This document shows positions 1 to 36,952 of a stretch of 36,952 bases of DNA, one piece after another; the first letter of the stretch is position 1, and each line of letters starts with the position of its first letter. The translations under genes were made by a program, and so were the position numbers. The notes under the pieces were generated by a model, which saw nothing but the letters and a program-made list of their open reading frames with translations, was not told where the DNA came from and did not search any database. Source of the stretch: a virus; the IMG/VR virus record IMGVR_UViG_3300022868_000893, positions 1-36,952 of that record; one strand, written 5' to 3'.

Positions 1-1760
1 CTAAATTAATTGAAGAAACTTCAACAAGTATAGATGATTTAATTGTCTTGGGATTATTATTAATATCTGATACTATTGTTGGCAGTGAAATAATAACAAT
101 CTTAACAAATTTAAATATAACTGAAACGGGTTCATTAATTTCAACATTAAGTATATTATCACAACTTGCTTTATCTGAAACAGCAACAGGTACAGATTTA
201 ATATCAATTTTAAGTAGTTTATCTATAACAGATACTTCAAGTGCAGTAGATGTAATTTCTATATTAGGACAAATATTAATTAGTGATACCTCTACTTCTA
301 CTGAAAAAATATTAGGATTATTTACAAAGATTATAGAAGATACTTCTACATCTTCAGAAACAATAAGTTTAATAAATAGTTTCTTATTATTTGATAGTTT
401 AAGTGGAGTTGATATAATAACATTATTAGCTTCATTAAATATAATTGATACTGGGGCATTGGTAGAAGCAATAAATATTATTTCTAATTTATTAATATCA
501 GATACATTTTCTGGGCTTATGGTAATAGAAGTATTAAATTTATTTAGTTTATCTGATACAGTTTCTGGTTCTGATTTAGTAACAATTCTTAGTAGTTTAT
601 CAGTAGCAGAGTCAGGAAACTTTACAGAATTACTATTGGGAACATATACAAAATTAATTACAGAAGTAGGAAGTGCTTCTGAAGTATTAGCAGTTTTAGG
701 AAGTATAAATATATCAGATGAAGGAACTTTAGCAGATGCATTAACTATATTATCTACATTAACAATTACCGATGTTGGAAGTTTATCAGATATAGTAAGT
801 ATATTAAACAGATTAAGCATATCAGATTCAAGTACAGGTAATGACTTACTGGGATTTTTAGTACAATTATCTATTTTAGATTCTAGCTCTGCTGTAGATG
901 TTATTAACGTTTTAGGTTCACTTTCTATAACAGACACAGGGACATTTGATGACAAGATATTAGGAGGATTTACAAAACTGGTAACTGATTTATCTAGCTC
1001 TTCTGAAATATTATCTATACTAAATCAATTTAGTATATCAGATACGGCTTCAAGTTCTGAATTGCTATCTATAATTATTGAATTATTAATATCTGATACT
1101 TCTAATTCAAGTGAATTAATAAGTGTTGTCGATTCATTAATTAGTAAATCTGTACAAGATACAGGAACATTAGGAGACGCAATAAATATATTATCAGCCT
1201 TAACAGTATTAGATTCAGGTGCTTTAACAGACGTTCTTTCTATAATGAATCAGTTTGCAATATCAGATTCTGCTACTTCTTTATCAGTAATAAATATTGT
1301 AAGTATGTTGTCGGTTTTAGATAATATAAATTATTCTGAAGCAATTTCAACATTTACTGGGATGTTAGTTTCTGATATTGGTGTAAGTAGTGGGATTATA
1401 AACATTATTGCAAAACTTGATTTAACTGAAGCAGGAGTATTTGAATCATTTATTTCAGCAATAACTATAGGTGTTATCTCTGATGTTGGAATTTCTGAAA
1501 GCACAATAGAATTAGAGGTAGGTGTTTCATTAATTGATTCAGCAGTATTTGAGGAACAATTTGAAATTCTAGCTGATTTATTTTTAACAGATACCGCAAC
1601 AGGGATAGATACATTTACAGTATCTTGGTTCGTTAAAGTAATATCAACTGTATTTTCAGAATATATCTCTCAAACAATTACTTCATCTGAATACATAACT
1701 CAAGCAATAGTATTTTCAGGATATATAACTCAAATAATTACAACCGAAGATAGTAATTAA
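1..1760 (+). CDS. Repeat-rich tail/adhesin-like protein, 5' end missing
   Basis: The reading frame is open from base 3, and the residues before the first possible start codon (TTG at 48) already fit the repeat pattern, so this is the C-terminal part of a longer protein. From base 9 to about 1637 it is an array of about thirty 18-residue units. A typical unit begins I-S-D-T-x-S-x-S and ends I-L-x-x-L-S, so polar, Thr/Ser/Gly-rich halves alternate with aliphatic halves, as expected for a fibrous beta or beta-alpha repeat stack. Every sixth unit has a variant end such as LGLFTKI, LGTYTKL or LGGFTKL. The last 30 residues before the end form three 10-residue repeats around E-Y-I-(S/T)-Q. There is no Cys, membrane segment or enzyme motif. 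Next to capsid and virion genes it is most likely a tail fibre, tail sheath decoration or host-adhesion protein. That role is inferred; the repeats are observed. Confidence 0.7.
   Translation, partial: KLIEETSTSIDDLIVLGLLLISDTIVGSEIITILTNLNITETGSLISTLSILSQLALSETATGTDLISILSSLSITDTSSAVDVISILGQILISDTSTSTEKILGLFTKIIEDTSTSSETISLINSFLLFDSLSGVDIITLLASLNIIDTGALVEAINIISNLLISDTFSGLMVIEVLNLFSLSDTVSGSDLVTILSSLSVAESGNFTELLLGTYTKLITEVGSASEVLAVLGSINISDEGTLADALTILSTLTITDVGSLSDIVSILNRLSISDSSTGNDLLGFLVQLSILDSSSAVDVINVLGSLSITDTGTFDDKILGGFTKLVTDLSSSSEILSILNQFSISDTASSSELLSIIIELLISDTSNSSELISVVDSLISKSVQDTGTLGDAINILSALTVLDSGALTDVLSIMNQFAISDSATSLSVINIVSMLSVLDNINYSEAISTFTGMLVSDIGVSSGIINIIAKLDLTEAGVFESFISAITIGVISDVGISESTIELEVGVSLIDSAVFEEQFEILADLFLTDTATGIDTFTVSWFVKVISTVFSEYISQTITSSEYITQAIVFSGYITQIITTEDSN
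9..1637 (+). repeat. Array of ~30 coding 54-bp (18-residue) repeats
   Basis: About 30 consecutive protein repeats of exactly 18 residues can be lined up on the motif (I/L/V)-(S/T)-(D/E)-T at the start of each. Only one unit, near base 1130-1150, carries a three-residue insertion. A second level is visible: units ending in (F/Y)TK(L/I) recur every six units (108 residues, 324 bp), with one further related unit (FTGML) one unit out of register near the end. The repeats are diverged at DNA level, so this is an old protein repeat, not a recent tandem DNA expansion. Confidence 0.85.
1653..1742 (+). repeat. Three 10-residue terminal repeats
   Basis: Directly after the 18-residue array the protein switches to three 10-residue units: FSEYISQTIT, SSEYITQAIV and FSGYITQIIT. 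The period differs from the preceding array, so this looks like a separate terminal element, for instance a cap or an attachment or trimerisation motif. Confidence 0.7.
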
Positions 1761-1775
1761 GGAGGTGTAAAGAAT

Positions 1776-2051
1776 ATGGCTATTGATAGTTATATTTTAG
1801 GAACAATAGTTAAAGTTCAAAGTGTTGTGAGTCCCGCTAGTCCAGATGCAGTTGTAATAACAATTGTTGATTCAGCTGGAACAACTAAAATAGATGAGGC
1901 TGCTATGACAGCAGACGACACTACTACTTATTTTTATTTATTTCAAAGTGCAACAACAGATGTTGAGGGTAGATTTTATGTTACAATTAAATGTACCAAA
2001 GGAAGTTATGTTGGAATATCAAAAAAAGTGTTTGAATTAAGGAATAGTTAA
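1776..2051 (+). CDS. Small beta-rich virion-associated protein, hypothetical
   Basis: A 91-residue protein with a strong ribosome binding site (AAGGAGGTG at 1759-1767) before the ATG. Alternating hydrophobic and polar residues, the segments VVITIVDSAGTTKID and GRFYVTIKCTKG, and the lack of helix-like heptads suggest a small immunoglobulin-like beta sandwich. Short proteins with a 'Gly-Thr-x-Lys-(I/V)-Asp ... Ala-Met-Thr ... Tyr-x-Tyr' pattern are common beside phage tail-fibre genes, sometimes as baseplate upper-protein-like domains; this comparison is from memory. It follows the repeat protein by 15 bases and its stop overlaps the next start by one base. I infer a structural or accessory virion role; no enzymatic motif is visible. 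Confidence 0.55.
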   Translation: MAIDSYILGTIVKVQSVVSPASPDAVVITIVDSAGTTKIDEAAMTADDTTTYFYLFQSATTDVEGRFYVTIKCTKGSYVGISKKVFELRNS

Positions 2052-2791
2052 TGGAAATAAAGTTGTCTTGTAAAGATGAAAGAAGCATAAAGAAAAACTA
2101 TTGTATAGATTGTGGAAAAGAAATAACAGGTAAAAAATATTGTCAAAAATGTTATTTTGCTTTTGTTAAGACTTTTGGTTTAAATCATAAATATAATTGT
2201 CAATGTGCTTCCTGTTTAACTAAACGAGGAAAATTAAAACATAAAGAAGGGTGTCAATGCTGTTCTTGTAAAGCAAAAAGAGGAGATTATAAAGGCAAGA
2301 ATCATCCCATGTATGGTAAGAAAAGAATTATTACTGAAGAGCAGAGAAGGAACTCAAGCATAAACAATGCTTGTTATTGGAAGGGTAAATGTTTTTCTGA
2401 GGAACATAAAATAAAATTAAGTTTGGCTAAAGTAAACTATGTTCCGTGGATAAAAGGGAAACAGCATACAAAAGAATCGAAGAAACAGATGAGTTTATCT
2501 CATGGGGGTACGGGAATTACAGGAGAATTATCAGAGTATGGTGCAGAATTTGATAATACTAAAAGAGAACAAGTAAGATTTAGAGACCATTATAAGTGTC
2601 GTATGTGTGGGGGTTCTCAAATAGAAAATGAGAAACAATTAGATATTCATCACAAAGATTACGATAAGAAGAATAATAAATGGAATAATTTAATTACTTT
2701 ATGTAGACAATGCCACATGAGAACTAACCATAATAGAAAATATTGGAAGATATATTTTAAAGGAGTTTTAGATGAAGATTTGTGTACTTAA
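2051..2791 (+). CDS. HNH homing endonuclease with NUMOD-type DNA-binding repeats
   Basis: A 246-residue protein in three parts. The N-terminal ~75 residues hold Cys pairs (CIDCG, CQKC, CQCASC, CQCCSC), probably zinc-binding. The middle has NUMOD3-like segments such as GKNHPMYGKK, FSEEHKIKLSLAK and KGKQHTKESKKQMS, which in this family contact DNA. The C-terminal HNH nuclease has the CRMCG zinc knuckle, the catalytic His pair in DIHHKDYD (H200/H201), N-N-x-x-x-L-C-x-x-C-H, and a closing His-rich end. Its ATG overlaps the upstream stop by one base, and its end overlaps the next gene by 20 bases, as free-standing homing endonuclease genes often do. It shares the module CQC-x-x-CKA-x-RG-(D/E)-YKGK with the second endonuclease at 8282-8944. 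A role in mobility, not in virion assembly, is likely. Confidence 0.88.
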   Translation: MEIKLSCKDERSIKKNYCIDCGKEITGKKYCQKCYFAFVKTFGLNHKYNCQCASCLTKRGKLKHKEGCQCCSCKAKRGDYKGKNHPMYGKKRIITEEQRRNSSINNACYWKGKCFSEEHKIKLSLAKVNYVPWIKGKQHTKESKKQMSLSHGGTGITGELSEYGAEFDNTKREQVRFRDHYKCRMCGGSQIENEKQLDIHHKDYDKKNNKWNNLITLCRQCHMRTNHNRKYWKIYFKGVLDEDLCT

Positions 2792-3410
2792 TAACAGCCT
2801 ATCTCCGGCATTTGTAATTAAAACAGAGGATGAAAATATTTTAGTAAACACACCTAAGGGGTTTTATTATTCTTTAGATGATGAAATAGATAGTGTGTTG
2901 TTTACATCAGATGATTTATATCATACTTATGATATTGAACAGCTAAAGTATATTTCTAAAAAGATGTTAATATGTTATGCTTTTAAAGAGTTTATTCCAA
3001 ATCTGAAGAAGCTAATTACAACATATGATTTACCATTAACATTAAAAGAAGTTAAGCCTTATATAGAAATTAAAAAAGGAATTACTACATTATTTTTACA
3101 TAAGAAACCAATAGGTATTTATTCCAATATATCTATGGGGTTAAAATTAAATAATACTGTGATTCTTCCATTGTTTAAGAGTATAACTGATAAGACAAAA
3201 CAACTATTGGACAATACAGATTTAATTTTATTAACATTGAAATATTTAGAAACAGATGAGAAAAATAATTCAAGTTCAGTAGATGAAATGATAAATTTAT
3301 TAAACGACATTAATGTTAAGGAGCTTTGTTTTTTAGGATTAGGTGCAGAACTAAAACATACGTTTGATAGAGAATATTTAAAGGTTGGGAATAAATTAAA
3401 AATAGATTAA
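2772..3410 (+). CDS. Degenerate metallo-beta-lactamase-fold-like protein
   Basis: A 212-residue protein starting at an ATG with AAGGAG eight bases upstream, inside the end of the homing endonuclease gene. The first 60 residues read like the start of a metallo-beta-lactamase fold: a beta-hairpin, then 'ILVNTP', then 'I-D-S-V-L-F-T-S-D-D-L-Y-H-T-Y-D' at about 39-54, where an active enzyme would have T-H-x-H-x-D-H. Around 150-210 an LILLTLKYLE strand, a helix and an ELCFLGLGAEL strand fit the C-terminal half of such a fold. Most metal ligands are absent, so any activity would be altered or lost. The fold assignment is inference from pattern, not a family match I can prove. The position just before the prohead protease suggests an accessory assembly role. 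Confidence 0.4.
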   Translation: MKICVLNNSLSPAFVIKTEDENILVNTPKGFYYSLDDEIDSVLFTSDDLYHTYDIEQLKYISKKMLICYAFKEFIPNLKKLITTYDLPLTLKEVKPYIEIKKGITTLFLHKKPIGIYSNISMGLKLNNTVILPLFKSITDKTKQLLDNTDLILLTLKYLETDEKNNSSSVDEMINLLNDINVKELCFLGLGAELKHTFDREYLKVGNKLKID

Positions 3411-3500
3411 AATTTTTCCACATTATATTTTCTTTATTTATATATGAAAAACATATTTGAAAAAAATCATTTTATGAAACTTTGTACCGAGGAGTTAAAC

Positions 3501-5945
3501 ATGCAGAGAGAACACTATAGTCCTAATGCTAAATTCAATTTTGATTTTGCATTAAAGACTAAAGCAAAAGACGATTCTGGATTTTTTGTTGTGGGGTTTG
3601 CTTCAACACCAGGATTAGATAGACATGGCGAAATAATTTCAGAAGAAGCTTTAAAAAAAGCAGCTTCTAATCTATTAAAGAAACCTAATAATGTTCTATT
3701 TTTAAATCACAATTATGATAGACCTATTGGTGTTATTCAAGAGAGTGCTTATGTTTCTGGTGGTCTGATGATTAAAGCTAAGATTTCTAATACAGAACCA
3801 GTATTAAGGGAACAAATTTCAGAGGGGCTTTGGAATGCTTTTTCAATTGGCGGTATAGTTAAAGAAGCTGAAGAAATAAAAAATAAAGAAGATGATTTAA
3901 TAGGATATAAAATTACAGAAATTGAATTGGTTGAAGTTTCATTAGTTGGTGTTCCAGCCAACCCAGAAGCTACACTATTAGAAGTAATTTCAAAAAGTTT
4001 ATTTGATAAAAATGCTAAGATAGTTAATAATTCTATTGAAGCAGTAGTAAAATCTAATAAAGTAATAGTAGTTAAGGAAAAAGAAATTGTAGATTTAAAA
4101 GAGGTGTATGCTTTAGGAGGCTCAAGAAAATCAGAAGATTATGTTACTAAGGATATATTTAGTAATTTTTTAAATGAAGAATCTCATAAACAAAAAGTTA
4201 TTACTCAGTCATATAATTATTTTAAATTAGCACTTATCTCAAAAGCAATACAAGAATATATAGGTACAGCTGGTTGGGTTTGCAAAGAAATTATAAATAT
4301 AAATCCATATAATAGTAACGATAGAACTAGACCAGTATTTAGTAATTTACAAACTTCTAGAGATATTAAAGAGGAATTACTTGTAGACGGCTATTTTTGC
4401 TTAGAAAAAGGAAATGATAAATTAGTTGTTGGTGTTTTTCCTGCATGGTCTTGTTTTTATACAGCAATTTACTCTGATAGTTCTTCAAAAGATTTAGCTA
4501 GTAATTTTGTTACTGGTTATGAAACTTGGGCAAAAGAAAATAATTTCTTTATTGGAGAAAAGATAACAGCTAAAGGGGAATTTTTAGATATTCCCGATAT
4601 GGATTTTGATACTGTTAAACTACCAGCAGACCAAAAGAAAGCAATTAAAGTTGGAGCATTAGAGTTCTTTAATAAAAAAGATATTTATATAAAAAATAAT
4701 CTTCCATTTAAAAGGGGATTGATTTTTGCAGGAGAGCCGGGAACTGGTAAAACATTAACTGGTAAAGCATTATTAAATAAATCAGAGAGTACTTTTATTT
4801 GGGTTACATCTGCAGATTTATCAAATAGCTATGGTGATATTAATTCAAAGGCATTTAAACAATATTTAGAAATGGCTAAAGAATTATCACCTTGTATATT
4901 ATTTGCTGAAGATGTAGATGATTATTTAGATTCTAAATCAGCCGTAGATACAATCAAAACACAAATGGATGGTTTAAATTCTATGGATGGTGTAGTTACT
5001 ATATTATGTACTAACTACCCAGAAAGTATTCCTAAATCTTTAATTGATAGACCTAGTAGATTTGATGATGTTATAAAGTTTGAATTGCCAGATGAAGAAT
5101 TAAGACTTGAAATATTAGAAGCACACATGAAAAGCGTAACAATAAAGGATAGAGATACAGCATTAAAAACAATAGCTAAAAAATCAGAAGGATTAACAGG
5201 GGCTCATTTAAAAGAAGTTGCTGTATACAGTATTTTATTAGCAGCAGATGATAATAATAGAGAAGAAATTAATTTAAAAGATTTAAATAAGGCTTTAGAT
5301 AAGGTTTTAAAGACAAGAGAATTAATTAACAATATGGTTGAAAAGAAAAAATATGTACAAGATATTAGAAAGTTTACACTTGGAGGTGAAATCATGAATA
5401 AGGAAATTAAGAAGAAAACTGAAAAAGTAGAAGAAGTAAAAGAAGAAAAAGTTGAAGAAGTAAAAGATGTAGAAGATGTTAAGACTGAAAAGGTTGAAGA
5501 CGAAAATATAGAAGTTAAAGAAGAAAAAGTTGTTGAAGAGGAAAAGAAAGAAGACGTTGAAGACGTTGAAGAAAAAGTTGAAGAGGTAGTGGAAGAAAAG
5601 GAATTTAATTTAGAAGAAACCTTAAAAGCTATCAATACAAAGTTGGACTCTTTTAGCACTTTAGTTGCAGATATTAAAGCAATTAAAGAAGCAACTGTTA
5701 CTGCGGTTAAATCTGAAAAGCTTGATGAAGCCGAAGAGGAAGTTGAAGAAGTGAAAGAAATTAAGCCTAAGAGAAAAGCTGTAATTGTTGAAGAAAAAGG
5801 AACAGAAGAAGAAGCACTTCTTAAACAGTTGGAAGAGATGTCATTAAAAGAAATTATGGAAACTCCGGCTGTTTGGGATAAGTTAGATAAAGATATGCAA
5901 AAAGAAATAAAAAATAAGTATGTTGTTGAAAGTTTAGTAAAATAA
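3501..5945 (+). CDS. Prohead protease - AAA+ ATPase - scaffold fusion protein
   Basis: One uninterrupted frame with three parts. Residues ~15-165 match an HK97-type (S78/U35) prohead protease: FLNHNYDRPIG with catalytic His70, FSIGG with Ser115, and ELVEVSLVGVPANPEA with Glu145. After a ~200-residue spacer, residues ~370-620 are an AAA+ ATPase: Walker A GEPGTGKT (411-418), Walker B ILFAEDVDD with the acidic pair as Glu470-Asp471, sensor CTNYPES, then DRPSRFDD with two candidate arginine fingers (R517, R520), and a lid helix region. ED instead of DE in Walker B, and the preceding LPFKRGLIFAGEPG, are reminiscent of BCS1-type AAA proteins. Residues 632-814 are Glu/Lys/Val-rich and scaffold-like. 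The ATG at 3501 has GAGGAG six bases upstream. An earlier in-frame ATG at 3444 has no ribosome binding site, so 3501 is preferred. The major capsid gene follows. The fusion of an unfoldase-like ATPase to a capsid protease is unusual. Confidence 0.85.
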   Translation: MQREHYSPNAKFNFDFALKTKAKDDSGFFVVGFASTPGLDRHGEIISEEALKKAASNLLKKPNNVLFLNHNYDRPIGVIQESAYVSGGLMIKAKISNTEPVLREQISEGLWNAFSIGGIVKEAEEIKNKEDDLIGYKITEIELVEVSLVGVPANPEATLLEVISKSLFDKNAKIVNNSIEAVVKSNKVIVVKEKEIVDLKEVYALGGSRKSEDYVTKDIFSNFLNEESHKQKVITQSYNYFKLALISKAIQEYIGTAGWVCKEIININPYNSNDRTRPVFSNLQTSRDIKEELLVDGYFCLEKGNDKLVVGVFPAWSCFYTAIYSDSSSKDLASNFVTGYETWAKENNFFIGEKITAKGEFLDIPDMDFDTVKLPADQKKAIKVGALEFFNKKDIYIKNNLPFKRGLIFAGEPGTGKTLTGKALLNKSESTFIWVTSADLSNSYGDINSKAFKQYLEMAKELSPCILFAEDVDDYLDSKSAVDTIKTQMDGLNSMDGVVTILCTNYPESIPKSLIDRPSRFDDVIKFELPDEELRLEILEAHMKSVTIKDRDTALKTIAKKSEGLTGAHLKEVAVYSILLAADDNNREEINLKDLNKALDKVLKTRELINNMVEKKKYVQDIRKFTLGGEIMNKEIKKKTEKVEEVKEEKVEEVKDVEDVKTEKVEDENIEVKEEKVVEEEKKEDVEDVEEKVEEVVEEKEFNLEETLKAINTKLDSFSTLVADIKAIKEATVTAVKSEKLDEAEEEVEEVKEIKPKRKAVIVEEKGTEEEALLKQLEEMSLKEIMETPAVWDKLDKDMQKEIKNKYVVESLVK
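5382..5388 (+). promoter_or_regulatory. Internal ribosome binding site for nested scaffold
   Basis: GGAGGTG lies five bases before an in-frame ATG (5394) inside the protease-AAA-scaffold gene, exactly where the AAA domain ends and the Glu-rich region begins. It is as strong as the sites used by neighbouring genes. Confidence 0.65.
5394..5945 (+). CDS. Nested in-frame scaffolding protein (internal start)
   Basis: An in-frame internal ATG with a strong Shine-Dalgarno site would give a 183-residue protein identical to the C-terminal part of the fusion. It starts MNKEIKKKTEKVEE and runs through about 80 residues of Glu/Lys/Val/Asp repeats. A helical, coiled-coil-like segment (about 75-115 of this product) follows, then a second acidic stretch and a conserved-looking helical end (LLKQLEEMSLKEIMETP). 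This composition is typical of phage scaffolds. The layout parallels lambda, where scaffold Nu3 is translated from an internal start within protease gene C and shares its C terminus. Expression is inferred from the sequence signal only. It lies just upstream of the major capsid gene, as scaffolds usually do. Confidence 0.6.
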   Translation: MNKEIKKKTEKVEEVKEEKVEEVKDVEDVKTEKVEDENIEVKEEKVVEEEKKEDVEDVEEKVEEVVEEKEFNLEETLKAINTKLDSFSTLVADIKAIKEATVTAVKSEKLDEAEEEVEEVKEIKPKRKAVIVEEKGTEEEALLKQLEEMSLKEIMETPAVWDKLDKDMQKEIKNKYVVESLVK

Positions 5946-5983
5946 AAAATTTAAAAATCTAGAAAATAAGGAGGTACAACTCA

Positions 5984-6982
5984 ATGGATATAGACTTAAG
6001 AAAGAAATTTCTACAATCATTACTACGTAAAACAGCTATGGCTTCAGACACTAATTTATATGTAGATGATAGTACTGGAGAAAGTTACTTACCTAAACCT
6101 ATCGCTGATGAGATTATCAAAGAAGTATATGAGAGAAATATTGCGAGACAATTATTTAGAACTATAAACGTTCCAGGTAAAACTTTATCAATACCTTCTG
6201 TTGCATACGACGATGAAAATATTTATCAAGTAGGAACAGGTGTGGGTACTTCAACAGTTGTTGGTGATGACAACTCTAAACAGTTAGAATATTCAACTTC
6301 TGCAGTTGTATTAAAACCAGGTAAGTTAGCTGCAAAAGCCGAGGTTGCTAATGATGATATTAATGACGCAAGTTTAATGGTCGTTGATTTAATCTTAGAA
6401 GCTTTTGGTACTGCTTTTGCTAGAGCTGAAGAGAAGGCAATGATTTCTGCTACTGCTCAAGATGCTACTTCATCTGATTATACAAGTTTAGTAGAAGGAT
6501 TATTCTATTCTGCAGCTGACGCTCAGAAGAATACTGATACTGTTACTATTAATGCTTCCACAGATTATGGTATGACAGACGGTATTTCTGAAGGTATTAA
6601 AAACTTAGGTGTTCATGCTAGAGGAGATGTTGTTTTAATCTGCTCTGATAAGTTCGCTCATCAGTTAAGAATTGATAGAGGTGTTAAGAATGATGTTTTT
6701 GGTACAGCTCAGGTTGTTCAAAAAGGTTCATTACCTAAAATCTACGGCGTTGAAGTTTACTCATCTTCATATGTTGATGATATTGATTCTAATAAGGCTA
6801 TTCTTATACCTAAATCTGAGCCATTAATTGGTCAGGGTAGAGGCGTACAGATTAGACGTAAAGAAGATATCGAAAGAGATAGTCAGATTTTTGTTTGTTT
6901 TGAAAGATTTGATTTTACTCTTAGACATATGACTTCTAGTAAATGGGATGCGATTGTCCGTATGGATATTACTCAATCCTAG
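5984..6982 (+). CDS. Major capsid protein, HK97 fold
   Basis: A 332-residue protein with a perfect AGGAGG before its ATG, directly after the protease/scaffold gene. The N terminus is helical and charged, followed by YLPKPIADEIIKEVYERN, a typical start of the capsid E-loop and P-domain region. Further signs are a basic/acidic E-loop-like stretch, VLKPGKLAAKAEVANDDIND (spine helix start), FGTAFARAEEKAMISATA, an A-domain strand region around GVEVYSSSYVDD, and a closing beta-rich FERFDFTLRHM. These fit the phage major capsid family with the HK97 fold. Codon choice looks more C-containing than in neighbours, consistent with high expression. A strong intrinsic terminator begins 13 bases after the stop. 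Cleavage of the N terminus by the upstream protease is possible but cannot be seen. Confidence 0.88.
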   Translation: MDIDLRKKFLQSLLRKTAMASDTNLYVDDSTGESYLPKPIADEIIKEVYERNIARQLFRTINVPGKTLSIPSVAYDDENIYQVGTGVGTSTVVGDDNSKQLEYSTSAVVLKPGKLAAKAEVANDDINDASLMVVDLILEAFGTAFARAEEKAMISATAQDATSSDYTSLVEGLFYSAADAQKNTDTVTINASTDYGMTDGISEGIKNLGVHARGDVVLICSDKFAHQLRIDRGVKNDVFGTAQVVQKGSLPKIYGVEVYSSSYVDDIDSNKAILIPKSEPLIGQGRGVQIRRKEDIERDSQIFVCFERFDFTLRHMTSSKWDAIVRMDITQS

Positions 6983-6995
6983 GATAAAAATCAAT

Positions 6996-7020
6996 AGGGG
7001 GAGTTTTGTCTCCCCCTTTT
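6996..7020 (+). terminator. Intrinsic terminator after the capsid gene
   Basis: The perfect stem GGGGGAG (6997-7003) pairs with CTCCCCC (7010-7016) around the loop TTTTGT and is followed by TTTTAAATTT. In this AT-rich genome a seven-pair stem with five G-C pairs in a row is striking. It should end the capsid transcript before the glycosyltransferase cluster. Confidence 0.88.
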
Positions 7021-7038
7021 AAATTTAGGAGTAATGTA

Positions 7039-8292
7039 TTGCTTGAATTTAATTCAATATTTTCTATTTATAGAAAGACAAGATTTAATTTAGTTGAAAA
7101 GAAAACTAAAAAAATATCCTTATCTCGAGGGGAGTATAAGTTTGCTTTAATTGAATCATACAATATTTCTGATTATGATAAATATATTCAGATTGTTGAT
7201 GATTTGTCAAAAGCAAACTATTTTATTATCCATGTAACACCAAACATTCCTAAAAAACCTATAATAATAAACAATTTAATTTATGTTAAAGCACCCTCTA
7301 AATTTATGGGCAATACAACTTTTTTAAAGAAAGATTATCATAAGTTTTCAATTGTATTAGGTATTGGGGGGGACGGAATTATAGAAGCCAATAGAATTTC
7401 TAGAACATTTAAGATAGAATTAAATACTAATACAAAAGTATTACCTACAGGTAAAATGATTGATTGTGTTGTTGATGGGTCTTCTAAAATTAAAATATTA
7501 TTTGATACTAATTATGAAGCATCTGGTAGAGGATTAGGGGATATTTTAATGACTACAGCAATCATAAAACAAATTAAAAAAAAATATCCAAATTCATTAT
7601 TAACATATTCAACTAAGCCCGAAGGTAAAGCAATTCTTGCTAATAACCCCAATGTAGATAACTTAAAAACAGAGTCTTATAATAAAGTAGTGTTAGAAGA
7701 TGACTTACAGAATTATGATGAACATTTCTTTTTAGGTAAAATGACAGAAGATTATCTTGATAAAAGAAACCAACAGCCTAGGGTTGATTCAATGGCTGAA
7801 ATGTTTGATATAAAATTAGATTCTAAATTGCCTGAAATATATTTAACTGAAGAAGAAAAGGATTTAGTTTCTGATTATATAGATGTTAAAAAGTTTAATA
7901 TTGTTATTTGTATAGAAGGACTGGAAAGATATAGAAATTGGAGAATAGATTATTTAAACGAATTAGTTTCTAAATTTGATTCTAAAAATTATAATTTAAT
8001 ACTAGTGGGGAATAAAAAAATAGAAGTAGAAGGGGTTTTAAATTTAACAGGTAAAACAACAATAAGACAATTGTTTGGTATTATATCTCAAGTTGATTTA
8101 GTAGTTACAATGGATAACTTTGTAAGTCACATTGCTGCAGCCTTTAATATAAAAGAAATAATTATGTATACAACTATTCCAGCTGAGTGGAGAAGTTTAT
8201 ATTATAAAAATGCTATCCCAATTCAAAGCCCCACCGAATGTTCTCCTTGTTGGAATTTGATGAATATAAAAGGAAAAATAAATGAAGGATAA
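7039..8292 (+). CDS. GT9-type glycosyltransferase, C-terminal tail displaced
   Basis: A glycosyltransferase of the heptosyltransferase-like GT9 family (GT-B fold). After a ~150-residue N-terminal extension, the motif GRGLGDILMTTAIIKQI marks the acceptor-domain start. VDLVVTMDNFVSHIAAAFN and ECSPCWNLM mark the donor-binding end. The start chosen is the TTG at 7039 with TAGGAG seven bases upstream; an in-frame TTG at 7006 lies inside the terminator hairpin and is unlikely. The normal GT9 C-terminal Cys-containing tail is missing. The protein stops ten residues after CSPCWNLMN, and the lost tail appears at the start of the gene at 8941, in the same reading frame. The homing endonuclease gene at 8282-8944 lies between the two pieces, overlapping both. 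First member of the glycan cluster; substrate unknown. Confidence 0.8.
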   Translation: MLEFNSIFSIYRKTRFNLVEKKTKKISLSRGEYKFALIESYNISDYDKYIQIVDDLSKANYFIIHVTPNIPKKPIIINNLIYVKAPSKFMGNTTFLKKDYHKFSIVLGIGGDGIIEANRISRTFKIELNTNTKVLPTGKMIDCVVDGSSKIKILFDTNYEASGRGLGDILMTTAIIKQIKKKYPNSLLTYSTKPEGKAILANNPNVDNLKTESYNKVVLEDDLQNYDEHFFLGKMTEDYLDKRNQQPRVDSMAEMFDIKLDSKLPEIYLTEEEKDLVSDYIDVKKFNIVICIEGLERYRNWRIDYLNELVSKFDSKNYNLILVGNKKIEVEGVLNLTGKTTIRQLFGIISQVDLVVTMDNFVSHIAAAFNIKEIIMYTTIPAEWRSLYYKNAIPIQSPTECSPCWNLMNIKGKINEG

Positions 8293-8944
8293 AGTTCAAT
8301 GTAAGCTTTGTAATAGATATTTTAAAGCAATTACAAATACGCATTTAAAAAAGGAACATAATATTTCTATTTTAATGTATAGAAGTAAGTTTCCTAAATT
8401 TGAAGTAACTTCTGAAAAGACAAAATCTAAACGTTCTAAATCTTTTAGTTGTCATAAAAAAGATTGTCAATGTTCTTTCTGTAAAGCAATGCGAGGAGAA
8501 TATAAAGGAAAAATATTTACAGAAGAACATCGTAAAAATTTAAGTTTGGTTGCTTTAGGTAAAGTTCCTTGGAATAAAGGAATAAAGAGACCAAAGCATA
8601 GCAAACTAATGAGTGGAAAAGCATGTCATTTTTATGGAAAACCCCAAAGACCACATTGGGGGGAATATAAAAATATAAATATGCGCTCTTCCTGGGAAAT
8701 TGCTTATGCAAAATATCTTGATAAGAATAACATTAAGTGGGAATATGAGCCGGATACATTTGATTTAGAATATACAACATATACACCAGATTTTAAAATA
8801 GAAAATAAAAAATATATAGAGATAAAAGGATATATGAGTCCAGAAGCTTATTTTAAAATTAAAAAATTTATACTAACCAATTCAGAAATAGATTATGTAT
8901 TATTAATAGAAAAAGATTTAAAACAAAAAGGGATATTAAAATGA
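8282..8944 (+). CDS. Homing endonuclease, PD-(D/E)XK type, splits a GT9 gene
   Basis: A 220-residue protein with a modular layout. Residues 1-40 form a zinc-finger-like segment (CKLCNRYFKAI then THLKKEH). Next come CQCSFCKAMRGEYKGK and NUMOD-like FTEEHRKNLSLVALGK/PWNKG repeats. At ~140-200 there is a nuclease core with SSWEIAYAKYLD (Glu), YTPDF (Asp) and YIEIKGY (Glu-x-Lys), which is the PD-(D/E)XK pattern seen in some phage homing endonucleases. The DNA-binding middle resembles that of the HNH endonuclease at 2051-2791, but the nuclease domain is different. The start overlaps the upstream GT9 stop and the TGA overlaps the ATG of the next gene, so it sits precisely inside what looks like one former glycosyltransferase gene. 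No room remains for a group I intron core. Confidence 0.8.
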   Translation: MKDKVQCKLCNRYFKAITNTHLKKEHNISILMYRSKFPKFEVTSEKTKSKRSKSFSCHKKDCQCSFCKAMRGEYKGKIFTEEHRKNLSLVALGKVPWNKGIKRPKHSKLMSGKACHFYGKPQRPHWGEYKNINMRSSWEIAYAKYLDKNNIKWEYEPDTFDLEYTTYTPDFKIENKKYIEIKGYMSPEAYFKIKKFILTNSEIDYVLLIEKDLKQKGILK

Positions 8945-10083
8945 GAAGTTGCCCCTATAATGGAAAATGTATAGATAATTTAACTCCAGATTTAATATTT
9001 AATTACATTAAAAAGAATTGTTCAAAAAAGAATAGAGAAATTCAAGATTTTTGTAAAACAAATTTAAAAAAAAATTCAAAATCAAAATTGCCTATAGTAA
9101 AAAACAATTCGAAGGTTGTTTGTATTTCATTGTGGAGAAGATTAGGAGATTGCTTATTTGCCATACCAGCTATAAAACAAATAAGAAAAAAATATCCAAA
9201 CCATAGAATCATTTGGTTAACACATTATAAGTATTATGATATAGTTAAGAATTTACCTTATATAGATGATTATGTTTTATTTCAAGGCAAGATAGAAGAT
9301 GGTTGGGATGCTTATTTATTAAACCCTGAAGGACAGATTACAAAATTTGTAAACCAATTAAAACCAGAAAAGTTTTATGATTTACATATTAGCCCTCAGT
9401 ATAGTTCAGATTTAACTAGAAAAGAATATAGTATAGTTGAATATGTTGGTTATGAGAGAGCTGGCTTAACTGAATTAGATACTCAATTAGAATACTATCC
9501 AGATAAAGAATTAGATAGTGTAGTTAAAAAAGATTTTGATGAATTTAGAAAAGGTTACAAGGGGATAGTAACATTTAATAGTAGCTGTTTTTCAATAGCA
9601 CATGAAAAATTATTTTCCAAAAGTGATATAGATAATGTTTTAGACTTATTTGAAAAAGATGGGTATCGAGTAATTAATCTAGGTCATATTTTAGACAGTA
9701 AATGTAGTAATAGAATTAATTATCAGCATTGTTCTTTAGATTATATTTATTATGGAGTAAAGCATTCAGATTTATTTATTGGGTTTGATAGCGGGGTTAG
9801 AAATCTTGCTTTAACAGTTCCAAATTCAAATGTTATTAGTTTAGATAACAAGCAATCAATAAAAAATAAATCCTCAGTAGAATTAGTTTCTGACTCATAT
9901 ACACATGTTGCTGTTAATATTGATGAAGAGAAACCTTATAGTGTATATTTAAAGGGTAAAAGTTTATTAACAGGAAAAGAAATAATAGTGACTGAATATT
10001 CAGACATTTTAAAATATCAATTTATTAGAAGAAAAGAAACTGCTGCTATAAAATTACAAAATGAAGAAAGAAAAAAGAAATGA
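8941..10083 (+). CDS. GT9-type glycosyltransferase with displaced GT9 tail at N terminus
   Basis: A 380-residue protein. Residues 1-~40 (CPYNGKCIDNLTPDLIFNYI) look like the C-terminal tail of a GT9 enzyme (C-x-x-x-x-x-C-x-x-x-(I/L)-T-P-x-x-(I/V)), not like an N terminus. I read it as the missing end of the glycosyltransferase at 7039-8292. From ~60 a second complete GT9-like unit begins: VVCISLWRRLGDCLFAIPAIKQI, then the donor-side segment SDLFIGFDSGVRNLALTVPN. The original gene was therefore probably a tandem two-domain GT9 protein, cut by the endonuclease gene at 8282-8944. The ATG overlaps the endonuclease TGA. The acceptor is unknown; surface polysaccharide or virion protein are the alternatives. 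Confidence 0.75.
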   Translation: MRSCPYNGKCIDNLTPDLIFNYIKKNCSKKNREIQDFCKTNLKKNSKSKLPIVKNNSKVVCISLWRRLGDCLFAIPAIKQIRKKYPNHRIIWLTHYKYYDIVKNLPYIDDYVLFQGKIEDGWDAYLLNPEGQITKFVNQLKPEKFYDLHISPQYSSDLTRKEYSIVEYVGYERAGLTELDTQLEYYPDKELDSVVKKDFDEFRKGYKGIVTFNSSCFSIAHEKLFSKSDIDNVLDLFEKDGYRVINLGHILDSKCSNRINYQHCSLDYIYYGVKHSDLFIGFDSGVRNLALTVPNSNVISLDNKQSIKNKSSVELVSDSYTHVAVNIDEEKPYSVYLKGKSLLTGKEIIVTEYSDILKYQFIRRKETAAIKLQNEERKKK

Positions 10084-10119
10084 AAAAAGATTTTAAAGGT
10101 TTTATTGGGGAGAAGCATT

Positions 10120-10983
10120 ATGCAGTATGATGCCGTTATTTTAGTTACAAGTTCAAATGGGCAAAGTGAAATAACAAAAAAATGTTTGGATAGCATTGTA
10201 TCTAAATTTAAAATAAAAATCTTTTTATTAAATTATGGAGTAGGGGATAAAGAAATTCAAAAATTAGGGAACAAAGTAGATTACTTTGAAGAATTTCCTG
10301 ACGGCACTCCAATAACTGTAGAAATGAACCGAGGAATTCAATTAGCTATCCCAAAAACTAAAATTGTATTTAATCTTAATAACGATACTGTTATGCATAA
10401 AAAAACAATTGATTTTATGATAGAGGTTTTAAAGACAACAGATATAAAATCTCTTTGCGGTCACATAACAACTTCTTTAGACGAATTGCACGATTTTGAT
10501 ATAAAAGAAAAAGGTGATTTATATTATAAAGATAATTTTGTAAGTCAAAATAAATTTAAATCTTGGCTTGAGGTTTTAAATGTTGATTTTGGCTTTGATT
10601 TGTATTCTGCGAATGCTTGGCACACAGATTATTTTAAGCAGATTGGCTTAGTAGATAGTAAAAATTTTAATGAGGGTATTTACTTTTGGGATACTGATTA
10701 TCAGTACAGGGGTGTTTTAAAGGGTATAGAAACGTATGTAGCAAGTAGTGCAGTATATTATCATGCTTGTGCTCATACTGCAAATACAAGTACTGCTGCA
10801 AGAAGTAGACTTGATGAAATGTACATAAAGATGAAATTAGCTTATCAAAAAAAATGGGGTGGTAAATTAACAACTAGTATGTATATTGGTACACAACACA
10901 ATGAAGATTTTGTAGTTCCTAATCAAGATAAATTAAAGCAATCTGAACTTTTAGAATTTAGTACAGGAAAAATAAAGAAGTGA
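10120..10983 (+). CDS. GT2-like glycosyltransferase (GT-A fold)
   Basis: The ATG at 10120 has GGGGAG seven bases upstream and is preferred to the in-frame TTG at 10105. The 287-residue product starts with a Rossmann-like strand (YDAVILVTSSNG) and has EMNRGIQLA and VFNLNNDT, where the N-x-D of NND stands for the metal-binding DxD of family 2 glycosyltransferases. It continues with a DFGFDLYSANAWH segment and WDTDYQYR, comparable to the acceptor-side ED/WDxD motif of GT2 enzymes. The C terminus is basic. It transfers a sugar from a nucleotide donor to an unknown acceptor. Its stop overlaps the GTG start of the following methyltransferase. Confidence 0.7.
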   Translation: MQYDAVILVTSSNGQSEITKKCLDSIVSKFKIKIFLLNYGVGDKEIQKLGNKVDYFEEFPDGTPITVEMNRGIQLAIPKTKIVFNLNNDTVMHKKTIDFMIEVLKTTDIKSLCGHITTSLDELHDFDIKEKGDLYYKDNFVSQNKFKSWLEVLNVDFGFDLYSANAWHTDYFKQIGLVDSKNFNEGIYFWDTDYQYRGVLKGIETYVASSAVYYHACAHTANTSTAARSRLDEMYIKMKLAYQKKWGGKLTTSMYIGTQHNEDFVVPNQDKLKQSELLEFSTGKIKK

Positions 10984-11636
10984 AAAAAAAATTAAATATT
11001 AAAGCTATAGAAAAACATTGGAATGAAACAGCTCAGAAAGATGTAATGCATTATATTTCTTGGAGTGGTGATTGGGGTATTCCTCATGGAAAAGCTAGAT
11101 TTTATGCTGCTGGTAAAACAGAAGTAGAAGTTTTGATGTTTAGGTTATGTGATTATGATTTGGGGGATTCAGCTTTAGAAGTTGGTTGTGGTATAGGGAG
11201 ACAAACAAAAGAGTTATCTACTAGATTTAAGAAATTATATGCTGTAGATATTTCTGAAAAGATGATAGAGAGAGCTAAAGAAGAATTATCAGAGATTAAA
11301 AATATAGATTTTAAAAAGATAGACGGCATTAATCTAACTCATATAAAAAATAATTCAATTAGCTTTGTGTATAGCTTTATAGTTTTACAACATATATCAA
11401 AAGAGCCTGCTTGTAAATTAATAAATGAAATGTGTAGAGTATTAAAGGAAAAAGGGATAATACATTTTCAGTTTTATAATTTAGAAAGGGATAATAATGA
11501 TGATGATGATGCCCATATATTACAATATCTAGATTTACATTCTATTGAAAAAATATTTAAAAAACATTCAATAGAGATACAGAGATTAGAAGGAATGAGA
11601 ACTCATTATGCTTGGGTAACTGGGATAAAGAACTAG
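10980..11636 (+). CDS. SAM-dependent methyltransferase (class I)
   Basis: A 218-residue protein starting at a GTG that overlaps the preceding TGA. Residues 66-74 (LEVGCGIGR) are motif I of class I methyltransferases and bind S-adenosylmethionine. YAVDISEKMIERAKEE is motif II, and IVLQHISKEPACKLINEMCRV fits motif IV and the following helix. This is the small-molecule or glycan methyltransferase type, not a DNA methyltransferase: no DPPY-like motif is seen. Between glycosyltransferase and LicD genes, methylation of a sugar is the likely task. The odd run NNDDDD near residue 170 is probably a surface loop. Confidence 0.8.
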   Translation: MKKKLNIKAIEKHWNETAQKDVMHYISWSGDWGIPHGKARFYAAGKTEVEVLMFRLCDYDLGDSALEVGCGIGRQTKELSTRFKKLYAVDISEKMIERAKEELSEIKNIDFKKIDGINLTHIKNNSISFVYSFIVLQHISKEPACKLINEMCRVLKEKGIIHFQFYNLERDNNDDDDAHILQYLDLHSIEKIFKKHSIEIQRLEGMRTHYAWVTGIKN

Positions 11637-11645
11637 GAGATAAGA

Positions 11646-12266
11646 ATGGAAGATGTAACAAGTTTTGCAGCTATTGGAGAAGAAACATTATCAATTGAAT
11701 TGAAGAAGCTTAGAGACACATTAAAAGAAATAGATATTGATATAATATTATGCTATGGTGTGTTACTTGGAGCAATTCGTGAGAATAGATTTTTGCCTTG
11801 GGATAAAGATATTGATGTATTTTTATTACCACATATTGATTTAGAAAAAGTAAAGAAACATTTAATAGATAAGGGATATGATGCAGTATCATCTGGGGCA
11901 ACTGATGTTCCATTTGGAGAATTCTTATGGGCAAAAAGATATGTAGATGATAAGATAATAGTATTTGAATTACAGCAAGTTCATTATAAAGATGACATAG
12001 CTTTTACTAATAAATATTTAGGTGATTCTTATAATAAGGAAGTAAAGAAAGCAGCAACAGTATATCCAAAAAGAATGTTTGCAGAATTAGATACTATTGA
12101 ATTTTATGGAGAAAAGTATTTTATACCTAGCAACGCTAAGGAATATTTAACAATGACTTATTACAACTGGAAAGAACCAGAAGAATATGTTGATTGGAGA
12201 TACCATACAAAGTCACTACAAGAAGGCTGGGTTGAAATGGATAATGAAAAAGAGGAGAACAAATGA
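11646..12266 (+). CDS. LicD-family phosphotransferase
   Basis: A 206-residue protein with AGGAG six bases before the ATG. Residues 37-57 contain YGVLLGAIRE followed by LPWDKDID, the signature of LicD/fukutin nucleotidyltransferase-fold enzymes, with the metal-binding Asp residues D53, D55 and D57. LicD proteins transfer phosphocholine or related phospho-groups from a CDP-activated donor to glycans. The C-terminal half has the usual aromatic-rich segment (YLTMTYYNWKEP). A cytidylyltransferase encoded 550 bases downstream could make the CDP donor. The acceptor and the exact phospho-group are not determined. The stop overlaps the start of a small lipoprotein gene. Confidence 0.8.
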   Translation: MEDVTSFAAIGEETLSIELKKLRDTLKEIDIDIILCYGVLLGAIRENRFLPWDKDIDVFLLPHIDLEKVKKHLIDKGYDAVSSGATDVPFGEFLWAKRYVDDKIIVFELQQVHYKDDIAFTNKYLGDSYNKEVKKAATVYPKRMFAELDTIEFYGEKYFIPSNAKEYLTMTYYNWKEPEEYVDWRYHTKSLQEGWVEMDNEKEENK

Positions 12267-12442
12267 AATTATTAGCGTTGGTATGTTTATTGTTTATATG
12301 TAGCGGGTGCATTTCAGGAACAGGCTTTAATAAGAAAGCAACTTTAATGCCAGATGAGGTAAGTATATCGATTGATGCTGACCCACAAGATAATTGGAAA
12401 ACAACTGAAGTAACAGGAGGTTTAAAATGGAAACTAAATTAA
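12263..12442 (+). CDS. Small predicted lipoprotein
   Basis: A 59-residue ORF with GAGGAG five bases before its ATG; the start overlaps the LicD stop and the stop lies inside the next gene. The N terminus MKLLALVCLLFICSGC is a signal peptide with a short positive start, a hydrophobic core and a lipobox-like end (C-S-G-C), so Cys16 may be lipidated. The mature part is about 44 residues and ends TGGLKWKLN. Function unknown. An outer-membrane-type spanin or a cell-surface (superinfection exclusion) lipoprotein are possibilities, with no direct support beyond the signal peptide. Confidence 0.6.
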   Translation: MKLLALVCLLFICSGCISGTGFNKKATLMPDEVSISIDADPQDNWKTTEVTGGLKWKLN

Positions 12443-12816
12443 GAAGTGCAACTAAAAGTTTTATGTGGAGAATTATGGGAGTATTGATATTAGGTGCTGT
12501 TACTTACTTTTATACAAGGCAGTGGGGTCAAACATCTCTTATAACATTTTTACATCATGGGATATTTTTAATAGTTTTTTATCTTCATGAAAGAATGTGG
12601 TTGAAGCTAGAGAATAAATATGGTCCTTTTAAAATATTGTCTAAATCTTTATGGAAGATGTTTACGTATGAAACCCTTTTAGGTAATATAATATTAGGTT
12701 TGATTACTTATTTAATTACTGGAAGTGGAAAACAAATGGGTCAAATAACATTAACTTACATTGGTATCAAACACATTTTATATATTTTAAATGAATTTGT
12801 GTGGAGGAAAAAATGA
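12427..12816 (+). CDS. DUF2061-type integral membrane protein
   Basis: A 129-residue protein with AGGAGG seven bases before the ATG. It starts with TKSFMWRIMGV, then a hydrophobic segment (about 15-30), HHGIFLIVFYLHERMW, a polar link, and a second similar half: SKSLWKMFTYETLLGNIILGLITYLI then GIKHILYILNEFVW. The repeated pattern (K-S-x-x-W/K ... H-x-x-x-x-x-x-x-Y-x-x-(H/N)-E-x-x-W) matches DUF2061, small membrane proteins of unknown function often found near sulfate or sugar nucleotide genes. Four membrane helices are likely. In a glycan cluster it could help membrane transfer of an intermediate; that is speculation. Confidence 0.75.
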   Translation: METKLRSATKSFMWRIMGVLILGAVTYFYTRQWGQTSLITFLHHGIFLIVFYLHERMWLKLENKYGPFKILSKSLWKMFTYETLLGNIILGLITYLITGSGKQMGQITLTYIGIKHILYILNEFVWRKK

Positions 12817-13214
12817 AAATAGTATACGCCTATGTGTGTGGAGATATCTTACATACTGGGCATTTATTGCAATTGGAAAATGCTAAAGCATTAGGAGACA
12901 AATTAATTGTTGGAGTATTAACTGATAAAGCTGTAATGGAGAAGAAGCCAAAACCAACTATGTCTTTTAAAGAAAGATTAAATTTAGTTAAAGCTATTAA
13001 ATATGTTGATTGTGTTGTAGCTCAAGATGATTATTCTCCACTCGCAAACATGAAGGGGATTAAACCAGATATATTAGCTGAAAGTTTAGACCATAAAAAC
13101 CAACCAGCTAATGATTTTGTAGAATCTTATGGAGGGAGAGTTGTTGCTTTTCCATATTGTCCAGGTATAAGTAGTAGTGATATTAAAGAAGAAGTAAGGA
13201 GAGAAATAAAATGA
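12813..13214 (+). CDS. Cytidylyltransferase (TagD / phosphonate cytidylyltransferase-like)
   Basis: A nucleotidyltransferase of about 133 residues. GGAGG lies five bases before the ATG at 12813, which overlaps the upstream stop. HTGH at 14-17 is the nucleotide-binding HxGH motif, and ISSSDI near the C terminus is the second CTP-binding signature. VGVLTDKAVMEKKPKP, FKERLNLVKAIKYVD and IKPDILAES follow the pattern of glycerol-3-phosphate cytidylyltransferases and of the related domain that activates 2-aminoethylphosphonate. It would make a CDP-activated polar group, which the LicD-family protein at 11646 could then transfer to a glycan. Which phospho- or phosphono-compound is used cannot be read from the sequence. 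Confidence 0.8.
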   Translation: MKIVYAYVCGDILHTGHLLQLENAKALGDKLIVGVLTDKAVMEKKPKPTMSFKERLNLVKAIKYVDCVVAQDDYSPLANMKGIKPDILAESLDHKNQPANDFVESYGGRVVAFPYCPGISSSDIKEEVRREIK

Positions 13215-14188
13215 AAAAAATATTAGTGTGTGGTGCAGGTGGATTTATAGGAAGTCATATGGGTGAGTATTTAACAAAACAAGGTCATTGGGTAAGAGCG
13301 GTAGATATAAAATGGGATAATTTTTTAAAAAGAAAATTTTATGATGAAAAGATGACATTAGATTTAAGAGAATTAAAGAATTGTATAACTGCTTTAATGG
13401 GTGTAGATGAAGTATATCAATTTGCAGCCGATATGGGGGGCATAGGTTATATAACAAGTAATCATGCAACATTAGCTAGAAATAATATTTTAATAAACGC
13501 TAATATGTTAGAAGCTTGTACGATATTAGGAGTAAGAAAAATATTTTATAGTTCTTCAGCTTGTGTATATCCTAATTTTAAACAAACTAAGGCAGATGTA
13601 ATTTCTTTAAAAGAAGAAGATGCAATGCCAGCAGACCCAAATGAAATTTATGGTTGGGAAAAATTATTTTCAGAACAACTATATAAAGCTTATGAACAAG
13701 ATAGACATATGGAAGTTAGAATGGCTAGATTTCATAATATATTTGGAGAAGAAGGTACTTATAAAGATGGTAAAGAAAAAGCTCCAGCAGCCTTATGTAG
13801 AAAAATAGCTAACGCAGTACTTACTGGGAGTTTGAAAATAGATGTATGGGGAGATGGAAAACAAACAAGGTCATTTATGCATGTTAAAGATGTGTGTGAG
13901 GGAATTTACACTTTAATGGAATCAAGGCATTCAGAGCCATTAAATTTAGGTTCAGATAGATTGATAGCAATAGATGATTTAGCTAAATTAATATTTGATA
14001 TTGCTAAAGTTAAATGTAAAATAAAACACGACTTAACAAAGCCGGTTGGTGTTAGAGGAAGAAATTCTGACAATACAAAATGTAGAAGAGTTCTAGGATG
14101 GGAACCAAAAGTAAGTTTAGAAGAAGGATTGATAACTACATATGAGTGGATACTTGAACAATTAAAAAAGGAGAAAAAGAATGGTTAA
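13211..14188 (+). CDS. GDP-mannose 3,5-epimerase-like SDR enzyme
   Basis: A 325-residue extended short-chain dehydrogenase. GAGGFIGSH (8-16) is the NAD-binding glycine motif. AADMGGIGYI, SNHATLARNN, SSSACVYP (114-121), Tyr147-x-x-x-Lys151 (catalytic pair), ARFHNIFG and VRGRNSDNT follow, one after another, the segments that characterise plant and bacterial GDP-mannose 3',5'-epimerase. They include ADMGG and REKAPAA-like positions (KEKAPAALCRK), which are rarely kept outside that family. The product would be GDP-L-galactose or GDP-L-gulose made from GDP-mannose. The nucleotidyltransferase-like protein at 15687 could supply GDP-mannose. The start overlaps the cytidylyltransferase stop. Confidence 0.85.
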   Translation: MKKILVCGAGGFIGSHMGEYLTKQGHWVRAVDIKWDNFLKRKFYDEKMTLDLRELKNCITALMGVDEVYQFAADMGGIGYITSNHATLARNNILINANMLEACTILGVRKIFYSSSACVYPNFKQTKADVISLKEEDAMPADPNEIYGWEKLFSEQLYKAYEQDRHMEVRMARFHNIFGEEGTYKDGKEKAPAALCRKIANAVLTGSLKIDVWGDGKQTRSFMHVKDVCEGIYTLMESRHSEPLNLGSDRLIAIDDLAKLIFDIAKVKCKIKHDLTKPVGVRGRNSDNTKCRRVLGWEPKVSLEEGLITTYEWILEQLKKEKKNG

Positions 14189-14474
14189 CTGGGGCGATAA
14201 ACTAGACAGGCTTACAATTAATTTTATTAAGAAAAGTAAGAAGAGTGGAGAGACTCCATCTCCAACAAGATTATTATTTTTAATAGAAGAATTATGCAAC
14301 TTGAATTTAGCATTGTGGACATTAGAAGATGAAATAAGAAGTGGTATTCCTGATGAGCAAGCAGGGAAGATAGGAAAAGAAATAGCAAGAGTAAACGATA
14401 AGAGAGCTAAAACTAAAAATAAAATCAATAAGCTTTTGGGCTCCAATGAACGAGAGGAAAAGATATATTCATGA
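14181..14474 (+). CDS. Small helical protein of the glycan cluster
   Basis: A 97-residue, probably all-helical protein. The ATG overlaps the upstream gene by eight bases and follows AGGAG. The central EELCNLNLALWTLEDEIRSG and the following EQAGKIGKEIARVNDKR resemble small helical proteins that accompany lipopolysaccharide glycosyltransferase genes (pattern L-N-x-x-L-W-x-x-E-D-x-x-R). I cannot give a firm family name. A partner or chaperone role for a cluster enzyme is possible. The end overlaps the next methyltransferase by four bases. Confidence 0.55.
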   Translation: MVNWGDKLDRLTINFIKKSKKSGETPSPTRLLFLIEELCNLNLALWTLEDEIRSGIPDEQAGKIGKEIARVNDKRAKTKNKINKLLGSNEREEKIYS

Positions 14475-15007
14475 TAGCTGCTGGGTTAGATTATATTATT
14501 GAGCAGCATAAACTTTTACATGAGAATAATATTTATGGAATTAGTTCTATTTATTTACAAGTACCAATATCTAAAATGATAAGAGAATTGAAACCTAAAA
14601 GAGTATTAGATTATGGATGTGGACAAAGTAGTTTAGTGAATGTATTAGAGAAAGAATTTCCTAATATAGAATTTGAAAAGTATGACCCAGCAATAGAAGA
14701 ATATAGTAAAGAACCAGAAGGAAAATATGATTTAATTATTTGCACCGATGTATTAGAACATATACCAGAAGAATATTTAAGTACTTTGTTGTTTAAAATT
14801 TCTAACTTATCAGGCAATGTTATATTCAATATTTCAACACAGACAGCAATTTGGCATTTGCCTGATGGTTCTAATTGTCACAAGACAGTTAAAGAAAAAG
14901 AATGGTGGTTGGAAAAGATACAAAAATATTTTGAAAGTGCGAATATGTTTTCTAGTAAGTATTTTATGTTAGGAATTAAAACTTGGAGTTCAGAATGCGA
15001 GAAGTAA
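14471..15007 (+). CDS. SAM-dependent methyltransferase, small
   Basis: A 178-residue class I methyltransferase. VLDYGCGQSS (45-54) is motif I, EFEKYDPAIEEY gives the acidic residue that holds the ribose, and DLIICTDVLEHIPEEYL is motif IV plus the 'EH' segment typical of ubiquinone/UbiG-like small-molecule methyltransferases. NVIFNISTQTA fits the next strand. It is shorter than usual, and the C-terminal substrate region is small (WWLEKIQKYFES). In this cluster a sugar or sugar-phosphate substrate is likely. It differs from the methyltransferase at 10980 in its flanking segments. The last 13 bases overlap the start of the next gene. Confidence 0.72.
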   Translation: MIAAGLDYIIEQHKLLHENNIYGISSIYLQVPISKMIRELKPKRVLDYGCGQSSLVNVLEKEFPNIEFEKYDPAIEEYSKEPEGKYDLIICTDVLEHIPEEYLSTLLFKISNLSGNVIFNISTQTAIWHLPDGSNCHKTVKEKEWWLEKIQKYFESANMFSSKYFMLGIKTWSSECEK

Positions 15008-15648
15008 TAATCGTGGGCGGTGGCTATTCAATAAAAGAGGGAATTGAGAATAATCTTTGGGAAAAGATAAAAGATAAGAATGTATGGTCTTTAAATTTTG
15101 CTTTTAAGTTTATGCCCTTTATTCCAACTAAACAAATCTGGGCTGACACAAGCGTTTGGGAAAAATGTAAAGATGAATTATTAGAATTACATGATAAGGG
15201 AGCTCAATTAGTTTGTAGAAATTATGGTGGCTATGAAGATTATCCTTTTATAGAGAAGTATGATGTTAATTGTTTTGAGTATAAGGGAGCACAAGCTGAT
15301 AAGGAATTATTTATTGGTAGGATGGGATTGGTTGGATTGTTTGCAATATCTTATGCCGCTAAATTAGGATATGATACAATATACTTATTAGGCTATGACT
15401 TTGGTGCTCCAAATATTAGAGAACAAAAAACACATTTTTATCAAGAAGAAGATGCTAATATAAATGCTGGGGCATATGGCAAAGCAGGAATATATTGGGA
15501 TGGACTATATGAACTTAGACATGAAATAACGGATTTTAAAAAATTTAAAGATGATTTAGGATATAAAGTGTACAATGTAAGCAAGGAATCAAACATACCA
15601 CAGTTTGAAAAGATTTCGTATGATGATTTCTTTGATTACATAAAATAA
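14995..15648 (+). CDS. DUF115 / Maf-like putative glycosyltransferase
   Basis: ATG at 14995 with TTGGAG six bases upstream; an in-frame TTG at 14983 is less likely because it is part of that site. The 217-residue product starts VIIVGGGYSI, a nucleotide-binding loop, and has AAKLGYDTIYLLGYDFGAP at ~121-139. That segment is characteristic of DUF115, the MptE/flagellin-modification (Maf)-like fold related to sialyltransferases. GKAGIYWDGLYELR later in the chain is also family-like. It probably handles a CMP- or nucleotide-linked sugar; donor and acceptor are unknown. Confidence 0.6.
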   Translation: MREVIIVGGGYSIKEGIENNLWEKIKDKNVWSLNFAFKFMPFIPTKQIWADTSVWEKCKDELLELHDKGAQLVCRNYGGYEDYPFIEKYDVNCFEYKGAQADKELFIGRMGLVGLFAISYAAKLGYDTIYLLGYDFGAPNIREQKTHFYQEEDANINAGAYGKAGIYWDGLYELRHEITDFKKFKDDLGYKVYNVSKESNIPQFEKISYDDFFDYIK

Positions 15649-15686
15649 TATGCTAAAATATTTTCTTTATTAATGGAGGACACACA

Positions 15687-16298
15687 ATGAATATACTGCT
15701 ATTGATTGACAAAAACGATATAAAAAGAAAGTTTTTAAACAAGGGATTGGTCCAACGAGTAACAGAGCAATTTGTTTTAAAAAAACACAATGTAAGTATT
15801 TTTACTTCAGATGAAGAAGCTAAAGTTAAAATAAATAAAAAATATTTATTGGATGTTCCTTCACTATCAGAAGCTCTTGATATAGTTAGAAAGAAAGATG
15901 ATGACTTTGTATTAATAACTAAATTAGGATTATCAAATATTGATTTTGATAAGTTATTTATATACCACAAAGGACACAACGAAGATTGTACATTAGTTTG
16001 TAGAAATTTAGTTAAAGGAAAAACAACTCCAGTATACAAACTTAACAGTGAGAAATATATTACTGGGGTAAATAAAAAAAGATATGCTAGTTGTGGTATT
16101 TATATTTTTAAAAGCTCAGTTAAATTTTCAAATTTAAAATCATTAAGTTCTTTGGTGAATCATTTAATAGATTCTAATAAAATAAAAGGATTTATTCATG
16201 CAGGTTATTACAGTGATGACGAGTTTAAAATAAAAGGTATAGAACATAAGTTTAAAAGGAGAGAGTATCTAAGTGGGAAAGACTTTTCGAAAAGGTGA
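15687..16298 (+). CDS. Sugar nucleotidyltransferase-like protein, partly degenerate
   Basis: A 203-residue protein with GGAGG before its ATG. The second half reads like a sugar-1-phosphate nucleotidyltransferase: YASCGIYIFKSSV (133-145) corresponds to the 'N-x-G-I-Y-x-F' strand, and the following LSSLVNHLIDSNKIKGFIHAGYYSDDEF to the 'L-x-x-L-x-x-x-x-x-x-x-G-F-x-x-x-G-Y-W-x-D' end. The N-terminal G-x-G-x-R loop of active enzymes is not present in standard form (MNILLLIDKNDIKRKFLNKG). It may be a remote or degenerate GDP-mannose-type synthase that feeds the epimerase at 13211. Confidence in the fold is moderate, in activity low. Confidence 0.5.
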   Translation: MNILLLIDKNDIKRKFLNKGLVQRVTEQFVLKKHNVSIFTSDEEAKVKINKKYLLDVPSLSEALDIVRKKDDDFVLITKLGLSNIDFDKLFIYHKGHNEDCTLVCRNLVKGKTTPVYKLNSEKYITGVNKKRYASCGIYIFKSSVKFSNLKSLSSLVNHLIDSNKIKGFIHAGYYSDDEFKIKGIEHKFKRREYLSGKDFSKR

Positions 16299-16431
16299 TA
16301 ATTGGACCAACAAATTTAAAAACAAGATTCATAAAGATAAAACTAAATTAAAACAAAAAAGAAGATTAAGAAAAATAGTTAATCCAAATATAAAGATAGA
16401 TATTTCAGAGGAGGAATTTTTAGATGTCTGA
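16273..16431 (+). CDS. Small basic protein, hypothetical
   Basis: A 52-residue ORF from a GTG (AAGGAGAG about ten bases upstream) whose stop overlaps the following connector gene by eight bases. It starts MGKTFRKGDNWTNKFKN, is strongly basic in its first two thirds and acidic at the end (ISEEEFLDV). Short basic phage proteins beginning M-G-K-T-(F/Y)-R are common, but their function is not known to me. The overlaps on both sides support its being translated. Confidence 0.5.
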   Translation: MGKTFRKGDNWTNKFKNKIHKDKTKLKQKRRLRKIVNPNIKIDISEEEFLDV

Positions 16432-17011
16432 AACAAATGAATTATATAAAGCAATAGATGTAGAAACCTTATTGAATTTAAGTGCTAATTCTGTAAGTGA
16501 TGATATGTTAGATATAGCACAAAAGCAGGTTGAGGAATTATTAGCTAAAGATTATGGAATTGCTAAATCTAAAACAGAAGCTTTTTATTTATATGAAAAA
16601 ACAGATATAGTGAAACTAAAGCATCAAAATATAATTGCAGTTTCAAGTCTTACAATAGAAGATGTAGATGAAGATGGCTTATCAGAAGATGACCATGAGT
16701 TTTATGTTTTTAAAGAAGATGGGATTATTAAATGTAGTTCATTCACTACTCTAAAGACTATTACAATAGTATATACATATGGGAATTGTACTGTTGGAAC
16801 ATTAGATAAATATCTACAATTATTATTTATCTTAAAACAGATAATTCTTACCAACCCTAGTTTAATTACTAAAGAAGCAATTTCAGAAAAAGTCGGAGAT
16901 TATACAATCAAGTATAATGTAACCGAACTCACCCAAAGACCACAAATGATAGATAAAGCTATTCAAGATGTAATATCTGTTATGGATGGCAACGATTTAT
17001 TCTTTCTATAA
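16424..17011 (+). CDS. Head-tail connector-like protein (gp6/gp15-like)
   Basis: A 195-residue protein with GAGGAGG nine bases before the ATG. An N-terminal helical part (LLNLSANSVSDDMLDIAQKQVEELLAKDYG) is followed by strands (AFYLYEKTDIVKLKHQNIIAVSSLTIED, then KTITIVYTYGN) and C-terminal helices. This resembles head-completion adaptor proteins that dock under the portal, in which beta strands with 'xYxYG' follow a helix bundle. The assignment is by overall pattern and by position in the structural region, not by a diagnostic motif. It is the last gene before a strong promoter that opens the replication module. It is separated from the capsid gene by the glycan cluster. Confidence 0.5.
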   Translation: MSETNELYKAIDVETLLNLSANSVSDDMLDIAQKQVEELLAKDYGIAKSKTEAFYLYEKTDIVKLKHQNIIAVSSLTIEDVDEDGLSEDDHEFYVFKEDGIIKCSSFTTLKTITIVYTYGNCTVGTLDKYLQLLFILKQIILTNPSLITKEAISEKVGDYTIKYNVTELTQRPQMIDKAIQDVISVMDGNDLFFL

Positions 17012-17025
17012 TAGAACCTTCGGTT

Positions 17026-17081
17026 TACCACATAAAAAAATAATGAAACTAATAGTTGACATTTTGTTTAGTTATGTGGTA
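17026..17081. promoter_or_regulatory. Perfect 10-bp inverted repeat, candidate operator
   Basis: TACCACATAA (17026-17035) and its exact reverse complement TTATGTGGTA (17072-17081) flank a 36-base spacer that contains the -35 box. The right arm overlaps the first bases of the -10 box. Such a layout suits a repressor that binds both arms or bends the DNA between them. The arms are among the few G/C-containing words in this gap. Confidence 0.55.
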
Positions 17082-17085
17082 TAAT
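17056..17085 (+). promoter_or_regulatory. Consensus sigma70-type promoter
   Basis: TTGACA (17056-17061), an 18-base spacer and TATAAT (17080-17085), preceded by TGG as an extended -10. Both boxes match the consensus in all six positions. It lies 48 bases before the first gene of the replication module (ATG 17133) and is the best host-type promoter in the window. Confidence 0.9.
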
Positions 17086-17132
17086 CTTATTAGATAAAGA
17101 AATGATTCTTTATTAAAACAAAGGGGAACAAA

Positions 17133-17336
17133 ATGAAAATAGATAAAGAAAGAAAAAATAGAATACTATTTTACATTGAAGATATGAAAAGTAATTTAGA
17201 CACCCAGAAAAAAATATATAAAATACAAAAAGAGAAAAAAGCTGTATATCAAATGTCAAGAACTAAAATAATGATAGTTAAGGCTAAGTTAGATTATGAA
17301 AATGCTAAAAAGTTATTAAGAAGTTTAACTAAATAA
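17133..17336 (+). CDS. Small helical protein, first gene of early operon
   Basis: A 67-residue, Lys-rich, probably all-helical protein (pI high) with AAGGGGA before the ATG. It has no Cys, no membrane segment and no recognisable family motif. It is the first gene behind the consensus promoter, which is where early host-takeover proteins are often placed in phages. Basic helices such as KERKNRILFYIEDMKS and KAKLDYENAKKLLRS could bind nucleic acid or a host protein; this is inference. Confidence 0.55.
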   Translation: MKIDKERKNRILFYIEDMKSNLDTQKKIYKIQKEKKAVYQMSRTKIMIVKAKLDYENAKKLLRSLTK

Positions 17337-17348
17337 AGGGGAAAGAGA

Positions 17349-17582
17349 ATGAGTATAGAACAAATAGTAAAAGAAAAGAAGGCAAAAGCAAAGAGGAAGA
17401 ATTTTAAAAATATTACTACTAAAGCTAACAAAGAAAAAAGGAGAAAGTTTGTAAATTATACTTGCTCAAAATGTAAAAGAGAGTATCATATACAAGTAAA
17501 TCGTAAAGAAGCTTGGGAAGAGGTAGATTTGAAAAAGCATATTTGCCCAATATGTAGTGCAACAAAAATAAGAAGAATATAG
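17349..17582 (+). CDS. Small zinc-ribbon protein
   Basis: A 77-residue protein. The basic N-terminal 35 residues (EKKAKAKRKNFKN, NKEKRRKF) are followed by a zinc ribbon: YTCSKCKREYHI, a 20-residue loop, then HICPICSATK. The four Cys make a Cys4 site. The layout suggests a small nucleic-acid-binding or transcription-related protein. GGGGA lies shortly before the ATG, 12 bases after the previous stop. Exact role unknown. Confidence 0.6.
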   Translation: MSIEQIVKEKKAKAKRKNFKNITTKANKEKRRKFVNYTCSKCKREYHIQVNRKEAWEEVDLKKHICPICSATKIRRI

Positions 17583-17616
17583 TTTACAAATATTGAAACA
17601 TAATATATAATATAAT
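17583..17616 (+). promoter_or_regulatory. Promoter with copy 1 of the repeated AT element
   Basis: TTTACA (17583-17588), 17-base spacer, TATAAT (17606-17611). The -10 is embedded in ATAATATATAATAT (17600-17613), a word that recurs exactly at 19045, 21485, 24214 and 32764. It precedes the gene at 17642 by about 30 bases. Confidence 0.65.
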
Positions 17617-17641
17617 TAACCAAATAAAAAGGAGAAGCAAA

Positions 17642-17974
17642 ATGAATTATAATGAACTAACAAAGAAGATATGTGATAATGATTATGAAACAAAGTTACC
17701 CTATCCCATGTATTCAGATAAGAAGAGACCAAAGGATGATACAATTAAGGATAAAGAAATTAAAAATGCTCATCGTGAAGATGCTAGAAGACTAATTAAA
17801 GAATTTGAAAAGGATTGTTATACATATACTTCTGAAAAATTAGCTATAAGCAATTACCCAGCATTTAAATTTGTATTTGATGAAGCTTGGGAAGAAGGAC
17901 ATTCTGAAGGATATTTAGGGGTTTTAAATTACTTAGATAACTATTTAGATATGATAAAAAGATATATTAAATAG
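17642..17974 (+). CDS. Hypothetical protein, early region
   Basis: A 110-residue protein with GGAG before the ATG. It is highly charged: residues 20-65 are rich in Lys, Asp and Glu. The C-terminal half contains NYPAFKFVFDEAWEEGHSEGYLGVLNYLD, which predicts helices with many aromatic residues. I do not recognise a family. It is the first gene after AT element 1 and leads into the recombination-mediator-like and sigma-like genes. Confidence 0.5.
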   Translation: MNYNELTKKICDNDYETKLPYPMYSDKKRPKDDTIKDKEIKNAHREDARRLIKEFEKDCYTYTSEKLAISNYPAFKFVFDEAWEEGHSEGYLGVLNYLDNYLDMIKRYIK

Positions 17975-17992
17975 AAAGGAGGAAATGTTAAA

Positions 17993-18433
17993 ATGAGTGA
18001 AGATAAAAAAGTAAATAAATTTAAAGAGTTAGCAGAAAAAGTTTTACTTGAGACTAAAGAAAGCAGAACTGAACTGGATAAATTAGATACTAAATTGTAT
18101 CAAGAAGATTTAACTTCAGAAAGTTCTTTAGAGATGGCAAGAAAAGCAGCAGGGCATGGTAATTTTATTTTAAAGAAGTATATTAAAATAAAATCATTGA
18201 TGCTTAATTCTAAAAATAATAAGCATTCAGAATTAAAAATTGAAGCTGCAAAGTCAGGAGATAAATTTGTTAATGCTACTGCAGATAGAGAAGCTTCAGG
18301 ATATGTTAATGATTTAAGGTTAGTAAGAGATATACTGGAAGCTTACGTAACTGCAGCTAACAATGTAGTTTCAGTTTGTAGAATGCATAGAATAGAAAGA
18401 CAAAGTGATGAGGCTATTTCAGCAAATCTATAA
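17993..18433 (+). CDS. Helical protein, possible recombination-mediator (UvsY-like)
   Basis: A 146-residue, all-helical protein with AAAGGAGG ten bases before the ATG. The N-terminal coiled-coil-like region is followed by EMARKAAGHGNFILKKYIKIKS, a basic stretch KLKIEAAKSG-like (ELKIEAAKSGDKF), and the closing DLRLVRDILEAYVTAANNVVS. The order and size resemble small phage recombination-mediator proteins of the UvsY type, which load the RecA/UvsX recombinase on SSB-coated DNA; a RecA and an SSB are encoded downstream. The resemblance is in layout only, so this is a weak inference. Confidence 0.35.
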   Translation: MSEDKKVNKFKELAEKVLLETKESRTELDKLDTKLYQEDLTSESSLEMARKAAGHGNFILKKYIKIKSLMLNSKNNKHSELKIEAAKSGDKFVNATADREASGYVNDLRLVRDILEAYVTAANNVVSVCRMHRIERQSDEAISANL

Positions 18434-18455
18434 CCAAAAGTAAGGGAGAAGTGAA

Positions 18456-19055
18456 ATGGATAAATTGACTACTTTAGCAATTGACTATCAAACAACTCAC
18501 AATCAAGATGCTGTATCAGAAATTCAAAAAATGATATTCCCACTAATCAGGAACTTAATGCACAAGTGGCATTTTGATAATTTTCCACAAATAATAAAGC
18601 AAGAATTAATTGAAGATTCTCAACAGTTAGTTCTTGCTAAATGTTTAAATTCTTATGATACATCAAAAGGTAATTGTAAATTCACTAGTTACTTTATGAC
18701 CTCGTTAAACTTTTTTCTTAGAAGCCAATATATGAAGTATTTCCAAAAAGGTAAATCTATCTCTAAAAGGAATGGAGAATTTAAGAAGTCTTCTTTAGAT
18801 GAATTATGTGCTATAAATAATTCATTCTTGGATAAACAATTTGAGGATACCACCATAGATATTAAAAAAGAAGTAAATGTAAAGTTTATGTTAAAAGCTA
18901 TTAAAAAGTTAACTGCTAAAGATAGAAAATTTCTTGAAGATTGTTATTTAAATAAAAAAACAAATAAGGAAATTTATAGTAAATATAAGCTACGGCACTC
19001 TACATTAGAAAAAAATAAAAATAAACTTGTACTTTTCTTAAAAAATAATATATAA
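18456..19055 (+). CDS. RNA polymerase sigma-70-like factor
   Basis: A 199-residue protein with GGGAG before the ATG. Residues ~20-95 look like sigma region 2: IFPLIRNLMHKW, EDSQQLVLAKCLNSYDTSKG, then CKFTSYFMTSLNFFLRSQY (the 'D-S-x-Q ... Y-D-x-x-K-G ... F-x-x-Y' pattern). Residues ~145-195 (IKKLTAKDRKFLEDCYLNKKTNKEIYSKYKLRHSTLEKNK) fit region 4 with its helix-turn-helix. This would bind host RNA polymerase core and direct it to phage promoters. The AT-rich repeated element overlaps this gene's own 3' end and four other gene junctions, and is a possible target. It could instead be a sigma-like regulator that has lost promoter recognition. Confidence 0.7.
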   Translation: MDKLTTLAIDYQTTHNQDAVSEIQKMIFPLIRNLMHKWHFDNFPQIIKQELIEDSQQLVLAKCLNSYDTSKGNCKFTSYFMTSLNFFLRSQYMKYFQKGKSISKRNGEFKKSSLDELCAINNSFLDKQFEDTTIDIKKEVNVKFMLKAIKKLTAKDRKFLEDCYLNKKTNKEIYSKYKLRHSTLEKNKNKLVLFLKNNI

Positions 19056-19061
19056 TATAAT
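19045..19061 (+). promoter_or_regulatory. Repeated AT element, copy 2
   Basis: ATAATATATAATAT followed by AAT. It overlaps the last codons and stop of the sigma-like gene and lies 53 bases before the primase-helicase start. TATAAT is at 19051-19056; TTGTAC at 19027-19032 is a weak -35 at 18-base spacing. Confidence 0.55.
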
Positions 19062-19113
19062 TTTATAAATAGTTAAAAAGGTTAAATAGATAAATAGATA
19101 AAGAATAGAGAAA

Positions 19114-21366
19114 ATGAAAATAAAGAATCTAGGAAATTTACTGAACCAAGTAAAACCTTATTTAAAAGAATACTTAGAAGATGTAGGAACTGAATTTACA
19201 GAAACTCATTTTCAATGCCCAAATAGAAAAGAGCATACAAACCAAGATGAAACAGTAGCCTGCAACTTCTATCCTGATAGTGAGCATTTTAAGTGCTTTG
19301 TATGTAATGAGAATGGAGATATATTTAATGCTTGCCATTTGCTAGAAGGCAGACCATTAAGTGGTAAAGGATTCATAGAAGATAATGTATTATACTTAGC
19401 TAAGAAATATAATATAACCTATGAACTAGAACAAGAGACCCCAGAAGAAGTAAACTTTTTTAAAGCCCAAAAATTTCTAGAGAGTATTATAAAAGTAGCT
19501 AACAATTATTTAATTGCTAAACAACCAAAAGAAATAAAAGATTACATAATAGAAAGAAAATGGAAGAAGGCAGTTAAATCCCACCAATTAGGATATTTAA
19601 AAGACTCCACTAAATTAAAAGAAGCATATAATAAATTATATAAAAAATATATAACTAGTGATTCAATAATTAATATTTCTTATTCTTCAATAATTAATAG
19701 AATACTTTACCCAGTAAGAAATGCTTACGGTTTAATTGTAGCATTATCTTCTAGAAGAATAAATGAATCAGGTATAAAGTACCAACACCATGTAATTAAA
19801 AAATCAAGTAAACCAACGAACGTTTTACTTAATTTAGATAAAGCAAGAAACTTTACTAAAGTTTACTTAGTGGAAGGTGCAAGTTCAATTTTTACTTTAG
19901 CAGAACATAAAATAGACAACACCGTAGCAGTACTGGGTTCTAGTTTAGCTGAAAAGCATTATGAGTGGTTAGTTAAAAATGGGATTAAAGAATTAGTATT
20001 TTGTTTTGATGGAGATGAAGCAGGAATTAAAGCAACATCTAAAGCAATTAAAGTAATTCAAACCAAAAATGAAATAAAAGTTTTAATAAAACAACTCCCT
20101 AAAAATTTAGACCCAGATGATTTAATTAAAGCAAAAGGGATTAAAGCCTTTATTGATTTAGAAGAAATTCCAATCTTTGAATTCCAATTAGCTAAATACA
20201 AAGAAGACGAAGAAAAGATTTATAGGGATTCATTATTTGAAATTATAAGTAATGTAAACGATGCTTTATTAAAAGAAAAACTAATTGGACGCATAGTAGA
20301 AGAAACCAAAGTACTTAAAACTTCAATCTTAGAAGAACTTAAAAAATTTGAAAGTAAAAATGATTTACTTCAGGGAATTACTACAGCAGAATATCTTGAA
20401 GAAGGTTACATATTAGAACAAGAAGTAGATAAGTTTGATGAACTAAGATGGAAGACCGAAGATTTAATTGGATTGAAAACAACGCATCCTTTATTTGATT
20501 TAGAAATGGATGGATTACAAAACGGATTACATATGGTTGGTGGAAAATGGAATGTGGGTAAATCTGCCTTTTGTTTAGATTTAGCTTTAAGGTTATTAAG
20601 AGATGAAAAGAATTACTTATTATATTTTTCAATAGATGACCCATCAGTATTTAAAACAATTCCTAGAATGATTGCAAATTTATCAGGTGCTACAATCAAT
20701 CAGGTATTAAAACCAATAAGAGGAATTGAAAATAATGAAACAATGGATTCAGAAACAAAACAAGAATTATTAAATTGTACTGAAGCAGCAATTAAAGAAA
20801 TTAGAAATTGCTCAAATAGATTTTCTTTAAGAGATGCTAAGTATGGGCAAGGGTTAGATTTCATAATTAAGAAAATTAGATTATGCAAGCAAAGGGCTTT
20901 AGATTTAAATAATAAAAACCTAGTAGTGTTTATTGATTTCCTGCATATGATTAAAGTACAAAATAAACAAGATACAGAAAAGCTAATTAGAATAGCAGAA
21001 GAATTAAAAGCATGCTCCACTTTATATGAATGCCCAATAGTAACTACAGTAATGGGAACTAAATCAGGAATGTCTGTTAAAAGTTTAAATGATGATTCAA
21101 TTAAAGGTGCAGTTGAATTACAATATGAAGCAGATACAATCCTATTATTGGAATCAGATTTTTATGAAAAGAATTCAAAGATGTATTACTATGATATGGA
21201 AGGGGAGGCTAAACCAATAGTATCAGTTAATGTTTCAAAGAATAAAGTAAGTGGTTTTAAGGGAAAAATATTTTATAAATTCTTACCAGACCAATCAAAA
21301 TTTACAGAATGTGAAGAAGAAGAACAACAAAAATTTAAAAAGAGCTCAATCTCTTATGACCTTTAA
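19114..21366 (+). CDS. Primase-helicase, bifunctional (CHC2 + TOPRIM + DnaB-type)
   Basis: A 750-residue fusion comparable to T7 gp4. N terminus: zinc-binding CHC2-type finger with C35-P-N, H41, then CFVC (C61, C64). Middle: TOPRIM primase core with VEGASS (E254) and FDGDEAG (D299, D301). The VEG motif is followed by an unusual ASS instead of the common Y-x-D. C-terminal part from ~460: RecA-fold helicase with Walker A GKWNVGKS (477-484), FSIDDPSVFKT, and VVFIDFLHMIKVQNK as Walker B, plus the DnaB-like AVELQYEADTILLLESD. It unwinds and primes at the replication fork. The ribosome binding site is weak. A second DnaB-type helicase is encoded at 34069, so this phage carries two. Confidence 0.88.
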   Translation: MKIKNLGNLLNQVKPYLKEYLEDVGTEFTETHFQCPNRKEHTNQDETVACNFYPDSEHFKCFVCNENGDIFNACHLLEGRPLSGKGFIEDNVLYLAKKYNITYELEQETPEEVNFFKAQKFLESIIKVANNYLIAKQPKEIKDYIIERKWKKAVKSHQLGYLKDSTKLKEAYNKLYKKYITSDSIINISYSSIINRILYPVRNAYGLIVALSSRRINESGIKYQHHVIKKSSKPTNVLLNLDKARNFTKVYLVEGASSIFTLAEHKIDNTVAVLGSSLAEKHYEWLVKNGIKELVFCFDGDEAGIKATSKAIKVIQTKNEIKVLIKQLPKNLDPDDLIKAKGIKAFIDLEEIPIFEFQLAKYKEDEEKIYRDSLFEIISNVNDALLKEKLIGRIVEETKVLKTSILEELKKFESKNDLLQGITTAEYLEEGYILEQEVDKFDELRWKTEDLIGLKTTHPLFDLEMDGLQNGLHMVGGKWNVGKSAFCLDLALRLLRDEKNYLLYFSIDDPSVFKTIPRMIANLSGATINQVLKPIRGIENNETMDSETKQELLNCTEAAIKEIRNCSNRFSLRDAKYGQGLDFIIKKIRLCKQRALDLNNKNLVVFIDFLHMIKVQNKQDTEKLIRIAEELKACSTLYECPIVTTVMGTKSGMSVKSLNDDSIKGAVELQYEADTILLLESDFYEKNSKMYYYDMEGEAKPIVSVNVSKNKVSGFKGKIFYKFLPDQSKFTECEEEEQQKFKKSSISYDL

Positions 21367-21518
21367 ATTTGCGTTCTAAGGGCTTATCCTTATATACCCA
21401 TAGAAGCCTATTAAAGCCTCAAAAAAGGCTTCAAACAAGGGCTGAACAGGGGTTAACAACTATATCTAAGCCATTATAGCATTAATAATATATAATATAC
21501 TTAAAAAGGAGGTATATA
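21367..21518. other. Structured intergenic region between primase and polymerase genes
   Basis: 152 bases without a gene, the largest gap in the replication region. It holds a hairpin TAAGG/CCTTA (21377-21381 with 21388-21392). AAGCCT (21414-21419) pairs with AGGCTT (21426-21431). GAAGCCT (21403-21409) can pair with the same right arm, AGGCTTC (21426-21432), so two alternative stems compete. Several AAGGGCT-like words repeat. There is no T-run for an intrinsic terminator. An origin of replication or an mRNA leader is possible; the sequence alone does not decide. Confidence 0.4.
21485..21499 (+). promoter_or_regulatory. Repeated AT element, copy 3
   Basis: ATAATATATAATATA, 20 bases before the ATG of the gene at 21519 and just before its AGGAGG. 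TATAAT is at 21491-21496. No -35-like box at a usual distance, so if it is a promoter the element itself must carry most of the information. Confidence 0.55.
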
Positions 21519-21740
21519 ATGAAAATAGAAATTTGGGAACCAAGGTGGCATGATAGAAAGGTATTAGTAGCAAAATATAAAGTAAAGTCTGGAATAAATG
21601 AAATAATATTTACAAAAGCAAAAAGCTTAAAAGATAAACTATTTAAAATGGATGAAAGGGAAATAAAAAAATATCCAATAGTATCAAATGGAAAAATAGA
21701 TTGTTATGCTATTCCTTTAGATAAATTGGAGCAATTATGA
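21519..21740 (+). CDS. Conserved small phage protein, function unknown
   Basis: A 73-residue protein with AAGGAGG before the ATG. It reads as a compact alpha/beta domain: IWEPRWHDRKVLVAKYKV, NEIIFTKAKSLK, YPIVSNGKIDCYAIPLDKLE. Small phage and bacterial proteins with W-x-P-R-W-x-D-R near the start and N-G-K-x-x-C-Y near the end seem familiar, but I know no function for them. The ATGA overlap with the polymerase gene that follows implies coupled translation, so a replication-accessory role is plausible. Confidence 0.55.
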   Translation: MKIEIWEPRWHDRKVLVAKYKVKSGINEIIFTKAKSLKDKLFKMDEREIKKYPIVSNGKIDCYAIPLDKLEQL

Positions 21741-24202
21741 AATGTACTAAATGTCAGTTATATAAGACATCATGTGTAGGAACAAAAAGCCATGTGAAGT
21801 TTGAAGGTGAAGGAAATTCAAATGCTGATATTATGTTTGTTGGTGATGTAATAGGATTTAATGATATACTAGAAAACAAATTATTTGCAGGTAAAGCTGG
21901 AACTATATTATCTGCAGCATTGATGAATTTAAATATAAAAAAAGAAGATATTTATTTAACAACACTTGTAAAATGTAAACCTGAACAAAGTAAAGCCCCA
22001 ACAATAAAAGAAACAAACATATGTACTAGATACTTAGATGATGAAATTAAAGATATAAAACCAAAAGTAATTTGTGCTTTAGGTGGGGCAGCAACTGAAT
22101 ATTTTTTAAATGAAAGGGGGATTACAAAATTAAGAGGTGGTTCTAAATGGAATGATAAATATAATTGCTGGGTAGTTCCAATGTATCACCCAAGCTACTT
22201 ATTAAGATTTTCAAAGTACTCACAAGTGTTTAAAGATTTTTATAAAGATATAAGTTTAGCAGTATCATTAACAACCGGAACTAAAAAAGAAATCATAACT
22301 AAATGTTCTGTAGCTAATACTATAGAAAAAGTAAAAAAGGTAAAAAAATATTTATTAAATAAAAAAGAATTTGCATTTGATACAGAAACAACTTCTTTAG
22401 ACCCACAATTAAGTAAAGTAATTTGTGCTTCATTTAGTAGCAAAGAAGGAGAAGGAATAGTAATTCCATTTCAAGATGAAAGAATATTTAATGAAGAAGA
22501 ACAAAAAGAAGTTAAAAAACAACTACAAGAAATACTTGGTTCAAGTTGTTTAAAGATAGCACAGAATGGAAAATTTGATATTAAACAATTGTTAATAAGA
22601 GGTATAGAAGTAAATACCTTTTATTTTGATACAATAATTGCTCACCATTTAATAGATGAGAATCTAAAACACGACTTATCTTTCTTAACTTCAATTTATA
22701 CTACTATGAAAAGTTATAAAGATGGATTAAAAGATTATATTGTAGGTAATATAAAAATAGCATTTGAAAAAGAAGTTAAACAAAATACTTTAGTTCCTGT
22801 TACTAAAACATGTAATAGAAAATCAACTATATTAGATGCCCCATTAGATGAGCTATATGAATATGCTGCTAAAGATGCAGATGCTACTTTAAGAGTGTAT
22901 AAAAAATTAGATGTAGTATTAAAAGAACAAAAGTTAAATAACTTATTTTATAAAGTAGTTATTCCAGTTGTACCTATATTAGCTAAAATGGAATTAGATG
23001 GAATAGGGGTTGATAAGGAGTATTTAGAAAAAGCTAACACTCAATTCATGTATAAAATAAAAATGTTAGAAAAAGAATTATTAGATAATAAAGATATAAA
23101 AGATTATTGTGCAAAAAGAGAGTTAAAAGTATTTAACTTTAATTCACCAAAACAATTAACTGAATTATTATTCGATGATATGAACTTAAAGCCGGTAAAG
23201 TTTACAGATAAGAATAATGCCTCAACTGATAAAGAATCTTTAGAAACATTAGCTAAAAAATATAAAAATAAATTTTTAAATACTATTGTTAGTTATAGAA
23301 AATTACAAAAGTTTCACAAAACATATATTGCAGCTTATTTAAAGTTAGGATTAGCTTCTTTAGATAATAAAATACACACTAATTATAAATTACATGGTAC
23401 TACTACAGGAAGATTTTCAAGTAGTAATCCTAACTTACAAAATATTCCAAAGCGTGGTGGTGGTGATAAGTTAATTAGAAAATGTTTTGTAGCTAGAAAA
23501 GGGTATACTTTTTTAGAGGCTGATTATTCTCAGCTAGAATTTAGAATATTTGCTCATTATTCTAATGATAAAGAATTAATAAAAATAGCTGGAGAAGAAG
23601 ATATACATGCTACAATAGCTGCAAAGATATTTAATTTATCACTTGATAAAGTAAGTAAAGAACAAAGAAGTATGGCAAAGGCAGCAGTATTTGGAGGGAT
23701 TATGTATGGCGGTGGACCAAGTATTATAGTAAATAAGTTTGGAGTTTCTTTTCAAAGAGCCGAAAGAATAATTAATGAGTTCTTTGATAACTTTCCAACT
23801 GCTTATAAATATATAGTTGAACAAAAAAAGTTTGTTAAGGAAACTGAATACGTAATTAATTTATTTAATAGAAGAAGAAGATTAGATGGTGTGCATAGTA
23901 ATGTTGCAGGAATTAGAAAAGCTTCTTTAAGACAAGCTATCAATGCTCCAATTCAAGGAGGAGGAGCAGATGTTGTATTATTAGCTATGCAAAAAGTATC
24001 TAAAGTAATTAAAGATATTGATTGTAACTTATTATTAAATATTCACGATTCTCTTATATTTGAAATCAATGATAATATTTTAAAAGAAACAGTATTAAGA
24101 ATAAAAGAAGTAATGGAAAGACCAGTTAAACTTAAAGTACCTTTAGTTGTAACAATAGAATTAGGAATAAACTTAGGTGAAATGAAAGAAATTAATTATT
24201 AA
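21737..24202 (+). CDS. Uracil-DNA glycosylase - DNA polymerase I (family A) fusion
   Basis: An 821-residue fusion. Residues 1-~180 fit a family 4-type uracil-DNA glycosylase: CTKC (C3, C6), IMFVGDVIG (in place of GEAPG), LFAGKAG, LVKCKPEQ and NICTRYL (the two further Fe-S cysteines), and MYHPSYLL. Then a 3'-5' exonuclease follows: FDTETTS (D215, E217) with later Asp motifs. The polymerase has TTGRFSSSNPNLQNIP, motif A DYSQLEFR (D596), motif B RSMAKAAVFGGIMYGG, and motif C IHDSLIF (H770-D771-S772). Motif C normally ends in Glu (HDE), so Ser is unusual. It is the main replicative polymerase candidate. As I recall, SPO1-like phages have a glycosylase-like domain on a family A polymerase too. The start overlaps the upstream stop (ATGA). 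Confidence 0.88.
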   Translation: MKCTKCQLYKTSCVGTKSHVKFEGEGNSNADIMFVGDVIGFNDILENKLFAGKAGTILSAALMNLNIKKEDIYLTTLVKCKPEQSKAPTIKETNICTRYLDDEIKDIKPKVICALGGAATEYFLNERGITKLRGGSKWNDKYNCWVVPMYHPSYLLRFSKYSQVFKDFYKDISLAVSLTTGTKKEIITKCSVANTIEKVKKVKKYLLNKKEFAFDTETTSLDPQLSKVICASFSSKEGEGIVIPFQDERIFNEEEQKEVKKQLQEILGSSCLKIAQNGKFDIKQLLIRGIEVNTFYFDTIIAHHLIDENLKHDLSFLTSIYTTMKSYKDGLKDYIVGNIKIAFEKEVKQNTLVPVTKTCNRKSTILDAPLDELYEYAAKDADATLRVYKKLDVVLKEQKLNNLFYKVVIPVVPILAKMELDGIGVDKEYLEKANTQFMYKIKMLEKELLDNKDIKDYCAKRELKVFNFNSPKQLTELLFDDMNLKPVKFTDKNNASTDKESLETLAKKYKNKFLNTIVSYRKLQKFHKTYIAAYLKLGLASLDNKIHTNYKLHGTTTGRFSSSNPNLQNIPKRGGGDKLIRKCFVARKGYTFLEADYSQLEFRIFAHYSNDKELIKIAGEEDIHATIAAKIFNLSLDKVSKEQRSMAKAAVFGGIMYGGGPSIIVNKFGVSFQRAERIINEFFDNFPTAYKYIVEQKKFVKETEYVINLFNRRRRLDGVHSNVAGIRKASLRQAINAPIQGGGADVVLLAMQKVSKVIKDIDCNLLLNIHDSLIFEINDNILKETVLRIKEVMERPVKLKVPLVVTIELGINLGEMKEINY

Positions 24203-24213
24203 TTTTTGGAAAA

Positions 24214-24229
24214 ATAATATATAATATAA
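24214..24229 (+). promoter_or_regulatory. Repeated AT element, copy 4
   Basis: ATAATATATAATATAA, 12 bases after the polymerase stop and 15 bases before the next ATG, immediately before its AAGGAGG. TATAAT is at 24220-24225. No -35-like box. Confidence 0.55.
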
Positions 24230-24244
24230 GTAAGGAGGGATAAA

Positions 24245-24457
24245 ATGATTATAAAAAAATCTTACGACAGAAATATTAACTTAGGAAATTATCAAACAGC
24301 AAGAGTTGGTATTACTTTAGAGAAAGAAATTAAAGGTAAGGTAACATCTGAAAAATTAAAGGAGGTAAGCAATAAACTATTAACGGTAGGAAAGACAATT
24401 GTTAATGAGGAATTAGAATCAATAAAAACAGAAGAGAGGATGAAAAACAATGAGTGA
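24245..24457 (+). CDS. Small conserved phage protein upstream of SSB
   Basis: A 70-residue protein with AAGGAGGG before the ATG. The N-terminal half predicts strands (IIKKSYDRNINLGNYQTARVGITLEKEI) and the C-terminal half one or two helices (SEKLKEVSNKLLTVGKTIVNEELESI). I recall small phage proteins with an N-L-G-x-Y-(E/Q)-T pattern near DNA-replication genes but know no function. It overlaps the SSB gene by eight bases, so a link to single-stranded DNA handling is reasonable. Confidence 0.5.
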   Translation: MIIKKSYDRNINLGNYQTARVGITLEKEIKGKVTSEKLKEVSNKLLTVGKTIVNEELESIKTEERMKNNE

Positions 24458-25064
24458 ACAAATTGATGGATTAAGTGCAACAGTAACAACTCCTAATAGT
24501 GGTGGTCAAGGACATTATTTTAAAGGAGAGATTGAACCTGATACTTGGCATTTAGCTGAATTAGTTGAAATCAAATCTGGGGTTTCAAATTATAAAGGAA
24601 AAGAATCTCCAGCGTGGATTTGGGTATATGAATTACAGGATAAGAAGTTCGGCGTAAAAGATGATGAAGGTAAATTGCATAAAGCAAATGTAATAGAAAA
24701 GACTTCTCAAAAAGTAACTGGGCAACCTAGAGTAAGTAATGCATATAAGAGATATGCTCAGCTTACTGGAGTTGAATTAAAATCTGGAGAAAATGTTTCT
24801 TTAAAAAATTTATTTGGAACAGTTTGTAAGATAATGGTAAAAAATGTTCCTGGTGACGGGGATGTTATTTATCACAACATTGAAAAGATTTCTATTAAAG
24901 GAATTGAGACTACTAAAGAATCTATTTCTGAAGATTTACAAAAAGAAACAGATAAGAATGTAGAAGATGCTGCACCTAAAGGAAAAGCAGCTAAAAAAGA
25001 AAAGGTTACAGAAGAAGTAAAAGAAACATCTGATGATATTTTTGAGGGTTTGGATTTAGATTAA
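24450..25064 (+). CDS. Single-stranded DNA-binding protein
   Basis: A 204-residue protein. The first ~140 residues look like an OB-fold: strands around YFKGEIEPDTWHLAELVEIKSG, SPAWIWVYELQDKKFGV, LFGTVCKIMVKNVPGDG and VIYHNIEKISIKG. The C-terminal ~60 residues are a low-complexity Lys/Glu linker ending in a very acidic tip, DDIFEGLDLD. Such a tip is the protein-interaction tail of SSB proteins. It would coat single-stranded DNA and recruit polymerase, RecA and nucleases encoded around it. The stop TAA directly abuts the RuvC start. Confidence 0.75.
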   Translation: MSEQIDGLSATVTTPNSGGQGHYFKGEIEPDTWHLAELVEIKSGVSNYKGKESPAWIWVYELQDKKFGVKDDEGKLHKANVIEKTSQKVTGQPRVSNAYKRYAQLTGVELKSGENVSLKNLFGTVCKIMVKNVPGDGDVIYHNIEKISIKGIETTKESISEDLQKETDKNVEDAAPKGKAAKKEKVTEEVKETSDDIFEGLDLD

Positions 25065-25691
25065 ATGATTATGAGTTTAGATTTATCTCTCAAGAATTCT
25101 GGGTATGCTTTATTTACAAAGAATGGTTACTTAGTAGAAAAGAATTCAATAATACCAGCAAAAGAATTATCAAATACTTTTAAGATGCATTATATTGTTT
25201 CTAACCTTGAACAACTTTATGATAATGCAACTGATTTAGTAATTGAAGATTTATATTTTGGTAAAAACTTTGCTGGTATTAGAGAATTAGCTAGATTATC
25301 AGGAGCAGTTGTTTATTCTTGGGTTAAAGCTAAGTATAAAGAACCTATATTTTATATGGCTTCAACTGCTAGAAAATTAGTTGGCATAAATGGAAGAGCA
25401 CACAAATCAGAGATTCAAATTTGGGTCCTTAAAAAATATTTTCAAGCTATAACTGTAGAACAATATGAAAGTGAACTTAATCTTTTAGTTGCAAGTCATC
25501 CAATAATAACAGCAAGAAAAGGAGTATCAGTAGAAGCTAAAGCAGCAAGTAAAAAAAATAAAAGTAAATTAAAAAGAGAATTAAATAAATTAAGTATTAG
25601 AATATATGAAGAGACAGGTGTTGGAGAAGATATAGCAGATTCAATTGTTTTAGGATTAGCTTTTATAGCAGAAGGAAAAATTAATGAGTGA
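25065..25691 (+). CDS. ruvC: RuvC-like Holliday junction resolvase
   Basis: A 208-residue RNase H-fold nuclease. MSLDLSLKNSGYA has the first catalytic Asp (D6), VIEDLYF the next acidic residues (E61, D62), and GVGEDIADSIVLGLA the final ones (E188, D189, D192). STARKLVGINGRAHKSEIQIWVLKKYF fits the junction-binding helix region. Between these last two, a Lys-rich stretch of about 50 residues (VEAKAASKKNKSKLKRE) is longer than in bacterial RuvC. It resolves branched DNA formed by recombination or concatemer packaging. It sits between SSB and RecA and overlaps the RecA start by eight bases. Confidence 0.85.
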   Translation: MIMSLDLSLKNSGYALFTKNGYLVEKNSIIPAKELSNTFKMHYIVSNLEQLYDNATDLVIEDLYFGKNFAGIRELARLSGAVVYSWVKAKYKEPIFYMASTARKLVGINGRAHKSEIQIWVLKKYFQAITVEQYESELNLLVASHPIITARKGVSVEAKAASKKNKSKLKRELNKLSIRIYEETGVGEDIADSIVLGLAFIAEGKINE

Positions 25692-26628
25692 ACTAGACAA
25701 AGCAGTAAAAGAATTAAATAAAAAATTTGGTGATAGTTATGTTAAATATGGATTGTATAAAGATTATGATAGAGTTAGTTTTGGTATCACAGCTTTAGAT
25801 ATTGCTTCAGGAGGGGGATTCCCAAAAAGTAAAGTAGTAACTATAGCAGGAAAATACTCAGCCGGTAAGACTACAACTTCAATGAATGTTATAGCACAAT
25901 TTCAAAAAGGGGGAGGCAAAGTTGCTTTAATAGACACTGAAGGAGGGTTCGACCCAGATTGGGCTTCCAAATTTGGTGTAGATGTAGAGAGCTTATTAGT
26001 AGCTAGACCAGAAACTATTGAAGAAGTATCTGATACTATTGAACCATTATTAGCTACAGGTGAATTAGATTTAATTGTGTTTGATTCAGTTGCAGCAACT
26101 CCCTCTAAAAAGGAATTAGAGGCTTCTGTTGACCAAAAATCTATGGGTGGGATAGCTAAAGAAGTTGGCTTATTAATGAGAAAAATTACTACTCGCTTAA
26201 AGGATGTTAAAACTTCTGTATTAATAATTAATCAATTAAGAGATTCAATAGGTGGTTGGGGGAGTGCAGAGTATATGAGCGGGGGAAACCAACTAAAAAA
26301 TCAATCCGATATAATTGTATGGATGAGAAAAGGAAATTGGTTAGGAAAGGTAGAAGAACCAGATGGAATAGAAATTAATTTTAGAATAAATAAAAATAGA
26401 ACAGCACCTCCATTAAGAAAAGGAACTTTTGAACTATACTTTGAGGGAAGAATCAATAATAACAAAACATTAATTATTGAGGCAGTTAAGTTAGGGGTTA
26501 TTCAAAAAGGTGGAGCTTGGTATTCATATAATGAAGAAAAATATCAAGGAATAGAATCTTTAATTGAAGCTTTAACTGAAGAAGATATTGCAGAGATAAG
26601 AAAGAAAGTGCTTACCATTGAGAAATAA
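25684..26628 (+). CDS. recA: RecA-family recombinase
   Basis: A 314-residue RecA/UvsX-type recombinase. Residues 56-63 (GKYSAGKT) are the Walker A, LDLIVFDSVAATP is Walker B, and SVLIINQLRDSIGG the third strand with loop 1. SGGNQLKNQSD is the L2/actin-like region. It lacks most of the C-terminal domain of bacterial RecA, like several phage versions. It starts MSELDKAVKELNKKFGDS, a typical RecA N-terminal helix. With SSB, RuvC, an Hjc-like nuclease and SbcCD it makes a complete recombination set. The start overlaps RuvC by eight bases and the end overlaps the following nuclease by 11. Confidence 0.9.
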   Translation: MSELDKAVKELNKKFGDSYVKYGLYKDYDRVSFGITALDIASGGGFPKSKVVTIAGKYSAGKTTTSMNVIAQFQKGGGKVALIDTEGGFDPDWASKFGVDVESLLVARPETIEEVSDTIEPLLATGELDLIVFDSVAATPSKKELEASVDQKSMGGIAKEVGLLMRKITTRLKDVKTSVLIINQLRDSIGGWGSAEYMSGGNQLKNQSDIIVWMRKGNWLGKVEEPDGIEINFRINKNRTAPPLRKGTFELYFEGRINNNKTLIIEAVKLGVIQKGGAWYSYNEEKYQGIESLIEALTEEDIAEIRKKVLTIEK

Positions 26629-26932
26629 ACCTAGTTATTTAAAAGAAAAGTCTCCTAAGAAGAAGAGTCAACAACAAGAAAAAAGAATAGCAAAGGAGGG
26701 ATTTGTAACTCCTGCTTCTGGAGCTTTTTGGATGTTTAAAGGAGATGTTTCTTTTAAAGATTATTTGGTTGAAGCAAAAAGAACTGATAATAAAGGAATG
26801 AGAATTACAGAAGCAGTATTAGAAAAGATTTTTAAAGAAGCTTTATTTGAAGGTAAAACAGCTGGGTTAGAATTAGAATTTAAAAATTATTACGTTCAAG
26901 GAATTGTTTATAGAAAAAAGAATGTTAAATAA
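26618..26932 (+). CDS. PD-(D/E)XK nuclease, Holliday junction resolvase-like
   Basis: A 104-residue protein from a TTG start (the only in-frame start after the upstream stop). KSQQQEKRIAKEG carries Glu21, MFKGDVSFKDYLVEAK holds Asp43 and Glu52-Ala-Lys54, giving the E...D...ExK core of PD-(D/E)XK nucleases. The Gly/Ser loop TPASGAFW just before the Asp is typical of Hjc-like and small phage resolvases. A short basic leader (KEKSPKKKSQQQEKR) precedes it. It would cut branched or recombination DNA. Since RuvC is encoded next door, the two may act on different structures. Confidence 0.65.
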   Translation: MRNKPSYLKEKSPKKKSQQQEKRIAKEGFVTPASGAFWMFKGDVSFKDYLVEAKRTDNKGMRITEAVLEKIFKEALFEGKTAGLELEFKNYYVQGIVYRKKNVK

Positions 26933-26950
26933 CTTAAGGAGAAAAAAGAA

Positions 26951-27172
26951 ATGAAACCAAATGAAGTAGTAATAATAGCTGAAAATGAAAATGATGGTAG
27001 TTATGTACAGGGGCATGCAGATGATACAGGAGAGAAATTTGAATTTTTTGATATTTTCTTTATGTATAATAGGACTATGTTGTCTTTTTCTATTGAAAAT
27101 TTTTCAGAAATAGTAGATTTGTTTAGAAAAATAATTGGTAATGAAGAATCAGAAAAAAGAAAGTTAAATTAA
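26951..27172 (+). CDS. Small acidic protein, hypothetical
   Basis: A 73-residue protein with AAGGAGA before the ATG. Acidic and aromatic (KFEFFDIFFMYNRTMLSFSIENFSEIVDLFRKI), so probably a small alpha/beta fold. No family recognised. It lies between the Hjc-like nuclease and the SbcD-type gene, with six bases to the latter, so it belongs to the recombination operon. Confidence 0.45.
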   Translation: MKPNEVVIIAENENDGSYVQGHADDTGEKFEFFDIFFMYNRTMLSFSIENFSEIVDLFRKIIGNEESEKRKLN

Positions 27173-27178
27173 TTTATA

Positions 27179-28105
27179 ATGAGATATTTAATAGCCAGCG
27201 ATTTTCACTTATCAGAACTAAATAGATTAGATGATTTTATTAGTAGCCTATATGAAATACAATTGGTTGCTGATAGAATAAAACCTGATAAATATATAAT
27301 TGCTGGAGACATCTTTGATAGCAGAAAACCTAGCCCATTAGAATTAAAGATTTTTTCTAATCATTTAAAAATGGTTGCTTGTGATAAAGAAATAATACCG
27401 GGTAATCATGATAGATTAGATAAAACTTTAACTACATTAGATTGGTATGATTCAAATTTAGCCGACCCTAGAGAAATTATAGATGGTAAATATAAAATAT
27501 TAATTACTCATTGTGGAGTTCAAGAAATGAAAATTGGTGCTTCAAATTTAAATTATAAAACTAATCTTAGTTATAAAGATTATGGTGATTATGATGTTGT
27601 AATTTTTGGGCATATTCATAAACCTCAAATATTAAATAAGAAGAATCCTTTAGCCTTTTGTCCTGGTAGTATTGATAAGGTTACATTTGGAGAAAGAGAC
27701 GATGATAAATACGTTTGGATATTAGATATTAATGAAGATATTAAATTGGGTAGACATAAATTAAAAACTAGGAATATGGTTTATATTAAATTAAATTTAG
27801 ATACTAAAACAAAAGAAATAAATATTAAAGACTTTAAGCTAGAAGAGAGTATTATTAAATTAGATATTTTTGGTTCTAAGGATAAAATTAAGGCTTTAAA
27901 TTACGATAAGATTATGAACAAGTTTAAAGGAGCTTATAAATTATCAGTCAACTTTGCATTTACAGATTCAGAAGGAGTAAACACTAAGAGTATTGATAAC
28001 AATTCAATCAGTGAATTCTTTAAGGATTATGCGGTTAAGAAAAATTTAGATGTTAACGTAACTAAACTTTGTGGAAAGATATTAGAAAATGAATTTAATA
28101 TGTAA
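27179..28105 (+). CDS. SbcD/gp47-like recombination exonuclease subunit
   Basis: A 308-residue calcineurin-type metallophosphoesterase. D8-F-H10, GDIFD (D44), GNHDR (74-78), ITHCG and FGHIHKP give the full Mn-binding motif set of Mre11/SbcD and T4 gp47. The C-terminal ~110 residues are Lys-rich, with strands and helices that would contact the ATPase partner. It forms with the SbcC-like protein at 28172 a nuclease that resects DNA ends for RecA loading. No clear ribosome binding site is seen before the ATG, so translation may be coupled to the upstream gene. Confidence 0.85.
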   Translation: MRYLIASDFHLSELNRLDDFISSLYEIQLVADRIKPDKYIIAGDIFDSRKPSPLELKIFSNHLKMVACDKEIIPGNHDRLDKTLTTLDWYDSNLADPREIIDGKYKILITHCGVQEMKIGASNLNYKTNLSYKDYGDYDVVIFGHIHKPQILNKKNPLAFCPGSIDKVTFGERDDDKYVWILDINEDIKLGRHKLKTRNMVYIKLNLDTKTKEINIKDFKLEESIIKLDIFGSKDKIKALNYDKIMNKFKGAYKLSVNFAFTDSEGVNTKSIDNNSISEFFKDYAVKKNLDVNVTKLCGKILENEFNM

Positions 28106-28175
28106 TGCCTGTCATGCTAGAACTAAATGTAACAGGGAGTATTGGAAAAGTTATTTTAGGAGGATGGTTTTGTGA
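28089..28175 (+). CDS. Possible 28-residue Cys-rich peptide
   Basis: A short ORF that starts inside the end of the SbcD-like gene (different frame) and whose TGA overlaps the GTG of the SbcC-like gene. The peptide begins MNLICNACHARTKCNREYW and has C-x-x-C-H and another Cys, a possible metal site. The 66-base gap between the neighbours is otherwise unexplained, and the double overlap suits translational coupling. No strong ribosome binding site is present. Confidence 0.3.
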   Translation: MNLICNACHARTKCNREYWKSYFRRMVL

Positions 28176-29791
28176 ATATACAAAAGTTAGTATTAAACAA
28201 CTTTTTTTCATACATAGATTCTGAAGTGGATTTTAAAGAAGATGGAATTTATTTAATCGAGGGAGTCAACAAACAAACTAATTCTTTTAATGGTGTAGGC
28301 AAGTCAACAATTAAAGAAGCTATTTTATATGCTCTATTTGGAAAATGTAGAGTTAAGAGTATAGATGATTGCATCTATTTTGATAAGAAAGCAATGTTGG
28401 TTGAATTAACTTTTGGGTTGGGGGATATTGAAGTAAGAATAATTAGAAGAAGAATAAGAAAGCAAGCTACAAGCTGTAGCATATTCTTACAAGGAAAAGA
28501 TTGCACCAAACAAACTACAAAACAAACTGATGCTTATATAGAAGACATATTAGGAATAGACTATGACAAGTTTATGCATTCTTTTTGTTTTGGGCAATCT
28601 GAATTTGATGATTTAAAAGAGATGACAAGCTCAAGGCTAATTGATTTTTTAACATCAGTATTAGATATTAATAAATTGGATTCTTGTAAGGAAAAAATTA
28701 AATCAAAACTAGATGAAGTAGATAATAAAATAAATAAGATTAATTTTAAAAAAGAAGCCTATGTAGAAGTTAATAGTGATATAAATTTTAAAGAATTAAA
28801 AAACCAAAAGGGAAAACTTGAAGTTGAAGAGATTAAGTTAAATGAAAAGTTAAAAGAATCTGAAAGTAAGCTTAATGGGTTGGAAGCAACTTCCTGTGAT
28901 TTAAGTAAAGATGCTTATGGAATAAATTTAGACATTACAAATTTAACTGAGAGAATTAATTTTATAAAACAGAATTCTCAATGCCCTTTATGTAAAACAG
29001 ATTTAAAGGGCTCTAATTTATTGAAAGAATTAAAGAAAGGGCTAAAAAATAAAGAAACAAGTTTAAAATTTAAAAAAGATTTATTTGCTATTGTGGCAAA
29101 GGATGTAAAAGAACAGAACAAAAAGGTTACTGCTTTAGAAGATATTTTAATTAAACATAAACATAGATTAATAGAAATAAATCAAGATTTAAAGCAAGAA
29201 ACAAGGTTAGTTGAAAAAATTGATATAGTAGCACTGGATAAAATAAAAAAGAAATTATTAAAACAGAGAGGAATACTTGAAAAATCAAAAGATGTATTTG
29301 CTTCTAAGGGCTTGCCACTATACATCTTAAGTAACTACATTCCAAAGTTAGAAGTAATTGTTAATAATATATTATCTGATATAACTGATTTCAATTTAAG
29401 GCTTAAAACTGAAAAGGAACTAAAGTCAAATAAAGAATTAAGGAATGTATGTGAAATAGAATTGTATAAGGGGAATAGAAAATATCCCCTTCAGAATTTA
29501 TCTAATGGGGAAGAGTTCTTAATCACATTAGCTTTAAGAGTGGGTATTAGTAAGCTATATAAGACAGGAAATAGAATTGAATTATTAATTTTAGATGAAT
29601 GTTTTTCATCTTTAGGTAAAAAGAATATTCAAAAAGTTATATCATTAATAACTAACTTACAGGATTCATTTAAGAAGATATTAGTTATTTCACATATTGA
29701 TGATGTTAGAAGTTGGGCTTTACCTCATAAAATTTCAATTATAAAAGACAATGATGTAAGCAAAATAGAAAGAGTTGAAATGGCATGTTAA
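28172..29791 (+). CDS. SbcC/gp46-like recombination ATPase
   Basis: A 539-residue Rad50-type ATPase. The start is a GTG with AGGAGG eight bases upstream. NSFNGVGKST (Walker A, 37-46) is followed by a coiled coil from about 170 to 400 with a zinc hook C271-P-L-C274 at its centre. Then come NLSNGEEFLITLALRVG (ABC signature helix) and LLILDECFSSLGKKN (Walker B and D-loop). ISHIDDVR gives the H-loop. The coiled coil is short, as in phage gp46 proteins. It partners with the SbcD-like nuclease at 27179. The end overlaps the next gene by seven bases. Confidence 0.87.
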   Translation: MNIQKLVLNNFFSYIDSEVDFKEDGIYLIEGVNKQTNSFNGVGKSTIKEAILYALFGKCRVKSIDDCIYFDKKAMLVELTFGLGDIEVRIIRRRIRKQATSCSIFLQGKDCTKQTTKQTDAYIEDILGIDYDKFMHSFCFGQSEFDDLKEMTSSRLIDFLTSVLDINKLDSCKEKIKSKLDEVDNKINKINFKKEAYVEVNSDINFKELKNQKGKLEVEEIKLNEKLKESESKLNGLEATSCDLSKDAYGINLDITNLTERINFIKQNSQCPLCKTDLKGSNLLKELKKGLKNKETSLKFKKDLFAIVAKDVKEQNKKVTALEDILIKHKHRLIEINQDLKQETRLVEKIDIVALDKIKKKLLKQRGILEKSKDVFASKGLPLYILSNYIPKLEVIVNNILSDITDFNLRLKTEKELKSNKELRNVCEIELYKGNRKYPLQNLSNGEEFLITLALRVGISKLYKTGNRIELLILDECFSSLGKKNIQKVISLITNLQDSFKKILVISHIDDVRSWALPHKISIIKDNDVSKIERVEMAC

Positions 29792-30984
29792 AAACTAAAA
29801 GCATTCAAATAGATTTAGATTTATTAGCTAAGATGTATGAAGACGGAACAACAACTTCTGAATTAGCTGAATTTTTTAATTGTAGCAGTAGAACTATAGA
29901 TAGAAGAATACAAATTTTAAAAAGAGATGATAGGATTAAAAATAAAAAGAATGTAATAAAAGAATTTAATTTAAAAATAGATAAGTCAGAGTTATTAAAA
30001 TTATTAGCTTTATATAATACTAAATCTGAAGTAGCAAGAAAATTAGAAGTGTCTCTGAAATCAATAGAGAGTTTATGTAAGCAATATAGTATAGTAGATA
30101 ATAAAACATTTTCAGAGTCTGTAAATAAAGCTTTAATTGAATTAACCAAAGACTATAAACCATTAGTTATAAAACATAAACAAAAAACAGGAAACGAATC
30201 TTTAATAATAGGATTAGCCGATTGGCATACCGGAAAGATTGTAACTGATTTTAAAAGAAATGATATTTATAATATAGAAATATTTAAAGCAAGAATAGAA
30301 AAACTTATAGCAGCAATGTTAAAGTTAGTTGATTATCATATTACAAAACATGTTAAATTAAAAGAAGTTTATTTACTATGTTTAGGTGATATGGCAAATG
30401 GAGAGGGGATTTATCCAACTCAAATATATGAACAAGAAGCATCTCCCCCAATACAAGTTATGTTAGTTGTTGAATATATGTTTAAATTGATTCAAGCATT
30501 ATTAGATAGAGGATTAGAAGTTAAGTTTAGAGGCGTAAAGGGTAATCATGGAAGATTAGGAAAAGATGCCGACCCAAATAGCAATTGGGATTTAATGATT
30601 TATATGATATTACAACACACTCAAGCAATAAAAGGAATAAAGAATTTAAGCATAGAATACTCTAATTCTGATTATATGGTTGTACCAGTTAGAAAATGGA
30701 GATATTTATTAAGACATCAAGCATTTGCTCAAGATGAAACAGCAGCAGGGGCAGCTAAATATTTAGGTTGGTTAAAGCTTCATAATGCTGATATGATAAT
30801 TTCAGGACACACACATCATTGGGATGTTAATAGTAGAAGAGTAGTAGTTGGCTCTCCGGTAGGTGGAGATGATTTATCAGAAAGAATGGCAAAGACTGAT
30901 GGAGACCCTTCACAACTATTATGGTTAACAACTGATGAAAGAATTTGTACTAATATTTATCCAGTAGACTTAAAATCAAAATAG
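29785..30984 (+). CDS. HTH domains fused to metallophosphoesterase
   Basis: A 399-residue protein with two N-terminal helix-turn-helix-like units (about 10-52, EDGTTTSELAEFFNCSSRTI, and about 68-105, YNTKSEVARKLEVSLKSIES). A calcineurin-like metallophosphoesterase follows from ~138: GLADWHTGK (Asp, His), LCLGDMANGEG, GVKGNHGR and IISGHTHHW. These are the metal-binding motifs. Together they suggest a DNA-directed phosphodiesterase or a nuclease. It follows the SbcC-like gene in an overlapping operon, so a recombination or repair link is likely. It is not a second SbcD: the HTH front and the wider domain (RHQAFAQDETAAGAAKYLG) differ. Confidence 0.7.
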   Translation: MLKTKSIQIDLDLLAKMYEDGTTTSELAEFFNCSSRTIDRRIQILKRDDRIKNKKNVIKEFNLKIDKSELLKLLALYNTKSEVARKLEVSLKSIESLCKQYSIVDNKTFSESVNKALIELTKDYKPLVIKHKQKTGNESLIIGLADWHTGKIVTDFKRNDIYNIEIFKARIEKLIAAMLKLVDYHITKHVKLKEVYLLCLGDMANGEGIYPTQIYEQEASPPIQVMLVVEYMFKLIQALLDRGLEVKFRGVKGNHGRLGKDADPNSNWDLMIYMILQHTQAIKGIKNLSIEYSNSDYMVVPVRKWRYLLRHQAFAQDETAAGAAKYLGWLKLHNADMIISGHTHHWDVNSRRVVVGSPVGGDDLSERMAKTDGDPSQLLWLTTDERICTNIYPVDLKSK

Positions 30985-30993
30985 GAGAAAAGA

Positions 30994-31266
30994 ATGCCGT
31001 ATATACCAAAGAGCCAAAGACCTCAATATAATGCAGTGTTAGCTCTGTTAAGGGGAAACCAAAAATCATTTGAATGTATTGGGGAATTAAATTATTTGAT
31101 TACTAAAATTTGTAATATTTATTTAAAGAAGAAGGGCATTAGTTATACTTCTTTAAATGAAGTGGTTGGAGTTTTGGAATGTGTTAAGTTAGAATTAACT
31201 AGGAGAAAAGTAGTTCCTTATGAGAAAGAAAAAATGGAAACGAACGGAGATGTTGAGGATGAATAA
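30994..31266 (+). CDS. DUF6899-like conserved phage protein
   Basis: A 90-residue protein with AGGAGA before the ATG. MPYIPKSQRP at the start, GELNYLITKIC in the middle, and VVGVLECVKLELTRRKVVPYE with NGDV at the end follow a small family (DUF6899 as I recall) widespread in phages and environmental sequences, function unknown. It is likely helical. It overlaps the next gene by a few bases. Confidence 0.65.
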   Translation: MPYIPKSQRPQYNAVLALLRGNQKSFECIGELNYLITKICNIYLKKKGISYTSLNEVVGVLECVKLELTRRKVVPYEKEKMETNGDVEDE

Positions 31267-31657
31267 GAAAGAATTTAATGAAAAGTTTAAGAATTTAGTT
31301 GATTTAGAAATGTCAGCTTGTTTATCTAAGAATCATGATTATGCTTCTGATGGAGATGCATTAAGTAACTTTAGAAAGTGTGAGCAATTTGGAATTCCGG
31401 CAGTGTTTGGCTGTTTGGTTAGAATGTCTGATAAAGATTCTAGAAAAATAGAAACAATTTTAAAAGGTGCTTTGGTAGAAGATGAAACCATAACTGATAC
31501 AGCTAAAGATGATGCCGTGTATAATAAAATATTTATTATTCTATGGGAAGAATTTAAGCAACACCCTAAGGCTCAGAATATAATAAGTCATCTTATTGGA
31601 ATAAAGAGATTGCTTGAGGAAAAAGACAACAATGAAGAAACAGAAGATAAAATATAA
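31259..31657 (+). CDS. DUF1599-like protein (nucleotide-modification associated)
   Basis: Helical protein of about 132 residues from the ATG at 31259 (GGAG nine bases upstream); longer starts at 31220 and 31250 lie within the preceding gene. KNHDYASDGDALSNFRKC, VRMSDKDSRK, VEDETITDTAKDDAVYNKIF fit the DUF1599 pattern (K-N-x-D-Y ... N-F ... D-K-x-x-R ... E-x-x-x-D-x-x-x-D-x-x-x-Y). That family is linked by genome context to nucleotide or DNA base modification, possibly related to MazG-like folds. Metal-binding acidic residues are kept. Substrate unknown. Confidence 0.65.
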   Translation: MNKKEFNEKFKNLVDLEMSACLSKNHDYASDGDALSNFRKCEQFGIPAVFGCLVRMSDKDSRKIETILKGALVEDETITDTAKDDAVYNKIFIILWEEFKQHPKAQNIISHLIGIKRLLEEKDNNEETEDKI

Positions 31658-31940
31658 TACAGTAGAAGAACTATTAAAAGATTTGGAACAACCAATTGAT
31701 TTCTTAGCGTATCATTTTAATATAGCAGGATATGAAAAAAATGATTTAAAACAAGAATTATATTTATTAGTTTTGACTACTTGGAAAAAGGAAAATGTTA
31801 AAACAAAGGGACTAGGTTTTTGGTTTTATAGATGTAAATGGTATTTATTAAACATGATAACTAAGAGCGGAAGAAAGCCCTTAGACAGTGCAATATCTTT
31901 AGAAAAATTCTTAGAGGAACATAATGATGAATCAGATTAA
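31632..31940 (+). CDS. Sigma region 2-like protein (half of a split sigma factor)
   Basis: A 102-residue protein from the ATG at 31632 (GAGGA upstream; an in-frame TTG at 31614 is less likely). EQPIDFLAYHF, EKNDLKQELYLLVLTTW, GFWFYRCKWYLLNMI and RKPLDSAISLEKFLEE resemble sigma70 region 2, including the D-L-x-Q-E core-binding helix and the sLe-type linker that normally leads to region 4. There is no region 4 here: the gene ends, and the next overlapping gene (31924) carries it. Two-subunit sigma systems such as SigO-RsoA of Bacillus are a precedent. It may also act with the larger sigma-like protein at 18456. Confidence 0.6.
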   Translation: MKKQKIKYNTVEELLKDLEQPIDFLAYHFNIAGYEKNDLKQELYLLVLTTWKKENVKTKGLGFWFYRCKWYLLNMITKSGRKPLDSAISLEKFLEEHNDESD

Positions 31941-32190
31941 AAAAATAATTCAAAGCATTAGTTCTTTATTTCAACACTCCAGCGAAATTCATTTAAATGA
32001 TTTAGAGCAATTTTTAAATGAGAGACAATTTAAAGTAATTAAATATAAATTAAAGGGATATACTAATAGAGAGATAGCACATAAATTAGATGTATGCCCT
32101 GCAACTATAACAAATGAAATGTATAGAATAAGAGCTTTATTATTAGAAAAGGGCTATAAGGAATTATTGGGAGATTATGATGGCAAGTGA
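31924..32190 (+). CDS. Sigma region 4 / HTH protein (other half of a split sigma factor)
   Basis: An 88-residue protein (ATG 31924; a second ATG at 31927 is equally possible) that overlaps the region 2-like gene by 17 bases in another frame. The core LEQFLNERQFKVIKYKLKGY then TNREIAHKLDVCPATITNEMYRIR is a region 4/LuxR-type helix-turn-helix. With the preceding gene it would rebuild a whole sigma factor of ~190 residues. Separate translation by stop/restart is the simplest reading. A programmed frameshift is conceivable, since an A7 run lies just after the first stop. It may otherwise be a free HTH regulator. Confidence 0.6.
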   Translation: MMNQIKKIIQSISSLFQHSSEIHLNDLEQFLNERQFKVIKYKLKGYTNREIAHKLDVCPATITNEMYRIRALLLEKGYKELLGDYDGK

Positions 32191-32767
32191 AGAAGAGATA
32201 GAAATTAGAAGAAGAAAAGTACAAGAGTTATCTCAAAAGGGGTATACTTCACATGAGATAGCAGAGAAATTAGAAGTACATTTTCAAACTATATACACTG
32301 ATATTAAATTTATTAATGCTAGATATAAAAAAATAGTATCAGAGAACCCAGAATACTTAAGCCAACAGCTAGAAAAGATATTAAAGTTTATAGATGACTT
32401 TGATTTATTAATGAAAGAGTATTGGGAATTAAAAGAACAAGCCAAAAGGGAAATAACAGTAACAGATAAAAAAGGAAACACAAAAAAAATTCCTTACGGG
32501 GATTTAGATGACCAAAGAAAAGTATTAGATAGCATACGACAAGTGATAGTAGAGAAAGCAAAAATATTAAAACTAATAAGTGGTGATAATAAGTATCTAA
32601 CTCAGAATTATGTGCATATAGATAATTTAGGCATACACATACAACCAATAATGAATATAGTTATGCAAGTAATTAAGAAGTATGTACCTAACGAAAAGCA
32701 ACCAGAAGCATTCAATTCATTAAAACAACTGATAGAAGCTAATAGAGAAACAGAAGAAGAAGGATAA
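32177..32767 (+). CDS. HTH protein, possibly small terminase subunit
   Basis: A 196-residue protein from an ATG at 32177 or 32180. The N-terminal 50 residues have a helix-turn-helix (KVQELSQKGYTSHEIAEKL, then HFQTIYTDIKFI). A long helical part follows (EKILKFIDDFDLLMKEYWELK, LDDQRKVLDSIRQVIVEKAKIL). The C-terminal QPIMNIVMQVIKKYVPNEKQ looks like an oligomerisation segment. This order (HTH, coiled coil, C-terminal domain) fits small terminase subunits and also phage HTH regulators. No large terminase is in the window to support the first option. The gene ends inside AT element copy 5. Confidence 0.45.
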   Translation: MMASEEEIEIRRRKVQELSQKGYTSHEIAEKLEVHFQTIYTDIKFINARYKKIVSENPEYLSQQLEKILKFIDDFDLLMKEYWELKEQAKREITVTDKKGNTKKIPYGDLDDQRKVLDSIRQVIVEKAKILKLISGDNKYLTQNYVHIDNLGIHIQPIMNIVMQVIKKYVPNEKQPEAFNSLKQLIEANRETEEEG

Positions 32768-32778
32768 TATATAATATG
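32764..32778 (+). promoter_or_regulatory. Repeated AT element, copy 5
   Basis: ATAATATATAATATG, overlapping the stop of the HTH gene (TAA 32765-32767) and about 30 bases before the methyltransferase ATG. TATAAT is at 32770-32775. No -35-like box. Confidence 0.55.
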
Positions 32779-32807
32779 AATAAGGAAAGAAATAGGAGAA
32801 TAAAGTA

Positions 32808-34076
32808 ATGAAACTAATATGGGGCGATAGCACTTTAGAATTAAAGCAGCTTCCTGCCAATTCAGTAGATAGCATAGTAACAGACCCTCCTTATGGCATA
32901 TCATTTATGGCTAAGAAATGGGATTATGATGTACCCTCTGTAGAGTTGTGGAAAGAAGCATTGAGAGTCTTAAAGCCTGGTGGACATATCCTATGTGCCT
33001 GTGGAACAAGAACTCAACATAGAATGTGTGTGAATATAGAAGATGCAGGGTTTGAAATAAGAGATATTGTAGCTTGGATTTATGGTTCAGGTTTCCCAAA
33101 ATCGCATAATATAGGAAAAAGTGTTGATAAATTACAGGGAAATGAGAGGGATAATATAAAAGATAGAACTGGTGCTATGAATAATTCAGAAAATTCAGAA
33201 GCACAATCTTTTACTAAGGGTAATGTAGGATTTAAAACACATTTTACTGAAACAAAAGGCTCTTCTCCTTATGAAGGCTGGGGAACAGCTCTTAAACCTG
33301 CTATGGAACTATGGACATTAGCACGCAAGCCTCTATCAGAGAAAACAATAGCACAGAATGTCTTAAAGCACGGGACAGGTGGAATAAATATTGATGAGTG
33401 TAGGGTTGGCACTACTGGTGCTAGAAATAATGGGAATTCTAATGGAACAGTTGGTAGTAATTCAATAGGAACTTATGGAAAAGCAATCAAAAAAGACTAC
33501 AATATGGGCAGATTCCCTGCCAACCTAATCCACGATGGAAGTGATGAAGTGGTTGGGCTGTTTCCGAATACGAAGAGCGGGCAAGTTAAAGAAGGTTATA
33601 TGCGTTCAGGTAAAACAAATCATAATGTTGCTTATGCGGATTTGGCAGGTCATTGTCAACTTACTGGTTATGGAGACTCAGGTTCAGCTTCTCGCTTTTT
33701 TTATTGTGCGAAGGCTTCAAAAAGTGAGCGGAATCGTGGGTTGGAAGGGTTTGAAGAGAAGAAAAGAATTGATTATGGAGGATTCCACAGTGAAAAAGGT
33801 TTAATAGAAAACAACAGAAATCCAGAGAGTCGTAAACCTTCAGCTAACAACCATCCAACTGTAAAACCAATAGCACTTATGCGTTATCTATGCAGGCTTA
33901 TAACTCCGAAAGGCGGAACTATCCTCGACCCGTTTATGGGTTCAGGCTCAACTGGAATAGGAGCTAAACTTGAAAACTTTAACTTCATCGGAATCGAGTT
34001 AGATGAAGATTATTTTAATATTGCTAAAAGTAGAATTGAAAATTATATCGTTCAAACGGAGTTATTTAATGAATAG
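32808..34076 (+). CDS. DNA methyltransferase (DPPY-type, likely N6-adenine or N4-cytosine)
   Basis: A 422-residue enzyme with AGGAG before the ATG. IVTDPPYGISFM holds the catalytic DPPY (26-29), ALRVLKPGGHIL the next strand, and ILDPFMGSGSTGIG (374-382 core) the SAM-binding motif I. Motif IV comes before motif I, the beta-class order. The ~250 residues between hold the target-recognition region (GTGGINIDECRVG, GRFPANLIHDGS, SRFFYCAKAS), a layout I associate with phage and prophage methyltransferases. Codon use and base composition change near its end toward those of the following genes. It likely protects phage DNA from restriction. The stop overlaps the DnaB start. Confidence 0.85.
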   Translation: MKLIWGDSTLELKQLPANSVDSIVTDPPYGISFMAKKWDYDVPSVELWKEALRVLKPGGHILCACGTRTQHRMCVNIEDAGFEIRDIVAWIYGSGFPKSHNIGKSVDKLQGNERDNIKDRTGAMNNSENSEAQSFTKGNVGFKTHFTETKGSSPYEGWGTALKPAMELWTLARKPLSEKTIAQNVLKHGTGGINIDECRVGTTGARNNGNSNGTVGSNSIGTYGKAIKKDYNMGRFPANLIHDGSDEVVGLFPNTKSGQVKEGYMRSGKTNHNVAYADLAGHCQLTGYGDSGSASRFFYCAKASKSERNRGLEGFEEKKRIDYGGFHSEKGLIENNRNPESRKPSANNHPTVKPIALMRYLCRLITPKGGTILDPFMGSGSTGIGAKLENFNFIGIELDEDYFNIAKSRIENYIVQTELFNE

Positions 34077-35367
34077 AAATGCAGAAGCGTCAATTTTATC
34101 AAGCTGTATGTTTTCTGAGTTGGCAGTAACCAAGTCAATCGAGAAACTTACACCGGAAGATTTCACTGTTAAGAATCATCGCAATATATTCATAGCTATT
34201 TCTGAGCTGTTCAAGAATAGTGAAAGCATTGATATTTTGACTATAATGGATAAAATGACTTCGCTGGGTATCAAATATGATGTTAGTTTTGTGAATGAAT
34301 TATCTGATATTACGCTTATCGATTCAAGTATTGAAGATCATATCAAAATGGTTAAGCGTAACACCTTGAAACTTTCAGCTAAGAAAATCACTTCCGAAGT
34401 TAATAACAAGATCGGCTCTGATGAAGATATAAACAAAGTTATTGATTATGCTCGTGAGAAGTTTATGAATATTGACACAACCGAAGATAAGCACGACTTC
34501 ACACCTGCCGAAGCTGTATCTAAAACCTTGAAACATACTCAAGAAACTATTGCAAGTGGTAAACCAGTAGGCTTAAGAACTTACATACCTGAATTAGATG
34601 AGTATATGATAATGAAGAAAGGCGATTTAATTATTATCGGTGCTTTAACAGGTGCGGGCAAGACTATGCTTGCCAACCAGATAGGTTTTGAGAATGTTAT
34701 GCATGGCATGAAATTAGCAGAATTTAATATGGAGATGGAAACCGAAGATTTGATTAACCGTGAGATTGCAAGACAGTCTGGTATTAGCCTAAGCGATATA
34801 AACTTAGGTAGAAATATTGATATTGGAAAATACAGCGATTATGCAGAAGTAATATCTCAGCAGAAATTTCATATTGATGATGATGGAGAGCAAACAGTAG
34901 CCAAAATTCATTCAAGATTAATAAGATATAGAAACCAAATGGGTGGCTTAGACTTAGTTATAGTTGACTATTATCAGCTTATTCAAGGCGGTGAAGGTGA
35001 TTCAAGACAGCAGAAGTTAGGCGACATTTCAAGAAGATTAAAGGTACTCGCTAAACATTTTCAAGTTCCTGTAATACTTTTATCGCAACTTAACGAAGCA
35101 TATCACACCAGAGAAGCAAAAGATATTCAACAAGACGCTGATAAGATTATTAAGCTATTCCGACCTGCTTATGATAATTATGGAACTCATCTAAAAGATG
35201 GTGCATTAAAAGTATTTCGTGATAATGAATGGATAATACCCGAACCAAATTTCGTAATAATAAAACTTGAAAAACATCGTGGCGGTGAAACAGCTAAAAT
35301 TCGGTTGAGTTTTGACGGTAAGCATCAGAGATTCTACAGTTGGGAGCAAGATTGTGTTAATATATAG
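34069..35367 (+). CDS. dnaB: Replicative DnaB-type helicase (second helicase)
   Basis: ATG at 34069 with GGAG seven bases upstream, overlapping the methyltransferase stop by eight bases. The 432-residue product has the N-terminal DnaB domain (RNAEASILSSCMFSEL, NHRNIFIAISELFK) and a RecA-fold core: Walker A GALTGAGKT (191-199), FNMEMETEDLINREIARQSG, DLVIVDYYQLIQ (Walker B), and LAKHFQVPVILLSQLNEA, all DnaB signatures. The arginine-finger end (FVIIKLEKHRGGETAKIRLSF) is complete. It is longer and more typical of bacterial DnaB than the helicase half of the primase fusion at 19114. The base composition is visibly less AT-rich than in the left part of the window, with CGT/CGC arginine codons, suggesting a different origin. 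Confidence 0.9.
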   Translation: MNRNAEASILSSCMFSELAVTKSIEKLTPEDFTVKNHRNIFIAISELFKNSESIDILTIMDKMTSLGIKYDVSFVNELSDITLIDSSIEDHIKMVKRNTLKLSAKKITSEVNNKIGSDEDINKVIDYAREKFMNIDTTEDKHDFTPAEAVSKTLKHTQETIASGKPVGLRTYIPELDEYMIMKKGDLIIIGALTGAGKTMLANQIGFENVMHGMKLAEFNMEMETEDLINREIARQSGISLSDINLGRNIDIGKYSDYAEVISQQKFHIDDDGEQTVAKIHSRLIRYRNQMGGLDLVIVDYYQLIQGGEGDSRQQKLGDISRRLKVLAKHFQVPVILLSQLNEAYHTREAKDIQQDADKIIKLFRPAYDNYGTHLKDGALKVFRDNEWIIPEPNFVIIKLEKHRGGETAKIRLSFDGKHQRFYSWEQDCVNI

Positions 35368-35477
35368 CTTTCAGACGCAAAATGAATAGGGTAGGAAGCG
35401 TTCAGATGAAATTAAGCTGTTTGGATTCATTGGGAAGGTTTTTGGTCGTTAGAAGTCGTTTAAATGGAGTGTAAAAA

Positions 35478-36464
35478 ATGAAACTATGTTACACAAATAA
35501 GAATGGTAAACTTTATTTCTGTGATATTCTCACAGGATTAAAAACATTACCAGATAAATCAGTCAATTCAGTTATCACTTCACCGCCATACTGGCAACTT
35601 CGTGATTATGGTTTCCCGGACCAATGGGGATTAGAGCCGACTTATCAGGAATATCTTGAACATTTATGGCAGATGATGGATGAAATCTGGCGTGTGCTGA
35701 GAGATGATGGAACTTGCTGGATAAACTTGGGAGATAGTTATTCGGGTAGTGGCAATGGTAGTTGGAATGCAAAAATAGAACAAATAGGTAAACAAAAAAG
35801 AAAAACAACCGAAACAGGAAGAACACCACAAGCATATTTAGCACCTGGCACAGGAAAAGCTAATACTAATTTGCCAAGTAAATGCCTTTTACTTATTCCA
35901 CACCGCTTTGCAATAGGTTGTATAGATCGTGGTTGGATAATGCGGAATGATATAATCTGGGCTAAAAGAAATGGAATGCCTGAATCTTGCAGAGATAGAT
36001 TTTCCAAGAAGCACGAATACTTTTTCTTTATGGTAAAACAGCAGAAGTATTACTTTGATTTGGATGGCGTGAGAGATAAAACAACTACAGTAGAAAAAAG
36101 AGCAGAAAGAATAATTTATAATAGTTCTAAAGAAGATATAACAAATAAAACAAACACATTTATTCCACCAAATCCAAACGGCAAGAATCCCGGTGATGTT
36201 TCAGACTTCTGGGATATTCCAACTAAACCTTCATCAAAGAAACATTATGCAACTTATAACTTTGATTTGATTGATAAGTGTATTATTGCAGGATGTCCTG
36301 AAGGTGGAACAATACTTGACCCGTTCAATGGAACTGGAACTACTACACTAAGAGCAGACCAGCTTAACCGTAAATGGATTGGAATTGATGGAAGCGAAGA
36401 ATATTCCAAGATTGCAAAGAAATCTATGGAAAATGAATTTAACCAAATTAAATTGGAGTTTTAA
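35478..36464 (+). CDS. DNA methyltransferase (SPPY-type, likely N4-cytosine)
   Basis: A 328-residue enzyme with TGGAG before the ATG. VITSPPYWQLRDYG (SPPYW, 35-39) is the catalytic motif typical of N4-cytosine methyltransferases. MDEIWRVLRDDGTCWINLGDSY follows. The C-terminal TILDPFNGTGTT (281-289) is SAM motif I, so the order is beta-class. RFSKKHEYFFFMVKQ and the long PNPNGKNPGDVSDFWDIPT fit the family. The 110 bases before it hold no gene that I can see. It is a different subfamily from the enzyme at 32808, so it probably has a different target sequence. Confidence 0.87.
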   Translation: MKLCYTNKNGKLYFCDILTGLKTLPDKSVNSVITSPPYWQLRDYGFPDQWGLEPTYQEYLEHLWQMMDEIWRVLRDDGTCWINLGDSYSGSGNGSWNAKIEQIGKQKRKTTETGRTPQAYLAPGTGKANTNLPSKCLLLIPHRFAIGCIDRGWIMRNDIIWAKRNGMPESCRDRFSKKHEYFFFMVKQQKYYFDLDGVRDKTTTVEKRAERIIYNSSKEDITNKTNTFIPPNPNGKNPGDVSDFWDIPTKPSSKKHYATYNFDLIDKCIIAGCPEGGTILDPFNGTGTTTLRADQLNRKWIGIDGSEEYSKIAKKSMENEFNQIKLEF

Positions 36465-36473
36465 GGGGGAAAG

Positions 36474-36770
36474 ATGAGAGAAGAAACAAAGGTTGATTTA
36501 AAGGATAATCCATTCTGTAATAACTGTAAAGAAAAGCATTGTGCTGTTTCACTTGATGGCACTTGTGCTATGATAAGAGTTTATTTATTAAGGGGAAAGA
36601 TGAGTAATATGTGCGAATTATGTAAAGACAAATTAGCTATTGGAGATGATTTTGGGGATAATACTTGTACTTTTGTTTGCGGATTACAAAAAGATCATCC
36701 GGGAAAATGTAGAGAAGTATTTACGTCAGATGGAAGGGAAGACATTGTAATTGAATGGAATAAAAGATGA
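36474..36770 (+). CDS. Cys-rich small protein with internal start
   Basis: A 98-residue frame with AAGGGGGAAAG before the ATG. First half: NPFCNNCKEKHCAVSLDGTCAMIRVYL, with C-x-x-C and two further Cys. Second half, from Met43: CELCKDKLAIGDDFGDNTC, then CGLQKDHPGKCRE. The second half looks like a separate small phage family with its own ribosome binding site. Both halves can bind zinc. Function unknown; the place between methyltransferase genes suggests a DNA-related accessory. Confidence 0.5.
   Translation: MREETKVDLKDNPFCNNCKEKHCAVSLDGTCAMIRVYLLRGKMSNMCELCKDKLAIGDDFGDNTCTFVCGLQKDHPGKCREVFTSDGREDIVIEWNKR
36600..36770 (+). CDS. Nested zinc-binding protein (internal start)
   Basis: The word TAAGGGGAAAGATGAG stands before Met43 of the frame at 36474, almost the same as the TTAAGGGGGAAAGATGAG before its first Met. 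The 56-residue product would be a free-standing Cys4/His protein with CELC, GDDFGDNTC and CGLQKDHPGKC. The first gene may have fused to it by loss of a stop, or both products may be made. Confidence 0.45.
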   Translation: MSNMCELCKDKLAIGDDFGDNTCTFVCGLQKDHPGKCREVFTSDGREDIVIEWNKR

Positions 36771-36859
36771 AGAAGATTATATTATGCGTATTGTTATCGT
36801 TTATAATTGCAGTTGTTGTTCGCATATTTCGTGATATTAGTCGGATTGAGTGTTGGTAG
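36767..36859 (+). CDS. Single-span membrane peptide, hypothetical
   Basis: A 30-residue ORF whose ATG overlaps the preceding TGA and whose TAG is followed at once by the next ATG. It reads KKIILCVLLSFIIAVVV then basic RIFRDISRIECW: one membrane helix with a positively charged tail. Probably translated by coupling. No function can be assigned. Confidence 0.4.
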   Translation: MKKIILCVLLSFIIAVVVRIFRDISRIECW

Positions 36860-36952
36860 ATGAAACCTGATTATCAGATTAAGCAAGTTAAACTTTATAA
36901 TGTAGATTGCATGGAGTTTATGAAAGAGATTCCTGATAACTATTATGAACTT
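36860..36952 (+). CDS. DNA methyltransferase, N terminus only (cut by window edge)
   Basis: The ATG directly follows a TAG and the frame is open to the last base: 31 residues with VKLYNVDCMEFMKEIPDNYYEL. The segment 'L-x-x-x-D-C-(M/L)-E-x-(M/L)-x-x-(I/L)-P-D-x-x-(Y/V)-(D/E)-L' is the usual start of beta-class DNA methyltransferases just before the DPPY motif. This would be the third methyltransferase in the right part of the window. Confidence 0.65.
   Translation, partial: MKPDYQIKQVKLYNVDCMEFMKEIPDNYYEL

Follow-up and report, generated by a model that had tools for sequence, protein, structure and literature searches.

A AAA ATPase module inserted between prohead protease and scaffold in a single reading frame of uncultured tailed phages

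What might an ATP-driven enzyme contribute to scaffold removal, a step generally regarded as proteolysis that needs no ATP, both in tailed phages and in herpesviruses? The question is raised by a reading frame in the metagenomic contig of IMG/VR record IMGVR_UViG_3300022868_000893, analysed here over a stretch of 36,952 nt (the window). A preliminary description of this DNA, made from the sequence without database searches, had read the frame as a prohead protease, a AAA+ ATPase and a scaffold joined without a stop, had named no described phage with this order, and had suggested an ATP-powered step in capsid maturation.

The frame is open without interruption from 3444 to 5945 on the forward strand (833 aa; residues are numbered in this frame unless stated otherwise). 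Translation probably begins at ATG 3501, residue 20 of the frame, giving a product of 814 aa (3501–5945); this codon has a better ribosome site (GAGGAG, 3489–3494, 6 nt upstream) than ATG 3444, and since the residues encoded by 3444–3500 are also similar in sister phages, initiation at either codon is possible. In two other IMG/VR contigs, L002 and L003, the ORF shows 0 base differences from the window; elsewhere they do differ, L002 by 18 mismatches in 7.1 kb and L003 by 11 in 9.9 kb. Because the ORF is identical despite these differences elsewhere, and because homologous fusions occur in five other contigs, frameshift and chimera are excluded, including the stop or frameshift between protease and AAA that had been a concern; the origin of the window in a metagenomic contig is what would speak for an assembly artefact or a missed stop, and we regard the chance of either as negligible.

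The N-terminal part of the frame is a Peptidase S78 (prohead protease) domain (3552–3977), matched by Pfam PF04586 over residues 37–178 in hmmscan (E 1.3e-12, 48.6 bits against a cut-off of 21). Its triad, already picked out in the preliminary description as HK97-type motifs, comprises His70, Ser115 and Glu145 when numbered from 3501, or His89 (codon 3708–3710), Ser134 (3843–3845) and Glu164 (3933–3935) in the 833-aa frame, and is invariant in 13 related proteases. The protease thus resembles the HK97-type family in its Pfam match and its triad, and differs in being fused to further domains and in scoring 42.4 bits with the HK97 proheadase equivalog TIGR01543, below the cut-off of 59. Directly downstream of the ORF lies an HK97-type major capsid protein gene (5984–6982, forward strand; Pfam Phage_capsid 7.7e-13, TIGR01554 above its cut-off). 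The syntenic upstream neighbour (2772–3410, forward strand) is a metallo-beta-lactamase-fold-like gene with a weak Pfam match (0.0029); in another contig, L013, such a domain precedes the protease within one open frame (6486–9614, 1043 aa).

The protease is followed by a classical AAA ATPase module with lid (4584–5363), which matches Pfam PF00004 over residues 426–547 (hmmscan, E 9.3e-25, 88 bits against a cut-off of 21.2). Both the S78 and the AAA match exceed the curated Pfam cut-offs in the window and in the related contigs L012, L015, L016 and L018. Walker A (GEPGTGKT, 4731–4754) occupies residues 430–437, or 411–418 counted from 3501, and corresponds to G216–T223 of our alignment A4, in which every position is invariant in 14 relatives except the glutamate (E217), which varies. 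Walker B (CILFAED, 4893–4913) contains an acidic Glu-Asp pair, E489–D490, and the stretch from sensor-1 Asn524 to the arginine fingers Arg536 and Arg539 (5013–5060) corresponds to N310, R322 and R325 of A4; the pair, the sensor and the fingers are likewise invariant in the 14 relatives. The complete AAA+ module proposed earlier, with its Walker A, ED-type Walker B, sensor and arginine fingers, is therefore upheld. Tyr463 (4830–4832) occupies the pore-loop-1 aromatic position: in an ungapped alignment it pairs with the pore-loop aromatic of a Cdc48-like ATPase, the Trp of its KWVG motif. Of the 14 relatives, 13 have a Tyr or Trp at this position or close to it; in most relatives the pore-loop region is shorter than that of the window, and the aromatic is displaced by about one residue from the canonical place.

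Ahead of the AAA module is a domain of about 150 residues (approximately residues 230–380; 4131–4583), which we call LINK and which the preliminary description had overlooked. It is conserved in all 14 relatives, is predicted with high confidence by AF2 (pLDDT 91, pTM 0.87) and belongs to no known family: the region had no Pfam match, no match in 50,697 phage records and none among PDB sequences (best E 0.24), and LINK alone gave no match to PDB folds at E ≤ 0.001 (the best match has E 4.9e-3, and none of the 50 best exceeds a TM of 0.42 by query length). Compared with the N-domains of distant phage AAA proteins, LINK aligned in the last 47 columns only. On a 96-kb contig, L019, LINK+AAA is a separate ORF of 469 aa (LINK E 2e-10); the inserted piece is therefore a whole AAA protein. 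The stand-alone AAA ATPases of large phages (for example L019; PHROGs 30773, 3757 and 10440) are similar in the AAA part, with a LINK-like N-domain in L019, but they are separate genes, and no such protease or capsid gene was found in the flanks (about 8 kb on each side) of those examined. One scan of cellular genomes for close relatives gave only distant AAA genes among the matches listed.

LINK+AAA is under purifying selection (dN/dS mostly 0.10–0.40, highest 0.48), and judging by its residues the AAA is probably an active enzyme. An AF2 model of LINK+AAA (pLDDT 86.6, pTM 0.80) found PAN, YjoB, the 26S Rpt subunits and FtsH as its closest structures in Foldseek. These results support a classical AAA of the FtsH/PAN/Cdc48 type that looks competent and carries a pore-loop aromatic. 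With the unfoldases FtsH, PAN/Rpt and Cdc48 it shares the classical AAA core and lid, the arginine fingers and the pore-loop aromatic, and with FtsH also a protease in the same chain; it differs from them in its N-terminal S78 serine protease, its Glu-Asp rather than Asp-Glu Walker B and its N-domain. Membership of the FtsH family itself was rejected, as there is no M41 part and TIGR01241 matches the AAA part only (101 against 600 bits).

The frame ends in a segment of 183 aa (5394–5945; residues 651–833) that is acidic, low in complexity and of net charge −24, in agreement with the scaffold-like end first described, and a homologous C-terminal segment is present in sister phages lacking the AAA. 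A further feature missed initially lies at its boundary, where a ribosome site (GGAGG, 5382–5386) stands 7 nt before the in-frame ATG 5394. The same GGAGG, spacing and ATG occur at the scaffold boundary of L013, L111, L113 and L114, irrespective of the presence of the AAA. Comparable sites are found in L012, L123 and the majority of those relatives in which the AAA is a separate gene; L015 and L018 have none at this boundary. As no strong ribosome site was found between protease and AAA, these two are co-translated, and the putative internal start would likely yield free scaffold together with a minority of full-length protein. Such an output is familiar from lambda C/Nu3, which, like herpesvirus UL26/UL26.5, is a protease–scaffold fusion with an internal scaffold start. 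The window has in common with these systems a protease and scaffold in one frame beside the capsid gene and an internal start site for free scaffold, and differs from them in the complete AAA protein (LINK+AAA, about 430 aa) between the two; its protease is also S78, whereas that of lambda C is ClpP-like.

What is new is thus the AAA inserted into a known protease–scaffold design, of which every part except LINK falls in a known family. Nowhere in 50,697 phage records was at least 80% of the full ORF covered, and the protease–AAA–scaffold order was not found in the literature in a search mostly without subscription papers and preprints; within this scope, the original impression that no described phage has this order holds.

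We collected relatives by scans with LINK+AAA and found two arrangements, fused and separate, so that the homologues are not always separate genes. LINK+AAA is fused to the protease in six distinct lineages, namely the window (with L002/L003), L012, L013, L015, L016 and L018, and the five contigs other than the window's have approximately 49–62% identity to it over LINK+AAA. In L014, LINK+AAA is joined to an unrecognised N-terminus with GHDKDKLPMA and SIGF motifs; its comparison with the protease profile in hhalign gave a probability of 6.5% (E 0.0056), and L014 was left out of the count of protease fusions. In L017, L091–L096 and L161 the AAA is a separate gene directly upstream of, and overlapping, the protease(-scaffold) gene; in L092, for example, portal, ligase-domain ORF, AAA, protease and capsid follow one another, with a 4-nt overlap between the end of the AAA and the start of the protease. 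The AAA is also upstream of the protease in L173, where the frames are about 130 nt apart, and in L100 LINK+AAA ends a 1495-aa ORF 1.8 kb before the protease. The fused and the adjacent-gene loci together tie LINK+AAA to head genes whether it is fused or not. Inspected by eye, the L100 ORF (6662–11146) seems to join metallo-beta-lactamase-like, ligase-like and LINK+AAA parts; the ligase domain has a Pfam match only in the corresponding L092 ORF. Prohead protease/capsid fusions (NF045541, phrog_617; here L147, L167 and L177) also join the head protease to another head protein, but have no AAA.

Searching with the protease instead of LINK+AAA revealed syntenic sisters in which protease and scaffold share one frame with no AAA, and whose capsid proteins are 77–94% identical to those of their AAA-bearing counterparts. 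Compared with the window, L111–L113 are 64–68% identical in the protease and 81–84% in the capsid protein, and L114 62% and 77%; the corresponding protease and capsid values are 81% and 81% for L123 against L012, 92% and 94% for L116 against L018 (the contigs of L116 and L123 being short), and 94% and 87% for L142 against L091. No member of the LINK+AAA family was found elsewhere in the contigs of L111 (42 kb), L118 (64 kb) and L142 (106 kb), which may be incomplete genomes. On the capsid-protein tree the fused AAA needs five gains or losses, at least four of them on well-supported branches. On the protease tree L012 falls among the separate-gene relatives, yet in its capsid protein and its AAA it clusters with the window, which indicates that protease parts have been swapped too. 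The AAA is therefore an exchangeable module in the protease–scaffold hinge and looks like an optional add-on to head building, and we reject the idea that it is a generally required maturation step.

Other modules were observed in the same proteins. In the hinge of L114 (1364–3385) the place of the AAA is taken by a KPYPNEHACR-type domain, a zinc ribbon and one more module; a KPYPNEHAAR-type domain recurs in the scaffold of L094 and also N-terminally in the AAA ORF of L095. A roving glycine-rich zinc ribbon (GDGQGxGGxxQGDGG...CxCPxCG...CPxCG) appears in the protease/scaffold ORFs of L012, L015, L094, L118, L119, L123 and L142, where it lies variously in the protease hinge, behind the AAA or within the scaffold of orthologous proteins; a second type (CECLDCG...KCPxC...MRR) is present in L100, L114 and L161.

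One explanation for these observations, which we favour tentatively and with somewhat less than even confidence, is that the AAA is an accessory ATP-driven remodeller of head-assembly proteins that is carried into the procapsid by the scaffold. A whole LINK+AAA protein, elsewhere a phage gene of its own, sits in frame in the hinge between S78 protease and scaffold. The full-length protein would be anchored through its scaffold end among free scaffold made from 5394, and this minority of subunits would introduce the protease and the AAA jointly into the procapsid. Inside it, or during its assembly, the AAA subunits may come together as an ATP-driven ring pulling on scaffold, protease or capsid subunits, or dissociating them, and thereby improve scaffold processing or assembly; given the close sisters with no AAA, this would be an aid and not an obligatory step. 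The linkage to protease and capsid genes, the covalent attachment to scaffold and a AAA core of unfoldase type are the grounds for proposing that head-assembly proteins are remodelled at the expense of ATP, and the repeated absence of the AAA suggests that it is accessory. This interpretation must be made cautiously: the AAA-less sisters suggest that the step is dispensable, the AAA of the separate-gene group is untied to scaffold so that a procapsid location is not general, Walker B has the order Glu-Asp, most relatives have a shortened pore-loop region with a slightly displaced aromatic, LINK is of no known family, and the reading is drawn from sequence and models. The ATP-powered maturation first suggested for this locus accordingly survives in part: the AAA is genetically coupled to the protease and capsid gene, fused or as a neighbour, and, given the same sisters, a need for ATP in the capsid maturation of this group is not supported.

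A more specific version, which we consider possible and yet unlikely, is that scaffold-tethered AAA rings unfold scaffold or capsid termini within the procapsid and feed them to the linked S78 protease, an FtsH-like machine that would have been acquired repeatedly while relatives mature without ATP. Rather unlikely, too, is a role before or outside the procapsid, in which the AAA would be a cytosolic chaperone for fresh protease, scaffold or capsid protein in the manner of YjoB or Bcs1, and the fusion a co-expression polyprotein from which the protease cuts the AAA loose. The separate-gene relatives, adjoining the protease with overlapping ends, fit this proposal, as do the Foldseek alignment of YjoB to the full LINK+AAA model over 409 columns and the weak appearance of Bcs1 among the fold matches of LINK. 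Chaperones of the YjoB/Bcs1 type likewise combine an N-domain with one AAA module. The YjoB alignment has a TM-score of about 0.5 and an rmsd of 8.5 Å, so that domain placement differs, and LINK alone had no confident match. Against the proposal, Bcs1 lacks a canonical pore loop (PMC11143374), whereas the present family keeps an aromatic there; no cleavage site could be identified in the fusion, and a cytosolic location of the fused AAAs does not follow from the existence of separate AAA genes.

One may also postulate that the hinge is a slot for passengers, and that the protease frees the AAA in the capsid, where it would stay in the virion and enter the next host, for example for counter-defence. 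Dispensability and repeated gain and loss would suit such packaged cargo, as would the other modules that the same hinge carries in sisters (the KPYPNEHACR-type domain and zinc ribbon of L114); those modules are small and not obvious effectors, however, the separate-gene relatives have no capsid anchor, and tight linkage to the protease gene persists without fusion, which leaves this explanation improbable. That the AAA is a tolerated insertion reflecting module mobility, with no head-related role, is very improbable, since its dN/dS is well below 1, its catalytic residues are invariant and it is linked to the protease even as a separate gene, even though these protease/scaffold proteins have acquired zinc ribbons and further modules in several places.

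An AAA-carrying protease next to near-identical AAA-less sister capsids constitutes a natural experiment, in uncultured tailed phages with otherwise almost the same head genes, on whether head assembly can be helped by energy-driven remodelling and in which circumstances this is advantageous. The comparison also shows the protease–scaffold hinge to be a site of gain and loss of entire enzymes.

Several other genes of the window deserve mention. A NUMOD3/HNH homing-endonuclease-like gene (2051–2791) is absent from the otherwise near-identical L002, and six base differences between the window and L002 cluster beside it at 2798–2810, as expected of co-conversion during homing. Straight after the capsid gene, 7006–14188 holds sugar-related genes (glycosyltransferase family 9, LicD, epimerase and methyltransferase), and at 21737–24202 a DNA polymerase A and an N-terminal uracil-DNA glycosylase domain share one ORF.
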